Shown here: in pieces, positions 1 to 64,000 of the stretch
Layout of the letters: the number at the start of each line of letters is the position of its first letter
Numbering within the stretch: position 1 is the first letter of the stretch
Assembly (NCBI RefSeq): GCF_963665445.1
Contig: NZ_OY762276.1
Location: forward strand, 2,927,501 to 2,991,500
Length of the DNA stretch: 64,000 bases
Reading direction: 5' to 3'
From: an uncultured Desulfobulbus sp.
Lineage (GTDB): Bacteria; Desulfobacterota; Desulfobulbia; Desulfobulbales; Desulfobulbaceae
Notes under the pieces: generated by a model
Database searches by the model: none
What the model was told of the DNA's origin: nothing
The model's input: the letters and a program-made list of their open reading frames with translations, nothing else
Program-made: the position numbers and the translations under genes

Positions 1-50
1 TGAAAATGAATATCTCCGTGCTATGACCGTTATTGAAAAAGGAGGGCAAA

Positions 51-953
51 ATGCATCTCACAGAATCAGTACTCAATTACAGGCGGTATTTGAAGAGAAA
101 AAATTATTCACCTCACACCGTAAAAAATTATCTGCATAGGCTGCAAAGGTTCTTCGCATGGCTCCCGGTTCCTCTCGAGGCAGCAAGACGGGAGAATGTA
201 AAATGGTATATCGATTTTCTACTACAACATCAAATTTCTGCCCAGACTATCAATGGACACCTTGTCGTTATCAGGATGTTTTACGAATTCCTGAAGGACG
301 AAGGAGAGATAAAGGTGGATAATCCAGTTGGTAAAGGTTTATTGCTACGGGTTGCCAAGCCGTTACCCCGGCATTTGAGGGACGTTGATATTCCGCGATT
401 TTTTGAGGTGGTCACCAGAAGTCGGGATCAGGCAATATTTATGCTTATGTTACGTTGTGGCCTTAGAGTTGAAGAGGTGGCAGATCTCACACTCGATGCC
501 ATTGATTATCAACGAAACCGGATCCTGGTCAAATCGGGTAAAGGAGGTAAGGACAGGGTCGTTTTTATCAGCAACGATGCCACAGACGCACTGGCAGCGT
601 ATTTGCGGATAAGGTTTCACACGAATGAACAGAAAGTCTTTTTAGTTGAGAAAGGCCCCCTTAAAGGAAAGCCCATATCGGTTCGAGGCATCCAAAAACG
701 AATTGAGTACTATTCAAAGAAAAGTGGGATAGCCGTTTCCTGCCACCAATTGCGGCATACCATGGCAACCCAACTCCTCAATGCTGATGCAGATTTGGTC
801 ACCATTCAATATTTGCTCGGCCATACAAGAATCAAAACGACCATGAGGTATTGTCATCTTTCCAATATGAAAGCACAGCGTGATTATTATAGGGCCGTTG
901 ACAGAATAATAGAAAAAAGCAAAAGCACACCCGCAGAGAATGCGGAGAATTAA
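51..953 (+). CDS. Tyrosine recombinase (XerC/D-like integrase)
   Basis: Site-specific recombinase of the phage integrase/Xer family, about 300 residues. The N-terminal half (residues 1-85) is a SAM-like core-binding domain. The catalytic half carries RCGLRVEE (first Arg), a KGGKDR lysine hairpin, HQLRH (His-x-x-Arg), LGH and the nucleophile Tyr in TTMRYCHLS. The start is placed at ATG 51 because GGAGGG lies 5-10 nt upstream; an earlier TTG at 33 would put that site inside the gene. A short frame ending in TGA at 24-26 just upstream may be the tail of a preceding gene in the same operon, but too little is visible. A large inverted repeat follows the stop codon. Complete active-site set, so probably functional; the recombination target cannot be told from sequence. 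Confidence 0.88.
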   Translation: MHLTESVLNYRRYLKRKNYSPHTVKNYLHRLQRFFAWLPVPLEAARRENVKWYIDFLLQHQISAQTINGHLVVIRMFYEFLKDEGEIKVDNPVGKGLLLRVAKPLPRHLRDVDIPRFFEVVTRSRDQAIFMLMLRCGLRVEEVADLTLDAIDYQRNRILVKSGKGGKDRVVFISNDATDALAAYLRIRFHTNEQKVFLVEKGPLKGKPISVRGIQKRIEYYSKKSGIAVSCHQLRHTMATQLLNADADLVTIQYLLGHTRIKTTMRYCHLSNMKAQRDYYRAVDRIIEKSKSTPAENAEN

Positions 954-956
954 CCC

Positions 957-1029
957 GCCACGCCAAGGGCCGGGTGCTCCGACGAGCAATAAGTAGGGGC
1001 CCATTCTCGCACCCGGCCCTTGGCGTGGC
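957..1029. repeat. Perfect 21-bp inverted repeat with a nested hairpin
   Basis: Bases 957-977 and 1009-1029 are perfect reverse complements (GCCACGCCAAGGGCCGGGTGC and its complement), separated by 31 nt. The loop holds a further small stem, TGCTC-CGAC-GAGCA. It begins 3 nt after the recombinase stop codon. There is no clear T-tract, so a simple intrinsic terminator is not the best reading. It could be a recombination or end site used by the neighbouring recombinase, or a REP-like hairpin. The rest of 954-1282 shows nothing else recognisable. Confidence 0.8.
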
Positions 1030-1282
1030 TCCCTCTCGGAAAATGCTTGACTTCTCGGGAGCCAAAAGAGAAACTAATATCAGGCAATTGCCTAATATAA
1101 ATAGAGAAAACAGGTTTTGTTACGTATACTTCCAATAAGTCATGACTTTCAGCTTATCCTTAGATTCTCCCCGCACCGCAATCCATTACGATCTAATACA
1201 ACTTTTTCAATCCATGTTGACTCGGATAGTTTTGATTCAGATCTCTTCCGTATCTTCACTGAAAGTGATGGTCTATTTATTG

Positions 1283-2392
1283 TCATCTAACAATATCAAC
1301 CTTGTTATTCTTCAAAAATATATAAAAATTATTCACCTCGTCTTGCTTTGATAGACTATCAATATACTCTTGAATCTCAGACGGCTTCTTTTTTATAGAA
1401 GAAAAATATTCATATTGATCAATGTATCCCTGCAATACTCTATCTCTTTGCACAATTTTCCTAGTAACGCCGATCGCTATTTTCTCTTCTTTTTTTATAG
1501 ATTTTGATATATTGATACCAACCATTGGAGACATCCCTCTAAGCTGGTCAATTCTATCAATTCCAAAATCGGTATCTTCTGCAAAGTCTACCCAATTGGC
1601 AATTTCTTCTGATTTAACATGATTTACGTATTTTTTTGCAAGCAATCTCTGAGGATTTTTTCCTAAAGTTATCTGGCCAACAAATTCTTTAGCTGCTTTT
1701 CTCCATATAGATTGAGATTCTATAAGATCATTTTTTGCCTGATCATACATTCCAAGCTCAGCAGAACATAACGAGTGACCGATTGTAGTAATTGTAAAAT
1801 ACTCTTCAATGGGCATCATTTCTTTAATATGAATATCGCCTGTAAGCAATGATTTATATTTTTCATGCAATTCACCAAGAGCCTGCCTGCTATTTATTAA
1901 TATTTGTGTTTTTGCTGATTCGTCTTTTATTTGATTCAGGTCTCTAATGTCTTTCAAAGCTGTTATCAGCTTAGCCCGTTCTTGCAATTCTAGAAATTTC
2001 TTTATTGATTTTATTTCTGAAGATATTTCCGCTAATTTTTTATCAATTTTATAAATCTTATTACTCAAGAAAAGAAAACCTGCAGAACTGACAGCCAATG
2101 TTAATCCTGATATCACCATGCTTGCTTGAGCAAGTCCCAATAATTGCTTTACATCTGAACCAACACGATAAATCTGATAAGTGTTTAATCCAGAGAATGC
2201 GGTGTTGATTGGCGATAAAAATATAGAAAGTAAGTTCGAAGAAGCTCCTGAATTAACAAGGTGTGCCATTATCTGACCGGAACCATCCCTGACAACGCCG
2301 CCATATATTTTGTATGCGCCGCTCAGTACTCCAGCTAGAATGTTATCAGGGATTGTGCGTGTCAATGTGTATCCGGCCAATTCAGATATCAT
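1283..2392 (-). CDS. Membrane-anchored coiled-coil protein of unknown function
   Basis: A 369-residue protein I do not recognise. Residues 1-75 are soluble with a Gly-rich stretch (GGVVRDGSGQIMAHL). Residues about 85-112 are strongly hydrophobic (one or two membrane passes), followed at about 113-150 by a charged heptad-like helix (KIDKKLAEISSEIKSIKKFL) that reads as a coiled coil. The remainder is helical and charged. The gene is clearly more AT-rich than the rest of the window, and it sits alone between a recombinase and a satellite-like element. These features fit horizontally acquired accessory DNA, and a role in defence or toxicity is possible but not shown. The start ATG has only a weak upstream GAG. 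Confidence 0.7.
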   Translation of the reverse strand: MISELAGYTLTRTIPDNILAGVLSGAYKIYGGVVRDGSGQIMAHLVNSGASSNLLSIFLSPINTAFSGLNTYQIYRVGSDVKQLLGLAQASMVISGLTLAVSSAGFLFLSNKIYKIDKKLAEISSEIKSIKKFLELQERAKLITALKDIRDLNQIKDESAKTQILINSRQALGELHEKYKSLLTGDIHIKEMMPIEEYFTITTIGHSLCSAELGMYDQAKNDLIESQSIWRKAAKEFVGQITLGKNPQRLLAKKYVNHVKSEEIANWVDFAEDTDFGIDRIDQLRGMSPMVGINISKSIKKEEKIAIGVTRKIVQRDRVLQGYIDQYEYFSSIKKKPSEIQEYIDSLSKQDEVNNFYIFLKNNKVDIVR

Positions 2393-2769
2393 ATTTAATT
2401 ACCAAACTCGTGAATATTGTTTATGCGACTGACTTGTTTTTACATAAAAAATTAGCAACAATTTATGGTAACAAGCTAATATGTGACACTTTTTCCCAAT
2501 GCATCGCGATTCCGCCAATGCAAAATTCACCAGCACTTGCCCCTCATAAATGCTTGCCTTGATATAAGGCTTGCTGGAGGGGATCAATTCCTAATCGGAC
2601 ACGAACATCTTAGGCCAGAACTGCTTAATTTAACATTTAGAATGATATTTTTTTCTACCCCAAAGCTAACATGACCGCAACCCAGGTAATTCTACCTAAT
2701 CACGAGGATAAATTGCGTATAACTAATCAATAAGCTGATACTTTCCCCCTTTTTAATTCAACAGCATCC

Positions 2770-2865
2770 GCTCCTATTTCGCGCAACTCGCCATCTTATA
2801 TGAAACCCTAATCCGCCCTGTGGCTACTCAGCCATGGGGCTTTTTTTATTTCAGCGAATAGGAGC
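2770..2865 (+). promoter_or_regulatory. Structured leader able to mask the ribosome-binding site
   Basis: The 5' leader of the gene at 2871 contains GCTCCTATTTCGC (2770-2782), complementary apart from one bulged base to GCGAATAGGAGC (2854-2865), which includes the AGGAG ribosome-binding site. Between the two arms lies an intrinsic-terminator hairpin (2815-2847). No plus-strand gene ends shortly upstream, so the hairpin belongs to the leader and not to a previous transcript. The layout allows both early termination and occlusion of translation start. Whether it works this way is inference. Confidence 0.5.
2815..2847 (+). terminator. Intrinsic terminator/attenuator hairpin, copy 1
   Basis: An 11-bp stem (GCCCTGTGGCT / AGCCATGGGGC, two G-T pairs) with a 4-nt loop is followed directly by seven T. 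A near-identical copy lies at 3350-3381. Both copies end 15-25 nt before the start codon of the next gene. Confidence 0.8.
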
Positions 2866-2870
2866 GCATC

Positions 2871-3332
2871 ATGAAAATAGTCAAGACGACTAAATGCAGA
2901 CCGGGAGTGATCGGGAACAGGAGCTACTTCCGCCGTAGACTGTTCTTGGAAGACGGAGGAAGAATCGAGATCGATTTTAGAATGATGTCAATCCCTCCAT
3001 TTATCACCGACTTCAGGGTTTGGGAGTACAAAACGAGGACCGGTCGTAAGCATTGGCGAGTAACGACCTACATCGAATCTAATTCGGACCTCCACGAAAA
3101 AGACGCCAAGCTCTTTGGTTCTCTTCTTTCTTTTGAAGTTCCTCCTGAGTTGAGGGAGGTTTTCAATGATATGAAGAAGACTTTCACCGAACTGCTGGTG
3201 AAAATGAGGGCCAAACCGACACCGTGTGGCAAGTGTGGCCGGGAAGTATTCGACGCGAGCGGTGACGGGATGGTTCTTGTGAGTTCTATCCCTGGAGAAA
3301 ACAGGTGTTCGAAGTGTTTTAACTCAAAATAA
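2871..3332 (+). CDS. Hypothetical protein with C-terminal zinc ribbon
   Basis: A 153-residue protein of unknown function. The first 110 residues are basic and beta-rich without a motif I recognise. The C-terminus has two Cys pairs, CGKCG near 120 and CSKC near 148, spaced as in a zinc ribbon, so DNA or RNA binding is plausible. The start ATG 2871 is preceded by AGGAG at 2860-2864. It is the first gene of a run of small genes in the primase/integrase element and has the structured leader described separately. A second terminator hairpin follows 17 nt after the stop. Confidence 0.7.
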   Translation: MKIVKTTKCRPGVIGNRSYFRRRLFLEDGGRIEIDFRMMSIPPFITDFRVWEYKTRTGRKHWRVTTYIESNSDLHEKDAKLFGSLLSFEVPPELREVFNDMKKTFTELLVKMRAKPTPCGKCGREVFDASGDGMVLVSSIPGENRCSKCFNSK

Positions 3333-3349
3333 CAGATAGCAGCTTTATT

Positions 3350-3381
3350 GCCCTGTGGCTACCCAGCCATAGGGCTTTTTT
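3350..3381 (+). terminator. Intrinsic terminator/attenuator hairpin, copy 2
   Basis: GCCCTGTGGCT, a 4-nt loop and AGCCATAGGGC form an 11-bp stem followed by TTTTTT. It terminates the gene at 2871 and also sits in the 5' leader of the gene at 3396, whose AGGAG overlaps the end of the T-tract region. It differs from copy 1 at only two bases. Confidence 0.82.
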
Positions 3382-3395
3382 ATTAGGAGCGAACC

Positions 3396-3644
3396 ATGAA
3401 CCATCAAGAAATCATCACCCTACTCTCTCGAATCAGTCCTCAAGAAGCAATCCACAGCATCACCCCTGAATCCGTTCTCCGTGCCATCGTTCACCGACTT
3501 GGAGTGGAGGCCCTCAACCTCACACCGGAAGATCTCCAACTCGCAATGGAGGAAGTGAAGGCAGCCATCGAGCACAACCTGGATGAACGCGACTACATCG
3601 ACATGGGGCTGGATGCCTGGGAAATCAGCAGGGAGGCATTATGA
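3396..3644 (+). CDS. Small helical hypothetical protein
   Basis: An 82-residue acidic, almost entirely alpha-helical protein with no recognised domain. It starts at ATG 3396 with AGGAG 8-12 nt upstream (3385-3389). Its stop overlaps the start of the next gene in an ATGA tetranucleotide, so it is translationally coupled to 3641-3982. It belongs to the small-gene module of the integrative element; function unknown. Confidence 0.68.
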   Translation: MNHQEIITLLSRISPQEAIHSITPESVLRAIVHRLGVEALNLTPEDLQLAMEEVKAAIEHNLDERDYIDMGLDAWEISREAL

Positions 3645-3982
3645 TCAAGATCATCAAGATAGGACACTGCCCATCGCTGTCAGGTAGGACTTCTCTGACC
3701 TACCGCATCGGCAGAAAGGAGCAGAAGGTCTATATTCAACTCCACGAGAACTCGAACGGCGGTTTCTTCTGTAAAGAGTGGATCACGCTGGAAGAAATGG
3801 GCGTGGAAGATCAAAGGCTCATCTCCTCTGATTCTATCCAGGCAAACTTCAAAGGGAAATCAGCCAATACCGGCGGTTTCCTCCTTGCGGTTCTCCTGAG
3901 GGAAGGTCTGGTTCAAGCGGTGGAAAGGCACACTTACCGATGCTGCGATCCCGGAGCATTCATCCAGGAGGTGCTCAAATGA
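3641..3982 (+). CDS. Hypothetical protein
   Basis: A 113-residue, beta-rich, basic protein of unknown function. It starts inside the stop codon of the preceding gene (ATGA), which supports a coupled operon and fixes the start. Its own stop overlaps the next start in the same way. It has isolated Cys residues (CRCCD-like near the C-terminus) but no clear metal site. Found in the same transcription unit as the neighbouring small genes. Confidence 0.68.
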   Translation: MIKIIKIGHCPSLSGRTSLTYRIGRKEQKVYIQLHENSNGGFFCKEWITLEEMGVEDQRLISSDSIQANFKGKSANTGGFLLAVLLREGLVQAVERHTYRCCDPGAFIQEVLK

Positions 3983-4158
3983 TCGTTTCTTTGACCTGCG
4001 CTCTGATCACCGCTGCCGTCCTGAGCATGTTCTTCCGCTCCACTCAAGGCATCGGGATTATCTGCATCACTGTCCTGACTTTCCTGTATCCAATACCTGC
4101 CATGGTTTTGGTGGCCGTTGGTATCGCCATCTATTTTTACTCAAAGAGAAGACTATGA
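3979..4158 (+). CDS. Small two-pass membrane protein
   Basis: A 59-residue protein with two hydrophobic segments (about residues 2-19 and 23-52) and a basic tail (YSKRRL). The start ATG 3979 is chosen because GGAGGT lies at 3967-3972 and the ATG overlaps the previous stop (ATGA); a longer frame from 3940 would ignore this site. It ends in another ATGA overlap with the next gene. Such small membrane proteins in satellites may act as holin-like or regulatory factors, but nothing in the sequence decides this. Confidence 0.65.
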   Translation: MIVSLTCALITAAVLSMFFRSTQGIGIICITVLTFLYPIPAMVLVAVGIAIYFYSKRRL

Positions 4159-4541
4159 ATAGAAAATTATTACATGATTCAGAACGAATGGGCATTACAG
4201 CCAAGATATTCGGCGCACACTTTCCATTTCGGGTGGAACCATCCATCTATAACGTCGCCAGTTTCCTCTCCGGGGCATACGACGGTGGCTACTGGCTGAT
4301 GTACGAGTTGGATAACGGAGGATTCTATATGGCTCCGAATAAGAAAACATTCACCGTGCTGGCTGAGAACACCATGTCCGGTGACGCCTTTGGGATAACG
4401 GTCTGCCTGTACGTATACAGCCAGATGTCCTTCCTGAATATCCCCAAGCTGCCGGGAATTTGCGCAGAGCAGTATCACCGACTAAGGGAGTTTTTGTTTG
4501 AACATCCGGAACGAGAGGCAATCTTCCGGGCAATAGACTGA
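4155..4541 (+). CDS. DUF-like hypothetical protein of the integrative element
   Basis: A 128-residue protein with the look of a small globular alpha/beta fold (FLSGAYDGGYWLMYELDNGG near residues 33-52, then MAPNKKTFTV). The pattern resembles antirestriction-type (ArdB/KlcA-like) proteins, in which a YDGGYWxMYELxNGGFYMAP stretch is conserved, so an anti-restriction role is likely but is a pattern judgement. It starts in an ATGA overlap with the preceding gene and is the last gene of the small-gene run. ArdB/KlcA proteins block type I restriction enzymes and are common on mobile elements, which fits the setting. Confidence 0.72.
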   Translation: MNRKLLHDSERMGITAKIFGAHFPFRVEPSIYNVASFLSGAYDGGYWLMYELDNGGFYMAPNKKTFTVLAENTMSGDAFGITVCLYVYSQMSFLNIPKLPGICAEQYHRLREFLFEHPEREAIFRAID

Positions 4542-4550
4542 ATCCGCGAA

Positions 4551-4653
4551 AAAGGTGGCGAAGCCCCCCCCCTTCTCCGCCTTTACCCTCTTTTTTCCGC
4601 CCCGGTGAGCGGGGGTGGTGCTGGCCGCCGCCTTCACCGGCTTCGCCGCCCCC
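4551..4653. repeat. 9-bp iteron array, left cluster
   Basis: Non-coding stretch with repeated 9-base units of the form RCCRCCTTY. TCCGCCTTT-ACCCTCTTT is at 4576-4593 and GCCGCCTTC-ACCGGCTTC-GCCGCCCCC at 4627-4653, with an inverse unit AAGGTGGCG at 4552-4560. The same unit recurs at 8601-8785 on the far side of the primase gene. Iterons beside a replication gene usually bind the initiator; that role is inferred here. Confidence 0.6.
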
Positions 4654-4764
4654 CTACAGTCCGTTATTGCAGAATTAATCAAGCCTGTGTGCCGCCATCA
4701 ACGGTTCACTCTCGAAAAATACAATGATAGCATGTAAATAAAGCTTTTCAAAAAGGAGATGAAT

Positions 4765-5640
4765 ATGCGTAGAGAAGGCCCATCGACAATCACTGTGGAA
4801 GAAGCCGTATCCGAAATGGTGAACATGGATTACATCCCGGCCGGGTTCACTTTGCTTGACATGCTGGCAGCTTTTCGGGAAGAGGCAGAGGTTGAACATC
4901 ACAATGGTCAAATCGACCGGCTTCCAGAAGAGCAAATCAAGGTAATGGAAATCCGCATTCATGCATGCCAGGAAAGATACGCCTTAGCGGAACACCTCTT
5001 AGAAAGTCTTCAAAATGAAGTCGAGCATCGAGATGGCTCAATGATTGTCCTTGCCGATGAGTCTTTTGGTAAGCAACGACTCACCTTCGAAAGTGTTTCA
5101 GATTGGGCAGCTGATAGGTATGGAATCGGTATTTCGAGACCGAAGCCGAGTATACAAGCAAATCGAACTCCTGAAGAGAATGCTGACTTGAAGGAAGTTA
5201 CTACTCAAAAACCAATATGGGAAGATGTCACTATCAAGATTTGGGAGGATCACAAAATTGGGTATTCAATCAAGGGCGGTTCATTCAAAAGGTCTCATTT
5301 TCGAAATATTGGTCTCATGGGGTCGGTTAAAAACGTAGCAAATAAAAATGGCATCATTTTGATCGGCCTCAGCGAGGGGAAAAAATTTCCATCAGGGGGG
5401 AGATCCGAAGCGAAAGATAAAACAGCAGTCTCGAAACTCAGACAAGCTCTTGTTAAGCTCACGAACTTATCAGGCGACCCTTTTATACGATACAATGAGT
5501 ATGACGGCTGGAAACCTAGATTCACATTAATTGATGATAGAAATAACGCCAATGAGCGTGAAGAAGGCAAGAATAAACCCGAAGAGTTTGACGAAACAAA
5601 ATCGTCACATTCAGTTACTGGTAACCATAACGCTGAATAG
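4765..5640 (+). CDS. Hypothetical protein of the replication module
   Basis: A 291-residue protein without a recognised family. The N-terminal 90 residues are acidic and helical and could form a coiled coil. The C-terminal third (about residues 185-260) has mixed helix/strand character with a basic segment (KDKTAVSKLRQALVKL) followed by a strand-rich end, reminiscent of a winged helix. ATG 4765 is chosen because AAGGAG at 4753-4758 is well spaced from it, while the earlier ATG 4759 touches that site. It lies between the left iterons and the primase gene, so a part in replication or its control is plausible. Confidence 0.68.
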   Translation: MRREGPSTITVEEAVSEMVNMDYIPAGFTLLDMLAAFREEAEVEHHNGQIDRLPEEQIKVMEIRIHACQERYALAEHLLESLQNEVEHRDGSMIVLADESFGKQRLTFESVSDWAADRYGIGISRPKPSIQANRTPEENADLKEVTTQKPIWEDVTIKIWEDHKIGYSIKGGSFKRSHFRNIGLMGSVKNVANKNGIILIGLSEGKKFPSGGRSEAKDKTAVSKLRQALVKLTNLSGDPFIRYNEYDGWKPRFTLIDDRNNANEREEGKNKPEEFDETKSSHSVTGNHNAE

Positions 5641-5779
5641 CTAAGGTGAAAAAACTTTGCAACATAACCTTTTAATTTCACATAATTTTTTAATTTAACA
5701 TCATTTTTATTTTGCAGGATCCGCTTTTTCCATAACTGGAAACGCCTTCTCTATAGGAGATGCGGATCTGGTACAACGG

Positions 5780-8296
5780 TTGTTCTTTTCCGACCATCTC
5801 CTAACTCAAATTTTGGAGAAGGAAGTGGAAGAAAAAGTAACTGTACCAGCAACACCAGCGCAAGAATCAACCCCAAGACCTGATGAGGAACTCCTCCCCC
5901 CTCTCGTACAAGATAACATCACCAACGAGAAATTTATCTCTGCCATTATCCCGGATGTAAAAGCAGGAACATCGGTAGTAGTTTGCTCCAAGCCAGGTGA
6001 TCCAACGACAGGAGGGTGGCCTGCTCAATCGGCTGATTCCGCCAACCTCCCGGATACCAACAACAACTACTTCGTTTGTTCAACCTTTCGCCCATGTGAT
6101 GATGGCAGCTTCAAGGTCCGCAAAGAGCAGTTTGTTGCTTGTTACGGCCTCTTACTGGATGATGTCGGCACCAAAGTTCCTCTGGACCAGCTCGGTGATT
6201 TTCTACCGTCTTGCCTGATTGAAACCAGCCCCAGCAATTATCAAGCGCTAATCCTCTTCAAGGAGCCAGTCACCGATCTTGCCCTCCTCCATAGTCTCTT
6301 GGATGCTTTGATTGCCAAAGGACTCTGCGATCCTGGAGCTACGGGGCCAGCAACTCGTTGGGCACGCTTACCCAACGGTATCAACGGCAAAGAGAAGTAC
6401 CGCGATGAGAAAGGTGAGCCTTTTCGGTGCAACCTGACTCAGTGGAATCCGGAACGACGGTATACACCGGATGAGATCATCGCAGGCTTGAGGCTGGAGC
6501 TGCCTGAAAAGAAGGAGGTTGGCTCTCGTCGTATTGCCGACGATGTCTTTACCCCTCAAGCCAACGAGAACCCAGTCATCACCGCCCTAAAAAACAGGGG
6601 GCTGTACAAGACCCCGCTAGGTTCCGGCAAGCATGACATCACCTGCCCATGGGTCCAAGAGCACACAGATCAGCTCGATAATGGCGCGGCGTATTTCGAG
6701 CCTGATGATGTATATCCGCTCGGTGGTTTTTGCTGCCACCATTCCCATCGAGAACAATACCACATCAAGGAGTTGCTTGAATATCTTGGTGTCCCTAGCT
6801 CGGAGGCACGGAACAAGCCAGTTATCCGTGTTGTCTCAGGCGAGTTGCACCGTGTTGTGGATGCTGCTGAAAGGGAATTAGCAAGGGGGGGAAATTTCTA
6901 TCAGTATGGAGGGATGATCGCCTCCGTATCCACCGATCCGTCAACAGGTAACCCATCAATAGCCGCTATCGGTATGTCTGCACTGACGAGGCAATTGTCT
7001 GTTATCGCTATCTGGGAAAAATCAACCTCCGGAAAGGGTTGGACTCGATGCGATCCTCCAACTCGCCATACGTCCATCCTCTACGATTCAAAGCACTTTC
7101 AATACCTGCCCCCTCTGGCAGGAGTGGCACGTCAGCCGTATTTTCGGGAATCCGATGGAGGGTTGGTTATCGAGCCCGGTTATGACGAGCGATCGAAGAT
7201 GTTTGGCGTGTTTGATCCGCGCCAATTTTCGATTCCCCAAGAACTTTCCTTCGATGCAGCGCAGGCTGCACTGGTTCTTCTCGAAGATCTGCTCGTTGAG
7301 TTCCATTTTGTGTCCCCTGCTGATAAATCGGCTGCTCTTTCGGCGATCTTCACCGCTGTTGTGAGGCCGACTCTGCCTCATGCTCCAGCGTTTCATGTAA
7401 AAGCCCCCTCTTACGGAAGTGGAAAGTCCTACCTTTGTGAACTCATCGGTGCCTTTGCAAGTCCTGGCAGTAATGCGAAGGTGAGTTATCCCAAGACCTC
7501 GGAGGAGGCAAGTAAGGCGATTCTTTCCTTGCTCCTCACTAATCCGGCGGTGATTGAGTTCGATGATATGGACACGGACTGGATTCCCCATGGCATCGTT
7601 TTGAGAACGCTGACCGCCGAAAACATCACCGATCGAATCCTTGGGTACAGCAAGACGGCCACCGTAAGCACACGGACCCTCTTTCTTGGATCTGGGAACA
7701 ATGTTGGCCCTGTTCGTGACTTATTACGGCGGGTCCTGACGATCCAGGTTGATCCACGCAGTTCGACGCCAGCCACGATCCAATACCAAGGAACCCCAGT
7801 CGAGCAGGTCCGCAAAGAGCGGGGCAAGTACGTTGCTGCCGTGCTGACCATCATACAGGCCTGGCGGCAATGCGGGGCACCTAAGACCGAAGTCGAGAGC
7901 ATCGTTTCGTTTGGTGGTGCATGGTCGGATTACTGCCGCCAGCCCTTACTGTGGTTAGGGTGCCCTGATCCGGCATCAACATTGCTGGAGCAGGTAAAGC
8001 ATGACCCTGATGCTGATGCCCTTGGTTGCTTGATGTTCGAGTGGAGACATCGTTTCGGCTCCGCCCCAACAACTGTGCGGAAGGCTGTCGCTGCCGCTCT
8101 TGATGACGAAGACCTGATGGATGCCCTGCGCGAGTTCCCCGTCGAGGAGAAGGGCTTCATCAACAGATCGAAGCTGGGTTGGGTGCTAAAGAAGAATGCG
8201 AACCGTATCGTAAATGGATTCGAATTCCAAAAAGCTGAAGCTGATGGACGCACAGCTTGGCGCGTCGTTGAAGTGACAAAAGAAAAGGAGGCATGA
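5780..8296 (+). CDS. RepB-like primase fused to AAA-type ATPase
   Basis: Large replication protein of about 838 residues. Residues about 40-240 resemble RepB-type archaeo-eukaryotic primases (LLLDDVG acidic strand, ETSPSNYQALILF). Residues about 525-700 form an ATPase domain: Walker A in SYGSGKSYL (about 536), an acidic Walker B-like strand AVIEFDDMD (about 594) and a later arginine-rich segment DLLRRVLT. The start is uncertain: TTG 5780 is the first common start codon in the frame, but AGGAG at 5754-5758 fits better with CTG 5768, and the frame stays open upstream to about 5700. Such proteins prime and unwind DNA of P4-like satellites and plasmids. Iteron arrays lie on both sides. Confidence 0.82.
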   Translation: MFFSDHLLTQILEKEVEEKVTVPATPAQESTPRPDEELLPPLVQDNITNEKFISAIIPDVKAGTSVVVCSKPGDPTTGGWPAQSADSANLPDTNNNYFVCSTFRPCDDGSFKVRKEQFVACYGLLLDDVGTKVPLDQLGDFLPSCLIETSPSNYQALILFKEPVTDLALLHSLLDALIAKGLCDPGATGPATRWARLPNGINGKEKYRDEKGEPFRCNLTQWNPERRYTPDEIIAGLRLELPEKKEVGSRRIADDVFTPQANENPVITALKNRGLYKTPLGSGKHDITCPWVQEHTDQLDNGAAYFEPDDVYPLGGFCCHHSHREQYHIKELLEYLGVPSSEARNKPVIRVVSGELHRVVDAAERELARGGNFYQYGGMIASVSTDPSTGNPSIAAIGMSALTRQLSVIAIWEKSTSGKGWTRCDPPTRHTSILYDSKHFQYLPPLAGVARQPYFRESDGGLVIEPGYDERSKMFGVFDPRQFSIPQELSFDAAQAALVLLEDLLVEFHFVSPADKSAALSAIFTAVVRPTLPHAPAFHVKAPSYGSGKSYLCELIGAFASPGSNAKVSYPKTSEEASKAILSLLLTNPAVIEFDDMDTDWIPHGIVLRTLTAENITDRILGYSKTATVSTRTLFLGSGNNVGPVRDLLRRVLTIQVDPRSSTPATIQYQGTPVEQVRKERGKYVAAVLTIIQAWRQCGAPKTEVESIVSFGGAWSDYCRQPLLWLGCPDPASTLLEQVKHDPDADALGCLMFEWRHRFGSAPTTVRKAVAAALDDEDLMDALREFPVEEKGFINRSKLGWVLKKNANRIVNGFEFQKAEADGRTAWRVVEVTKEKEA

Positions 8297-8297
8297 A

Positions 8298-8576
8298 ATG
8301 AAGGTTGTAAACGTTTATTTGAAAAATGGTCGGTTTGTGAATAACGATTTTCTCCAATTAATTAAGGTGTTAGTGGCTGAAATGATCCCCGGTTTAGTAC
8401 CTGGTGTGGGGTATACCTTGAAAACGATCTGCGGTGATGAGTTCTGGAACGAGCTCACCCCCGGCGAGCAAAAGCAAGCTGGCTGGTGCATGAAGCACCT
8501 CGTTCTCACCGGAGATTTGCCGCTCACCATTGCCGATTCTCTCCATGAATATCCTGTCTATTATAAATTAAAATGA
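8298..8576 (+). CDS. Small conserved protein of integrative elements
   Basis: A 92-residue protein starting 2 nt after the primase stop, with AAGGAGG just upstream. The block LKTICGDEFWNELTPGEQKQ followed by AGWCMKHLVLTGDLPL matches, from memory, small proteins of unknown function that accompany primases and integrases in proteobacterial genomic islands. The conserved Trp, Cys and His (GWCMKHLV) suggest a compact fold, possibly DNA-binding. It is co-transcribed with the primase. Confidence 0.72.
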   Translation: MKVVNVYLKNGRFVNNDFLQLIKVLVAEMIPGLVPGVGYTLKTICGDEFWNELTPGEQKQAGWCMKHLVLTGDLPLTIADSLHEYPVYYKLK

Positions 8577-8600
8577 ATAGTTAGCACTTACAACAGAGGA

Positions 8601-8785
8601 CCGGTGAAGGCCCGCCACCTTTACCGGTTTTACCGCCTTTATTTTCGTAAAATCTGCGGTTGGTGGGCGCATCGCCGCCCTCGTAACCTGACCGTGACCG
8701 GTGCCCAAAAAAGGTGGTGAAGATGGTGAAGGTGGTAGGCAGCACCCCGGAGCCCCCTTTGCCGCCTTTACCACCTTTGTCCGCC
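8601..8785. repeat. 9-bp iteron arrays, right cluster (candidate replication origin)
   Basis: Non-coding region between the primase module and the integrase with three runs of exact 9-base period. CCACCTTTA-CCGGTTTTA-CCGCCTTTA is at 8615-8641. The inverse run AAGGTGGTG-AAGATGGTG-AAGGTGGTA is at 8711-8737. GCCCCCTTT-GCCGCCTTT-ACCACCTTT is at 8752-8778. The mixture of direct and inverted runs beside a primase/ATPase gene is typical of a replication origin. The rest of 8786-9028 is GC-rich with no other recognisable feature apart from the ribosome-binding site of the integrase. Confidence 0.68.
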
Positions 8786-9028
8786 AGTTACACGAGGTGG
8801 TGGTGGTGGTTGGAGTGCGGTACCCGGAGGAGGAAACCGCCTAGTGGCACCCGAGACGTCCCGCTGCCGGTCCCTCGCCCCGGCCCATACCCTGGCCATG
8901 GCTGTCCCCGAAACGCTGCCCTCCGGTCCCGCTAGGTGCCCACTCGCCCCTCCGGTGGCGACAGCTGGCAAGACCGGCTGGGTACCCTCACCATTTCCCA
9001 CCATCATCAAAAACAGGAGGTATTAAAA

Positions 9029-10186
9029 ATGCCTGTAGTCAAATTGTCAGCAGACTTTGTTCGTAACGTGGTCTGTCCTGAAGGAAAGAAGAAAGAAAAC
9101 TATTATGACTCAATCATCACTGGCTTCATCATCGAAGTTCGGTCCACCGGTGGCAAGACCTATGCCCTGCGCTACAAGGACCAGCATGGAAAACAAATCC
9201 AGCATAAAATCGGAGATGCCAAGTCCATCACCTTTGACAAGGCCCGGAATGCTGCCAAGGTGTTGCGCTCTCAGGTGGTGCTGGGTGATAGTCCTGCTGA
9301 AGAACGAAAGAGCAAGAAGGCTGTTCCCACCTTGGCTGAGTTCTGTGATGAGCGCTATCTCCCGTTCGCCAAAAGCTATAAACGTAGTTGGAAGAGTGAT
9401 GACTCCCTCCTCCGTAATCACCTGCTCCCACCCCTCGGTACGTATCGCATGAATGAAATCACTCAATCCATGGTTGCTGATCTGCATCACTCCATGAGAA
9501 CCCAAGGGTATGCATCGGGCATGGCCAATCGCGTCTTGGTCCTGCTCAAGTATATCTTCAATCTGGCAATCAAATGGGAGACTCCGGACATCAAAGTCAA
9601 TCCGGCTGTTGATGTGAAGCTGTATGAAGCAGCAGCCAGAGAACGGTATCTCTCAGCAGAAGAAACCCAACGTTTGTTGGAGCATCTAGAGAAAAGCAAG
9701 AATCCCCAACTCAAATACATCGTTCCCCTACTCCTGCTGCTGGGATGCCGGAAACGGGAATTGCTCGATAGCCGCTGGGAAGATTTCGATTTGGAACGCA
9801 GGACTTGGCGTATACCTATGTCGAAATCAGGGAAAGTCAGATATGTCCCTCTCTCCAAAACTGCCATAGAGATCCTGGAGCAGCTTCCCCGGTGGGAGGG
9901 CTGTCCCTATGTGATTCCTAATCCGGATACCAAGTTGCCCTATACGCAGATCCACCGAGCCTGGGATAACGCCCGGAAGGCTGCCGGGTTGCCCGATGTC
10001 CGGATGCACGATCTCCGCCATAGTATGGCCTCCAATATGGTCAACTCCGGCAGGTCGATCTACGAGGTGGCCAAAGTGCTTGGGCATAGTCAACTGAAAA
10101 CCACCCAGCGATATGCACACCTCAGCCAGGAAACTCTACTGGCGGCTGTGGACGCGGCGGCATCAAAGGTGAGATGGGTTGGGTGA
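9029..10186 (+). CDS. P4-type tyrosine integrase
   Basis: Integrase of 385 residues. Residues 1-95 form the arm-binding domain of the P4/DUF4102 kind (YYDSIITGFIIEVRSTGGKTYALRY), 105-195 the SAM-like core-binding domain, and 210-375 the catalytic domain. It has GCRKRELL (Arg), SKSGKVR (Lys), HDLRH, LGHSQLKTTQRYAH (His and nucleophile Tyr). The start ATG 9029 follows ACAGGAGG; the open frame extends upstream through the GC-rich origin region but has no ribosome-binding site there. A hisF 3' fragment begins about 170 nt downstream, so the attachment site probably lies in hisF. Confidence 0.9.
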   Translation: MPVVKLSADFVRNVVCPEGKKKENYYDSIITGFIIEVRSTGGKTYALRYKDQHGKQIQHKIGDAKSITFDKARNAAKVLRSQVVLGDSPAEERKSKKAVPTLAEFCDERYLPFAKSYKRSWKSDDSLLRNHLLPPLGTYRMNEITQSMVADLHHSMRTQGYASGMANRVLVLLKYIFNLAIKWETPDIKVNPAVDVKLYEAAARERYLSAEETQRLLEHLEKSKNPQLKYIVPLLLLLGCRKRELLDSRWEDFDLERRTWRIPMSKSGKVRYVPLSKTAIEILEQLPRWEGCPYVIPNPDTKLPYTQIHRAWDNARKAAGLPDVRMHDLRHSMASNMVNSGRSIYEVAKVLGHSQLKTTQRYAHLSQETLLAAVDAAASKVRWVG

Positions 10187-10354
10187 TGAGTGGGTGGGCA
10201 TCTGAGACCCGGCTGAGGTAAGAAATTTTCACTTTGGAGTCAGCCCAGAAGCGCACTTTGGCGGGTTGGGAAGTTGTTGGGTGGTGGGACCGAAAAACAG
10301 AAAAACCACCCCCAACACCTTGAAAACACTAAAAAATAAGAACGATTTTCCCTA

Positions 10355-10708
10355 AATTGCTGGTACCAGTGCACCATCAAAGGTGGCCGGGAAGGTCGTC
10401 CTCTGGATGCGGTTACCCTGGCTAGCGTCTGCGAACAACTGGGTGCGGGCGAGATTCTCTTGAACTGCATAGATAAGGACGGCACCAACTCCGGATTTGA
10501 TATCGAACTGATCAATGCCGTACGGGCGGCTGTCACTATTCCGGTGATTGCCTCAAGTGGCGCTGGTTGTGCTGAGCATTTCTTGGAGGTGTTCAGGAAG
10601 ACTCCGGCTGAGGCTGCTCTGGCGGCGGGCATCTTTCACCGGAAGGAAGTACCCATCGGTGAGGTAAAGGGATTTCTGACCGGCAAGGTGGAGATTCGAC
10701 CGGTGTAG
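10355..10708 (+). pseudogene. hisF: 3' fragment of hisF (displaced gene end)
   Basis: An open frame with no start codon but with about 115 residues of the C-terminal half of imidazole glycerol phosphate synthase HisF. Recognisable blocks are [55 protein letters not shown] and [12 protein letters not shown]. The frame is intact to its stop and is followed by a strong terminator. An in-frame TAA at 10337-10339 excludes an upstream start. It lies just downstream of the integrase, as expected for a gene end displaced when an element integrated into hisF. It cannot be a functional synthase alone because the N-terminal half barrel is missing. Confidence 0.85.
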
Positions 10709-10736
10709 GATTTGCCTCGTCAGAGCTGGAATGAAA

Positions 10737-10775
10737 AGGCGCTTGATCGGTTGTGGTCAGGCGTCTTTTTTTTAT
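10737..10775 (+). terminator. Intrinsic terminator after the hisF fragment
   Basis: A 12-bp stem with three G-T pairs (10737-10748 with 10755-10766) and a 6-nt loop is followed by an uninterrupted run of eight or more T. It is probably the original hisF terminator carried along with the displaced gene end. Confidence 0.8.
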
Positions 10776-10904
10776 TTGGAGGGGGAAGAGCGTGCTAGTG
10801 ACTTGGTCAATATAAAGAGGAGATATAGAAACTCATCATAAACCGTGGTCTGACCCCCAATTTTCCCCACAAGAGTGCTTGTTTGAGGAGGACTTGCCCT
10901 CAGG

Positions 10905-11138
10905 TCAATTAAAATTGATCGCAGCGCGGATATACCTCTCCGATTCCTTCACCTGTTCCACATCGGTGTAGTAATACCGGGTCGGGTCGATGCCGTTGTT
11001 GTCCAGATAGACCGACATGCGGTGGAGAATCGGGCAGGCATCGGTCAGCATGGGCAAAAGCACATAGATAAAGACCATCAGCGATCCAAGGGTGAGCACG
11101 AAGTTGCGAAGGCGGATGGGGAAACTTTTTGGGTTCAT
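10905..11138 (-). CDS. Small membrane protein, partner of YeiH-type transporter 1
   Basis: A 77-residue protein with one membrane segment (about residues 12-31, FVLTLGSLMVFIYVLLPML) and a soluble tail with two Tyr-rich patches. It starts at ATG 11138 with GGAGATT upstream and lies 52 nt after the 579-residue transporter gene on the same strand. A small one-pass protein gene also follows the second YeiH-type transporter at 15629-15790, so it is probably an accessory subunit. Its family is not recognised. Confidence 0.72.
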   Translation of the reverse strand: MNPKSFPIRLRNFVLTLGSLMVFIYVLLPMLTDACPILHRMSVYLDNNGIDPTRYYYTDVEQVKESERYIRAAINFN

Positions 11139-11190
11139 GGCAATCTCCAGAATGGCCGGGAGGAGGACTCCCGGCCAGGATGGTGCAGTT

Positions 11191-12930
11191 TTAGATCTTG
11201 GCTGTAATTTCCGGGAAGACCAGATAGAACATGATGTAGGCCATGGTGAGGGTCAATACCAGGTTGAAGCTCTGGCCGCAGACATAGAGGATCAACGGCT
11301 TGCCGCCCTTGAAGTACTTGGCCAGTTCACGGAAATTGGTGGACAGGCCGATGGCTGCAAAGGACAGGGCAAAGAACCAGCCGCGGAGCAAGCGGGTGCC
11401 GCCGCGAACAACGCCCTGGTCGATCATGGCGCCGCTCAGGTCAGGCCCCAGGTTGGCATCAATCATCGAAAACAGGATGGAAGCGGCCAGAAAGCCAAGG
11501 ACGAATTTGGGGAAACGATTCCAGATTTCGCCAGCGCCGACGGTGCGGCCGGCTTCGCTCTCTACCTTGAAGCACCAGTACATGGCCACGAAAAAGGCGG
11601 TGACACCGATCATGACGTTCTGAATCATCTTGATGGTTGCGGCAACGTACATCGCCTTCTCGCCAAGGAAGGCACCGGCCGCGGCAACCGCACCGGTGGA
11701 GTCAATGGTGCCACCCATCCAGGCGCCGCCAAGGATTTCCGGCATGCCTATAGCCTTGATGATTGCCGGCATGACGATCATCATGATGGCGGTGAACACC
11801 AGGGACAGGCCAATGGAGAGGGTCAACTCCTCCTTCTTGGCCCGGCAGGCGGCTGCGGTGGCGATGGCTGCGGAGGTGCCGCAGACGGACATATCGGCGG
11901 AAATAACGATATTGAGGGTTTTGGACTCCATCTTCAGTACTTTCTGCCCAAAGATATAGGTGCAGATCAAGACGATCGGCGTAACGACCCAAGCAACAAA
12001 GATACCGGGAATGCCGATGGCCAGGATTTTGCTAAAGAGAACCTCCGCACCGAGTAGGACCAGGCCGGTTTTGATGAAGAATTCAACCTGACAGGCGGGC
12101 AGCACCCAGCGGGGAGTGCCGATGGTGTTGGCCAGGACCATACCTAGCAACACGGCCCAGGCCTCTGCACCAAACCCGTACTGCTTGGAGATGGCTTGGC
12201 TGCCAAGCATGTAGGCCAAGACAGCGACGAAAAACACCACGCCGAACCCCTTGGCAAAGGCGCCGAAGCTCATGCCCATTAGGTGGATACCGGCGCCGAA
12301 GATGAGAATCATGAAAATGCACAGGCCAATCAGGCTGGGGATAGAGTTGTGGGGTTTATGGGTGGTTTTCTTCTTGGCCGCACTGGCCTTTTTATGATCC
12401 GCACGCCATGCAGCGATTTTGGCCTCGGCATCACTGTTCAAGCCTGCATCCTTGAACTCGGATGTGGCTGCTGTTTCCTCGGCAAGTTTGGCCGCGGCTA
12501 GCGAATCCCCTTCCTTGGCCTTGGCCGCCTCATAGGCGGGCATAGCCTTCTCATTCATCGCTTTGGCGGTGGCCTCATCGATATAAAAAGCGTCCTTGGG
12601 GTTGGATTTCCACGAACCGGGTTTTTTGGTCCAGTGGGTGACGAACTTGCCAAATCCCGAACCAGAGGCCTTCAGCTTGCCCTTATCATCCTGGGCCTTA
12701 TACCAGGCAATAGTCTTGAATGGGGCTTTTGCCATTTCAGCCTGTTGAATCTGATTGGCTGCTTCAATTTTCGGCGCGAATTCAGCCTTGGGCCCAAAAA
12801 CGAAATAGGCAAACAGGCAAACCGCGATTATGGCGAACCCCAGCCAGATGGCCAGAAAGTCCTCCTTGGTCCAAAGATCCGACCACTGGCTCTTCCCGTG
12901 ATCAATGACAGTGTTTTCATCTTGCGCCAT
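11191..12930 (-). CDS. YeiH/UPF0324-family putative sulfate exporter 1, enlarged
   Basis: Polytopic membrane protein of 579 residues. The C-terminal 390 residues match the YeiH (UPF0324, putative sulfate exporter) family, with about ten membrane helices and the typical Gly-rich repeats ([40 protein letters not shown]). The N-terminus is unusual: one membrane helix (about 22-45) and then about 110 hydrophilic, Ala/Lys-rich residues before the core, making it far longer than the usual 340-350. The start ATG 12930 is chosen for GGAGGG just upstream. It is divergent from a second homologue at 13838. The transported anion is not proven for this family. Confidence 0.85.
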
Positions 12931-13837
12931 AGAAAGTTCCCTCCATTTTTGAGAATGATAGGGCTGGAAAAGTTTCATTTATCAGTGCAATTGATGTGCA
13001 AAGCCGAAGGAGGAATGAAAGTTTCGAGAATTCAACATGTTGCTGTTCTTGTAGATCTTTTATGTGTATTTTTTAGTTTGCATGTGCCAACGTCAGTATA
13101 CAGTTATGACGCTAACTCTAGTTACATTATCTGGGGAAAAATTTCGAGAGATGTTTGGTTGATCATTGTTGTTCGCATGAAGTTTTGGGGAGATTAGCCC
13201 ATGTATTTTATGAAATATTGCTCAGCCTCCTGCTGTATTGCTTCTCTTTGCCTTCTCGTCTCTGTACGTCAGTCTTTCTTTCGATATCGGTTTTCGATTT
13301 CTTGGTTTCCTCATGTAATGTACATATTATTTTTCAATAAAAATAAATGAATTACATCGTGTATATCGAGGTTCAAGATAAGATATAGTGTTGAACGGGA
13401 GCTTATATTATTGTGGATATTTCCATGAATATCCGGAATTTACTGGCATTTCATATCAGAAAAAATTATAAATTTTAGTTTTTAATTTTAATGTATTAAA
13501 TGAAAAATTGGATGTTTTTCCTGTTAAAAATATAAAAAATCTATAATTATAAAGTGGTTAAAGAGAAGGAGAAAAGGAGAGCCAATCAACCATAAAAATC
13601 AGAGAAGACGGTAAGCGTTGTCTGGTAATGCAATGTTTAACTTGCAAGTATTATTAAATTTTTTATGAAAAATTGTCCTTGATGCCTTCTTTGCCCAGAG
13701 TTGTACATGCCACGATGGACCACTATCCTCCGTACTTGAGTGCAATGCGTAGTGCTGCAAGACCGTTCTGCGTTGTTGTATCGTTTGAGGTTGTACGAGT
13801 TAAGGGCAGTTTCATTCATTCCTAATAAGGAGGTTGT
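12931..13837. other. AT-rich divergent intergenic region of the two YeiH-type genes
   Basis: About 900 bp between the divergent transporter genes, AT-rich especially at 13350-13650. A 60-codon frame at 13015-13197 has a ribosome-binding site only 1-2 nt from its ATG and a low-complexity hydrophobic product, so it is not called as a gene. AAGGAGG just before 13838 serves the right-hand gene. Control regions for both transporters must lie here, but no operator could be named. Confidence 0.5.
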
Positions 13838-15613
13838 ATGGAGCAGGAAAACATGCCCAGTAAAACTGGGGAAGGGGGAGGCTGGATCAGTGAGGATTGG
13901 TTGGCCTTGATTTTGGGATTGATCATTTTTGGTCTGGGCCTGGGGTCGTTCAAAGGCAACGACCTGCTGGGCTGGGGGGCAAAGACCGGAGTGTGGATCA
14001 ACCCAGCCAAGGCAATCACCGCTATATCGACCAGCTATCAGACCGTTGGCGGTGAAATCACTAAGATCGACGGCCAGAAGGTAACGGTGAAAAAGAAGGA
14101 TGGCAAGGAAGCATCTGTCACCGTTGAGGGCGATGTCTCCAGCCTCAAGGTAGGCGATCAATATGAACGAAAAGGGATGTCACCCTTGGTGTCGTTGATC
14201 CTGACCTATGGTTTTGCCCTGGTGATCATGTCGCTCGGGGCGATCGCCCTGGGGGCGAATCTGCGGAAATTCGTCGTCGGGTTCAGTCTTGCTTTCTGGA
14301 TTGCCTATCTCTGCTGGTTCATGGGGCATTTTGCCTTCATTGCCGCGACAAAGGAGCAGACGGCAAAATTCGGCATCTCCTGGGCCATGAGTATGACCGG
14401 TGAATTTGGCTTTATCATCGCCTTGATTGCCGGTTTGATTATCGGCAACTTTTTCCCGGGCCTCACCAGCAAGATGAAGGAGGCCGCACGGCCGGAACTC
14501 TACATCAAAACCGGTATCGTCATCATGGGAGCGGGGTTGGGCATCAAGGCCGCCCAGTCCTTTGGTCTGGCCTCCAACATCATGTTCCGGGGGTTCTGTG
14601 CCATTGTTGAGGCCTATCTGATTTACTGGGCAGTTGTGTACTATGTTTCCCGCAAATATTTTAAATTCAGTCGGGAATGGGCCGCGCCTCTGGCCTCTGG
14701 GATCTCCATCTGCGGCGTTTCCGCTGCCATTGCAACTGGTGGTGCCATCCGTGCCCGGCCCATCGTCCCGATCATGGTCTCCTCCCTGGTCGTCATCTTT
14801 GTCGCTGTTGAAATGGTCATTCTCCCGTTTCTGGCCAAGTTTTATCTCTGGAGCGAGCCCCTGGTCGCCGGAGCCTGGATGGGGCTGGCCGTCAAATCCG
14901 ACGGTGGTGCCATTGCCTCCGGTGCCATCACCGACGCCCTCATTCGGGCGCAGGCACTGGATGCATCCGGGGTACATTATGCCGAAGGTTGGATCACCAT
15001 GACCGCAACCACGGTCAAGATGTTTATCGATATATTTATCGGCGTTTGGGCCTTTCTCCTGGCCTGGATCTGGTGCGCCAAAATCGATGTCCGGCCCGGG
15101 CAGAAGGTCAATGCCGCTGAGATCTGGCATCGGTTTCCCAAATTCGTCATCGGCTATGTACTTACTTTTATCGTCATGGTGGTGATCTGCTGGCCGTCGG
15201 CCAAGGCAATGGGGCCGGCTGAAAAAGAGTTGGCCGAATTGAAGGCAACGATCACCAGTCTTGAGAAAAAAGTCGCGGCAACACCGGATATTATGGCTCA
15301 GGCCGCGATCAAGGTGGATCTCGATGCGGCAAAGGCTCAGGAGAAGGAGGTGAACAGCAGGATAAAAGAACCGAAGAAACTCCTGGGAAACGCCAAATCA
15401 GCCAGTGGTCAGGGCGATGTTTTCCGCGGGATTTTCTTCCTCCTCTGCTTCTTCACCATCGGCCTGGTGTCGAATTTTAAGAAGTTGATGGAAGAGGGAA
15501 TCGGCAAACTTGCGGCTGTGTACTGCGTCTGCCTGTTTGGTTTTATCATCTGGGTTGGACTCTTTATCTCTTGGCTGTTCTTTCACGGGGTGAAGCCGCC
15601 CATTATATCTTAA
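13838..15613 (+). CDS. YeiH/UPF0324-family putative sulfate exporter 2, enlarged
   Basis: Second YeiH-type transporter, 591 residues. The family core is visible in SGISICGVSAAIATGGAIRA, AGAWMGLAVKSDGGAIASGA and the terminal GIFFLLCFFTIGLVSNFKKL. Two insertions lengthen it. One is a soluble segment at about 45-110 rich in Lys and Val (KIDGQKVTVKKKDGKEASVT) after the first membrane helix. The other is a coiled-coil insertion at about 460-525 (EKELAELKATITSLEKKV). It starts at ATG 13838 with AAGGAGG upstream. A 53-residue membrane protein gene follows 15 nt downstream, mirroring the arrangement of the first transporter. Confidence 0.85.
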   Translation: MEQENMPSKTGEGGGWISEDWLALILGLIIFGLGLGSFKGNDLLGWGAKTGVWINPAKAITAISTSYQTVGGEITKIDGQKVTVKKKDGKEASVTVEGDVSSLKVGDQYERKGMSPLVSLILTYGFALVIMSLGAIALGANLRKFVVGFSLAFWIAYLCWFMGHFAFIAATKEQTAKFGISWAMSMTGEFGFIIALIAGLIIGNFFPGLTSKMKEAARPELYIKTGIVIMGAGLGIKAAQSFGLASNIMFRGFCAIVEAYLIYWAVVYYVSRKYFKFSREWAAPLASGISICGVSAAIATGGAIRARPIVPIMVSSLVVIFVAVEMVILPFLAKFYLWSEPLVAGAWMGLAVKSDGGAIASGAITDALIRAQALDASGVHYAEGWITMTATTVKMFIDIFIGVWAFLLAWIWCAKIDVRPGQKVNAAEIWHRFPKFVIGYVLTFIVMVVICWPSAKAMGPAEKELAELKATITSLEKKVAATPDIMAQAAIKVDLDAAKAQEKEVNSRIKEPKKLLGNAKSASGQGDVFRGIFFLLCFFTIGLVSNFKKLMEEGIGKLAAVYCVCLFGFIIWVGLFISWLFFHGVKPPIIS

Positions 15614-15628
15614 GAGAGGTGCGAAGGT

Positions 15629-15790
15629 ATGGACCAGAAGAGCAAGATGTCGGAAGAGATAGAAAAGATGGAGTACGAACCATTGGCACCGGTGGAATTA
15701 TCCCTGATTCGGTGGAGCATCGGGATTGGCGTTGGTTCGCTCTTTATTCTCTATTTTTTAAGTAGATGGCTTTTTCCGGGAGGGCATTGA
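15629..15790 (+). CDS. Small membrane protein, partner of YeiH-type transporter 2
   Basis: A 53-residue protein with an acidic N-terminus (MDQKSKMSEEIEKMEYEPL) and one membrane helix at about 28-47 (WSIGIGVGSLFILYFLSRW). It starts at ATG 15629, 15 nt after the transporter stop, with GAGAGGTGCGAAGG upstream. Position and size match the 77-residue gene downstream of the first transporter, although the sequences differ. It is short and easily missed in gene calling. Likely an accessory subunit of the transporter. Confidence 0.7.
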   Translation: MDQKSKMSEEIEKMEYEPLAPVELSLIRWSIGIGVGSLFILYFLSRWLFPGGH

Positions 15791-15842
15791 AAGAGGCGTG
15801 AGGATGGAGATCGCTCCCCATCCTCGCGTTTGTTGAAAAAAT

Positions 15843-16114
15843 TTACGCGGCTGAAATGCGCATGTTCGACAGGGCCACGCGATATTCCTGGCGGCGCTGC
15901 TCCCACTGGGGCAGCGCCGCCGAGTCATCCTGCCATTTGGCCAGATCCTTGGCTGATATACGAAGCCGGTTTTCACCGGCCGCTATCCCGCCTGCTCAAA
16001 TTCCATCCCATACTTTTGCTGCAATTGCTCAAGATTGGAACGGGTTTTTTTCACGACACTGATGCAGTGATTGAGTTCACGGTTGATGGAGATTTCATAT
16101 TCATCTGTATGCAT
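15843..16114 (-). pseudogene. Frameshifted small helical protein gene
   Basis: A frame from ATG 16114 (AAGGA upstream) encodes 43 residues (MHTDEYEISINRELNHCISV, then KTRSNLEQLQQKYGMEFEQ) and stops at 15983. Directly after it a second frame continues for about 50 residues of similar protein-like character (GENRLRISAKDLAKWQDD, then PQWEQRRQEYRVAL) to the stop at 15843-15845. The two parts look like one helical protein of about 93 residues split by a small indel near 15990. The overall pattern recalls small antitoxin-like helical proteins. If the short form is made, it would be a 43-residue peptide. Confidence 0.5.
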
Positions 16115-16149
16115 AGAGAGTCCTTTCTTATTGTTGGGAGTTATATCTC

Positions 16150-16764
16150 TCAGCCCAGAAGGACAAGACCAGCCATGAGGCCCATTGCAGGCTCCGCGGT
16201 CATTTTGTCGTTGGGGAAAAGTTTGCCAAAAGGCCAACCGAGCTGATGAGCCATCGCGGCAAAATCAACCCCCACTGCCGAAATGGAGGGACGTGCCAAC
16301 TCCGGATGCAGGCAGGGGATTTTTTCTGCCAAGACCACGCAGACCTCTTCATCACCGCAAAAAAGTTCTTTGCAGGAACCCGCCGCCATAGCCTTGGCCT
16401 TATCGACTCCTCTGCTTAAGGCAGAATGCTCCAAGGTAGCAGCAATGCGATGAATTGTGCGGGCAAGAGGTAAACGTCCTTCTCCCATTAGCTCAGATAC
16501 CGGTGCATCGATTTTGAACACAAGTACGGTGTGGAAATCCTGCAACAACCGTTTGAAGGTGTCGGGTGCCGGTGCATGGGGTGGGCAGCCGGGCGATTGA
16601 CCATAACTGGGGCAGGGAGTGGGACCGGCGCACATGTTTGCAAAACGGGCTTCAACCACGAGTTGTGCTGTGGGAAGAAGGCCGGTTGCGGATGCGCCAA
16701 GGGATCGGGCCTGCATCTGCAGTCCTTCGATGATATCTTGGTCCCGGAAGAGTTGCGTGTTCAT
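16150..16764 (-). CDS. DUF2284 family predicted metal-binding protein
   Basis: A 204-residue Cys-rich protein of the DUF2284 family, common in anaerobes. A cluster with Cys at 45, 51 and 60 (CAGPTPCPSYGQSPGCPPH) and a second cluster in SCKELFCGDEEVCVV and CLHPELARPS fit iron-sulfur or other metal binding. The C-terminal GWPFGKLFPNDK stretch is typical of the family. The biochemical role is unknown. Start at ATG 16764 with GAGGTACTCTTC upstream (weak site). It precedes the frameshifted small gene on the same strand. Confidence 0.8.
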   Translation of the reverse strand: MNTQLFRDQDIIEGLQMQARSLGASATGLLPTAQLVVEARFANMCAGPTPCPSYGQSPGCPPHAPAPDTFKRLLQDFHTVLVFKIDAPVSELMGEGRLPLARTIHRIAATLEHSALSRGVDKAKAMAAGSCKELFCGDEEVCVVLAEKIPCLHPELARPSISAVGVDFAAMAHQLGWPFGKLFPNDKMTAEPAMGLMAGLVLLG

Positions 16765-17381
16765 GAAGAGTACCTCTCACGCATGGCTCGCATGCAACCA
16801 TAATAAAACATAGAAGAAAAAGAGCAAGATGGGGAATTGCCCTCGATGCAGCAATTCAGCTGGATTTTTTGGTCAAGAGGGAAATCCTCCCTTCGCAAAA
16901 AGGCGGCATAAAATCAGGTGTTGCGTGACATGTTGAAGCCAGACTCGAAACTCAGTGCATCGGAGAATCGCAAAATAAGCGAGCTACTCAAAGAAATTTA
17001 TAGCACCCCAGAACTCAATTCTACTTTGTCACCTTTGTCAGCCCCTGTTGGGTATATGCTGAGTCAATAGATGCCTGCCTTTGCCGGTGCCTGACAGTTA
17101 TCTGGCGATGTACTTCCTCCGGTTTTATCTCCCTACTCAGCAGGAAATGGGCAAGAAGGAAAAACAATATCGGCCTGTTCACAGAAAAAGGTGGGTGAAC
17201 CCCGGCAAGGGCAAGTTACCAAGCGTATGATATAGCCCATTTTCTCTAATTTCATCGCTTCGCCCCCGGGAGGATTTTCTTGCCGTCAGTTTTGTCGTCC
17301 TCGTAAAAAGGCCCGAGAACGACGTTTCGAGCTTCGTAAATTGCTGATTTCACGATGCGTGACATTCATGCTTTTGACTTT
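16765..17381. other. Intergenic region with decayed sequence
   Basis: No convincing gene. A 46-codon frame at 16930-17070 (MLKPDSKLSASENRKISELL...) has protein-like composition but no ribosome-binding site and no relative I can name. CTTCGTAAA near 17333 and TTTACGAAG near 17382 form a widely spaced inverted repeat that may mark an old insertion-element end next to the transposase remnant. Confidence 0.35.
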
Positions 17382-17540
17382 TTACGAAGCCATCAATTTT
17401 GCTTTGTTGGTAAAGCCCTCAACCGTTCCCGATGAGTACTCTTTTTTTGGCCGAAAATAGTTGAGGATGAGCGCCTTGTGATCACAGATGGTGCAATCCT
17501 GGCAGCTTAAAAAGTGGGCCTTTAACATCGGGAGCAGGGG
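17382..17540 (-). pseudogene. C-terminal remnant of an ISL3-type transposase
   Basis: A minus-strand frame without start encodes about 52 residues ending at TAA 17382-17384: a His/Cys-containing segment, ALILNYFRPKKEYSSGTVEG and FTNKAKLMAS. The ILNYF...SSGxVEGFxNKxK pattern is the end of DDE transposases of the ISL3 (IS204/IS1001/IS1096) group. Only this tail remains. Confidence 0.6.
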
Positions 17541-17555
17541 AACCAACCGTCCCTA

Positions 17556-17801
17556 GGTGCAGACGGGACCATTTACGTTGGACCAGAGGATAAGAAACGC
17601 TATGCGATCAAATCCAACGGTACCCTGAAGTGGACCTTTGCCACCGGGGGCTGGGTGGATTCCTCACCAGTCATAAATGCAGACGGAACCATCTATGTTG
17701 GATCAAGCGATCACAAGCTTTATGCGCTCTTCAGCGATTCTGATGGACCAGATCACTCAGCATGGCCCGTGTTCAATCACGATGCCAGGCATACCGGTTG
17801 A
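17556..17801 (+). pseudogene. Fragment of a PQQ/BamB-like beta-propeller protein
   Basis: The frame encodes 81 residues with two propeller blades of the repeated form GADGTIYVGPEDKKRYAIKS and NADGTIYVGSSDHKLYAL, ending AWPVFNHDARHTG and stop. WPVFNHDARHTG is typical of the C-terminus of secreted PQQ-repeat proteins. There is no start, and the sequence upstream is out of frame or foreign, so this is the 3' remnant of a larger gene. Confidence 0.75.
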
Positions 17802-17884
17802 GACCACACTTCAACATCAAAGGCTCTTATGTCCAAAATACTGCTGCTGTTGCTCGGCTATTAAGCATATGGGGCTGCTGCACA

Positions 17885-18477
17885 ATGGATAGCAATAAAA
17901 ATTATTTCATACTGCTTTTGGTCCTCCTTATTTCCTTGTACTTGATCATTGCCTTGCGTGATCCGCACCACCGGTATATTCTTGGTTTTTTCACATTATT
18001 TTCCCCACCGAGTATGCTCCCAGTTGGCTTAATGTCCTGGACAATGGTCTCTGGTTCTTTTTCACCGGTTCACTGGCATGGATTGTATTTTTTCACGTTT
18101 TCAACTCGCCTCGTGTCGGCAGACAGCAGATTTTTGGGGCGATTAGCGTTTATCTCCTCCTGGGGATTCTTTTCACTCAACTCTATGAGATCTCAATTTA
18201 CATTCAGGGTAATTCTATATACTTCGATCCGTCACGTTTTTCCGAAGGGACAATCGGAACCAGTCACGTGCTCTACTACAGCTTTGTGACCCTTGCCACC
18301 GTCGGTTACGGAGATGTTTCTCCTTACACCCCCGCTGCAAGGGCTTTGAGCGTACTAGAGTCACTTGTCGGCATCATGTATATTGCGATTCTCATTGCCC
18401 GTTTCGTTTCGAACTATGAAAAAGAAAACCGTAGAGAAGAGGAGAAAAAAATTGATAACGATTCTGAGGCACGATGA
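17885..18477 (+). pseudogene. Two-helix potassium channel gene broken by a frameshift
   Basis: ATG 17885 opens a frame with one membrane helix (YFILLLVLLISLYLIIAL). At about 18001, in a T/C run, the coding sequence moves to another frame, which continues with PTEYAPSWLNVLDNGLWFF, another helix, and then the pore with the selectivity filter TLATVGYGDVSPYT and the last helix, ending at 18477. Read across the shift it is a roughly 195-residue K+ channel of the Ion_trans_2 type. The filter and the second membrane segment are intact. Either a true frameshift mutation or a sequencing error in the homopolymer; the decayed neighbours favour mutation. Confidence 0.72.
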
Positions 18478-18850
18478 GAAGGATGCTGCCAGTCTCAACC
18501 TGTTCCTTGACGGAAAATCTTGAGATTTTTCCCTTCGCGATGTATCCCGAAGCACTCCCTGTAACAGTCAGGAAAGTCAGATTCTTCGGCGAGGCTTGCT
18601 GAGCAATTGACTCATCCTCGATTTCCCGTTTAAACCAGCCCGGAGGAAAGGATAGGCCTCTCTATTTTACCGTTTTGAATTTATCACCCGTCCTTCACCC
18701 CTTTCAGCAACTTCGCATTCCCCCGGAAATAGTTTTTTTGTCGTTGTATCGGGTTCACTGGGGTTTATTCAATCAAGAGTAAGGGAGGGGCTTTTCCCAT
18801 CTGTATGCAATCTAGAGGGGACTCTTGTTGAGGCACTCACGGAGGTTACG
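18478..18850. other. Intergenic region without recognised features
   Basis: No gene or RNA recognised between the broken channel gene and the CDF transporter gene. GGAGG lies at 18840-18844, just before the start of the transporter. Nothing else stands out. Confidence 0.4.
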
Positions 18851-20038
18851 ATGGAATCTTCTGAAAAAACCGCCTGGCTATCCATTCTCACCAATATCTC
18901 GCTTGCCTGCATCAAAGCAGCGATTGCCCTGGCTTCCGGAAGTGTTGCAGTTCTGGCAGATGCCGTACATTCGCTGACGGATGTTGTTTCTGCAGTCATT
19001 ATTCTCATCGGCATCAAGATAGCCCGGAGACCGGCACGTGGTTTCCCCTATGGGCTCTACAAAGTGGAAAACCTGGTTGCCCTGATTACCTCTGTCTGCA
19101 TCCTCTTTGCCGGTTATGAAATTCTCAAGACGGTGTTTTTCGGAGGCAGCCGTCCCCTTCCCGAACATATCCCCCTTTCCTTGATCGGCATCAGCTCGAC
19201 CCTGGTGATCACCTGGCTCTTTTCCAGATACGAGCTGAAAATAGGCCGAAAGACCGGCTCACCGAGCCTCATTGCCGATGCCCGTCACATCTGGACGGAT
19301 ATGCTCTCCACACTCGTTATCCTTGTCTCGCTAGTGGGCAGCGCCTTCGATCTTGCTTTGGACACCTTTGCCGCGGTGATTGTGGTCTTTTTTATAGCGC
19401 GCTCCGCCCTGACCATTCTGGTTGATTCGGTTCGGGTGCTGCTCGACGCCTCCCTTGATTTTGACACCATCACCCGAATCCGAAAAACCGTTCTCGCCGA
19501 CCCTCGCGTCGCCCGGATCAATCACCTCTGGGCGAGAAATGCCGGACGCTATAAATTCGTCGAGCTGGATCTCATTTTGCGAGTCCATGACCTGGAACGC
19601 GGGCACCGAATCTCGGAGGAGATTGAAAACAGGGTCAAAATGGAGATTACCCAAGTTGACCGGGTACTGATTCATTTCCAGGCGCAAGGAAACGCAAATG
19701 AAGTTATTGCCATGCCCCTCAGTGCCGATGGCCAAACCATCTCAGCGCATTTTGGCGAGGCACCTCTCTTTCGCATAGTCACGCTCCAGCACCCACAAAA
19801 CACCGTCATCAATGACCGACTGCTGGAAAATCCCTTTCTCCAGGAAGAGAAAGCCAAAGGGATCAAGGTTGCGCAGTGGCTCCTGGAAAACGGCCTGACT
19901 GTGTTACTCTCGTTGCAGGATCAGTCGGGAAAAGGTCCGGGTTTTGTCCTGGGAAATGGCGGCGCAGAAATTCTGCTCACCAAAAAGACCAATGCAGATG
20001 AGGCCATGGAGGCGTTTACCACTTTAACATCGAGCTGA
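18851..20038 (+). CDS. CDF-family cation efflux protein with NifX-like domain
   Basis: Cation diffusion facilitator of 395 residues for export of divalent metals (Zn, Fe, Co or Mn) in exchange for protons. Six membrane helices fill residues 1-205, with metal-site motifs DAVHSLTD (about 37-44) and DARHIWTD. A cytoplasmic dimerisation domain follows at about 210-285. The last 100 residues form an added NifX/NifB-type domain (ISAHFGEAPLFRIV), seen in some deltaproteobacterial CDF proteins. The last five codons run into a decayed hisF 3' end that begins at 20023, so the natural C-terminus may have been replaced. Start at ATG 18851 with GGAGG upstream. Confidence 0.87.
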   Translation: MESSEKTAWLSILTNISLACIKAAIALASGSVAVLADAVHSLTDVVSAVIILIGIKIARRPARGFPYGLYKVENLVALITSVCILFAGYEILKTVFFGGSRPLPEHIPLSLIGISSTLVITWLFSRYELKIGRKTGSPSLIADARHIWTDMLSTLVILVSLVGSAFDLALDTFAAVIVVFFIARSALTILVDSVRVLLDASLDFDTITRIRKTVLADPRVARINHLWARNAGRYKFVELDLILRVHDLERGHRISEEIENRVKMEITQVDRVLIHFQAQGNANEVIAMPLSADGQTISAHFGEAPLFRIVTLQHPQNTVINDRLLENPFLQEEKAKGIKVAQWLLENGLTVLLSLQDQSGKGPGFVLGNGGAEILLTKKTNADEAMEAFTTLTSS

Positions 20039-20196
20039 TCAATACTGTGCGGGCAGCGGACACCATTCCGATAATCGCTTCAAGTGGTACTGGCGGAGTG
20101 GAGCACTTCCTGGAGGTGTTGCGGAAGAAACCCGCTGAAACGGCCTCGGCGATATGAATTTTCCACCGTAAGGACGATCCGATTAGCGAGGCTGAC
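20023..20196 (+). pseudogene. hisF: Second, decayed 3' fragment of hisF
   Basis: In a frame different from the CDF gene it overlaps, the sequence reads FNIELINTVRAADTIPIIAS, SGTGGVEHFLEVLRKKPAE, a stop, then IFHRKDDPISEAD. This matches the HisF tail also present at 10355-10708 ([48 protein letters not shown]). It has an internal stop, lacks the more upstream HisF part and is clearly a dead remnant. Same orientation as the first copy. Confidence 0.82.
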
Positions 20197-20528
20197 AGGA
20201 GCGGGGAGATAGGGCAGAACACTTCCCACCCTCAAAAAATCAATATTTTACAACACTTTTATATAGTTATGCAAAATACACACGGCACAATTCCAAGATA
20301 CTATTTTGATAATTTCAACGCATCCCTCTTTCTTCCCCGCACTTGAGGTTGAACAGTCGATCACGGAATAGCCGAGGGGGTTTGCCTATATTGAAGTTGA
20401 CTCCAATCGAATTCGTTGACACAGTAGCCAACGGCTCCTTTAGTTCACAAGCGTTTGAACCATGACGAATAACGAAAGACCGTGCCTGTTTATGGCGGGA
20501 AGAATCGTTCTGCCGGGGGGAATTAGGT

Positions 20529-20921
20529 GTGTCGTACGAATTAAGCTACGCTGAAAAAGGGTTCCTTGTCCACTTCGCGGGCAATGTCTCCATCGAAGAA
20601 TTGAATCGCGCCAATGGAGAAATTCAGACCCACTACTACTTTGATTATCATACATACCAAGTCATCGATTTATTGGACGCAAACCTCTCTTCCGTCACCG
20701 AAGAAGACGCTGAATTCCCTGCAGTCACAGACAGCGTGGCATCGAAAACAACTTTGCACAGCGTGAGGGTCGTGTTTGTTGTCAAGGAGAGCTATGCGTT
20801 CAGCGTAGTGAACAGTTATGTGACATACGCGCGACAGTTGGTGCCGAAATGGGAGTTCGCTGTTTTCCCAACTCGTGATGAAGCGCTGAAGTGGGCCAGA
20901 TCGGCCCGTCTCTCGGCATAA
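20529..20921 (+). CDS. STAS/SpoIIAA-like protein
   Basis: A 130-residue soluble protein whose strand/helix order (GFLVHFAGNVSIEELNRANG, YQVIDLLDANLSSV, SVRVVFVVKESYAFSVVNSY, PKWEFAVFPTRDEALKWARS) resembles the STAS/SpoIIAA-like family found in proteobacteria, where such proteins may act in signalling; the exact function is unknown. The start is GTG 20529 with a G-rich run (GGGGGG) about 8 nt upstream. TTGACA near 20418 is a possible -35 element. A GC-rich hairpin (TCTGCCC...GGGCAGA, 21001-21025) follows 80 nt downstream and may end the transcript. 20197-20528 shows nothing else. Confidence 0.65.
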   Translation: MSYELSYAEKGFLVHFAGNVSIEELNRANGEIQTHYYFDYHTYQVIDLLDANLSSVTEEDAEFPAVTDSVASKTTLHSVRVVFVVKESYAFSVVNSYVTYARQLVPKWEFAVFPTRDEALKWARSARLSA

Positions 20922-21166
20922 ATTCGTGGAAGCACTGCCACTGCGAAGATGATCGGGATCAGCCCTCTGGTCGAATCAACTCCAACCCTATCATTCATAG
21001 TCTGCCCCTGAGGGGTAAGGGCAGAACACCGGAACAAGGAAATCAGAGACTGCCAGGTACCAAACAAGGACAGGCAAAGGAGACATCAGGAAATACGGAA
21101 AAAATTTCTCGCAAAACTGCCTGAACCCATTATTTTCCGATATTGAAACAAGTTTTAAATGGACAA

Positions 21167-21988
21167 ATGAGCCAAAAACGCCCCAACCCACTCCCTCCTC
21201 TTCAAGCAATGCTTCCCGTTACAGAACCCCTTTTTCAACAGACCCTTGCATGGTACTTTTCCTATGCAAAATCGTATTTCTCAGACGATGCCAACTGTCA
21301 GGAGCATATTCTGCTCAAACAAAAACACAGCCTCAGGGTTGCGGCCCTCATTGGCGTCCTTGCCAGGGAACTGGGGCTCTCCGATGAAGAGAGAGTCCTG
21401 GCAAAACTGATTGGGTTGCTGCACGATATTGCCAGATTCGAGCAGTACACCCGTTACCAGAGCTTCCATGACAAGGTCTCCTTCGATCATGGAGAGGTTG
21501 GCGCGAAACTGCTCTGCGAGGTCGGACCGTTACAGGGTCTCGACAACGATCTGCGCGAAATACTGAGTTGCGCGATTCTTCACCACAACAAGATCGATAT
21601 CCCAACCACTCTTTCCAAGCGGGAAACCCTCCATACCCGTCTCGTGCGGGATGCGGACAAGCTCGATATCATCTATCTCACCTGCAGTTATCTGAAAAAC
21701 GGCAGCAGATTTCCCACGGTATTTCCAGCGGGTGCAGGCCAGGTATCTCCAGAGATCGTTCACGCCCTGGCCCGAAGACAGCTGGTGGAATACGGCATGG
21801 TACGAAGTCTTGGCGACTTTCATCTCCTGAAGGCCGGCTGGGTCTATGATCTTAATTTCACCCCTTCCCTGGACATCCTCCACAGACGAGGCCACCTCAG
21901 TCTCCTGAAAGCCGCTCTCCCCGCATCAACCGAGATTGAGGAGATCTTCAATCAGATCCAGCACTATATCCAGGAACGGCTCGGCTGA
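21167..21988 (+). CDS. HD-domain phosphohydrolase
   Basis: A 273-residue protein with a metal-dependent HD domain: HSLRVAALIGVLARELG, then the HD pair in LIGLLHDIARFEQY, then HHN and VRDADKLDIIY. HD proteins hydrolyse phosphate esters such as (p)ppGpp, nucleotides or cyclic dinucleotides; the substrate cannot be told here. The start is uncertain: TTG 21143 and ATG 21167 are both possible and neither has a strong ribosome-binding site. It is a single gene. Confidence 0.78.
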   Translation: MSQKRPNPLPPLQAMLPVTEPLFQQTLAWYFSYAKSYFSDDANCQEHILLKQKHSLRVAALIGVLARELGLSDEERVLAKLIGLLHDIARFEQYTRYQSFHDKVSFDHGEVGAKLLCEVGPLQGLDNDLREILSCAILHHNKIDIPTTLSKRETLHTRLVRDADKLDIIYLTCSYLKNGSRFPTVFPAGAGQVSPEIVHALARRQLVEYGMVRSLGDFHLLKAGWVYDLNFTPSLDILHRRGHLSLLKAALPASTEIEEIFNQIQHYIQERLG

Positions 21989-22083
21989 GCACCACGCCTC
22001 CCCCCGCTCATGCCGGGACATTTGGCACCAGCTGCTGAGAGACGCTGTTGTCCCGGTGAGCTGATCAATTGAGCAAAAAAAGG

Positions 22084-23277
22084 CTACGGACGTTGACCGG
22101 GTGGCACGAATCGACCGCCCGGCCAGGCGGCTGTTGCCAGGTGCCTGCCCAAGCCATAGCTGACAAGCCTGTTTCTCAGCTCAAGCAACTGGGTCACAAG
22201 CGCCTCCTCGACGTGTGCATAGGCAGCCTCGTCCGCTACCCGGTTGACAACGATGCCCAACAGCTCGGTGATGGCGTTACCGACCGAATTTTGGCTTATG
22301 GTCACAATCAATCGACCGCTATCATCCCGGTAGAGAAGCTGCTTATACGCCGGTTGCCAACGAATCTCATTGGCAAACATGGGATCTTCGATCACCTGCA
22401 GTCGCAGGATGCGGGCAGCCTGGTGAAACTGGTCGCTATAGAGGAGAATATCTTCAATATGGTCGGCATAGGCGACCCCGGCCGGGATTTTTGTATCCCC
22501 TGAAGCGACAAGATTGAAAAAGGTTCGATAGAACTCAAGAAAACCGCACAAGACCATATCGTATTCCTTCCAGAACTGGCCTTTTTTCAGCTGCTCCGCC
22601 CCTCCGACCACTTCCCAGCTCGGTAACCCCTGGGGGTAACCGGTGATCGACAGTTTGCCTGCATCCGGTGAGATCGGGCGGAGAACCTTAAGGTCGAAAA
22701 CCTCCAGAAACTGCAGATAGACATCGCTGAGGAAGCTGAGAAACAGGCCGTTCTGGCCACCGTCGGTCAGATTCGGGTCATCCTCGGCAGCAGGCGCTGA
22801 CGACGCGAGTAACGCCTTCTCGAACACCATGAAATGATTATGAATCATCCTGATGCTCGGCACCCCTGGTTTGTTGATCGGCCATGTTGCGTCGAGACTG
22901 GCCTCACCGCAAAAAACCAGATACTCCTCCGGATCCGGATATTTCTCCAGCATGTACTGAAAGACGACATTGGTCATCCTGCTGAAGGTCAGATTTTCTT
23001 CCTGCGTGAGTTGGTCGCGACGGACCGGACGCCCCATGGGATCCAGCACCTTGGTGGAAGTATCGAAGATGATGGAGGTATCAAAGAGATTGGAATGACC
23101 GATAGCCTTCCTGTAAAGGAGAAACCCCTCATCAGTTCTGAGCAGACCGTTTTCCCGGGCAAGATGCCGCAGGTTGCACGGGCTGTTAAAAAACTCCGTG
23201 GGGGCAACACCTGCCGGTATTTCCATGGGGATCGGCCGATGCGGCGTGATAACTGTCCGGGGATAGGATGTAGTCAT
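22084..23277 (-). CDS. Hypothetical protein of 397 residues
   Basis: A soluble protein I do not recognise. It has no signal peptide and no clear repeats. A block around residues 140-150 (SIRMIHNHFMVF) with two His next to Asn resembles a metal or phosphate-binding His cluster of the HIT/GalT kind, but the rest does not support that family. The C-terminal region is helical. It lies 174 nt downstream of the GGDEF response regulator on the same strand and could belong to the same transcription unit. Start at ATG 23277 is the first in frame. Confidence 0.65.
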   Translation of the reverse strand: MTTSYPRTVITPHRPIPMEIPAGVAPTEFFNSPCNLRHLARENGLLRTDEGFLLYRKAIGHSNLFDTSIIFDTSTKVLDPMGRPVRRDQLTQEENLTFSRMTNVVFQYMLEKYPDPEEYLVFCGEASLDATWPINKPGVPSIRMIHNHFMVFEKALLASSAPAAEDDPNLTDGGQNGLFLSFLSDVYLQFLEVFDLKVLRPISPDAGKLSITGYPQGLPSWEVVGGAEQLKKGQFWKEYDMVLCGFLEFYRTFFNLVASGDTKIPAGVAYADHIEDILLYSDQFHQAARILRLQVIEDPMFANEIRWQPAYKQLLYRDDSGRLIVTISQNSVGNAITELLGIVVNRVADEAAYAHVEEALVTQLLELRNRLVSYGLGRHLATAAWPGGRFVPPGQRP

Positions 23278-23451
23278 GGTCGCTCCGAATGCATGAAGGG
23301 AACAGGATCTTTGTCCAGGTAAGGAGTATGAGGCAGCAATCGCTCTTCTGTCTGTGAAAAGATCTCAAAAGAAGCCACCGGGGGGAAAAGGAACCGCATT
23401 TGACTGGGCCCGCGTGGTCAATGCCCTTCCCCATCCTCAAAAGACACAAGG

Positions 23452-24449
23452 TCAAGCTCCTTCAGAATGCTCTTCGAAAGCGAGAGGCATGGACGAAACC
23501 TCAATCCGGTTTCTGCCGTTCTGCTTGGCCTGATACAGCGCCATATCCGCCTGCCTGATCAGATTTGCCGACGTCATGCCGCACAGCAGATCCTGATCCA
23601 GTCTGTGCGCCTCATGCCAGCAGGCCCTCCTGCCCTTACAGACATTCTGGCTGCAGCCAACGCCAATACTGACGGTCACCCGCCTCGTCTCTTCGCCTTC
23701 GGTATGGTCGATTTCCAGCTCGGCTATGTCCGCAAGGATCGATTCGGCAAACTCGAGGGCGTATTCCAACGGGCACTTGGGCAACAGCATAGCAAACTCC
23801 TCACCTCCGTAGCGGGCCACCAGGTCCCCCGGACGCCGCACCCGTGTGGCCAGATAACCGGCCACGGTACGCAGGCAGTCGTCTCCAGCCTGGTGCCCAT
23901 ACCGGTCGTTGAACTGTTTGAAATGATCGATATCGAGCATCAACAGGGACAAGGGGTACCTGTTTCGGCAGGCACGCCGCCACTCGTTCTCTATCGCCTT
24001 GTCGAAAGAACGCCGATTGGCGATGCCTGTCAGACCGTCCTGGGTGCTGAGCATTCGCAACTGATCGGTGTGATGTTTGAGCGCCAGGTAATTGCTCACC
24101 CTGGCCTTGACGATCTGCGGATGCGGAGGCTTGTGGATGAAATCAAGGGCACCGGCTTCCAGCGCCTGGGTTTCCATGTCAGCGTCGGTCTGGGAGGTGA
24201 CGAACAGGATAGGGATCTCGGCCAGCAACGGATCTTGCTTGAATTCTTGACAGACTTTCAGGCCATCCCGGTCCGGCATAACGATGTCCAGCAAAACCAG
24301 ATCGGGATTGATCGCCTGAGCCATTGTTCGGGCCTCGCTTCCCCGGGTGGTAAAATAGACCTTGCCGCACCCTTTGAGGAGAGTGGCCAGAAGGCGGATT
24401 GCTCCGGGATCATCGTCGATCACCAGGATGCGGGATTCGTGTTCAGCCA

Positions 24450-24450
<1 letters not shown>
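23452..24450 (-). CDS. Response regulator with GGDEF diguanylate cyclase domain
   Basis: Residues 1-125 form a receiver domain (ILVIDDD, phosphoacceptor Asp in LVLLDIVMPDRDG, Lys in FIHKPP). Residues about 160-325 form a GGDEF domain with active motif RYGGEEFAMLL and an intact product-inhibition site RPGD five residues before it. It should make cyclic-di-GMP when phosphorylated. The start ATG 24450 overlaps the stop of the hybrid kinase (TGATG), which implies translational coupling; ATG 24465 is an alternative. The upstream kinase is the obvious phosphate donor. Confidence 0.88.
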
Positions 24451-30167
<5,717 letters not shown>

Positions 30168-30368
30168 AGCAGCTCCTGACGAAAGAGGAAACTCATTGAA
30201 TATGCTTGTAAAACGATAGCAGTTCTCGCAAGCGAGAACAAGGTTTCCCTACTGTTGCTCGTCCGCCAGAGGGAATCAGCACCCGGCAGCACTGTTGGGT
30301 GGAGTTCTTTCTGCCGGTATAGGGCTGGATACCGGTTGATCCGGCCGAGAAGCGCAAGATGATGCTAA

Positions 30369-30554
30369 AAAAGAGAGCTAGAGCGGGGAGATGCGAAGAC
30401 CAAGGAGTTCCGACCGTACTTCCGGGGTGCTTGGGATTCGTATTGGCGCAAACTGGCAGTCGGTCGTGACCTGGTGTTCAACGCCTTCGGCTCTCCCTAT
30501 GCGGGAATCGGCGGCAACGCCCTGGACTGGCTCGCCCCGGCAACCTGTAAATAG
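30369..30554 (+). pseudogene. Possible gene remnant
   Basis: A frame without a start codon reads as convincing protein for about 60 residues (RPYFRGAWDSYWRKLAVGRD, then LVFNAFGSPYAGIGGNALDW) to TAG 30552-30554. I do not recognise the family. The lack of a start and the surrounding non-coding sequence suggest the tail of a lost gene. Nothing else is visible in 30168-30737. Confidence 0.35.
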
Positions 30555-30737
30555 AGATTCATCTACAAACAGCAATAAAGCCGTCGAAGCGAAAACGAAA
30601 ACAGGGGGATCACCGTGTTGGTGCCCTCCCGAGCAAACGGCAGAGGCTTCTGCGAAAGCGGGCAGCAGGAAAAACGATTGAGGCTGACCGGCCCCTGGCA
30701 ATGCCAAAAGCCCGTCGGCCTCAAATATGGGGACTGA

Positions 30738-31553
30738 TTAGTTGAATCTGGGCAGGGCTACCGCTTCAAAACCATATTGCTTGAGGATTTCCTGGCCAGC
30801 AGGGGAAAGGATAAACATGGCCAGCCGCCAAGCCTCAGCGGAGGCACCGTTCCTGACCAGCAGGCCATAATCGGCGCCGACAGCCAAATCTTCCGGAATG
30901 GCGACAATCTTGAGCGCCGGCACTTCCTTTTGCGCCAACACCGCGTTGGTGCAGTAGGTCAGAAAGACATCCGCCCTCTTCTCTCCCATGACCCAACCGT
31001 ACTGATTGCGGCCTTGGGGAGCTTTCTCGCTGGCCGGACCACCGGTGAGTTGCAGCGCCTTTTGCGAGAGGGATGCAAAGCTGCCTGGCTTGACCTTGTC
31101 GGCCATTTCAAATAGTTTCCAGGCATAGTCCCCGCTCGGATCCGCCTTGGGGGTCGAGGTTCCTAATCTGATATCTTTCTTCAGCATGGTCTCGAGCAGA
31201 TTCTCCGGACGCACCTCAACCTCAGCCTGGGCAATCGCACAGAGCTGGTTGCGGGTAAACAAGGTAACCGGGCTTCCCCAACCGCTGGCTGCCAATTTTT
31301 CCGGGTGGGCCATGTTCGCTGACGCAAAGACATCCGGGGCTTCGCCGCCCTCTATGGCTTTTCGCAGCAGGCCGCTTGGTCCGAATTTAGTGGTCACCTT
31401 GACCTGGTAGGTCTTCTCATAGGCGGCTGCCACATCACCAAGAGCGTTTTTCAAACTGCCCGCAGCATAGAGGGTGAGTTGTTCCGCTTGCGCGGTTCCA
31501 AGAGCGAACATGAAAAAAGTGGTGAAAACGATAAAATTCCGCATCATTTGCAT
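30738..31553 (-). CDS. modA: Molybdate-type ABC transporter substrate-binding protein
   Basis: Periplasmic binding protein of 271 residues in the ModA family. An N-terminal signal peptide (MRNFIVFTTFFMFALGTAQA) is followed by LTLYAAGSLKNALGDVAAAY, the oxyanion-binding start of ModA, then KFGPSGLLRKAIEGG and DVFASAN. It binds molybdate or tungstate, or possibly another oxyanion. The start ATG 31553 follows AAAGGAGGT. No permease (modB) or ATPase (modC) gene is next to it, so it is an orphan. TATAAT on the minus strand near 31716-31721 is a possible -10 element. The molybdenum hydroxylase at 57904-61458 is a potential consumer of the metal. Confidence 0.85.
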   Translation of the reverse strand: MQMMRNFIVFTTFFMFALGTAQAEQLTLYAAGSLKNALGDVAAAYEKTYQVKVTTKFGPSGLLRKAIEGGEAPDVFASANMAHPEKLAASGWGSPVTLFTRNQLCAIAQAEVEVRPENLLETMLKKDIRLGTSTPKADPSGDYAWKLFEMADKVKPGSFASLSQKALQLTGGPASEKAPQGRNQYGWVMGEKRADVFLTYCTNAVLAQKEVPALKIVAIPEDLAVGADYGLLVRNGASAEAWRLAMFILSPAGQEILKQYGFEAVALPRFN

Positions 31554-31856
31554 AGGACCTCCTTTGGTTTTGATATTTGCCAGCATTATGTGGCATGGGT
31601 TGTCGCCTCCTTGACGGACATGCAGATTTCATAGAAGAGCGGAAAGATCCCTCCTCCCCTCCAGTAGACCACCACCGCAGGCGTTTCTCGCAGGGCCGTC
31701 CACAGATAGTCGGATTATATCAAAAGAGTTCGTCTTTTATTTCATACAAATTGCAATTTTCCCAACGCCTCTCAAACACGAAAGAAAACAGGGGCTCTGC
31801 AGCGGAGAACAGATCATGGAGGTGTAGCCGGTTTTTTGCACACAAAATAAAAATAA

Positions 31857-31885
31857 TTTGAACGTAACATTTTGACTCCTATAAT
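31857..31885 (+). promoter_or_regulatory. Predicted sigma-70 promoter of the hydrogenase operon
   Basis: TTTGAA (31857-31862) and TATAAT (31880-31885) are separated by exactly 17 nt, 130 nt upstream of the hydrogenase large-subunit start. The -10 box is consensus, the -35 box only partial. Confidence 0.5.
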
Positions 31886-32014
31886 GAAAACAGTGCGGAC
31901 TGACACCAGCTTGAACGACACATCAATTTGTCAGCTCCTGATTTCATCCTTGAAACCGTTTGCGGTAAAGCTCCACAAAACTCTGCTGGATGTATCCTTC
32001 ACGGGGGAGGATTG

Positions 32015-33526
32015 ATGAAAGTTGAACTTGGACCTGTAACGCGGCTGGAGGGACATCTGAATGTCAAGACCGAGGTCGCCGACAATAGGGTTGTTGACGC
32101 TCGATGCGAAGGAGAGATGTTCCGCGGGTTCGAGCGCATCCTCCAGGGAAGGCATCCCCTTGACGCCCAGCAGATCACCCAGAGAATTTGCGGCATCTGC
32201 CCCTATGCCCATGCCCTGGCCTCCTCCTATGCACAGGAGGCGGCTTACAACATCTCTGCCCCGGAAAACGGCCGTATCCTGCAAAACCTGATTCAGGGGG
32301 CAAATCACCTCTATGATTACCTGCTCAACTTTTACCAACTGAGCGCGATCGATTTTATCGATGTCACCGCAATCCTCAAGTACTCCGGCAACGATCGCGA
32401 CCTCAACCACCTCAAGGCTTGGGTGCAACACAAACTTGCAAGTGGCAAGTCCCATGGACCTGCCCCCTTTCTCCCCCGCCTCCAGGGTGACTATGTGGAG
32501 AGCGCCGAAATCAATATCGGCGCCCTCAACAATTACATCAAATCCCTGGAGATACAGCGAAAAAGCAACCAGGCCTCTGCGATCTTCGGTGGCAAGTTCC
32601 CCCATTCGACCTCAATTTTCCCGGGAGGATGCACCCAGGAGGCTCGTATCGACCTGATCCTCGCCTACAAATCGATGATCGAGGAGGTCAGGGCCTTCAT
32701 CCACAACAATTACCTTGCCGACATCAAGGCCGTCGCCTCCCTCTACCCCGAATATTGGACCATCGGCGCGTCCAAAGGAGGCTTCCTCTCTGCGGGCCTC
32801 TTTCCCCGTGGCCCTGAAGCCGACACGGATCGCCTCTTCTCGGCGGGATTCGTGACCGAGCAGGCAACACCGGCGGCACCGTTTGCCCTTGACGATCTCA
32901 CGGAGGAGACGACCCATTCCCGCTATGCACTTAGAGGACCGTCCAACATTAAAGATGGGACCCTTGTTCCCGATCCCTCCCGGGGATACTCCTGGATAAA
33001 GGCCCCCCGCTATCAGGGGCAGGCCATGGAAGTCGGTCCATCCGCCCGTTTGATCGTCTCCTATCATCACCCCAAGGACACCAGGATCAAGGAGGTGGTG
33101 GACGGCTACCTGCAAGCGTTGAACCTTCGCGTGTCCCACCTCAACTCCGTTCTCGGCCGACATCTGAGCCGGGGGATCAATGCAGTGATCATCGCCGATT
33201 ACCTGCTCGAGGCATGTGAACAACTAACGCCAGGAGAGCCGACCATGGCGGAGTACAAAATACCCGCAAGCGGAGAAGGAATGGGCATGACCGAGGCCTC
33301 CCGCGGCGCCCTGCTGCATTATCTGCGCGTACGCAAGGGCGTGATCGACAAATACGAATGCGTCGTACCCACGACCTGGAACTGCTCCCCGCGAGACGGC
33401 AAGGATGTGCCCGGAGCGTTGGAGTCAGCCCTTATCGGCCTGCACGTCGCCTCTCCGGAGCAGCAACTGGAGTCACTGCGGGTCATCCACTCTTTTGACC
33501 CCTGCCTGGCCTGCGCCGTTCATTGA
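32015..33526 (+). CDS. NiFe hydrogenase large subunit, lacking C-terminal propeptide
   Basis: Catalytic subunit of 503 residues that carries the NiFe centre. The N-terminal ligand motif is RICGICPYAH (Cys59, Cys62). The C-terminal motif is DPCLACAVH (Cys497, Cys500, His503). Most large subunits have about 15 further residues that a dedicated endopeptidase removes after this His; here the stop codon follows directly, so no such processing is needed. The start ATG 32015 is placed by GGGGGAGG upstream; the longer frame from 31928 has no ribosome-binding site. The large-subunit gene precedes the small-subunit gene (12 nt gap), the reverse of the usual order. Confidence 0.93.
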   Translation: MKVELGPVTRLEGHLNVKTEVADNRVVDARCEGEMFRGFERILQGRHPLDAQQITQRICGICPYAHALASSYAQEAAYNISAPENGRILQNLIQGANHLYDYLLNFYQLSAIDFIDVTAILKYSGNDRDLNHLKAWVQHKLASGKSHGPAPFLPRLQGDYVESAEINIGALNNYIKSLEIQRKSNQASAIFGGKFPHSTSIFPGGCTQEARIDLILAYKSMIEEVRAFIHNNYLADIKAVASLYPEYWTIGASKGGFLSAGLFPRGPEADTDRLFSAGFVTEQATPAAPFALDDLTEETTHSRYALRGPSNIKDGTLVPDPSRGYSWIKAPRYQGQAMEVGPSARLIVSYHHPKDTRIKEVVDGYLQALNLRVSHLNSVLGRHLSRGINAVIIADYLLEACEQLTPGEPTMAEYKIPASGEGMGMTEASRGALLHYLRVRKGVIDKYECVVPTTWNCSPRDGKDVPGALESALIGLHVASPEQQLESLRVIHSFDPCLACAVH

Positions 33527-33538
33527 GAGGTCTGCACC

Positions 33539-34456
33539 ATGGATGAGATCAAGATCAATCGACGGCAGGCCTTGCAGTATGCCACGGCCCTTGCCGCCAT
33601 GTTCGGGTTTGCCGGTTTGCCGGAACCGGTCCAGGCTGCGCTCAAAAAATCCAATCTCGATGCCCTGCCCCAGGTGATCTACCTCCAGGGGCTATCATGC
33701 ACGGGGTGCTCCATCTCTTTGCTCCAGACCGCCAATCCCTCGCCCCTGCAGTGTATCACCGAATACGCGAATCTGAGCTTTCATGCGGATCTTTCGGCAA
33801 CGTCGGGGAAACAGGCCTTGGAACTGATCGACCATTTCCTCAGTGGGGGGGCTGGCGAGTACTTCCTCGCCATTGAAGGGGCCATCCCGGAAGGGATGCC
33901 GGAGGCCTGCAAGATTGGCCCGAAACCCTTGAGCAGTTATATTGCCGAGGGCGCGCGCACGGCTGCCGGGATAATTGCGGTGGGCACCTGCGCCTCCTTC
34001 GGTGGGATTCCGGCTGCCGAGGGCAATCCAACCGGTGCCGTCAGCGTACCGCAATTCCTGGAAAAACGAGGGATCGACACGCTGCTGATCACCATACCCG
34101 GTTGCCCGGTCCACCCGGATTGGGTGTGGCACACCATCACCCACCTGGTGAAGGTCGGGGTGCCGGAGTTGACCGACCACAAATCGCCGAAACTCTTTTT
34201 CGGCCAGAATCTGCACAACTCCTGCCCCAGGTATCACTTTTTCCAGGAAGAGATCTTTGCCAAAAAACTGGGCGATCCAGGATGCCTGTTCAAGCTGGGT
34301 TGCCTTGGCCCGACCACCTTTGCCGACTGCCCGACCCGTTGGTGGAATGACGGGAAGGCCTGGTGCGTCGGTGCCAATGCCCCCTGTATCGGTTGCGCCT
34401 CACCGACCTTTGCCCTGAAGAAAGAGTTCCCCTTCTATCGAACCGAAATAGAGTAG
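33539..34456 (+). CDS. NiFe hydrogenase small subunit with Tat signal
   Basis: Electron-transfer subunit of 305 residues. The N-terminus is a twin-arginine signal (NRRQALQYATALAAMFGFAG, cleavage probably after PVQA), so the dimer works in the periplasm. Cluster ligands are complete: CTGC, GTCASFGG and PGCP for the proximal cluster; the LHNSC / GCLFKLGC and ADCPTRWW / CVGANAPCIGC regions for the distal and medial clusters. No cytochrome b gene follows; instead a haem-containing chemoreceptor gene begins 11 nt later. Electrons probably go to periplasmic cytochromes c, as in sulfate reducers. Confidence 0.93.
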   Translation: MDEIKINRRQALQYATALAAMFGFAGLPEPVQAALKKSNLDALPQVIYLQGLSCTGCSISLLQTANPSPLQCITEYANLSFHADLSATSGKQALELIDHFLSGGAGEYFLAIEGAIPEGMPEACKIGPKPLSSYIAEGARTAAGIIAVGTCASFGGIPAAEGNPTGAVSVPQFLEKRGIDTLLITIPGCPVHPDWVWHTITHLVKVGVPELTDHKSPKLFFGQNLHNSCPRYHFFQEEIFAKKLGDPGCLFKLGCLGPTTFADCPTRWWNDGKAWCVGANAPCIGCASPTFALKKEFPFYRTEIE

Positions 34457-34467
34457 AGGAGACGATC

Positions 34468-36087
34468 ATGGCCCGCCTCTTTGCACGGCTTCGCATCTCG
34501 AGCAAGTTCATCCTCTCCATAGCCCCGGTCTTGATCATCCTGTTGACAGGGGCAGGCCTGATTTTTGACCGCTATATCAGTGAGAAGCTGACAGAATCGT
34601 ATAAAAAATCCGTCCTCATCCTTGCCGAATCGCTGCATGAGGCCGTGAAAGGATCGTTGGAACGGGGACAAATGGGCAACTTCCAGAAGATTCTCTGGAA
34701 CCAGCGGAAGATCAAGGGGATTCTCGATGTCTCCCTCTACAGCAAGGACGGTCGGTTGAACATGACCTCGAGCCAGATGTCGGCCGACAGGGGCGACAGC
34801 GAAGTCCTGGCCAGGGAGATCTTCACCCGTTCGCAGACGGAAAAACAGCAGTTCGTCACCCTGACCGAGGATGCCATGCTGGTGGTCACCCCCCAGGTGG
34901 CGAATACAGATTGCATCCGCTGCCACCAGGGCTGGCGCACCAATGAACTCGGAGGCATCATCCAACTCGCCTACGACCTGCGGCCTCTCAACGAATCCAT
35001 CACCAATCAGCGGATGATGCTCATTTACGGTTGTGCAGCTCTGGTGAGCGTTGTCGGCGTCCTCCTCTTTTTCCTGACCAGGACCATCACCACCCCGGTT
35101 TTGCAGATGACCAAAACAATGCGTCTTCTTGCCGACAATGAACTCCATGTGCAGATTCCCGGTGAGCACCGGCGTGACGAGATTGGCGAAATGGCGAGAG
35201 CGATACAGGTCTTCAAGCAGAATGCGCAGGCAAAAGATCAACTGGAAAGACGGATGAGCGGGTTGGCTGGGGAGTTTGAAGAGAATGTGGGTTCGACCCT
35301 CACCTCAGTGCTTGTCGAGCTGAACAATATCGATGAAGCCGTAAAAACGGTTCTGGACACCGCCAAAACGACCATTGCAATTTCCGAGACGTCGGTCACC
35401 TCTTCGCAATCGACCACCGCAAACATCCAATCCGTGGCCGCAGCCATTGAGGAGATGAATGCCACCAACAACGGCATCAGTGCAAAGGTTCTGGAAGCGT
35501 CTTCCGTATCGTCCGAGGCGGTCAAATCGATCATGGCGGCGAGAGAGGTTGCCAACAAGCTCAACGTCAATGCCAAGGAAATAGAGAATATCATTTCCAT
35601 TATCTCCGACATTGCCGAACAGACCAATCTCCTCGCGCTCAACGCCACCATCGAGGCGGCCAGGGCGGGAGACGCCGGAAAAGGCTTTGCGGTTGTCGCC
35701 ACCGAGGTCAAGGAGTTGGCCTTCCAGACCAAAACCTCCACTGCGAAAATTTCCGACCAGATCAGAAATATTCAACATGCCACCTCCGATTCCGCCAACT
35801 CGATCGAGTCGATCTCTGCGACCCTGGAACGGATCAACACGATCTCCAAAGAAATCGAGCTCGCCGTCTCGACCCAGCTGGACGTGAGCCATGAAATTAC
35901 CCAGAGCACGCAAACCGTGGCCTGTGAAACCTCTGGGATGTCCAAGGGACTGGGCGACGTGGTCGCTGCAACCGATGCAACGGGGCAGGCCGCACACCTG
36001 GTGGGCGAGAAAATCTCCGCGCTCATTGAACAGACCGAAAAGGTGCAGCACAACCTGCGTGAGTTCATCACCCAGATTCGGGTGTGA
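34468..36087 (+). CDS. Methyl-accepting chemotaxis protein with haem-c sensor domain
   Basis: Chemoreceptor of 539 residues. Helix 1 at about 15-37, periplasmic Tll0287-like (DUF3365) domain with CIRCH (Cys149, Cys152, His153), helix 2 at about 185-207, HAMP (about 208-260), then the cytoplasmic signalling hairpin with the highly conserved tip (IISDIAEQTNLLALNATIEA). The start ATG 34468 has GAGGAG upstream and is 11 nt after the hydrogenase small-subunit stop. Being co-transcribed with a hydrogenase, it may steer cells towards hydrogen or a redox signal produced by it. That link is inferred from position. Confidence 0.9.
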   Translation: MARLFARLRISSKFILSIAPVLIILLTGAGLIFDRYISEKLTESYKKSVLILAESLHEAVKGSLERGQMGNFQKILWNQRKIKGILDVSLYSKDGRLNMTSSQMSADRGDSEVLAREIFTRSQTEKQQFVTLTEDAMLVVTPQVANTDCIRCHQGWRTNELGGIIQLAYDLRPLNESITNQRMMLIYGCAALVSVVGVLLFFLTRTITTPVLQMTKTMRLLADNELHVQIPGEHRRDEIGEMARAIQVFKQNAQAKDQLERRMSGLAGEFEENVGSTLTSVLVELNNIDEAVKTVLDTAKTTIAISETSVTSSQSTTANIQSVAAAIEEMNATNNGISAKVLEASSVSSEAVKSIMAAREVANKLNVNAKEIENIISIISDIAEQTNLLALNATIEAARAGDAGKGFAVVATEVKELAFQTKTSTAKISDQIRNIQHATSDSANSIESISATLERINTISKEIELAVSTQLDVSHEITQSTQTVACETSGMSKGLGDVVAATDATGQAAHLVGEKISALIEQTEKVQHNLREFITQIRV

Positions 36088-36104
36088 CAGCCTCCCCCCC
36101 CGGC

Positions 36105-38474
36105 TCAGGGAACAAGCGGCCAGAACAGGGGGATGGCGATCATCAACACCACCAGAATCAGCAGGGTCAAGGGAACCCCGACCTTGACGTAATCCATGAA
36201 CCGGTAACCGCCCGGCCCCATGACCAGGACATTGGCCGGATGGGAGATGGGCGAGGTGAAGCTGGAGGAGGCGGCCATGGCGATCCCCATCATCAGGGGA
36301 TAGGGAGAGATGCCTAGGCCTGTCGAGGTTTTCAGGGCAATGGGCACCATCAACACCACCAGGGCCGCAGTGGGAATGATACTGGTGGCGAGAAAGGTGA
36401 TGCTCATCATCCCAAAGAGAATCGCATGCGGCCCATAGGGCCCGAGAATATCGATCACCGAGGCGGCGATCAAGGCGGCAGCCCCTGATTTTTCCAGGGC
36501 AACGCCCAGGGGGAGCATCCCTGCGATGAGAAAAACCGCCTTCCACTCAATATAGCGGTAGGCCTCCTCCATGGTCAAGCACTTACTGAGGACCATCAAG
36601 GCCGCCCCGATCACCACCGCGATGTAGATCGGCACCCAGCCGAGAATGACCGGCAGCAGCACCGCCCCCATGATGGCCAGGGCCACTTTTGCCTTCTCCT
36701 CCCGGGCCGGTTCCTGCATATTTTCGGTAAGCATGAGAAAATCCGGCGCCCTTCCCAAAAGCGCCAACCGCTTCCAGTCGCCAAAGAGGAGCAGGGCATC
36801 TCCCAACTGCAACCGCAGGTCGCGCAGCCCCGACCGCTTGACCTCCCCCTTGCGCCAGGCAGCAAGAACGGTCACCCCGTATTTTTCACGAAATTTGATT
36901 TCCTGCAAGGTATGGCCAAGGAGATTTGAATAGGGGGAGAGCACCACCTCCACCAGCCCCACCTTTTCATTTTCCAGGATGGAGACGTCCTCAAATCGCT
37001 CGTCGCCCCTGACAAACACCCCTTCAAGGCCGCGCAGGAGAAAGACCGCGATCATGTCCGAAAGGCCTGAGATAATCAACCTGTCCCCCGGCTCGAAGAG
37101 CATATCCGAGGCAGGGATCAAGGCGGTGCCGTCTTCGCGGACGATACAAAGGATCTGCACATCCAAGGCATCGCCGAGACAACTTTCAGTGACGCTCTGG
37201 CCAAGGAGCTGGGAATCATTGGGCACGCTGAGCAGGCGGATTTCCTTGCCAAATCCGTAGGTTCGACGGACCTCCGATGGCGCAAGCAACGTCGGCGGAA
37301 GAAAACCTGTCTCCTGGCTCAGGGCCAGCACCCGATCCAGCGGGCCACAGACCACCAGGATATCCCCTTCCCGCAGGGGAACGAATTTGACATGCTCGGT
37401 AATGGTGTCCCCCTGCCGCTTGATGGAAAGGATATTGAGCCCATACCGGTTGCGGAATTCGGTTTCCGCAATGGTTTGCCCGAGCCATTCGGGCCCCGCC
37501 CCAAGGGGAATTTCCGCCACCTCCAGCCCATACTCGTGCAGGCTTGATTGTGCCGGAAGGGGGATCTCGTTGAGCAGCTGCCCCCAGTTGTTCATTTCCA
37601 CAATCCGGTCAAACCGCCCTTCCACGATCAACTCATCGCCCATGCGAATGACCTCGCTGATCTCCGGGGCCAAGGTCGATATGCGGCCGCGGGTTATACC
37701 GATGACATTCAGCCCCAGGCTGGAGCCGAGGTGACTCTCCACCAGGGTTTTGCCGATCAGGGCGGAGTGTTCCGGAATTTTAATGCGGAACACTCGTTCC
37801 TGCAGACGATACTGTGCCAGTCCCCCATTTTTGCTCAACCCCTCCGCACTGACCAGGGCGCTGCTCTTCGGCAACAGGCGGACGCCGACCAAGGCGACAA
37901 ACAAGGTGCCGATTCCCATGACCAGCAGGCCGATCGGGGAAAAATCAAAGAGCTTGAAGGGTTCCAGGTTGTTGGCGCGCAGGGCTTCGCTCACCAAAAT
38001 ATTGGGCGGGGTGCCGATCATGGTGGTCAGACCGCCGAGTAGGGTGCCGTAGGCCAGGGGCATCAGCAACAGCGAGGGAGATTGGCCGGTCTTGCGGGCC
38101 AGGTCCATGACCACGGGCAACATCAGGGCCGCCACCGCGATATTGTTCATAAAGGACGACAACCCTCCGGAAATAACCATGATCACGATCACCAGCCGGG
38201 AGCTATTCTTGCCGACCAGTCTGAGCAGAGAGCGGCCAAGAATATCGGCGATACCGGTCCGGGTCAGGCCGCCGCTGAGGATAAAGACCGCCCAGATGGT
38301 CACCACCGCCGGGTTGCTGAATCCGGCCAAGGCTTCAATGGGGTCGACCAGGCCGGTCACGGCGAGGATCCCGAGGACGAGAAGCGCCAGGACCTCCAGC
38401 GGCATCCACTCGGTCATCAGCACCAGGATAACCACGGCCAGAATGGCCAGGACAAGAACAATTTCCGCTGTCAT
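36105..38474 (-). CDS. SLC13-family transporter with four RCK-C domains
   Basis: Anion transporter of 789 residues. The two membrane halves (about 1-190 and 590-789) carry the family signatures NNIAVAALMLPV, TMIGTPPNILVSEALRA, TSIIPTAALVVLMVPI and TSPISHPANVLVMGPGG. Between them lie four TrkA-C/RCK-C regulatory domains (about 210-580). Members move sulfate or dicarboxylates with sodium. It converges on the chemoreceptor gene with a 17-nt gap. Start at ATG 38474 with GGAGGG upstream. In a sulfate reducer, sulfate uptake is a natural guess but not proven. Confidence 0.88.
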   Translation of the reverse strand: MTAEIVLVLAILAVVILVLMTEWMPLEVLALLVLGILAVTGLVDPIEALAGFSNPAVVTIWAVFILSGGLTRTGIADILGRSLLRLVGKNSSRLVIVIMVISGGLSSFMNNIAVAALMLPVVMDLARKTGQSPSLLLMPLAYGTLLGGLTTMIGTPPNILVSEALRANNLEPFKLFDFSPIGLLVMGIGTLFVALVGVRLLPKSSALVSAEGLSKNGGLAQYRLQERVFRIKIPEHSALIGKTLVESHLGSSLGLNVIGITRGRISTLAPEISEVIRMGDELIVEGRFDRIVEMNNWGQLLNEIPLPAQSSLHEYGLEVAEIPLGAGPEWLGQTIAETEFRNRYGLNILSIKRQGDTITEHVKFVPLREGDILVVCGPLDRVLALSQETGFLPPTLLAPSEVRRTYGFGKEIRLLSVPNDSQLLGQSVTESCLGDALDVQILCIVREDGTALIPASDMLFEPGDRLIISGLSDMIAVFLLRGLEGVFVRGDERFEDVSILENEKVGLVEVVLSPYSNLLGHTLQEIKFREKYGVTVLAAWRKGEVKRSGLRDLRLQLGDALLLFGDWKRLALLGRAPDFLMLTENMQEPAREEKAKVALAIMGAVLLPVILGWVPIYIAVVIGAALMVLSKCLTMEEAYRYIEWKAVFLIAGMLPLGVALEKSGAAALIAASVIDILGPYGPHAILFGMMSITFLATSIIPTAALVVLMVPIALKTSTGLGISPYPLMMGIAMAASSSFTSPISHPANVLVMGPGGYRFMDYVKVGVPLTLLILVVLMIAIPLFWPLVP

Positions 38475-38598
38475 TGGTTGCTGCCCTCCACAAAATCATT
38501 GGCCACGGGAACGCCCCTTGTTGCCAGGCGGGATGCACGTTTGTGCAGCTTTTAAAAAAATTGATTACCGTTGAAGCTCAACTCAAGGATCTGATTTT

Positions 38599-38697
38599 GA
38601 AATCCCTCACATTTGTTCGGGATGACATCGAAATTGAGGGTCGATCCGAGGGGTATCGCACCACCCGGGTGTCATCTCGACCAAAGGGAGAGATCTC
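38599..38697. repeat. Imperfect inverted repeat of a dispersed intergenic type
   Basis: AAATCCCTCACATTTGTTCG (38600-38619) with the following GGATGACA, and TGTCATCTCGACCAAAGGGA (38670-38689) with the following GAGATCT, are imperfect reverse complements of about 28 nt around a 43-nt loop. Very similar short sequences (GTCATxxCGAxCxAAGxGAGxGATCT) recur between genes in many bacterial genomes, from memory. A non-autonomous mobile hairpin is likely. Confidence 0.5.
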
Positions 38698-38753
38698 ATG
38701 TCTGCAGGCTCAGTTTTTGTGGTAATCATTGAAAAAAACACATTCATTCTGAG

Positions 38754-38978
38754 GTGAAGAGAGAGCGCAACCCCTGTTCCCTCTGTGTTCGACGGATATC
38801 CAGCTCGTGCCTGGTCAGCACCGTGTGGAAATCGGCAGGATTCCGGATCAGAACAGTAGCATATACGTCCCGGCCCTACAAGATCTTGGCCAAGGAGGCG
38901 ATAGGGGGAAGTGCTGCCGTCTCTACAGCGTTGCAGAAATTTCGTGCCGGTATCGAATCTGGCCTTTCCTGGCTGTAA
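38754..38978 (+). pseudogene. Possible transposase remnant
   Basis: A frame ending LQKFRAGIESGLSWL and stop resembles the R-A-G-I-E-x-x-x-S-x-L-K region of some DDE transposases, which normally continue with LKR. Only about 40 residues are convincing, and the rest of 38698-39026 shows nothing recognisable. Confidence 0.3.
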
Positions 38979-39026
38979 TGATCCTTTGGGCTCAATCGAT
39001 TCCGTTGAAGAGGGCCGTCTTTTCCA

Positions 39027-39073
39027 GAAAAAAAATCCCGGCAATGGGGATTGTCTGTATCTCCATTGCCGGG
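39027..39073 (-). terminator. Intrinsic terminator on the minus strand
   Basis: CCCGGCAATGGGGA and TCTCCATTGCCGGG form a stem of 11 perfect pairs plus inner pairs (39037-39073). On the minus strand it is followed by a run of T (complement of 39027-39035). It lies 145 nt downstream of the SGNH hydrolase gene and most likely ends that transcript. Confidence 0.8.
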
Positions 39074-39217
39074 AATGAACTGCGCCTGGACGGACGCCAG
39101 TGACAATCACTTCACATAAAGAAAGATTCTAATTGTTTTCAGCGTGTTACAAATCATCAACACTATCCCCCAAGGGTCCATAACCTGCACAACTTCCGAT
39201 GGAAAGCCGTGCAAAGA

Positions 39218-40165
39218 TCAATGGAGTTTCCGTCGCTGCAACCTCGCCAAGCCGCACAGTCCTGTGAAAAAGAGAACGATTGTTGAGGGCTCAGGAACAA
39301 CCGCGGCGGCAAAACTTTTGCCCAATATCTCGTGGGTTGCGGTAGTCGGGTGGAAGTCATCAAAGAAAAGGTATTGGGTGGGATTGTCACAAACAGTCGT
39401 ACCATCAAAACAGGCGTCGCTCACGTTTGTGAATCCGTACGCGGCAGGATCGCTCACGACGGATTGCATCAGTGCTGCAGTATCGAAAAAAATGACTCCA
39501 GCAGGGAGACTCACACGGAGGAGATCGTTGAATGCATCTGAGAGGGCCGAGGCCTCTGCTACTTGGCCAATCCCCTGAAAATAGGGTGTGAGCCCAAGGT
39601 CAGGCATTCCTGGCACGAGAATATTCTTCACGCCCATATTTTTGACCAAATCGCTAATTATACCCAGCTCATTGGTCACAGCTCTCAATATGACAGCTCC
39701 CCAATCAGTACTCCCATCATCCTTAACATCATACGGAGATGGTGCGAGAAAATCATTAGGCCCACCCCAGACGACGAAAAGCCCGGTTGCAATATAGGGA
39801 CTGAGAAAGCTTTTCGTTGCATCGTAAGTGGTTGTCATGCCCGGCAGGGAATGCTGGCCGAAGTCGGTCGTTGTCCCATTGTCGGCGTAGTTGCCGATAC
39901 CGGTTGTCGCTCCGATCCATGCAAAATCAATCAACCCGGTACCGAGCTCCTGCGCAAGGTATTCCACCGCAACCGGACCATTTGATCGACGACCGTTGTA
40001 ATACGGGGCAGGAGGTACGGTCTGTTGGCTAGCGTTATAGAGGTTCCCGTTGTCGGAGAGACTGTCACCGTAAACAATGACGGCACTGTACGAAGAGGCG
40101 TTACTTTCTGCCGTCGTCAGGCAGAACGCCGCAACCAGAATAACAAGAATGCGTTTCATTTCCAT
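39218..40165 (-). CDS. SGNH/GDSL hydrolase with PEP-CTERM anchor
   Basis: Secreted esterase/lipase of 315 residues. Signal peptide at 1-25, GDSLSDNGNLY with nucleophile Ser35, further SGNH blocks (Gly in NGRRSNGPVAVEYLAQ, Asn in WGGPNDF), and the catalytic Asp-x-x-His in DDFHPTTATHE near the end. The C-terminus is a PEP-CTERM sorting signal: VPEPST, hydrophobic helix, RLQRRK. It is therefore handed to an exosortase and surface-linked; no exosortase is in the window. The start ATG 40165 is placed by AAAGGAGGT. Terminator at 39027-39073. Confidence 0.9.
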   Translation of the reverse strand: MEMKRILVILVAAFCLTTAESNASSYSAVIVYGDSLSDNGNLYNASQQTVPPAPYYNGRRSNGPVAVEYLAQELGTGLIDFAWIGATTGIGNYADNGTTTDFGQHSLPGMTTTYDATKSFLSPYIATGLFVVWGGPNDFLAPSPYDVKDDGSTDWGAVILRAVTNELGIISDLVKNMGVKNILVPGMPDLGLTPYFQGIGQVAEASALSDAFNDLLRVSLPAGVIFFDTAALMQSVVSDPAAYGFTNVSDACFDGTTVCDNPTQYLFFDDFHPTTATHEILGKSFAAAVVPEPSTIVLFFTGLCGLARLQRRKLH

Positions 40166-40500
40166 GGCGAAACCTCCTTTCATGTATCTCTATCGTTTTA
40201 GTGGCGTTGCACGGGCAAGGCGAACCCTCCCAACCAAACTCTTCAATAGCATCGAATGATTAGATAGTTATCTCAAGTGAAGCCTCGTTTACAAAACGTA
40301 CAAAACTTATCATTTTTTTCAAGTTTATTCGCGTATCCACTTATTTTTTGCTGAAAAATAGTTTTCCGCCTCTCCCGCCCTGGACGGAAAGGCATGCAGC
40401 TTTTTATCTCCCCTTTCATTTTATCTATTGCGACCTATACTAATTCAAAGCGCTCCATTGCCTCAGCCGACTAAAACTCCACCCAAGTTGGAGGCAATCC
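40166..40500. other. Divergent intergenic region
   Basis: AT-rich region between the hydrolase gene and the lipid-like operon. TATACT at 40435-40440 is a possible -10 box for the operon, without an obvious -35. GGAGG about 10 nt before ATG 40501 is the ribosome-binding site of the first operon gene. Nothing else seen. Confidence 0.4.
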
Positions 40501-41430
40501 ATGGATAACGTTCAGTCGAGCAGGTTTGCTGCACGAATGCGGATCTATTTTGACGAAATGTATCCCATCCCCCAAAGGCTGTTCTTTGCCGCGATTTTTT
40601 CCATCAGCTTTCTCTCCTTTTTGGCCGCCATTCATAACCTTCCCTCTCCCCTGTTCACGCCGTACACTCTGGTTGCCATCTGGGCGGTCTTTTCCTTCAT
40701 GCTGATCCTCCGTCTCATGGACGAGTTGAAGGATCGGGAGATCGATCGACAGTTGTTCGCCCAGCGTCCCCTCCCTTCGGGTCGAGTTCGGGAGAGCGAC
40801 ATCGTGACGAGCCTGACGTCTGTGATCCTGCTGTTCCTCCTGGCGCACCTGTGGATTCCTCGGGTCTTGTGGATCACCTTGATCCTGCTGGGATATTCTT
40901 TATTGATGTTCAAATATTTCTTTATCCCACTGATTCTCTGCAAATATTTACTGCTCAACCTCCTGACCCACAACCCGGTCACCGCTATTCTCTTAACCTA
41001 TCTCGTGGTTCTCTTTGCCACGGAGCAGGGGGTGCCTCTGTCCCGTCTTGACTGGCCCCACATCATGATCCTGATCCTCATGTACTGGTCGGTTCTGTTC
41101 GCCTGGGAAATCTCCCGAAAAATCAGAGCGCCCGAGGAGGAAACCGCCTACGTGACCTACTCGCAAATTCTCGGCCCCAGGGGAGCCGTTGCCCTGGTCT
41201 TGGGGGCGCAGACGGTTGCATTCATCCTCGGCATGTACTTCTACAGGACTTTGCCCCTTTCATGGGTGTTCCCCCTGATCTTAACCTCGGGGTACGTCAG
41301 AATCGTTCTTGCCTACCTCAGGTTTCTCGCGCACCCAAGCTCCACCACGTCGAAATTGCGACCTGTTGCGGAACAATACGGCATCTGCCTGTTCGCGGCG
41401 CAAATCCTGTCAGCCATTCTACCTCTGTAG
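40501..41430 (+). CDS. UbiA-like membrane prenyltransferase
   Basis: Membrane protein of 309 residues with eight or nine helices. The segment RLMDELKDREIDRQLFAQRP (Asp74, Asp78, Asp82) has the spacing of the first Asp-rich motif of UbiA-type prenyltransferases, which bind a prenyl diphosphate through magnesium. The second Asp motif is weaker (AWEISRKIRAPEEE). UbiA proteins attach isoprenoid chains to aromatic or glycerol-based acceptors; archaeal DGGGP synthase, used in ether-lipid synthesis, belongs here. First gene of a seven-gene operon; the next gene starts 16 nt after its stop. Confidence 0.75.
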   Translation: MDNVQSSRFAARMRIYFDEMYPIPQRLFFAAIFSISFLSFLAAIHNLPSPLFTPYTLVAIWAVFSFMLILRLMDELKDREIDRQLFAQRPLPSGRVRESDIVTSLTSVILLFLLAHLWIPRVLWITLILLGYSLLMFKYFFIPLILCKYLLLNLLTHNPVTAILLTYLVVLFATEQGVPLSRLDWPHIMILILMYWSVLFAWEISRKIRAPEEETAYVTYSQILGPRGAVALVLGAQTVAFILGMYFYRTLPLSWVFPLILTSGYVRIVLAYLRFLAHPSSTTSKLRPVAEQYGICLFAAQILSAILPL

Positions 41431-41446
41431 GGGAGCGGGAACCGAC

Positions 41447-44101
41447 ATGACCTCTTCCCTTCTGCTGCATACGACACCGCTGGATTCCATCTCCCACCGT
41501 CAGGCAGGTGGCAAGGGTTGGAACCTGTTTCGACTGAAGGCCGGCCAGTTTCCCGTTCCGCCATGGCTGATCATCGGCAGCACCATGTTCGACACGCTGG
41601 TTGCCCCGCACCGGGAGACCATCGCCACCCTCCTGCAGGGTCTTGATTGTACCGACAGCGCAGCCATCAAGGAGATCTCCGTCCAAATCGGATCCCGAAT
41701 CATGGGGCTTGCGTTCCCCGCCTCGCTCAGCAATGGGCTTGATGAAGCGCTCTCCACCCTGTTTGGCGGGCATGCCTCTTTTTCGGTGCGCTCATCTATT
41801 GTTGGGGAGGACTCTGCCGAGCACTCCTATGCCGGGCAGATGGATTCGTTTCTCAATATCCCCAAGAGCGCGGTGGAAGAGGCGGTCAAAAAGGTGTGGG
41901 CCTCGGCCTTTTCGGTGCGGGCCCTGGTCTACCGGCAACGCGCCCAGATCGGCTTCGACGGCATTTCGGCAGCGGTGATCGTCCAGGAGATGATCGTCCC
42001 CTATGCCTCCGGCGTCCTGTTTTCCCACGATCCACGCTCCGGTGAGTCGCGCTGCGTCATAGCCGCCGGATTTGGCGTCGGCGAGGGGGTGGTCGCCAAC
42101 AAGGTCGAAACCGACACCTACACCGTCAGCAGGGATCTCGTTATTGTCTGCAGAGATATACCGCTAAAAGAGCGACAAATGGTTTTTGCCGAATCGGGCG
42201 GGGTGCGGGCTGAGCCTCTGCCCCCTGAACGGCAGCGGCGGCAGATTCTCTCCGAAGAACAGATCCGGGAGCTGGCAATGATCGGCGCTAGGGGAGCGCA
42301 GTATTTTGGCAGCCCCCAGGACATGGAGTGGGCCTTTGATGCGCAGGGCCGACTCTTTGTCCTTCAGTCGCGTCCCATCGTTTTTCGCCAGCACTCTTCA
42401 GCAAAGGGGAAGACGGTGCGTGTCTGGGACAACGCCAACATCGTCGAAGGCTATCCCGGCATCACCCTGCCCCTCACCTTCAGCTTCATCCGGAACTGCT
42501 ACGAACACCTCTTGCGCAACGCAACCCTCGGCTTTCTCCTCCGCAAGAAGGATATCGGCAAGGATCTTGGCATCTTCACCAGCATGGTGGGGCTGTTGAA
42601 CGGCCGCATCTATTACAATCTCCCCCACTGGTACAAGATGATGTCGTATCTGCCGGGATACGAGCAATACCGGAAATCCTGGGACGAGATGATCGGCATC
42701 CAAGAGGGACTTGCGTGTCCTGCCGCCGAGCTCTCATCCATCAATCGCTGCTACGGTTGGGGAATGGCAATTTTCCGGCTGCTGACGCTCAGGCGAAACG
42801 CAGAAGTTTTTTCCAGGTTGTTTGACCGTTTCTACCAGAAATATGGCGATCTGGACTTCGCTGCCGCTGACGTGGACGACCTGATGGCGACCTACGAGAC
42901 CATGGAAAGGGAACTCCTGCAACACTGGCATCTCACCCTGTACAACGATTACAGCGCCATCAAATACTATGACTGGCTAAAACGCCTCAGTGAGCGCTGG
43001 GGACTGGTTTCTGAACCCAACCTGTACAACGATCTCCTGTGCGGGGAAGAGGGGGTGGAGAGTGTCGCGGTGGTGCATGCCCTCATGCGAATAGCCGAGA
43101 TGTTCCAGGCGGATTCCAGGCTCAAGGATTTGCTCACCCAAAAAGACGACCGGGAAATGTGGGAATACCTCAGTGGCGAGGACGCGCCATTGCAGGTGCA
43201 GGAGGCATTGAAGGTATATCTGCAACGCTACGGGGACCGAGCCGCGGAAGAACTGAAGCTGGAGAAGTCGAGTTATCGCGACGATCCTGCGGCGCTGGTT
43301 GGCCTGATCCGGAACTACGTTTCCCTGGGATTGAGCGTGGACAGGATGAGCACGGAAAATAGACAGATACGGAACGCTGCGGAGCGAAAGATCCGGCATC
43401 CGCTGGCATCCCCATGGAAACGCCTGGTGTTCGGCTTTGTCCTCGCTAACACCCGGAGCGCCATCGCCAACCGCGAGAATATGCGCTTTCGCCGCAGCCG
43501 CATCTTTGGCCTGGCCCGGCGGCTGTTCCTCCGTATGGGGCAACTCTGGTGCGAGCAAGGAATTCTGCACGATGCCCAGGATATCTTCTACCTGACCGTT
43601 GAGGATATTTTCGGGTTTTGCCGTGGGACCTCAGTCAATCACCAGCCCATGCGTCTGGTGGAAATCCGCAGGTCCGAATATGAACGATTTGCGCACATTG
43701 CGGTCGTTGACCGTTTCAGGACCGAAGGCATCCCCACCCTCAGTGCGGTGCATGGACTGGAGACTTGGCCCCATACCTCCAATACCTTGCAGGGGGTGGG
43801 ATGTGTTTCGGGAATCGCCTCCGGGACTGCGAGGGTCATCCATTCCCCGGCCGAACAGGCCGCTGGTGATGGCGATTTCATTCTGGTGACCAAATCAACC
43901 GATCCGGGCTGGGTCTTTCTCATGGTGATGTCCAAGGGCTTGGTGGTCGAAAAGGGCAGCCTCCTCTCCCATACGGCCATTATCGGCAGGGAACTGGGCA
44001 TCCCAACCATTGTCGGCGTCAAGGATGCGACACGGCAGATCCCCGATGGCGCCCGCATCATCATCGACGGTGGAACAGGAGAGATTCGTTGGCTCTTGTA
44101 G
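41447..44101 (+). CDS. PEP-synthase-like phosphotransferase (dikinase family)
   Basis: An 884-residue protein with the N-terminal ATP-grasp nucleotide-binding domain of PEP synthases (GGKGWNLFRLKAGQFPVPPW; SVRSSIVGEDSAEHSYAGQM; EWAFDAQGRLFVLQSRP near 310-330). It ends with the swivelling phospho-His domain (His842 in GSLLSHTAIIGRELGIPTIV, ending IIIDGGTGEI). The PEP/pyruvate TIM barrel is absent and replaced by about 450 unrelated residues, an arrangement like rifampin phosphotransferase. It probably transfers a phosphate from ATP through His842 to an unknown acceptor. ATG 41447 follows GGGGAGCGGG. The stop overlaps the next start. Confidence 0.85.
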   Translation: MTSSLLLHTTPLDSISHRQAGGKGWNLFRLKAGQFPVPPWLIIGSTMFDTLVAPHRETIATLLQGLDCTDSAAIKEISVQIGSRIMGLAFPASLSNGLDEALSTLFGGHASFSVRSSIVGEDSAEHSYAGQMDSFLNIPKSAVEEAVKKVWASAFSVRALVYRQRAQIGFDGISAAVIVQEMIVPYASGVLFSHDPRSGESRCVIAAGFGVGEGVVANKVETDTYTVSRDLVIVCRDIPLKERQMVFAESGGVRAEPLPPERQRRQILSEEQIRELAMIGARGAQYFGSPQDMEWAFDAQGRLFVLQSRPIVFRQHSSAKGKTVRVWDNANIVEGYPGITLPLTFSFIRNCYEHLLRNATLGFLLRKKDIGKDLGIFTSMVGLLNGRIYYNLPHWYKMMSYLPGYEQYRKSWDEMIGIQEGLACPAAELSSINRCYGWGMAIFRLLTLRRNAEVFSRLFDRFYQKYGDLDFAAADVDDLMATYETMERELLQHWHLTLYNDYSAIKYYDWLKRLSERWGLVSEPNLYNDLLCGEEGVESVAVVHALMRIAEMFQADSRLKDLLTQKDDREMWEYLSGEDAPLQVQEALKVYLQRYGDRAAEELKLEKSSYRDDPAALVGLIRNYVSLGLSVDRMSTENRQIRNAAERKIRHPLASPWKRLVFGFVLANTRSAIANRENMRFRRSRIFGLARRLFLRMGQLWCEQGILHDAQDIFYLTVEDIFGFCRGTSVNHQPMRLVEIRRSEYERFAHIAVVDRFRTEGIPTLSAVHGLETWPHTSNTLQGVGCVSGIASGTARVIHSPAEQAAGDGDFILVTKSTDPGWVFLMVMSKGLVVEKGSLLSHTAIIGRELGIPTIVGVKDATRQIPDGARIIIDGGTGEIRWLL

Positions 44102-45222
44102 ACTTTACCTTCAACCCGGATCTGACGGCCGAATTTCTTCGCTTTGGCGAGGAACTGTATCGCGGCGATCCCCACTGGATCCAGCCGTTGCGGGCCGATC
44201 TCGTTGCCCAGTTCTCACCCGACTCTCCCTTTTATCAGGTCCCGGAAAACCGGCACCGGCATTTTCTGGTCAAGCGGGAGGGACAGGTCATGGGCCGCAT
44301 CTCGGCCTTCGTCAACGCTGCCATGCACGATGCCGACGGTACGGCCGTGGCGGCCATCGGTTTTTTTGAATCCCGGAATGACGACACCGTGGCAGAGGAA
44401 CTCTTTACGGCGGCAATCACATGGCTCGGGCAGGAGTCAAAGGCGGCGAAAATTCGGGGGCCGATGAATTTCGATATCTGGCACGCCTATCGTCTGATGA
44501 TCCGAGGGTTCGAGGAGAGGACCTTTTACGGAGAGCCGTACAACAAGCCCTATTACCGGCAGATGTTCCTGAACAATGGATTTCAGGAGCAATATCTCTG
44601 GGACACGGTGGAGGTCACCGGGCAACCGACTTTGGCCAGACTGGCGGCCCGTTACCGGGAACGGTTGACGATGCTGACAGGACACGGGTATCGGTGCAGA
44701 CCGTTTGACCTGCATCGATTGCACAACGAGATCGGCACTTTGCACGAGGTGCTGAGTCGCTCCTTTGGCGGCTTTCTCTGCTTCACCCCAATTGATCTCA
44801 GCAATTTCGAGGCGTTGTTCGCACCGCGGCTGCGCTGGGCCCTGCATCCCCGACTCTGCTATTTTTGGTACGACAGCCAGGGGCTGGTGGCCGGATTTGC
44901 CGCCGCCTTTCTCGAATTATCCCAGGCGATTCGCGTTCTCAAGGGCGGATCCGGTTTCTTGGGAAAAATACGCTTTCTGCTCAAACGACGCCGTGTCGAC
45001 ACCATCAACTTTTTTATCAGCGGGATCACTCCGGAGGAAAAGAGGAAGCGAAGCGGCCTGGGCGGGGCCATGTTTTCCCACGTCGTGGGCAACATCCTGG
45101 ACTTGGGTTTTGAGCGTCTCCTGGTTCCCCTGATGGTCAAGGACAATCTGGCGCACAGATTTCTGGTGCATGATGCCCCGCCAGCGACGCGGGAATACGC
45201 CCTCTACGAATACAATCGATGA
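44089..45222 (+). CDS. GNAT-like acyltransferase homologue
   Basis: A 377-residue soluble protein. Residues about 1-150 and 240-377 have the look of tandem GNAT-like folds (HRHFLVKREGQVMGRISAFV; GPMNFDIWHAYRLMIRGFEE; PYYRQMFLNNGFQEQY). Similar uncharacterised N-acetyltransferase-like proteins occur in many bacteria. Start is TTG 44089 with GGAGAG 6 nt upstream, overlapping the preceding gene by 13 nt; its stop overlaps the next start (ATGA). The acceptor is unknown; in this operon, acylation of a lipid precursor is conceivable. Confidence 0.68.
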   Translation: MALVDFTFNPDLTAEFLRFGEELYRGDPHWIQPLRADLVAQFSPDSPFYQVPENRHRHFLVKREGQVMGRISAFVNAAMHDADGTAVAAIGFFESRNDDTVAEELFTAAITWLGQESKAAKIRGPMNFDIWHAYRLMIRGFEERTFYGEPYNKPYYRQMFLNNGFQEQYLWDTVEVTGQPTLARLAARYRERLTMLTGHGYRCRPFDLHRLHNEIGTLHEVLSRSFGGFLCFTPIDLSNFEALFAPRLRWALHPRLCYFWYDSQGLVAGFAAAFLELSQAIRVLKGGSGFLGKIRFLLKRRRVDTINFFISGITPEEKRKRSGLGGAMFSHVVGNILDLGFERLLVPLMVKDNLAHRFLVHDAPPATREYALYEYNR

Positions 45223-46139
45223 AGCTCTTACCTGCGATCCGCTATTACGATCGATACCGTCAAAGGGTGGAACAGGAGCAGGTCTATGCGGATTCCCTGC
45301 TCGCCTGGGCCTACAACACCCGCTGCGGACGCTGGATCCTGGCCCTCGTCCTGAAGCAGCCCTGCTTTTCCCGGTTGTACGGCTGGTACTGCAGGCAACC
45401 GATGAGCCGGCGGATGATTCGACCCTTTGTGAAAAAGATGCATGTCGATACCACGGAGATCACCCGTCCATTGGCGAGCTATGGCAGTTTTCACGCCTTT
45501 TTCACCCGTGAGATCGACCTCGGCAAACGCCCCGTGCACCCTGAAGGCCGGGTGTGCATCGCACCGACCGATGGCAAGGTGCTGGCCTATTCCCATGTCC
45601 GGGCAGGCACGACCTTCCGGGTCAAGCGCAGTGCGTTCAACCTGGAGAGCTTTCTCGCCGACAGCGGTCTGGCCAGGGACTACAACGGCGGATCAATGAT
45701 GATCGGCCGCCTCTGTTTTCGGGAGTATCACCACTTCCACTTTCCCGACTCCGGTGTTCCCGGCGCAGCAGTCTCCATTCCCGGATTCTTGCACGCCGGT
45801 GGTCCGTATGCCGAACATGGCCTGGTCCCCTTCTATGCGGAAAATCATCGGGTCAGGACACCCTTTGAGGCCGATCATTTCGGACCAATGCTGCTGGTCG
45901 AGATCGGCGCCATGGCCGTGGGATCGATCCACCAACTCTATCGACCAGGGACAAGGGTCGGCAAGGGGGAGCGAAAGGGATTCTTTGCGCCGGGCGGCTC
46001 CACCGTGGTCTTGCTCTTCAAGAAAGGCGTCATTGATTTTGACGAGGATCTTCTGGCAAACACCGAACGCGGCCTGGAAACCTCCATTCGCATGGGCGAC
46101 TCCATTGGGCGACAAGGCAGATGCAAGGATGTGCCCTGA
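45219..46139 (+). CDS. psd: Phosphatidylserine decarboxylase family protein
   Basis: A 306-residue enzyme of the phosphatidylserine decarboxylase family, which makes the pyruvoyl cofactor from a Ser in a conserved LGST motif. Here the motif is FAPGGSTVVLLF with Ser261; Gly replaces Leu. Other family blocks are FFTREIDLGKRPV, APTDGKVL, REYHHFHFPDSG and VGSIHQLYRPG. Archaea use homologues to decarboxylate archaetidylserine. It overlaps the previous gene (ATGA) and is followed after 25 nt by HMG-CoA reductase. The substrate could be phosphatidylserine or a modified lipid. Confidence 0.9.
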   Translation: MKLLPAIRYYDRYRQRVEQEQVYADSLLAWAYNTRCGRWILALVLKQPCFSRLYGWYCRQPMSRRMIRPFVKKMHVDTTEITRPLASYGSFHAFFTREIDLGKRPVHPEGRVCIAPTDGKVLAYSHVRAGTTFRVKRSAFNLESFLADSGLARDYNGGSMMIGRLCFREYHHFHFPDSGVPGAAVSIPGFLHAGGPYAEHGLVPFYAENHRVRTPFEADHFGPMLLVEIGAMAVGSIHQLYRPGTRVGKGERKGFFAPGGSTVVLLFKKGVIDFDEDLLANTERGLETSIRMGDSIGRQGRCKDVP

Positions 46140-46164
46140 ACCTCAACCTCGAGGAAACGAGACC

Positions 46165-47427
46165 ATGACGACGCCATTCAAAAAGATCGAAGCGTTGGCG
46201 GAGCTGCTGTTGCACAACCGGACAGTCGAGGAGTTGCGGCAGGTCTTAATACCCGACCCTGCCCGCCCCTATTCTCACTTCCCCAATTTCGCCGGATGCG
46301 GTCGGGACGAGCTCATCCATCGGTGGCATTGGCTCACCGAGAAGGGGGGCGACATTCCTCCCTCCCTGTATGCTGGTGAGGATCTGGAGGTCTACCATGC
46401 CAATATCGAGCATTGCATCGGCACCGTGAAAATCCCGGTGGGCATCGCCGGACCGGTGCGGGTCAACGGCTGTTTCGCCAAGGGTGATTATCTGCTGCCC
46501 CTGGCGACCACCGAGGCCGCACTGGTCGCCAGCTTTCACCGGGGCGCGGTGGTCCTGTCCAAAGTCGGGGGATGCTCGACAGCCCTTTTGACCGAGGGCG
46601 TCACCCGTTCGCCAGGCTTTGCCTTTGATTCGCTGATCGAAATGCTCATCTTTTCTCACTGGGTGCTCAGCCACCGGCCCGAGTTGCAGGAAGCCGCCAA
46701 CCGGACCACAGGGCATGGCCGCCTGGAAGACATCAGGTTTGCCGCCCAGGGCAACCTTCTCTATCTCCTCTGCGAATACTCCACGGGCGATGCCGCCGGT
46801 CAAAATATGGCCACCATCGCCACCCAGGCCCTGTGCGAACATCTGGTGGACAACGCTCCGGTGAAGCCCAAATACTGGTTGGTGGAGGCCAATGCCTCCG
46901 GCGACAAAAAGGCCTCGGCCCAGTCCTTCATGTCCGTTCGCGGCAAAAAGGTGACTGCCGAGGCCCTCATCCCCGGCCACGTGGTGGAGCGGTTCCTGCA
47001 CACGACAACCGACAGGATGGTCGAGGCCTGGCGGATGTCGGCCTTGGGCGGGGTGATGACGGGAACCATCGGTATCCAAGGACATTATGCCAATGGCCTG
47101 GCTGCCCTGTTCATTGCCTGCGGCCAGGATGCCGCCTGTGTCGCGGAGGCGGCGGTGGGGGTCACCCGGTTTGAAAAACGGCCCGACGGCGCCCTCTATG
47201 TTTCCGCCACCCTGCCCAATCTGATCGTCGGCACCATCGGCGGCGGGACGAAATTGCCGAGTCAACGGGCTGCCCTGGAGATCATGGGGTTGGCCGGCAG
47301 CGGGCATGCCAGGGCCTTTGCCGAGGTATGCGCCGCTGCGGCCCTGGCTGGCGAGGTTTCCATCGGTGGTTCCATGGCCGCGGGAGATTTCACCAGGGCA
47401 CATGTCGACCTGGCCCGCAAACGATAA
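46165..47427 (+). CDS. Class I HMG-CoA reductase
   Basis: A 420-residue hydroxymethylglutaryl-CoA reductase, which makes mevalonate from HMG-CoA with NAD(P)H. Conserved blocks: ENCIG-like HCIGTVKIPVGIAGPV, TTEAALVASFHRGAVV with the catalytic Glu, STGDAAGQNMATIA, EANASGDKKASAQS with the catalytic Lys, ACGQDAA with Asp, IGGGTKLPSQRAAL, and GSGHARAFAE with His. The short loop features fit the eukaryote/archaea type (class I). The start ATG 46165 is chosen because GGAAACGAG lies upstream and the longer frame lies inside psd. Most relatives of this bacterium use the MEP pathway, so a lone HMG-CoA reductase is notable. No other mevalonate gene is in the window. Confidence 0.92.
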   Translation: MTTPFKKIEALAELLLHNRTVEELRQVLIPDPARPYSHFPNFAGCGRDELIHRWHWLTEKGGDIPPSLYAGEDLEVYHANIEHCIGTVKIPVGIAGPVRVNGCFAKGDYLLPLATTEAALVASFHRGAVVLSKVGGCSTALLTEGVTRSPGFAFDSLIEMLIFSHWVLSHRPELQEAANRTTGHGRLEDIRFAAQGNLLYLLCEYSTGDAAGQNMATIATQALCEHLVDNAPVKPKYWLVEANASGDKKASAQSFMSVRGKKVTAEALIPGHVVERFLHTTTDRMVEAWRMSALGGVMTGTIGIQGHYANGLAALFIACGQDAACVAEAAVGVTRFEKRPDGALYVSATLPNLIVGTIGGGTKLPSQRAALEIMGLAGSGHARAFAEVCAAAALAGEVSIGGSMAAGDFTRAHVDLARKR

Positions 47428-47471
47428 CCAAGGGAGACCCAATGAAGATACCGATGTCCTGATCGAGGGGA

Positions 47472-48590
47472 ATGGCCATGGAGGCAAAAATGATGGAGAC
47501 CGAAATTACCGGCAAGGTTGCCTTCGATACAATCCGTTATGCCCAGTGCTGGGAAGACGCGGATATTTTGCTGGAGGGGTTGGATATTCAAAAAGGAGAC
47601 GTCTGCCTGGGGATTGCCTCGGCCGGTGACAACTGCCTCTCCATGCTCACCCGTCATCCCGCGATAGTGATCGCGGTGGATATCAACCCGGCCCAATTGG
47701 CCTGCCTGGAACTGCGGGTGGCCGCGTACAAATGTCTGCACCATCACGAACTGCTCGAACTGATCGGCTCCCGTCCCAGTGAACAACGGATGCAACTTTT
47801 TGAGCGGTGCGCTCCTGCTTTGCCCGAGAAAACCGCGGCCTTTTGGCGGGAGCGCAAGCCGTTGATCGAACAGGGAATTGGTGGCGCAGGCAGGTTTGAG
47901 CACTACCTGCGTCTTGCCCGTCGCTCTGTACTGCCCCTGATTCACTCTCGCACCAGGATCGACCAGCTATTCCAGGTCAAAGGACAACAGGAATGCCGGC
48001 TATTTTACGATCAGCGTTGGGACAACTGGCGCTGGCGCTTGTTGTTCAAGTTCTTTTTCAGCCGCTGGCTCATGGGGAGACTGGGGCGGGACCCCTCGTT
48101 TTTTGCCTATGTGGAGGGTTCCGTGGCGGATCGGATTTTATCGCGAACGCGGCATGCCCTCCGGGAATCGAATCCGGGAGAGAACCCCTACCTGCATTGG
48201 ATTTTGACCGGAACCCATGGCGAGGCCCTGCCGCATGCCCTGAGACCTGAACATTTTGCCGTGATCCGGGACAACATCGATCGACTGGAATGCCGTTTGG
48301 CATCGCTTGAAAGCACACTGGAAATCGAGGGGAAAAAGGGCCTGGACAGACTAAATCTCAGCGATATTTTTGAATATATGTCAGAGAAAGGTGCCAACAA
48401 GGTCCTGGAAAACGTCGTGAGGGCAACGCGCGGCAATGGTCGCCTGGCCTATTGGAACATGCTGGTGCCCAGGAGTTGTCCGGCGGAGTGGAACGAACGG
48501 GTACGGCGGCTGCGGGAGCTAGGGGATCGTTTGCATCAGATTGACAAGACTTTTTTTTACACCATCTTTGTGGTCGAAGAGGTGCTATGA
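47472..48590 (+). CDS. BtaA-like DUF3419 3-amino-3-carboxypropyl transferase
   Basis: A 372-residue protein of the DUF3419/BtaA family. BtaA transfers the aminocarboxypropyl group of S-adenosylmethionine to diacylglycerol to form homoserine lipid. Seen here: IRYAQCWEDADILLEGLDIQ, the SAM-binding LGIASAGDNCLSML and VIAVDINPAQLACLELR, and the C-terminal LSDIFEYMSEKGANKVLENV. It starts at ATG 47472 with GAGGGG upstream, 44 nt after HMG-CoA reductase, and overlaps the next gene (ATGA). No BtaB methyltransferase is nearby, so the head group may stay unmethylated or the acceptor may differ. Confidence 0.87.
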   Translation: MAMEAKMMETEITGKVAFDTIRYAQCWEDADILLEGLDIQKGDVCLGIASAGDNCLSMLTRHPAIVIAVDINPAQLACLELRVAAYKCLHHHELLELIGSRPSEQRMQLFERCAPALPEKTAAFWRERKPLIEQGIGGAGRFEHYLRLARRSVLPLIHSRTRIDQLFQVKGQQECRLFYDQRWDNWRWRLLFKFFFSRWLMGRLGRDPSFFAYVEGSVADRILSRTRHALRESNPGENPYLHWILTGTHGEALPHALRPEHFAVIRDNIDRLECRLASLESTLEIEGKKGLDRLNLSDIFEYMSEKGANKVLENVVRATRGNGRLAYWNMLVPRSCPAEWNERVRRLRELGDRLHQIDKTFFYTIFVVEEVL

Positions 48591-49909
48591 GCCCCTGGAT
48601 CGGCATCCTGATCGCGACCGGTGCATTTTTCGGACTGATCATCGGATGCAGGGTTTGGGCGCGACCGCTGGGCCTTTCGCCGGAATTGAGCCGAAAGATC
48701 ATTCATATCGGCTTGGGATTGACGAGCGCCTGTTTTCCCTTTCTTTTCTCCACCCTGTGGCCGGTTATCTTTATCGCGGCAACAGCCGTCCTGATGCTGG
48801 GCATGATCAGATTGCTGCCGGCATTAAAAAAGTCGTTAGGGCCGCCCCTGCATGGCGTCGGTCGCCCATCCCTCGGAGAAATCTATTTCCCGGTGGCGGT
48901 GGCCACCGTCTGGATCGTTGCCAACAAACACCCCCTCTTCTACAGCCTTTCCATACTGGTGCTGGCCCTGGCGGACGCCTTTGCGGCCCTTGTCGGCACA
49001 CGATACGGGCGCAAGCGATACACGACCCTGGAGGGCTACAAGACCTGGGAGGGCAGTGTCGTCTTTTTCCTGATCACGTTCCTGTGCATCCATATCCCCT
49101 TGCTGCTGCTCACCGATATCGGAAGGGCCCAAAGCCTGCTACTCGCCCTGCTGATTGGCGTCTTGGTGACGATCATCGAGGCCGTCTCCTGGCGGGGGCT
49201 CGACAACCTCTTCATCCCCATCTCGGTCTGTATTTTTCTCGATGCCTATCAGCAGGCCGATGTGCAGCAGCTCTGTTTCAGGCTCGGGTTGATCCTGCTC
49301 ACCCTGGCCCTGCTGTTCGCGGTCAGATCACGGACGAATTTTGACGATGCCTCGTTGCTCGGGGCTAGCCTTGTTCCCTTTCTGGTGGTTACGATCGGCG
49401 GTTGGCAATGGGCTGTGGCCCCGGTCATTGTTTTTGCCAATTACCTGTTTCTCGATATAAGCAGGAAGAAGAACACAGGAAATACCTACACGATCAACGC
49501 TCTCCTCGCCGTGACCATGCCGGGATTCTTTTGGTTGATGCTCTATCACCGTTACCAGGATGAGATTTATTTTTTCTCGTATTCCTTAGGCTACATGGCT
49601 GAGTTGATCGGGGCATACCTGACCCAGTGGGCGGTGCTGGATGATGAAAGATCGTTTCTAACGCTCTCCGTCACGGGGGCTTCGTTTGGGTACTGCATGA
49701 TTATGGTGCCGTATTTGTTGTTTTCGTCGGGTAATTTTTCCTTCGCCATCGTGGGACTGTCCGTCGTGATCGCTCTTTGCAGTGGCCAGTTGTTGTGCAG
49801 CCTGGTGCCTGTTCTCAGAACCTTCTCAGCGATCACAGACAAATTTTTGGTGCAGGGGATAATCGGTTTTGTGGCTTCGATTGTGCCGTTGTTTGTCCCC
49901 TTGGGATGA
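48587..49909 (+). CDS. Dolichol-kinase/phytol-kinase-like membrane protein with extra half
   Basis: A 440-residue polytopic membrane protein. The first 210 residues match the dolichol kinase/phytol kinase/CTP-transferase group: LSRKIIHIGLGLTSA, LALADAFAALVGTRYGRKRY, KTWEGSVVFF and the final EAVSWRGLDN. These enzymes phosphorylate polyprenols or diacylglycerol with CTP. The second half adds about seven helices with a polar segment (RTNFDDASLLGASLVPFLVV; NTGNTYTINALLAV) similar to DUF92-type membrane proteins. It is the last gene of the operon. Activation of an isoprenoid or glycerolipid alcohol is the likely job. Confidence 0.8.
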   Translation: MSPWIGILIATGAFFGLIIGCRVWARPLGLSPELSRKIIHIGLGLTSACFPFLFSTLWPVIFIAATAVLMLGMIRLLPALKKSLGPPLHGVGRPSLGEIYFPVAVATVWIVANKHPLFYSLSILVLALADAFAALVGTRYGRKRYTTLEGYKTWEGSVVFFLITFLCIHIPLLLLTDIGRAQSLLLALLIGVLVTIIEAVSWRGLDNLFIPISVCIFLDAYQQADVQQLCFRLGLILLTLALLFAVRSRTNFDDASLLGASLVPFLVVTIGGWQWAVAPVIVFANYLFLDISRKKNTGNTYTINALLAVTMPGFFWLMLYHRYQDEIYFFSYSLGYMAELIGAYLTQWAVLDDERSFLTLSVTGASFGYCMIMVPYLLFSSGNFSFAIVGLSVVIALCSGQLLCSLVPVLRTFSAITDKFLVQGIIGFVASIVPLFVPLG

Positions 49910-50055
49910 ATCGGCGAAACCATCAACGAGGTATGGTTCTTTCGTTCGATCCACCGGGGTATGTTCAGGATCATTCCTTGTTGAGTGGCCGACGCGGGCC
50001 TGAGTGCAGGAGAGGCAAGGCGGCGTAGATCATCGGACGCAAGTCCACTTCAGCA

Positions 50056-51540
50056 TCAGGCTCTCTCATCACTGAGGCCATTAAATTTTGGCGGTTGTTG
50101 AAATCCCCCCGCAATTTTTTCAATATGCTCAGCTATGCTGAGCAAACGGAAATCATCCCATCGTTTTGCCTGCATTTGCACTCCGATGGGAAGCCCCTCT
50201 TCAGATCTCCCGATAGGCAAAACCACAACCGGATTTCCGGCCAAGGCAGAGGTACAGTTGTACATGCCCATGGCCATGGAATACGATACTTTTTTGCCAT
50301 CGACGTTGAGCGGCTTCCCCATCCTCTGGTGAGGAAATGCCGTGGTCGAGGAGACTGGACAGAGCCAAACATCATACTTTGAGAAAAAGGCCTCTGTCAG
50401 TGCAACAATTTTTTCTCTGCAGGACAAGGCCGTAAAGTATCTTTTTGAATTCATTCTCAAGCCAGCCGCAAATCCTTTTGCAAATTCTCCCGTGCCATAT
50501 ATCGATCGCATCAACCCCAGGCTGAATATCCACGTCAGCAACCGTATTTTCGGGTCTCCATGTGAGACGAATTCAAAACCAAATATATGGCCCCACATTT
50601 CCACCGCCTCTTGAAAATCAATTGTTTGAGGTGCGTCATGGGTCACCTGACAGCCAGCTTTTTTTAACTTTCCAACCAAATCGACAATGGCCTCCTTCAC
50701 ATCTGCGTTGACCGGAATGTTTCCAAGTTCAGCGGTCCAGCCCACTTTAAGATCCGCCAAGCCGTGCACTGGCTTTGCATAATCGAAAGCGATGGGAGGA
50801 ATCTGCCACTGGTGCTCATCCGGCCCCCATATCAACGAAAGGGCCAATTGGAGATCTTGAACACATCGCGCCATGGGGCCATTCATCACAAGATTGCGAA
50901 TACATCGCGGATATCCAGGTGCATGCGAAACACCTCTATCGGAAACACTCTTTTCTGTTGGCCGAATGGCACAGACACCACAAAAATGCGCGGGGACACG
51001 GAGCGATCCGGCCACATCGTTGCCAAATTCAAGAGAGGTGAATCCGGAAGCGAGGGCAGCGGCAGCACCGCCTGAGCTTCCACCGGAGGTATAGCTTACA
51101 TTCCAAGGATTGTTCGTTCGACCAAAGTGAGGATGTTTGCATTGCCAATCCAACCCAAGAAAGGGCAAATTTGTCTTCCCATAAACAAGAGCCCCGGCTT
51201 GCCGAAGCCTTGCAACGACTGTTGCATCCTTCTTGGGTATATAGTTCATAAATCGTGAGCTCCCTTTACTCGTAGTGAGCCCTTCTGTGTCGTAATTGTC
51301 CTTGACGGTTATGGGGAGTCCATGCAATGGACCTAATTCTCTCCCAGAAGAAATTGCCAGGTCTGCCTCTTTGGCCTGCAATCTCGCTCGTTCCCTATCC
51401 AGTGTTACAATTGCATTGATTTTGTTATTATATTTTCCAACCTGCCGTAAATGCGCCTCCAACAGGTCGACACATGAACATTGCTTTTCCCTGACCATCT
51501 TTATGATTTCTGTTGCTTGCTTGAAAACAATATTTTCCAT
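50056..51540 (-). CDS. Amidase signature family hydrolase
   Basis: A 494-residue amidase with the Ser-cisSer-Lys triad: Lys in GLPITVKDNYDTEG (about 80), cis-Ser in SYTSGGSSGGAAAALASG and the nucleophile Ser in GNDVAGSLRVPAHFCGV. Family members hydrolyse amides from fatty-acid amides to the Gln-tRNA transamidation step; the absence of gatC/gatB nearby and the divergent GND in place of GSD argue against GatA. The start ATG 51540 follows GGAAG. An IS66-type element was inserted 53 nt upstream and may have cut it from its promoter. Confidence 0.88.
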   Translation of the reverse strand: MENIVFKQATEIIKMVREKQCSCVDLLEAHLRQVGKYNNKINAIVTLDRERARLQAKEADLAISSGRELGPLHGLPITVKDNYDTEGLTTSKGSSRFMNYIPKKDATVVARLRQAGALVYGKTNLPFLGLDWQCKHPHFGRTNNPWNVSYTSGGSSGGAAAALASGFTSLEFGNDVAGSLRVPAHFCGVCAIRPTEKSVSDRGVSHAPGYPRCIRNLVMNGPMARCVQDLQLALSLIWGPDEHQWQIPPIAFDYAKPVHGLADLKVGWTAELGNIPVNADVKEAIVDLVGKLKKAGCQVTHDAPQTIDFQEAVEMWGHIFGFEFVSHGDPKIRLLTWIFSLGLMRSIYGTGEFAKGFAAGLRMNSKRYFTALSCREKIVALTEAFFSKYDVWLCPVSSTTAFPHQRMGKPLNVDGKKVSYSMAMGMYNCTSALAGNPVVVLPIGRSEEGLPIGVQMQAKRWDDFRLLSIAEHIEKIAGGFQQPPKFNGLSDERA

Positions 51541-51635
51541 ATTCGCTTCCTCTCCATCTGCCTGCCCGAGCCAAGAACAATGCAAATAACTTTGTAACTA
51601 TTCAGCTCACCATGCTGAATTTGTTAAAAAAGTGC

Positions 51636-51664
51636 TTGACATGGTTTTCGGTTAAATTTTGTAT
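51636..51664 (+). promoter_or_regulatory. Predicted transposase promoter
   Basis: Inside the left end of the IS, TTGACA (51636-51641) and TTGTAT (51659-51664) are separated by 17 nt, about 200 nt upstream of the transposase start. Confidence 0.5.
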
Positions 51665-51862
51665 TTTCCAGTGCGATTGGCAAACTGCCCAATTCCCCCC
51701 ATTGAAGCACCGCTACGGCCTTTTGGTGCATGTTGATCGAGGGCACGCGGCAGGCGGATCGCAGAAAAAATTACAAACCGTCCCAGGGGCAGTTTTGGGA
51801 CTAAAATTTCGATTTTAAAACCCGTGGTATAGTGTCGGCAAGACACAAACACGGGGGTTGGA

Positions 51863-53302
51863 GTGACAATCGATAACATCAATGTAGAAGAGACAATCCA
51901 GCGGGTTACCAGCTTGATAGCCGCTGAGCAGGATCTTTCACCGGCGCTGAAAAGCAGCCTGGAAGTTCTGTTGCTCTTGGTTTCATTGTTGTTGAATCGC
52001 CTTGGTCTCAATAGCAAAAACAGTAGCAAGCCGCCGTCGACCGATCCTTTCCGCACTAAAAAACCTCGTTCTGCGAGTGGTCGCAAACCCGGCGGTCAGC
52101 CTGGTCATGCCGGAACGACACTGAGACCTGTCAGTGATCCCGATATCATCAAGGAGATTGTTATCGATCGCAGCCTGCTTCCCCCTGGGCGCTATCGCAG
52201 CAGCGGCCACGAGGCACGCCAGGTCATTGACCTGGACATCACCACCCTGGTGACCGAATGGCGTGCCGAGATCGTGGTGGATGAACAGGGCAGACGTCAT
52301 GTCGCACCGTTTCCGGAAGGGATCACCAGGCCGGTACAGTATGGCATCGGCGTGAAGGTCAATGCTGTGTATATGTCGCAGTTCCAGATGGTGCCATATA
52401 ATCGGATCGAGGACCACTTCCTGGAGCAGATGGGTATTCCGGTCAGTAGCGGTTCCATTGTCAATTTCAACCGTGACGCCTTTGATCGTCTGACCTTCTT
52501 CGAGCAGTGGGTGCAAAAGGCGTTGCAACAAGAGGACTTGCTTCATGTCGACGAGACAGGGATCAACATCGGTGGCAAACGATGCTGGCTGCATAATGTT
52601 TCCAGTCTTGGGTTAAGCCATTTCGCTCCCCATGCAAAACGGGGCGGTGAGGCAATAGAGTCCATCGGTATCCTCCCAGGTTTCCACGGGATACTCTGCC
52701 ACGATCATTGGAAACCCTATTTCCATTACGGCCGGGTTCATGCCTTGTGCAATGCGCACCATTTGCGTGAACTGGAACGGGCCTGGGAGCAAGATGGTCA
52801 ACAATGGGCCCAGCAGCTCAGCCTGCTGCTCAAGGAGGCCAATGAGATGGTCCATGGCGCTGGCGGATGTCTCGATTCCGCCACGGCAGAGCAGTACAGG
52901 GTGCGATATCGAGAACTCTTGCAACAAGCCGAACTGGAATGCCCGGCACCGGCCCCTAAGCTCAACAACGGAAAACGGGGACGAATAGCCAAATCGAAAT
53001 CCAGAAACCTGCTGGAGCGATTACAGAGCTTTGAAAACGACGTTCTTCGGTTCTTGGACGATCCGCTGGTGCCTTTCACCAATAACCAGGCAGAAAATGA
53101 CCTGCGGATGATCAAGGTGCAGCAGAAGGTGTCAGGGTGCTTCCGTTCAATGGAAGGTGCAGAGACTTTCTGCCGTATCCGTAGCTACATCACGACCTGT
53201 AGAAAACAAGGCATTACTGCGTCCAAAGCACTGCGCTTACTCTTCCAGGGCAGATGGCCCGATTTTATGAGTACGCTTGTGGTTTCGGTTTGTGCTGAAT
53301 AG
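51863..53302 (+). CDS. IS66-family transposase
   Basis: A 479-residue DDE transposase. N-terminal leucine-rich helix (about 30-47), then the basic and proline-rich zinc-finger leader (NSSKPPSTDPF; RKPGGQPGHAG), then the catalytic core with LLHVDETGINIGGKRCWLHN, ILCHDHWKPYF, ALCNAHHLRELERA and a final NNQAENDLRMIKVQQKVSG. The start is GTG 51863 with GGGGTTGGA upstream. The stop lies inside the right inverted repeat region. It looks intact. Confidence 0.93.
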   Translation: MTIDNINVEETIQRVTSLIAAEQDLSPALKSSLEVLLLLVSLLLNRLGLNSKNSSKPPSTDPFRTKKPRSASGRKPGGQPGHAGTTLRPVSDPDIIKEIVIDRSLLPPGRYRSSGHEARQVIDLDITTLVTEWRAEIVVDEQGRRHVAPFPEGITRPVQYGIGVKVNAVYMSQFQMVPYNRIEDHFLEQMGIPVSSGSIVNFNRDAFDRLTFFEQWVQKALQQEDLLHVDETGINIGGKRCWLHNVSSLGLSHFAPHAKRGGEAIESIGILPGFHGILCHDHWKPYFHYGRVHALCNAHHLRELERAWEQDGQQWAQQLSLLLKEANEMVHGAGGCLDSATAEQYRVRYRELLQQAELECPAPAPKLNNGKRGRIAKSKSRNLLERLQSFENDVLRFLDDPLVPFTNNQAENDLRMIKVQQKVSGCFRSMEGAETFCRIRSYITTCRKQGITASKALRLLFQGRWPDFMSTLVVSVCAE

Positions 53303-53314
53303 TTACATAACTTT

Positions 53315-53662
53315 TTGATTTCACTGAAATACCGGAAATTTCACCTTCAAGAGACACGAAAAGAACGATCTACCGAAAACCGACATCCATGGCAGGTCCC
53401 CTATAGACCTGAAATACGTATATGATGCAGTAATTTAACCCCGCCTGGCCCTGATATTCAAGTCTCACTCCTTGCTCAACCGCCTAATCATCCGTTCTTC
53501 TTAATACCGGCTTACCCCACAGGCAACTCCGCTTAAATATTTGCAATTTTCACTTAGGTTACATAATCTGAAAGTAAAGGATGAGCTGTTCGCCTGCGAG
53601 AACCTGGCATGCGAAAAAGAGCGGAACGGCACGATATCCATCACCAAGGAGGCACGTTTGTC
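53315..53662. other. Intergenic region upstream of the dehydrogenase operon
   Basis: No gene recognised. An open frame extends upstream of the dehydrogenase to 53609, but the strong AAGGAGG at 53646-53652 shows the true start is at 53663. Operon control signals are expected here, but none could be named. Confidence 0.4.
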
Positions 53663-54775
53663 ATGAACGATATCTTTGCATTGGGTGACAATCTCGGACC
53701 AGCCAAGGTTATTCATGTCTCTCAGCCGCACCTCGGACTTAAAGGCGTCCTTGTGGTGGACAACGTCGCCACCGGCCCTGCCATCGGCGGGCTGCGCATG
53801 GCTGAGGATGTCGACACGGTTGAATGCGCCCGCCTGGCCAGGGCCATGACCTTGAAGAATGCGGCGGCGGCGCTGCCCCATGGCGGCGGCAAGTCCGTGC
53901 TCATCGGCAATCCGAACATGGAAGTCAAAAAAAAGGAGCAGTTGATACGGGCCTTTGCCCATGCCCTGCGCAACGAGACAGACTACATCTTTGGCCCGGA
54001 CATGGGCACCAACGAGGAGTGCATGGGCTGGATCAAGGACGAGATAGGTCGCAGCGTGGGATTGCCCCTGGAGTTGGGCGGCATCCCCCTGGACAAGATC
54101 GGTGCCACCGGCTTTGGCCTGCAGCAGGCCATCGAAGTTGCGATCGAATACTGCGACTTTTCCCTTGCCGGCGCCCGCCTGGTGGTTCAGGGATTTGGCG
54201 CGGTGGGCAGTCATGCGGCCCGCTTTCTCGCGCAACGGGGTGCCATCCTCGTGGGTGTGGCCGACTCCAAGGCAACCCTCTCTGATCCGGAAGGCATCGA
54301 TGTGGAGGAGTTGATCCGGATCAAAGCGCGCGGCGGCTCGGTTCTGGATTACCCCCGGGGCAGGAAGCTTGGGACCGATGCGGTGATCGATCTCGATTGT
54401 GAAATATGGGTCCCTGCGGCCCGGCCCGACATTCTCCACAAGGACAATGTCCATCGTTTGCGGGCCAAGCTGGTGGCCCAGGGGGCCAATATCGCCCTGA
54501 CCAAGGAGGCTGAGCAGTATCTCCACGCCAAGGGCATCCTCAACCTGCCCGATTTCATGGCCAATGCCGGCGGCGTCATCTGTGCGGCCATGGAATACCA
54601 TGGAGCCACCCAGACCGCGGCAATGGAGGCGATTCGCGATAAGATCAGCGCCAATACCCGCACGATGCTCGAGGAGGTCAAACGCGAAAAAACCCTGCCC
54701 AGGGAGGCAGCCCTGCATATAGCCAAACGCAGGGTCCTGAAGGCCATGGAGCTCAAGCGCTGGGGGATCTTTTAA
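53663..54775 (+). CDS. Leu/Val/Phe/Glu-type amino acid dehydrogenase
   Basis: A 370-residue NAD(P)-dependent amino-acid dehydrogenase that interconverts an amino acid with its 2-oxo acid and ammonia. Catalytic Lys in LPHGGGKSVLIG, TGPAIGGLRM, FGPDMGTNEECMGWI and the Rossmann motif VVQGFGAVGSHAARF. The GGGK form and the length near 370 are nearer to leucine/valine/phenylalanine dehydrogenases than to glutamate dehydrogenase. The start ATG 53663 has AAGGAGG 10 nt upstream. It leads an operon with a 2-oxoacid:ferredoxin oxidoreductase, 44 nt downstream, suggesting deamination followed by oxidative decarboxylation. Confidence 0.88.
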   Translation: MNDIFALGDNLGPAKVIHVSQPHLGLKGVLVVDNVATGPAIGGLRMAEDVDTVECARLARAMTLKNAAAALPHGGGKSVLIGNPNMEVKKKEQLIRAFAHALRNETDYIFGPDMGTNEECMGWIKDEIGRSVGLPLELGGIPLDKIGATGFGLQQAIEVAIEYCDFSLAGARLVVQGFGAVGSHAARFLAQRGAILVGVADSKATLSDPEGIDVEELIRIKARGGSVLDYPRGRKLGTDAVIDLDCEIWVPAARPDILHKDNVHRLRAKLVAQGANIALTKEAEQYLHAKGILNLPDFMANAGGVICAAMEYHGATQTAAMEAIRDKISANTRTMLEEVKREKTLPREAALHIAKRRVLKAMELKRWGIF

Positions 54776-54819
54776 ACGCTTTTCGCTAGTCCGAGAGAAA
54801 TCCTCAAAGAGGAGATGCC

Positions 54820-55734
54820 ATGTATCGTATCAGGTTTCACGCCCGGGGCGGCCAGGGCATCAAGACCGCGAGCCGCATCATCGGCACCGCCCTGTTCCTG
54901 GCGGGTTTTGACGTCCAGGATGCGCCCCGTTACGGGGCCGAACGCAGGGGCGCACCGCTCTTTGCCTATGTCCGCGCCGACAGACAGCCGGTCAACGAAC
55001 GGGGAATCATCCTGAGTCCCGACCTGGTCGTCGTCAGCGATGAGAATCTCGTCACCATGGCCAGTGGTGGTGTTGCCGCCGGCGTTGACCAGCAGACGGT
55101 GGTGGTGCTGTTCAGTGAGCAGGTGGAAGCCCTGTGGCGCAAGGAACTGCCGCAGGCTGGGCGCATCGTCCTTTTCAGGCCGCTTACGGAGGAGGAGCGC
55201 CCGTATATCGGTGTGGCCTGCGCAGCCGCGGCTGCACGCCTCTTGGGTCTGGTTTCACTGGATCACCTCCTGGAGGCGGTCACCAAGGAACTGGCCTCTC
55301 TGGGCAAGGCCACCGTGGCCGCCAACTTGGGTGTCGCCCGCAGGGCCTATGAGGAGGGGGCCGATCAGGCAGGTATTGTCCATGAGCGTAAGGATCTCTT
55401 GGCAAGCCAGTGGCCACGGCCGCAGTGGATCGATCTTCCCTTTGAGCCGGCGACTGTCTCCGCACCCGTCATCGTTGGTGCGTGCACCAGCGAGATCGTG
55501 CCCACCGGTCTCTGGCGCAGCAGGCGGCCGGTGATCGATCGTGACCGTTGCCGGCGCTGCTGGTGGATCTGCTCCACCCTCTGTCCGGATGGGGCAATCC
55601 AGGTGGATGCGGAAAAACGGCCGATCATCGATTATCAGCACTGCAAGGGCTGTATGGTCTGCATGAGCCAATGCCCGGCCCAGGCAATCAGCGCCCAGCC
55701 CGAGAGCGAGGCGCACGGAGGTGAAGAGCCATGA
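54820..55734 (+). CDS. 2-oxoacid:ferredoxin oxidoreductase gamma-delta fusion subunit
   Basis: A 304-residue fusion. Residues 1-185 are the gamma subunit (ARGGQGIKTASRIIGTALFL; DAPRYGAERRGAPLFAYVR). The C-terminal 75 residues are a ferredoxin-like delta subunit with two [4Fe-4S] motifs: CRRCWWICSTLCPDGAIQ and CKGCMVCMSQCPAQAI. It carries electrons from the decarboxylase centre to ferredoxin. GAGGAG lies before ATG 54820. Its stop overlaps the alpha gene (ATGATG). Confidence 0.92.
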   Translation: MYRIRFHARGGQGIKTASRIIGTALFLAGFDVQDAPRYGAERRGAPLFAYVRADRQPVNERGIILSPDLVVVSDENLVTMASGGVAAGVDQQTVVVLFSEQVEALWRKELPQAGRIVLFRPLTEEERPYIGVACAAAAARLLGLVSLDHLLEAVTKELASLGKATVAANLGVARRAYEEGADQAGIVHERKDLLASQWPRPQWIDLPFEPATVSAPVIVGACTSEIVPTGLWRSRRPVIDRDRCRRCWWICSTLCPDGAIQVDAEKRPIIDYQHCKGCMVCMSQCPAQAISAQPESEAHGGEEP

Positions 55735-56978
55735 TGCGAGAACTCATGACCGGCAATGGCGCTGCAGCCTGGGGTGCCCGCCTCGCCCGTGTTGAGTACC
55801 TGCCCGCCTTCCCCATCACTCCGCAAACGGAGATCATCGAAACCCTCGGCAAGTGGATCAGTCGTGGCGACATGGCCTGCAAGATGACCACACTTGAGTC
55901 GGAACACTCCATGGTCACCGCCGCGGGTGCGGCTGCCGCCACCGGGGTCCGGGTCTTCACCGCCACCTCCAGCCAGGGACTGCTCTATGCGGCCGAGATG
56001 CTCTATACCGTGGCCGGTTGGCGGGTCCCCCTGGTGTTGGTGAATGTTTCGCGGGGCCTCTCCGCGCCCATCACCCTGGAACCGGACCATAACGACGTGC
56101 TTGCCATGCGCGACTGCGGCTTTCTCCAACTCCACTGCGCCACCTGCCAGGAGGTGCTCGACCATGTGCTCATGGCCTATCGCCTGGCCGAAGATCCCCA
56201 GATCCGTTTGCCGGTCCTGGTCAACCTTGACGGGTTTTACCTCTCGTTCACCCGCGAGCCGGTGATCATCCCCGAGCAGGAAAGCGTGGACCAATTCCTC
56301 CCGCCTTTTGATCCCGCCAACCTCCATTTTCGTCGCAGCCAGCCGATCAGCCAGGGGGTTGCGGTGTTGGGCGGCCCGGCCTATTCCTACTTCCGCTACC
56401 AGACCCATCTGGCCAACCTCAACGGGGTAGCGGCCTACAGCGAAATCGGACGTGAGTTTGGCGCCCTGTTTGGCAGAAGCTACGGCCCCGTGGAGGCATA
56501 CCGCTGCAAGGATGCGGAGATCGCCCTGGTGATGATGGGCTGTTTTGCCACCAAGGCCAAGGAAGCGGTGGACCGGCTGCGCGAGGCAGGGCAGAAGGTC
56601 GGCCTGGTGCGGCCGAGGCTGATCCGCCCCCTGCCGGTGGAACCCCTGCGCCAGGCCCTGGCCGGGAAACGAGGTTTGGCCGTGGTCGACCAGAATCTCT
56701 CCATGGGCAAGGGCGGCATCCTCCATACGGAACTGGCCTCAGCCCTGTACGGTCAAGCCGATGCGCCGCCCATTCTCGCCAGCTTTGTCGGCGGTCTGGG
56801 CGGACGCGACATCGCACCCGCCGAGTTTTACCAGATGGTGCGGGTGGTGGAGGAGGCCGTTCAATCGGGAATCACACCTGCCCCGCGGCTGCTCTACACC
56901 GAGGAGGAGTTGCGCGGCATCAGGGGGCTGCAGAAGGTCGCCGGTATCCATTTTCACGAAGAGGGAGGGAAAGCATGA
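55731..56978 (+). CDS. 2-oxoacid:ferredoxin oxidoreductase alpha subunit
   Basis: A 415-residue subunit of the pyruvate/2-oxoacid:ferredoxin oxidoreductase family: GNGAAAWGARLARVEYLPAF and PITPQTEIIE at the start, ESEHSMVTAAGAAAATGVRV, then the domain II FVGGLGGRDIAPAEF near the end. Together with beta (next gene) it forms the thiamin diphosphate enzyme that turns a 2-oxo acid and CoA into acyl-CoA, CO2 and reduced ferredoxin. It overlaps both neighbours by 4 nt. Whether it favours branched-chain oxo acids, as the adjacent dehydrogenase suggests, is inference. Confidence 0.92.
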   Translation: MMRELMTGNGAAAWGARLARVEYLPAFPITPQTEIIETLGKWISRGDMACKMTTLESEHSMVTAAGAAAATGVRVFTATSSQGLLYAAEMLYTVAGWRVPLVLVNVSRGLSAPITLEPDHNDVLAMRDCGFLQLHCATCQEVLDHVLMAYRLAEDPQIRLPVLVNLDGFYLSFTREPVIIPEQESVDQFLPPFDPANLHFRRSQPISQGVAVLGGPAYSYFRYQTHLANLNGVAAYSEIGREFGALFGRSYGPVEAYRCKDAEIALVMMGCFATKAKEAVDRLREAGQKVGLVRPRLIRPLPVEPLRQALAGKRGLAVVDQNLSMGKGGILHTELASALYGQADAPPILASFVGGLGGRDIAPAEFYQMVRVVEEAVQSGITPAPRLLYTEEELRGIRGLQKVAGIHFHEEGGKA

Positions 56979-57916
56979 GCCAGCACGCTATCACATCGCT
57001 GCGGGAACTGCCTTCCCGCCATCTGCTCGGCACCGGCACGCCGATGTGCGCCGGTTGCGGCGGTTTGCAGACCCTGCATCAAATCTATGACCTGCTCGGT
57101 GCCCGGAGCGTAATGGTCAATGCGGCCGGCTGCATGACCCTGCTTGCCGTCTATCCCTGCACCCCCTTCCGCAGTTCCTGGCTTTATACTGCCATGGCCT
57201 CGGCACCGGCCGGTGCCCAAGGAGTGCGCGACGCACTGGACATCCTCAAGGCCAAGGGACGGATCAGCGAGGAAGAGGATCTCTCGGTCATCGTCCTCAG
57301 TGGTGACGGATCGGCCTACGGCATGGGGCTGTCCGCCACCTCCGGTGCCATGGACCGGGGATTGGATTTTCTCTATCTCTGCTATGACAACGAGGGCTAC
57401 GGTAACACCGGACATCAGTCTTCCCCGGCCACACCCCTGGGGGCGCAGACGGCGACCAGTACGGGAAGCGAGGGCAATGTGCGGCAGAAAAAGGATCTGT
57501 TTGCCATCTGGGCTGCCCATAATCCGAGCTATGTGGCCACGGTGGTTGGCGCCTACCCGCTGGACCTGGCAAAGAAGGTGGAACAGGCCCGCGATATCAC
57601 CGGCCCCAAGCTCATCCTCTCGCTGGCGCCCTGCCCCACCGGCTGGGGCTATGATCCGAGCGAGACGGTGGAGATCGGCAAGTTGGCGGTTGCCACCGGC
57701 GTCTGGCCGCTCAAGGAATATCGAAACGGCAAGGTGGTGCACACCAAGATTCCCAAAGAGCGGCTGCCGGTGGAGGAATACCTCAAACGCCAGTCCAGGT
57801 TCAAACATCTCTTCAGCCCGCACCCGCAGGAGAACCTGCTCGCTGCCATCCAGGAACGGGTCGACCGATACTGGGAGGCGGTGCTTGCCGAGGAGGAGAA
57901 ACCATGCTCCGAATAA
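56975..57916 (+). CDS. 2-oxoacid:ferredoxin oxidoreductase beta subunit
   Basis: A 313-residue thiamin-diphosphate subunit. CAGCGGLQTLHQIYDLLGAR with Cys ligands, the TPP motif around LSGDGSAYGMGLSATSGAMD and YDNEGYGNTGHQSSPATPLG, and a Cys in LAPCPTGWGYDPSE. It starts in an ATGA overlap with alpha, and its end overlaps the following FAD-subunit gene by 13 nt, so the oxidoreductase and the molybdenum enzyme are made from one message. Confidence 0.92.
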   Translation: MSQHAITSLRELPSRHLLGTGTPMCAGCGGLQTLHQIYDLLGARSVMVNAAGCMTLLAVYPCTPFRSSWLYTAMASAPAGAQGVRDALDILKAKGRISEEEDLSVIVLSGDGSAYGMGLSATSGAMDRGLDFLYLCYDNEGYGNTGHQSSPATPLGAQTATSTGSEGNVRQKKDLFAIWAAHNPSYVATVVGAYPLDLAKKVEQARDITGPKLILSLAPCPTGWGYDPSETVEIGKLAVATGVWPLKEYRNGKVVHTKIPKERLPVEEYLKRQSRFKHLFSPHPQENLLAAIQERVDRYWEAVLAEEEKPCSE

Positions 57917-58701
57917 CGAATTTTCGTTCTGTTGCCAGCCTTGCCGAGGCCTACGAGATCCTGGTTACGGAGCCCGGTAGCGTTGTCCTTGGCGGCTGCG
58001 GATATCTCCGTCTGGGCGCGCGTAAAATCGAGACGGCCATTGACCTGTCGCGCCTTGGGCTCGACCAGATACACCGCGTTGGCGATACGGTCGAGATCGG
58101 GGCCATGACCTCGCTGCGCACCATCGAGACCCACCCCCTGACCGGCAGCCTGGCACAGGGTGTCCTGCGCAGCGCCCTTGCCCATATCGTCGGGGTGCAA
58201 CTGCGCAACTGCGTCACCATCGGGGGCACGGTGGTCGGTCGCTATCCCTTTTCCGACCCGATCACCGCCCTCCTGGCCCTGGATGGCGTGGTCCAACTCT
58301 ATCACCAAGGGAGGATTGAACTTTCGACCTATCTGCAATCGCCGGGCGACAAAGATATCGTCGAAAAGATCATCCTCCCCCTGGACGAACGCGTCGCCGC
58401 CTTTGCCAGCATTCGCAAGGCTGCCACCGATTTTGCCGTGCTCAACACGGCCGTTGCCCGGTGTGACGACGGTTTCCGCATTGTGGTCGGCAGCCGCCCC
58501 GGACGGGCCATGCGGGCCCTGGCTGCGGAGGCGGCTCTCAATCATCAGGGACTGGACAGGCACACGGCAACAGAGGCGGCGCAGCTGGCCACGGAGGAGT
58601 TGGCCTTCGGTGACAATGCCCGGGCCAGTGGCGATTACCGGCGTTCCGTCTGCCCGGTCCTCATCAGGCGAAGCTTGGAGGAGGTCCTGCATGCGCACTG
58701 A
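57904..58701 (+). CDS. Molybdenum hydroxylase FAD-binding (medium) subunit
   Basis: A 265-residue FAD-binding subunit of the xanthine dehydrogenase/CO dehydrogenase family. LGGCGYLRLGARKIETAIDL and QLRNCVTIGGTVVGRYPFSD correspond to the FAD pyrophosphate-binding loops (GGT and TIGG). It relays electrons from the Mo site through 2Fe-2S clusters to NAD or ferredoxin. It begins within the preceding beta-subunit gene and overlaps the 2Fe-2S gene by 11 nt. Confidence 0.9.
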   Translation: MLRITNFRSVASLAEAYEILVTEPGSVVLGGCGYLRLGARKIETAIDLSRLGLDQIHRVGDTVEIGAMTSLRTIETHPLTGSLAQGVLRSALAHIVGVQLRNCVTIGGTVVGRYPFSDPITALLALDGVVQLYHQGRIELSTYLQSPGDKDIVEKIILPLDERVAAFASIRKAATDFAVLNTAVARCDDGFRIVVGSRPGRAMRALAAEAALNHQGLDRHTATEAAQLATEELAFGDNARASGDYRRSVCPVLIRRSLEEVLHAH

Positions 58702-59149
58702 GACCCGCATCAACGGCCGCATGGTCACCCTTGAGGCGCCAGCGGACGAATTCCTGGCAACGACCTTGCGCCGCTATGGCTACCTGAGCGTCAAGCAGGG
58801 CTGTGATACCGGCTCCTGCGGCCTGTGCACCGTCTGGCTGGACGGACGTCCGGTGCTCTCCTGCTGCACCCTCACCGCGCGGGTGAGCGCCAGAGAGATC
58901 ACCACCATCGAAGGCGTGCCCGAAGAGGCGGCCGTCTTTGCCCGTTGCATGGTTGCAGAGGGGGCGGAACAGTGCGGCTTCTGTGCCCCCGGCCTAACCA
59001 TGACCGTGCTGGCGATGAAACGGGAACTCAGCGAACCGACGGAGGCAGCGATCAACAATTATCTCTCCGGCAACCTCTGCCGCTGCTCCGGCTACCAGGG
59101 GCAGATGCGGGCCATCAAGAAATTCATGGGGATGCAACCATGCGAGTAA
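58691..59149 (+). CDS. Molybdenum hydroxylase 2Fe-2S (small) subunit
   Basis: A 152-residue subunit with two [2Fe-2S] domains: CDTGSCGLCTVWLDGRPVLSC (four Cys, plant-type fold) and CGFCAPGLTM with CRCSGY (helical domain). The start ATG 58691 overlaps the FAD subunit; the longer frame that runs through that gene is not used. The stop overlaps the large-subunit start by 10 nt. The family order medium, small, large is the CO-dehydrogenase-like order. Confidence 0.93.
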   Translation: MRTETRINGRMVTLEAPADEFLATTLRRYGYLSVKQGCDTGSCGLCTVWLDGRPVLSCCTLTARVSAREITTIEGVPEEAAVFARCMVAEGAEQCGFCAPGLTMTVLAMKRELSEPTEAAINNYLSGNLCRCSGYQGQMRAIKKFMGMQPCE

Positions 59150-61458
59150 TCGGTCAACCAGTGGCAAAGGTGGATGGGCTGGCGATCGTCACCGGAAAAC
59201 CGGTCTATACCAGCGACCTTGACCTCAACAACCAGGCGTTGACGGTCAAGATCCTGCGCAGCCCCCATGCCGCAGCCCGCATTCTTGCCATCGATACCAG
59301 CAAGGCTCTTGCCCTACCCGGGGTGGAGTGCGTGCTCACCCACCACGATGCCCCAGAGACGCGCTTTACCCTCGCGGGCCAATCCTTTCCCGAGCCTTCC
59401 CCCTATGATCGACGCATCCTCGACAGCCAGGTCCGCTATGTGGGGGATGCGGTGGCCATTGTCGCCGCGGTCGACGAGCCGACCGCGCTGCTCGCCCTGG
59501 ATACAATCAACGTCGATTACGAGGTCCTGCCCCCGGTGCTGGACCCGACAACGGCGATCGACAACGAACACCGGGTGCACGGGGAACAACCTTTTACCCA
59601 TTTCGATATCGGCAGCGATGCCAGCCGCAACATCGCAGCCAGTTACACGACCGAACATGGCGATGTCGAGGCCGAACTGACCCGGTGCGAGGTGGTTATC
59701 GAACGAACCTACACCACCCAGGCCCAGGCCCATGCCATGATGGAGACCCACCGGACCACGACCTGCCTTGATGGCAACGGCCGGCTGCAGGTAACGACCT
59801 CCACCCAGATCCCCTTTCACGTGCGGCGCCACCTTGCCCGCGCCCTTGGCCTGCCCGCAAGCAGGATCAAGGTGATCAAGCCTCGGGTCGGCGGCGGATT
59901 CGGGGGCAAACAGACGGCCAGTGCGGAGATCTTTCCCTCCCTGGTCACCCTCAAGACCGGCAAACCGGCCCGGATCGTCTACAGCCGCGAGGAAACCTTT
60001 GCCTGTTCCACCAGTCGCCACGCCATGCACCTCACCGTTCGCCTGGGCGCCGACCGAAAGGGAAATATCCGCGTGATCGACATCTCCTGTCTGTCCGATA
60101 CCGGGGCCTATGGAGAACACGCCTCCACCGTTCTTGGTGCAGTGGGGCACAAGACGCTACCCCTCTATGGAAAAACCAGGGCCTGCCGCTACCATGGCCA
60201 CGCGGTCTACACCAACAAGGTCCCCGGCGGTGCCCTGCGCGGCTACGGCGCCACCCAGGGCACCTTTGCCTTGGAATCGGCCATCAACGAGCTGGCCGCA
60301 CAGTTGGCCATGGATCCGGCGGAGTTGCGCCTGCAGAACCTGCTCAATCAGGGAGAACCCCATCCGGCCCTTGCTGGCTCCACCGCCGGAGCATCGGTTG
60401 TGCTCGCCAGCAGCAGTCTCGCCCAGTGTATTGCCAGAGGGAAGGAGTTGATCGGTTGGCAGGCCAAGTACCCCCGGGTTGCTATGAGCAAAACCAAGGT
60501 GCGTGGCTACGGGATGGCGGTCACCATGCAGGGCTCGGGCATTGCCGGCATCGATACCGGTTCCGTGATGATCAAACTCAATGAAGACGGCTTTTTCACC
60601 CTGAGTCATGCAGCCTCGGATATGGGGCAGGGTTCGGACACCGTCCTCTGCCAGATTGCCGCCGAACTCCTTGAGGTGGAAATGGATCAGATCGTGGTCT
60701 GCAGCCTTGATCTCGACACCCTGCCCTACGATACCGGCGCCTATGCCTCCAGCGGTACCCATGTCACCGGCAGGGCCACCCAGCGAGCGGCCGAAGACAT
60801 GCTCAGCCAAATGCGAGCTGCCGCGGCAACCCAGCTGCAAGCGGATCTCAACGAGATCACCTATTGCCAGGGCATGTTCACCGGTCCTGGTGGCACGATG
60901 TCGCTGGCCGAACTGGCGCGCAGCCTCTGCTCCTTTTCCGGCAAGGACCAGCTGATTGCCAAGGGGACCTATGGCGGCACCACCTCGCCCCCACCCTTTA
61001 TCGCCGGTTTTGCCGAGGTCGAGGTCGATCTGGAGACCGGTGAGTGTCGGTTGACGGATTATGTTGCAACCGTGGATTGCGGTACGGTGCTCAACAGCAA
61101 CCTGGCCCGCATCCAGGTTGAGGGCGGTCTGGTGATGGGGATTGGCCTGGCGTTATTCGAGGAGGTTCGACACAGTGCAAGGGGTCGCCTCAACACCAAC
61201 TCGTTTTTGGACTACAACATCCCATCCCGCCTCGACATCCCGACGCTCCAGGTGGAGTTTGTCCCCAGCTATGAACCCACGGGACCGTTCGGGGCCAAAT
61301 CCATCGGCGAAATCGGCTGCAACACCCCCGCCCCAGCTATTGCCCATGCGATCGCAAACGCCGTTGGTGTTTTTTGTCGGCAACTGCCGATCAGTGCCGA
61401 GATGGTCCTGCAGGCCATGCGGACCTCCGCATCTCACGCCTCACCAGCAGGTAAATGA
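59140..61458 (+). CDS. Molybdopterin-binding large subunit of a xanthine dehydrogenase-type hydroxylase
   Basis: A 772-residue catalytic subunit. GRVGGGFGGKQ-type motif in PRVGGGFGGKQTASAEIFPS, GGALRGYGATQGTFALE, ASDMGQGSDTVLCQIAAE, VDCGTVLNSNLARIQVEGG, and the base Glu724 in AKSIGEIGCN. It lacks the AYxCSFR loop of true CO dehydrogenases, so it is more likely an aldehyde, purine, nicotinate or aromatic-acyl hydroxylase; the substrate is not decided. The start ATG 59140 overlaps the small subunit. A hairpin covers the stop codon. Molybdenum supply may rely on ModA at 30738. Confidence 0.92.
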   Translation: MRVIGQPVAKVDGLAIVTGKPVYTSDLDLNNQALTVKILRSPHAAARILAIDTSKALALPGVECVLTHHDAPETRFTLAGQSFPEPSPYDRRILDSQVRYVGDAVAIVAAVDEPTALLALDTINVDYEVLPPVLDPTTAIDNEHRVHGEQPFTHFDIGSDASRNIAASYTTEHGDVEAELTRCEVVIERTYTTQAQAHAMMETHRTTTCLDGNGRLQVTTSTQIPFHVRRHLARALGLPASRIKVIKPRVGGGFGGKQTASAEIFPSLVTLKTGKPARIVYSREETFACSTSRHAMHLTVRLGADRKGNIRVIDISCLSDTGAYGEHASTVLGAVGHKTLPLYGKTRACRYHGHAVYTNKVPGGALRGYGATQGTFALESAINELAAQLAMDPAELRLQNLLNQGEPHPALAGSTAGASVVLASSSLAQCIARGKELIGWQAKYPRVAMSKTKVRGYGMAVTMQGSGIAGIDTGSVMIKLNEDGFFTLSHAASDMGQGSDTVLCQIAAELLEVEMDQIVVCSLDLDTLPYDTGAYASSGTHVTGRATQRAAEDMLSQMRAAAATQLQADLNEITYCQGMFTGPGGTMSLAELARSLCSFSGKDQLIAKGTYGGTTSPPPFIAGFAEVEVDLETGECRLTDYVATVDCGTVLNSNLARIQVEGGLVMGIGLALFEEVRHSARGRLNTNSFLDYNIPSRLDIPTLQVEFVPSYEPTGPFGAKSIGEIGCNTPAPAIAHAIANAVGVFCRQLPISAEMVLQAMRTSASHASPAGK

Positions 61459-61484
61459 TGACATCTGGGTGTACATCATTTACC
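61450..61484. repeat. Hairpin spanning the stop codon of the large subunit
   Basis: GGTAAATGATG (61450-61460) and CATCATTTACC (61474-61484) form a perfect 11-bp stem around a 13-nt loop; the stem contains the stop codon at 61456-61458. No T-tract follows, so it may be an RNA-stability or attenuation structure and not a simple terminator. Confidence 0.6.
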
Positions 61485-61545
61485 TTCTCCACCTGTTGAG
61501 CCCAAAGTCCGTTTATTCTGCCTCCCGTCCCGGTCATCACGCCCC

Positions 61546-64000
61546 ATGCCACCTCACGCCAAACACCCAATAGGGGTTACCGAATACATCGAGGCACTGA
61601 AGCATTCCCCCCGCTTTGGCCGGCAAGTGGCCCACCATGAAGAACTTGCGGGGTGCGATGCCCGCTTTGCCGATCTCGCCCAGCCGCTGCCCCCTCCCCT
61701 GGCACAGGCGCTTAACCAGGCAGGCTATTCCCGTTTTTTCAGCCACCAACAGGAGGCCATCGATCGCATTCGCGCAGGCGAGGATGTTATCGTCGCCACG
61801 CCGACCGCCAGCGGCAAGAGCCTGATCTACAACATTCCGGTGATGGAACGGCTGCTCACTGATCCCGCTTCCAACGCCCTCTACCTCTTTCCGCTCAAGG
61901 CCCTGGCCCAGGACCAGTTGCGCTGGATAGACGACTTTGCCAGCGGTGTCCCGGGATTGGGCAAGCAGCTGGCCCAGATCTGCGACGGCGACACCTCGGA
62001 CTACCGCCGCCGCAAGATCCGCGAGCAGCCGCCGCGCATCCTCATCAGCAACCCCGACATGCTCCATCTGTCGATGCTCGGCTACAACGAGAACTGGGCC
62101 GCCCTTTGGCAGGGACTGACCCACATCGTCATCGACGAGGTCCATACCTACCGCGGCGTTTTCGGCAGCCACATGGCCTGGGTAATGCGCCGGCTTTCCC
62201 GCATCTGCGCAAAATTCGGCGCTAGCCCCCAATTCATCCTCTCCTCCGCCACTGTCGGTAATCCGGACGAACTGGCGAAAACACTTGTCAACCGCAGGTT
62301 CAGTGTGATCCGTGAAAGCGGTGCGCCGCGGGGCACGCGTCATTTCATCTTCATTGATCCGCTTGAGTCCGCCGCCTTTGCCGCCAGTCAACTCCTCGAG
62401 GCCGCCCTCAAGCGGGGACTGCGCACCATTGTCTACACCCAGGCGCGCAAGATGACCGAGCTCCTCTATATTTGGACCCGGGAGCGGCTGGGTGAGCTGA
62501 ACGACAAACTCACCTCCTACCGGGCCGGTTTTCTGCCCGAGGAACGACGGGAAATAGAAGCGAAACTCTCCGGCGGAGAACTATTGGGCGTGATTTCCAC
62601 CAGCGCCCTGGAACTGGGCATTGATATCGGCAGCCTGGACATCTGTATTCTCGTGGGTTATCCGGGAACGCTCATGGCCACCTGGCAGCGTGGCGGTCGG
62701 GTGGGACGGCGACAGCGGGACTCGCTGATCATCATGGTGGGGCAGGAGGATGCCCTGGATCAGTATTTTCTCCGCCATCCCGAGGATTTTTTTGAGCGGG
62801 AGGTGGAATCGGCGGTGCTCAACCCGGACAATCCGGTCATTGCCAAGCAGCATCTGCTCTGCGCCGCCACCGAAGTTCCGATTCGCAAGGGGGAAGCGAT
62901 TATTGCCGGCGAGGCGGCCCAGGCCGCGGTGGCGGAACTGGTTTCGGAGGCGGAGCTGCTCCTCGGTTCCGATGGCCGCACCTGGTACACCGGTCGCAAG
63001 TATCCGCACCGGGGGGTGGACCTGCGGGGGAACGGCCGCTCCTTTGTCATCCGCCTCGCTGGTGATCGAGGTAAGATCCTCGGACAGATCGATGGCGGAC
63101 GTTGCCTCAAGGAATGTCATCCCGGGGCCATCTATCTTCACCGGGGCGAAACCTACCTGATCGCTGATCTTGACCTGGAAGCCCAGGAGGTGATCGCCAC
63201 CCGCAGGGAGGTCAACTATTTCACCCGCACCATGGGGAACAAGGAGACCGAGATCCTCAAGATCAACGCCATGGTGGAACACCGGCTGGAGGATGCCGGC
63301 CTGCAGTATCGCGTTGCCCTGGGCCGGCTCAAGGTCACCGATCAGGTCACTGGTTTTCAACGCCGCCTGGTCAGGGGCCACAAGGTGATTGCCACCCAGC
63401 CGCTCAACCTGCCGCCAACCGTCTTTGAGACCGAGGGTCTATGGATCGAGATCCCGCAACACCTGCAGGAGCGCATCGAAAACGGACTGCTCCACTTCAT
63501 GGGCGGCATCCACGCCCTGGAGCATGCGGCCATCGGCATCTTCCCCCTGCTGGTGCTCTGTGATCGCAACGATGTCGGAGGCATTTCCTACCCCTTTCAT
63601 CCCCAGCTGAATACATCTGCGGTGTTCATCTACGACGGCCATCCCGGCGGAGTGGGCCTCTGCCGCGAAGCCTTCGCCAAGGTGGGCGAACTGCTTGCCA
63701 AAACGCTTGCGGTGATTGCCTCCTGCCCCTGCGAAACCGGCTGTCCCTCCTGTGTCCACTCGCCCAAATGCGGCTCCGGCAACCGGCCGATCGACAAGGA
63801 GGCGGCCAAACAACTGCTCCTTGGCCTGGGCGCGGACAAGGACCCTGCCCATTGGCACCAGCTGACCGTAGCCATTGAAGAACAGGAGCAAGCAGACTCG
63901 ACAGACGGTTCAAAGACGCCCGTAGAAACCGAAGAAAAGGGCCAGATACAACTCCCGCCACGCTTCGGCGTTTTTGACATCGAAACGCAGAAATCCGCGG
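61546..64000 (+). CDS. MrfA/YprA-like DEAD-box helicase, fused to a DEDD exonuclease (partial)
   Basis: The frame is open from ATG 61546 to the window end (818 codons). SF2 helicase motifs are clear: ATPTASGKSLIYNIP (Walker A), NPDMLHLSML, VIDEVHTYRG (DEVH box), LSSATVGNPDEL, TSALELGIDIGSLDI and WQRGGRVGRRQRDS. At about 725-745 comes the four-Cys zinc site of MrfA/YprA (CPCETGCPSCVHSPKCGSG). After a linker, the last residues FGVFDIETQKSA begin a DEDD-type exonuclease domain as in MrfB/YprB, normally a separate protein. In Bacillus subtilis MrfA and MrfB repair mitomycin C damage. The start lacks a good ribosome-binding site. Confidence 0.85.
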   Translation, partial: MPPHAKHPIGVTEYIEALKHSPRFGRQVAHHEELAGCDARFADLAQPLPPPLAQALNQAGYSRFFSHQQEAIDRIRAGEDVIVATPTASGKSLIYNIPVMERLLTDPASNALYLFPLKALAQDQLRWIDDFASGVPGLGKQLAQICDGDTSDYRRRKIREQPPRILISNPDMLHLSMLGYNENWAALWQGLTHIVIDEVHTYRGVFGSHMAWVMRRLSRICAKFGASPQFILSSATVGNPDELAKTLVNRRFSVIRESGAPRGTRHFIFIDPLESAAFAASQLLEAALKRGLRTIVYTQARKMTELLYIWTRERLGELNDKLTSYRAGFLPEERREIEAKLSGGELLGVISTSALELGIDIGSLDICILVGYPGTLMATWQRGGRVGRRQRDSLIIMVGQEDALDQYFLRHPEDFFEREVESAVLNPDNPVIAKQHLLCAATEVPIRKGEAIIAGEAAQAAVAELVSEAELLLGSDGRTWYTGRKYPHRGVDLRGNGRSFVIRLAGDRGKILGQIDGGRCLKECHPGAIYLHRGETYLIADLDLEAQEVIATRREVNYFTRTMGNKETEILKINAMVEHRLEDAGLQYRVALGRLKVTDQVTGFQRRLVRGHKVIATQPLNLPPTVFETEGLWIEIPQHLQERIENGLLHFMGGIHALEHAAIGIFPLLVLCDRNDVGGISYPFHPQLNTSAVFIYDGHPGGVGLCREAFAKVGELLAKTLAVIASCPCETGCPSCVHSPKCGSGNRPIDKEAAKQLLLGLGADKDPAHWHQLTVAIEEQEQADSTDGSKTPVETEEKGQIQLPPRFGVFDIETQKSA

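Follow-up and report, generated by a model that had tools for sequence, protein, structure and literature searches.

A conserved operon of an uncultured Desulfobulbus sp. most likely directs synthesis of a so far undescribed membrane lipid

Archaeal ether lipids are synthesized by enzymes including GGGPS, DGGGPS, CarS, and archaetidylserine decarboxylase, and the betaine lipid DGTS is made by BtaA and BtaB, a pathway from which the chemistry of BtaA is known. Phytol salvage in plants leads from the alcohol through the phosphate and the diphosphate to a UbiA-type transferase, via VTE5 and VTE6. The mechanisms of the rifampin phosphotransferase RPH and of PigC have also been described. According to the published account, the Caulobacter sphingolipid (ceramide) pathway is composed of Spt, CerR, CerS, AcpR, and AasR (PMC11324152).

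The operon analyzed here resembles the bacterial ceramide pathway in that it encodes a GNAT of the same superfamily, and some variants of the gene cassette also have an AMP-ligase/ACP partner or a lipid-kinase-type gene. In contrast, neither serine palmitoyltransferase (Spt) nor CerR was found among its seven genes, and the amine is expected from SAM via a BtaA-like enzyme. An enzyme of the BtaA family (PF11899) is shared with DGTS synthesis, but no BtaB-like methyltransferase partner is present among the seven genes; a DUF3419-methyltransferase pair was found in Rhizobium leguminosarum (L152), and its DUF3419 protein was 26% identical. UbiA, PSD, and possibly CTP-enzyme superfamilies known from archaeal ether-lipid synthesis recur in the operon, whereas the second Asp motif is missing from its UbiA-like protein, its HMGR-like protein is not linked to mevalonate, and none of the seven genes encodes GGGP synthase or G1P dehydrogenase. 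A preliminary description of the locus had drawn a connection to archaeal ether lipids; beyond superfamily likeness, the operon holds nothing archaeal-specific. The proposed order of alcohol kinase, second kinase, and UbiA-like transferase corresponds to plant phytol salvage and tocopherol prenylation, but here an RPH-like dikinase would act as the second kinase, and genes for an amine and its N-acylation are added. This dikinase shares an ATP-grasp and a His domain without a PEP barrel with RPH and the PigC-RedH ligases, and differs from RPH in the central substrate region of its profile (about 307 to 505), which was unaligned.

The window, a stretch of 64,000 nucleotides, contained seven intact ORFs at 40501 to 49909, all on the + strand and at the positions originally reported. 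Between neighbouring genes, the distance varied from an overlap of 13 nt to a gap of 44 nt, confirming that they overlap or lie no more than 44 nt apart, and GC3 of the frames was 65-76%. Gene starts were refined from the ORF calls, and the start codon of the GNAT gene remains uncertain. A promoter scan returned 5 hits against 4.7 expected. Terminator-like elements (24 vs. 10.8 expected) were not used as evidence.

A recurrent core set, often in one order, comprised genes for HMGR-like, UbiA-like, dikinase, BtaA-like, DolK-like, tandem GNAT, and AMP-ligase proteins. A search with BtaA alone yielded 81 loci; in 45 there was room for the whole set, and all seven core genes were present in 36 of these; three Bacteroidota clusters reached via UbiA, not BtaA (L162-L164), also had all seven. 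The homologues thus occur together and are not scattered, in agreement with the operon proposed earlier, and a chance arrangement is excluded because the gene set is conserved elsewhere. Carriers included isolates and MAGs of many phyla, with 11 phylum labels among 66 labelled tree rows. Distance correlations between cassette proteins ranged from 0.71 to 0.92 over 44 loci, and for HMGR and BtaA none of 2,000 Mantel permutations was as high. Beyond the eight named families, no ORF family recurred in more than eight members around the 81 loci. The presumed lipid-assembly operon seems to have spread between phyla.

Variation was found in both gene content and gene structure. The dikinase is fused to BtaA in L062, and to an AMP-ligase and what we read by eye as an ACP in L065. 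No recognised reductase was present in the Clostridial and Ruminococcus/Saccharibacteria variants, and no DolK, GNAT, or AMP-ligase was seen on the contigs of the Planctomycetota loci L019 and L023. L132 also contained an aminotransferase that we take to be PhnW-like.

The first gene (40501..41430, 309 aa) encodes a UbiA-superfamily membrane transferase of the PSD-variant type. It matched PF01040 with 31.5 bits, under the cut-off of 34.2, and the best PDB match of the family profile was DGGGP synthase (6m31, 5.6e-10). Motif 1, D-[E/D]-x-K-D-xxx-D, was retained, with D, K, D, and D each in 60/60 sequences and E in 59 and D in 1 at the variable position; motif 2 (DxxxD) was replaced by ExxRK..E in all 60. 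No plasmid relatives of the window UbiA were found. The adjacent gene (41447..44101, 884 aa, ATG start) encodes a dikinase-type, rifampin-phosphotransferase-like protein with an ATP-grasp and a swivelling His domain (PPDK_N and PEP-utilizers). Its family profile matched 5hv2 with 448 bits, and His842 and the ATP-grasp residues were invariant in 26/26 sequences. Plasmid relatives of the dikinase amounted to 230 records, and the sets examined (two from Streptomyces and one from Methylocystis) lay among different genes; a dikinase by itself is thus no marker of the cassette. The last gene (48587..49909, 440 aa) encodes a DolK/phytol-kinase-like integral membrane protein with a poorly conserved C-terminal half, a predicted CTP-dependent lipid-alcohol kinase. 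None of its own Pfam matches was credible, the best being Gaa1 (0.018), DUF92 was touched by 5 of 36 family members, and Foldseek returned nothing at E 0.001; we base the tentative DolK assignment on motifs of the family, and the fold evidence is weak.

The third gene (44089..45222, TTG start) encodes a tandem-GNAT N-acyltransferase of the bacterial ceramide synthase (bCerS) type. It had no Pfam match of its own, and Acetyltransf_1 was matched by 33 of 38 members of the GNAT alignment at E 0.1. Comparison with bCerS-type proteins by hhalign (7.4e-37) indicated homology, from which the activity is predicted. The protein is kin to proteins adjoining serine-palmitoyltransferase-like genes: of the 16 regions retrieved for its relatives, 13 contained an AOS-like gene, and 10 an epimerase as well. 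The operon's own GNAT was the only one of its kind in the genome, and no viral contigs carrying it were confirmed. The PSD homologue (45219..46139, 306 aa), an operon-specific paralogue, matched PF02666 (PS_Dcarbxylase) with 154 bits, well over the cut-off, and fell under the NCBI models PRK00723 (316 vs. 371) and TIGR00163 (99 vs. 111.75 bits); its GGST stretch is presumably that of PSD self-cleavage sites. Two further PSD copies were found in the genome, to which the operon protein was 30% (313 columns) and 22% (71 columns only) identical, compared with 50% to the PSD of L042. The BtaA-like DUF3419 protein (47472..48590, 372 aa), a predicted SAM 3-amino-3-carboxypropyl transferase, matched PF11899 with 236 bits over residues 18-368, far above the cut-off. 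Ten plasmid records were related to BtaA; the one with 48% identity was added as a locus, and the nine at 22-27%, three of them with other neighbours, were left out.

The operon of the window was a mosaic, in which HMGR, BtaA, and DolK resembled those of other Desulfobulbus and UbiA, dikinase, GNAT, and PSD those of Bacteroidota clusters. BtaA was 64% identical to that of D. rhabdoformis and 35% to that of L161. Identities of UbiA were 51% to L042, 45% to L161, and 27% to D. rhabdoformis (L008), and those of the dikinase 43% to L161 and 32% to both L008 and L042. PSD lies outside the core set and belongs to a variant found in the window, L042, and L161, which share UbiA, GNAT, and PSD at 38-52% identity; in the window's phylum, UbiA of this type was found in 1 of 395 genomes, the window's own. 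The core gene missing from the window was the OleC-like AMP-ligase. As for a second operon-type AMP-ligase elsewhere in the genome, the best match (338 bits) was OleC-like, in a gene row (C1, about 86.7-91.2 kb) that we read by eye as OleABCD, and was rejected. In the PDB ranking of the AMP-ligase, gramicidin synthase (two domains summed) came first, followed by 4-coumarate ligase, and no inference was drawn.

Other genes appeared to be exchanged as well. A NAD_binding_4 (FAR-type) protein was detected in L042, L078, L082, and L161. None of these has HMGR, and no such protein turned up in the window or in the 49 HMGR-bearing loci among the 81. HMGR was absent from the other 32 loci, so the chance for three FAR loci all to lack it is about 0.06; this exclusion rests on few, partly truncated loci. 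DAGK-type (L082, L161) or choline-kinase-like (L081, L083, L084; close kin) proteins were encoded near BtaA in loci without DolK, and a further DAGK-like match in L069, a locus with DolK, lay 8.6 kb from BtaA on the opposite strand.

The fifth gene (46165..47427, 420 aa) encodes a class I HMG-CoA-reductase-like protein, which matched PF00368 with 352 bits, well above the cut-off, and fell under the NCBI cut-off for HMG-CoA reductase (NADPH), TIGR00533 (305.2 vs. 441.8 bits). In the alignment, the catalytic Glu, Lys, Asp, and His (human E559, K691, D767, and H866) were kept in 48/48 HMGR-like proteins. The position of human Ser684 was occupied by Glu, and that of Lys735 by an uncharged residue (M/V/T/L/I), in all 48, and three reference HMGRs carried Ser and Lys there. 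We assume that Ser684 and Lys735 form the HMG-carboxylate site, taking the human residue roles and the D767 numbering as our anchor. The enzyme, a predicted acyl-thioester reductase with an altered substrate site, appears from its sequence to have been re-tooled for a substrate other than HMG-CoA. A neutral acyl substrate gives no explanation for the invariant Glu.

A membrane lipid not described before is the most likely product of the operon, and we infer its chemistry from the predicted enzymes. Of the novel prenylated, amino-headed lipid envisaged in the preliminary description, an unusual amino-headed lipid stands as most likely, while the absence of UbiA motif 2 leaves "prenylated" unsupported. 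In our model, the HMGR-like enzyme, which a FAR-type protein seems to replace in related clusters, would act on some acyl-CoA distinct from HMG-CoA and reduce it to a long-chain alcohol, which may be allylic. This alcohol would be phosphorylated by the DolK-like kinase and then by the dikinase. The UbiA-like enzyme would transfer the activated chain to an acceptor, and the BtaA-like enzyme would place a 3-amino-3-carboxypropyl group from SAM on a lipid hydroxyl. Removal of the carboxyl would fall to the PSD homologue in the variant seen in the window and leave aminopropyl; in place of PSD, most other clusters carry an AMP-ligase. The bCerS-type GNAT would N-acylate the amine to a ceramide-like amide. 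The UbiA-like family without its second Asp motif (60/60) counts against the model, and on general chemical grounds ionisation in the manner of prenyl donors is not expected of a saturated alkyl diphosphate. Also against it are the variants with no recognised reductase, the two Planctomycetota loci described above, the invariant Glu of the HMGR site, and the low identity of the L161 BtaA. A two-chain, ceramide-like amide/ether aminolipid made by these steps without serine palmitoyltransferase is a real possibility, if somewhat short of probable. More tentatively, the cassette may stand for a new class of bacterial membrane lipids that extends over 11 or more phylum labels. The chain alcohol would come from a neofunctionalised HMGR and be activated by two kinases of different kinds, a UbiA relative would form the lipid bond, and a SAM-derived aminopropyl or aminocarboxypropyl group, N-acylated by a relative of ceramide synthase, would take the place of the serine-derived sphingoid base in an SPT-free route to ceramide-like lipids.

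A reading in which mevalonate feeds isoprenoid units into a prenylated phospholipid of archaeal type would agree with the superfamily membership of HMGR, UbiA, and PSD and with DGGGP synthase as the closest solved UbiA relative, but is very improbable and strongly disfavoured. The view that the reductase opens the mevalonate route conflicted with the genome, in which a check for further mevalonate genes found no HMG-CoA synthase and a single GHMP kinase, read as IspE from what we take to be its signature, with IspG of the MEP route present. Among the 33 carrier genomes screened, 2 contained an HMG-CoA synthase, one of them with a score above the cut-off, and the changes in the HMG site (48/48) and UbiA motif 2 (60/60) were uniform; mevalonate supply by the operon HMGR was rejected on these grounds. 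In this genome, the operon could also be a remnant, decaying or hybrid, with HMGR-BtaA-DolK left from a canonical operon, an incoming UbiA-dikinase-GNAT-PSD block, and a disused HMGR. The mosaic identities, the missing AMP-ligase, and L161, which has the same block in the same order without HMGR, are in line with this, yet the seven frames are intact and tightly spaced with a GC3 of 65-76%, and the catalytic residues of HMGR are intact; we consider this reading rather improbable.

An unlikely alternative is a homoserinol (pseudo-sphingoid) route, in which the BtaA-like enzyme would put the aminocarboxypropyl group on a lipid alcohol, the AMP-ligase activate its carboxyl, the HMGR-like enzyme reduce this to CH2OH with Glu holding the ammonium, and the GNAT N-acylate the product to a 2-amino-alcohol ceramide mimic, PSD being an alternative end for the carboxyl. 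It would account for the inverted charge of the HMGR site (Glu in 48/48, Lys735 lost) and for the joint change of UbiA, GNAT, and the AMP-ligase/PSD choice in the PSD variant. However, the window combines HMGR with PSD and no operon AMP-ligase, AMP-ligase clusters occur in which no HMGR was seen (L063, L065-L067, L074), and L042 and L161 pair PSD with a FAR-type protein, the usual substrates of FAR enzymes being fatty acyl thioesters. Instead of a membrane lipid, the product may be a specialised metabolite that diffuses, either as a signal or as an antibiotic, which we also regard as doubtful. The distribution is patchy: BtaA-like proteins occur in 2 of the 95 genomes near the window, counting the window's own, and in 21 of 387 from the phylum to which L073 belongs, again counting the genome of L073 itself. 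A plasmid copy exists, P450-like genes, as we read them by eye, lie near L012, L014, L018, L032, and L054, and the dikinase kin PigC/RedH make prodiginines. Nevertheless, the cassette lacks an NRPS/PKS core and has two predicted membrane-embedded enzymes and a bCerS-type GNAT, and related clusters contain MMPL/RND-type exporter genes (L042, L074, L082, L085) and, after dikinase and GNAT in L132, a CDP-alcohol phosphatidyltransferase.

No name for the cassette and no publication on the gene combination came up in the literature searches. An operon of seven lipid genes shared by many phyla would suggest that a membrane lipid has gone unrecognised, and its reductase would be a clear example of how the substrate site of an HMG-CoA reductase can be rebuilt. 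The natural swaps (HMGR for FAR-type reductase, DolK for DAGK- or ChoK-type kinase, and AMP-ligase for PSD) make the function of each step a testable prediction, and the operon genes could serve as markers for assigning orphan lipids of environmental bacteria. By title, literature mentions of DUF3419 concerned algae, plants, or plant smut.

Seven genes on the plus strand (40501 to 49909) were correctly placed in the preliminary description, with starts now refined: a UbiA-like protein (40501-41430), a dikinase (41447-44101), a GNAT protein (44089-45222, with an uncertain TTG start), a phosphatidylserine decarboxylase homologue (PSD; 45219-46139), an HMG-CoA reductase (HMGR)-like protein (46165-47427), a BtaA-like protein (47472-48590) and a DolK-like protein (48587-49909). 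The genome containing the window is a single contig of 5.08 Mb. The encoded enzymes are members of known superfamilies. Clear Pfam support was obtained for PPDK_N and PEP-utilizers, PS_Dcarbxylase, HMG-CoA_red and DUF3419, and the UbiA-like protein scored slightly below the UbiA cut-off. The window GNAT and DolK-like proteins themselves gave no convincing Pfam match; in their families, Acetyltransf_1 was matched by 33 of 38 GNAT members and DUF92 was touched by 5 of 36 DolK-like members. HMGR and PSD of the window scored below the NCBI equivalog cut-offs. Directly upstream and divergent from the operon, a gene (39218-40183, minus strand) encodes a protein that by eye is GDSL-lipase-like with a PEP-CTERM-type tail. 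About 2 kb downstream lies an ORF reading as an IS66-type transposase (51863-53302); its neighbor on the minus strand (50056-51585) is amidase-like and has a low GC3.

Named genomes were scanned with the BtaA-like protein alone. The best 80 of 95 relatives were kept, and a Roseinatronobacter plasmid copy retrieved by that query brought the total to 81 loci, whose neighboring genes were assigned by profile; a further nine plasmid matches, at 22-27% identity, were left out. HMGR, UbiA, dikinase, BtaA, DolK, GNAT and an AMP-ligase were all present in 44 of these 81 loci, and 40 had them in this order, allowing for extra ORFs (e.g., L012 and L058). All seven genes were present in 36 of the 45 loci whose sequence reached >5.4 kb upstream and >4.6 kb downstream of BtaA; the other nine were L023, L033, L035, L042, L063, L078, L081, L083 and L084. 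Three more clusters with all seven genes (L162-L164) were reached via UbiA in Bacteroidota genomes, the AMP-ligase of L164 being truncated where the retrieved sequence stops. The expected conservation of a seven-gene set thus held for the core, which differs from the window operon by one gene: PSD, found among the 81 loci in L042 only, falls outside it, and an AMP-ligase is the usual seventh gene. Across the 44 complete loci, pairwise distances for the seven genes correlated with one another at 0.71 to 0.92, and none of 2000 permutations matched the HMGR-BtaA correlation; host kinship would by itself produce a degree of correlation. A BtaA tree was built from 67 of the 81 rows, after removal of L004 and of 13 rows shorter or longer than 300-420 aa; its 66 labeled rows carried 11 phylum labels and required at least 18 label changes against a minimum of 10. 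The labels derive from submitters' titles, the loci are mostly MAG contigs, and multiple changes do not prove transfer. The distribution was patchy: of 95 genomes close to that of the window, 2 encoded a BtaA-like protein, the window genome among them, as did 21 of the 387 in the L073 phylum, counting that of L073 (E 1e-60).

All 32 members of the AMP-ligase family matched PRK09274 and 29-30 of them matched models for olefin beta-lactone synthetase, the tabulated member falling below the cut-offs of the latter. No operon-type AMP-ligase was found in the window genome; the best match was OleC-like, in a row of four consecutive genes reading by eye as OleA, OleB, OleC and OleD (G000:C1, ~86.7-91.2 kb; L126:6657-11241). 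This row, preceded by FabF-, FabG/FabI- and carotenoid-desaturase-like ORFs, is likely a long-chain olefin cluster. Natural fusions elsewhere joined dikinase to BtaA (L062:7247-11185) and dikinase to AMP-ligase, followed by a putative acyl carrier protein (L065:6879-11135).

The window operon was a mosaic. HMGR, BtaA and DolK shared 70, 64 and 50% identity with those of Desulfobulbus rhabdoformis (L008), with which UbiA and GNAT shared just 27 and 26%; UbiA, GNAT and PSD shared 51, 38 and 50% with a Bacteroidetes MAG (L042). The operon PSD, one of three copies in the genome, was closer to that of L042 than to its own paralogues (30% over 313 columns and 22% over 71). Searching 394 genomes of the L042 phylum with its UbiA gave matches in five, comprising L042 itself and G646 of the PSD type and three canonical ones. 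The G646 region (L161) encodes a fatty-acyl-CoA-reductase (FAR)-type reductase, a DAGK-type kinase, UbiA, dikinase, GNAT, PSD and BtaA; its UbiA-dikinase-GNAT-PSD block has the window order (45, 43, 40 and 49% identity, respectively), with BtaA at only 35%. These mosaic identities across three loci suggest transfer of the PSD-type block between phyla, with replacement of parts of a canonical operon in the window.

The closest solved relative of the HMGR-like protein was archaeal 6hr7 (407 bits). In an alignment of 48 sequences including the window (those >300 aa among 50 matches; human numbering), E559, R590, K691, K692, D767 and H866 were invariant and D653 was conserved in 45. Three positions differed from three reference HMGRs in all 48 sequences: Ser684 was Glu, Lys735 was Met, Val, Thr, Leu or Ile, and Met657 was Gln. 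In the human enzyme, Ser684 and Lys735 hold the HMG carboxylate. A search of the window genome detected IspG but no HMG-CoA synthase, and its only GHMP kinase is, as we take it from its sequence signature, IspE. Among 33 of the 34 intended carrier genomes (L008 was left out), HMG-CoA synthase was matched in two, one above the cut-off. The mevalonate route proposed in the preliminary description is therefore strongly disfavored, and the altered Ser684/Lys735 sites and missing mevalonate genes suggest that the protein most probably reduces an acyl thioester other than HMG-CoA.

A NAD_binding_4 protein (FAR-type) occurred near BtaA in L042, L078 and L082, and also in L161, none of which had a visible HMGR; it was found neither in the 49 of 81 loci having HMGR nor in the window. 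The probability of this exclusion by chance was ~0.06 for the first three, given 32 loci without HMGR, some by truncation. DolK was absent from the loci in which BtaA had a DAGK-type protein (L082, L161) or a choline-kinase-like one (L081, L083, L084, which are close kin) nearby; a DAGK-like match in DolK-bearing L069 was 8.6 kb away on the opposite strand. These apparent replacements of HMGR and DolK suggest, short of proof, that the two steps are acyl-thioester reduction and alcohol phosphorylation. Saccharibacteria and Ruminococcus-type variants (L080, L081, L083, L084) lacked HMGR and DolK, and no reductase was seen in these or the Clostridial variants. Two AMP-ligases were encoded in each of L080, L081 and L084, along with a PP-loop (QueC-like) protein and a UbiA-like protein of half the usual length.

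Most parts of the operon could be accommodated, tentatively and from sequence, by two arms: one would comprise reduction, two phosphorylations and UbiA transfer, and the other aminocarboxypropyl transfer from SAM and N-acylation, with decarboxylation between them in the window variant. It is less probable that the HMGR-like enzyme reduces the AMP-ligase-activated carboxyl of the BtaA-derived aminocarboxypropyl group, giving a homoserinol route; this would account better than the two-arm reading for the charge inversion at the HMGR site, but it agrees less well with the PSD variants. A diffusible product is similarly unlikely, and a membrane lipid is preferred, because of MMPL-type exporter genes in four related clusters and a CDP-alcohol transferase after dikinase-GNAT in L132. 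The operon pathway failed defining tests of the mevalonate pathway, DGTS (betaine lipid) synthesis and canonical ceramide synthesis. The UbiA of the operon lacked the second Asp motif of UbiA prenyltransferases. Literature term searches showed no paper on this gene combination among the titles listed; as their coverage left out the majority of subscription articles and every bioRxiv preprint, the combination may be described elsewhere.

In L132 (G414:C249, 3742 bases), dikinase and GNAT genes precede those for a CDP-alcohol phosphatidyltransferase and for a class V aminotransferase, which we read as resembling 2-aminoethylphosphonate transaminase; L132 is possibly a phosphonolipid relative of the operon. 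On a Deefgea piscis plasmid (L005:8010-9496), a DUF3419 protein gene lies immediately before one for adenosylmethionine decarboxylase, an arrangement that would suit decarboxylated SAM as the aminopropyl donor in that plasmid.
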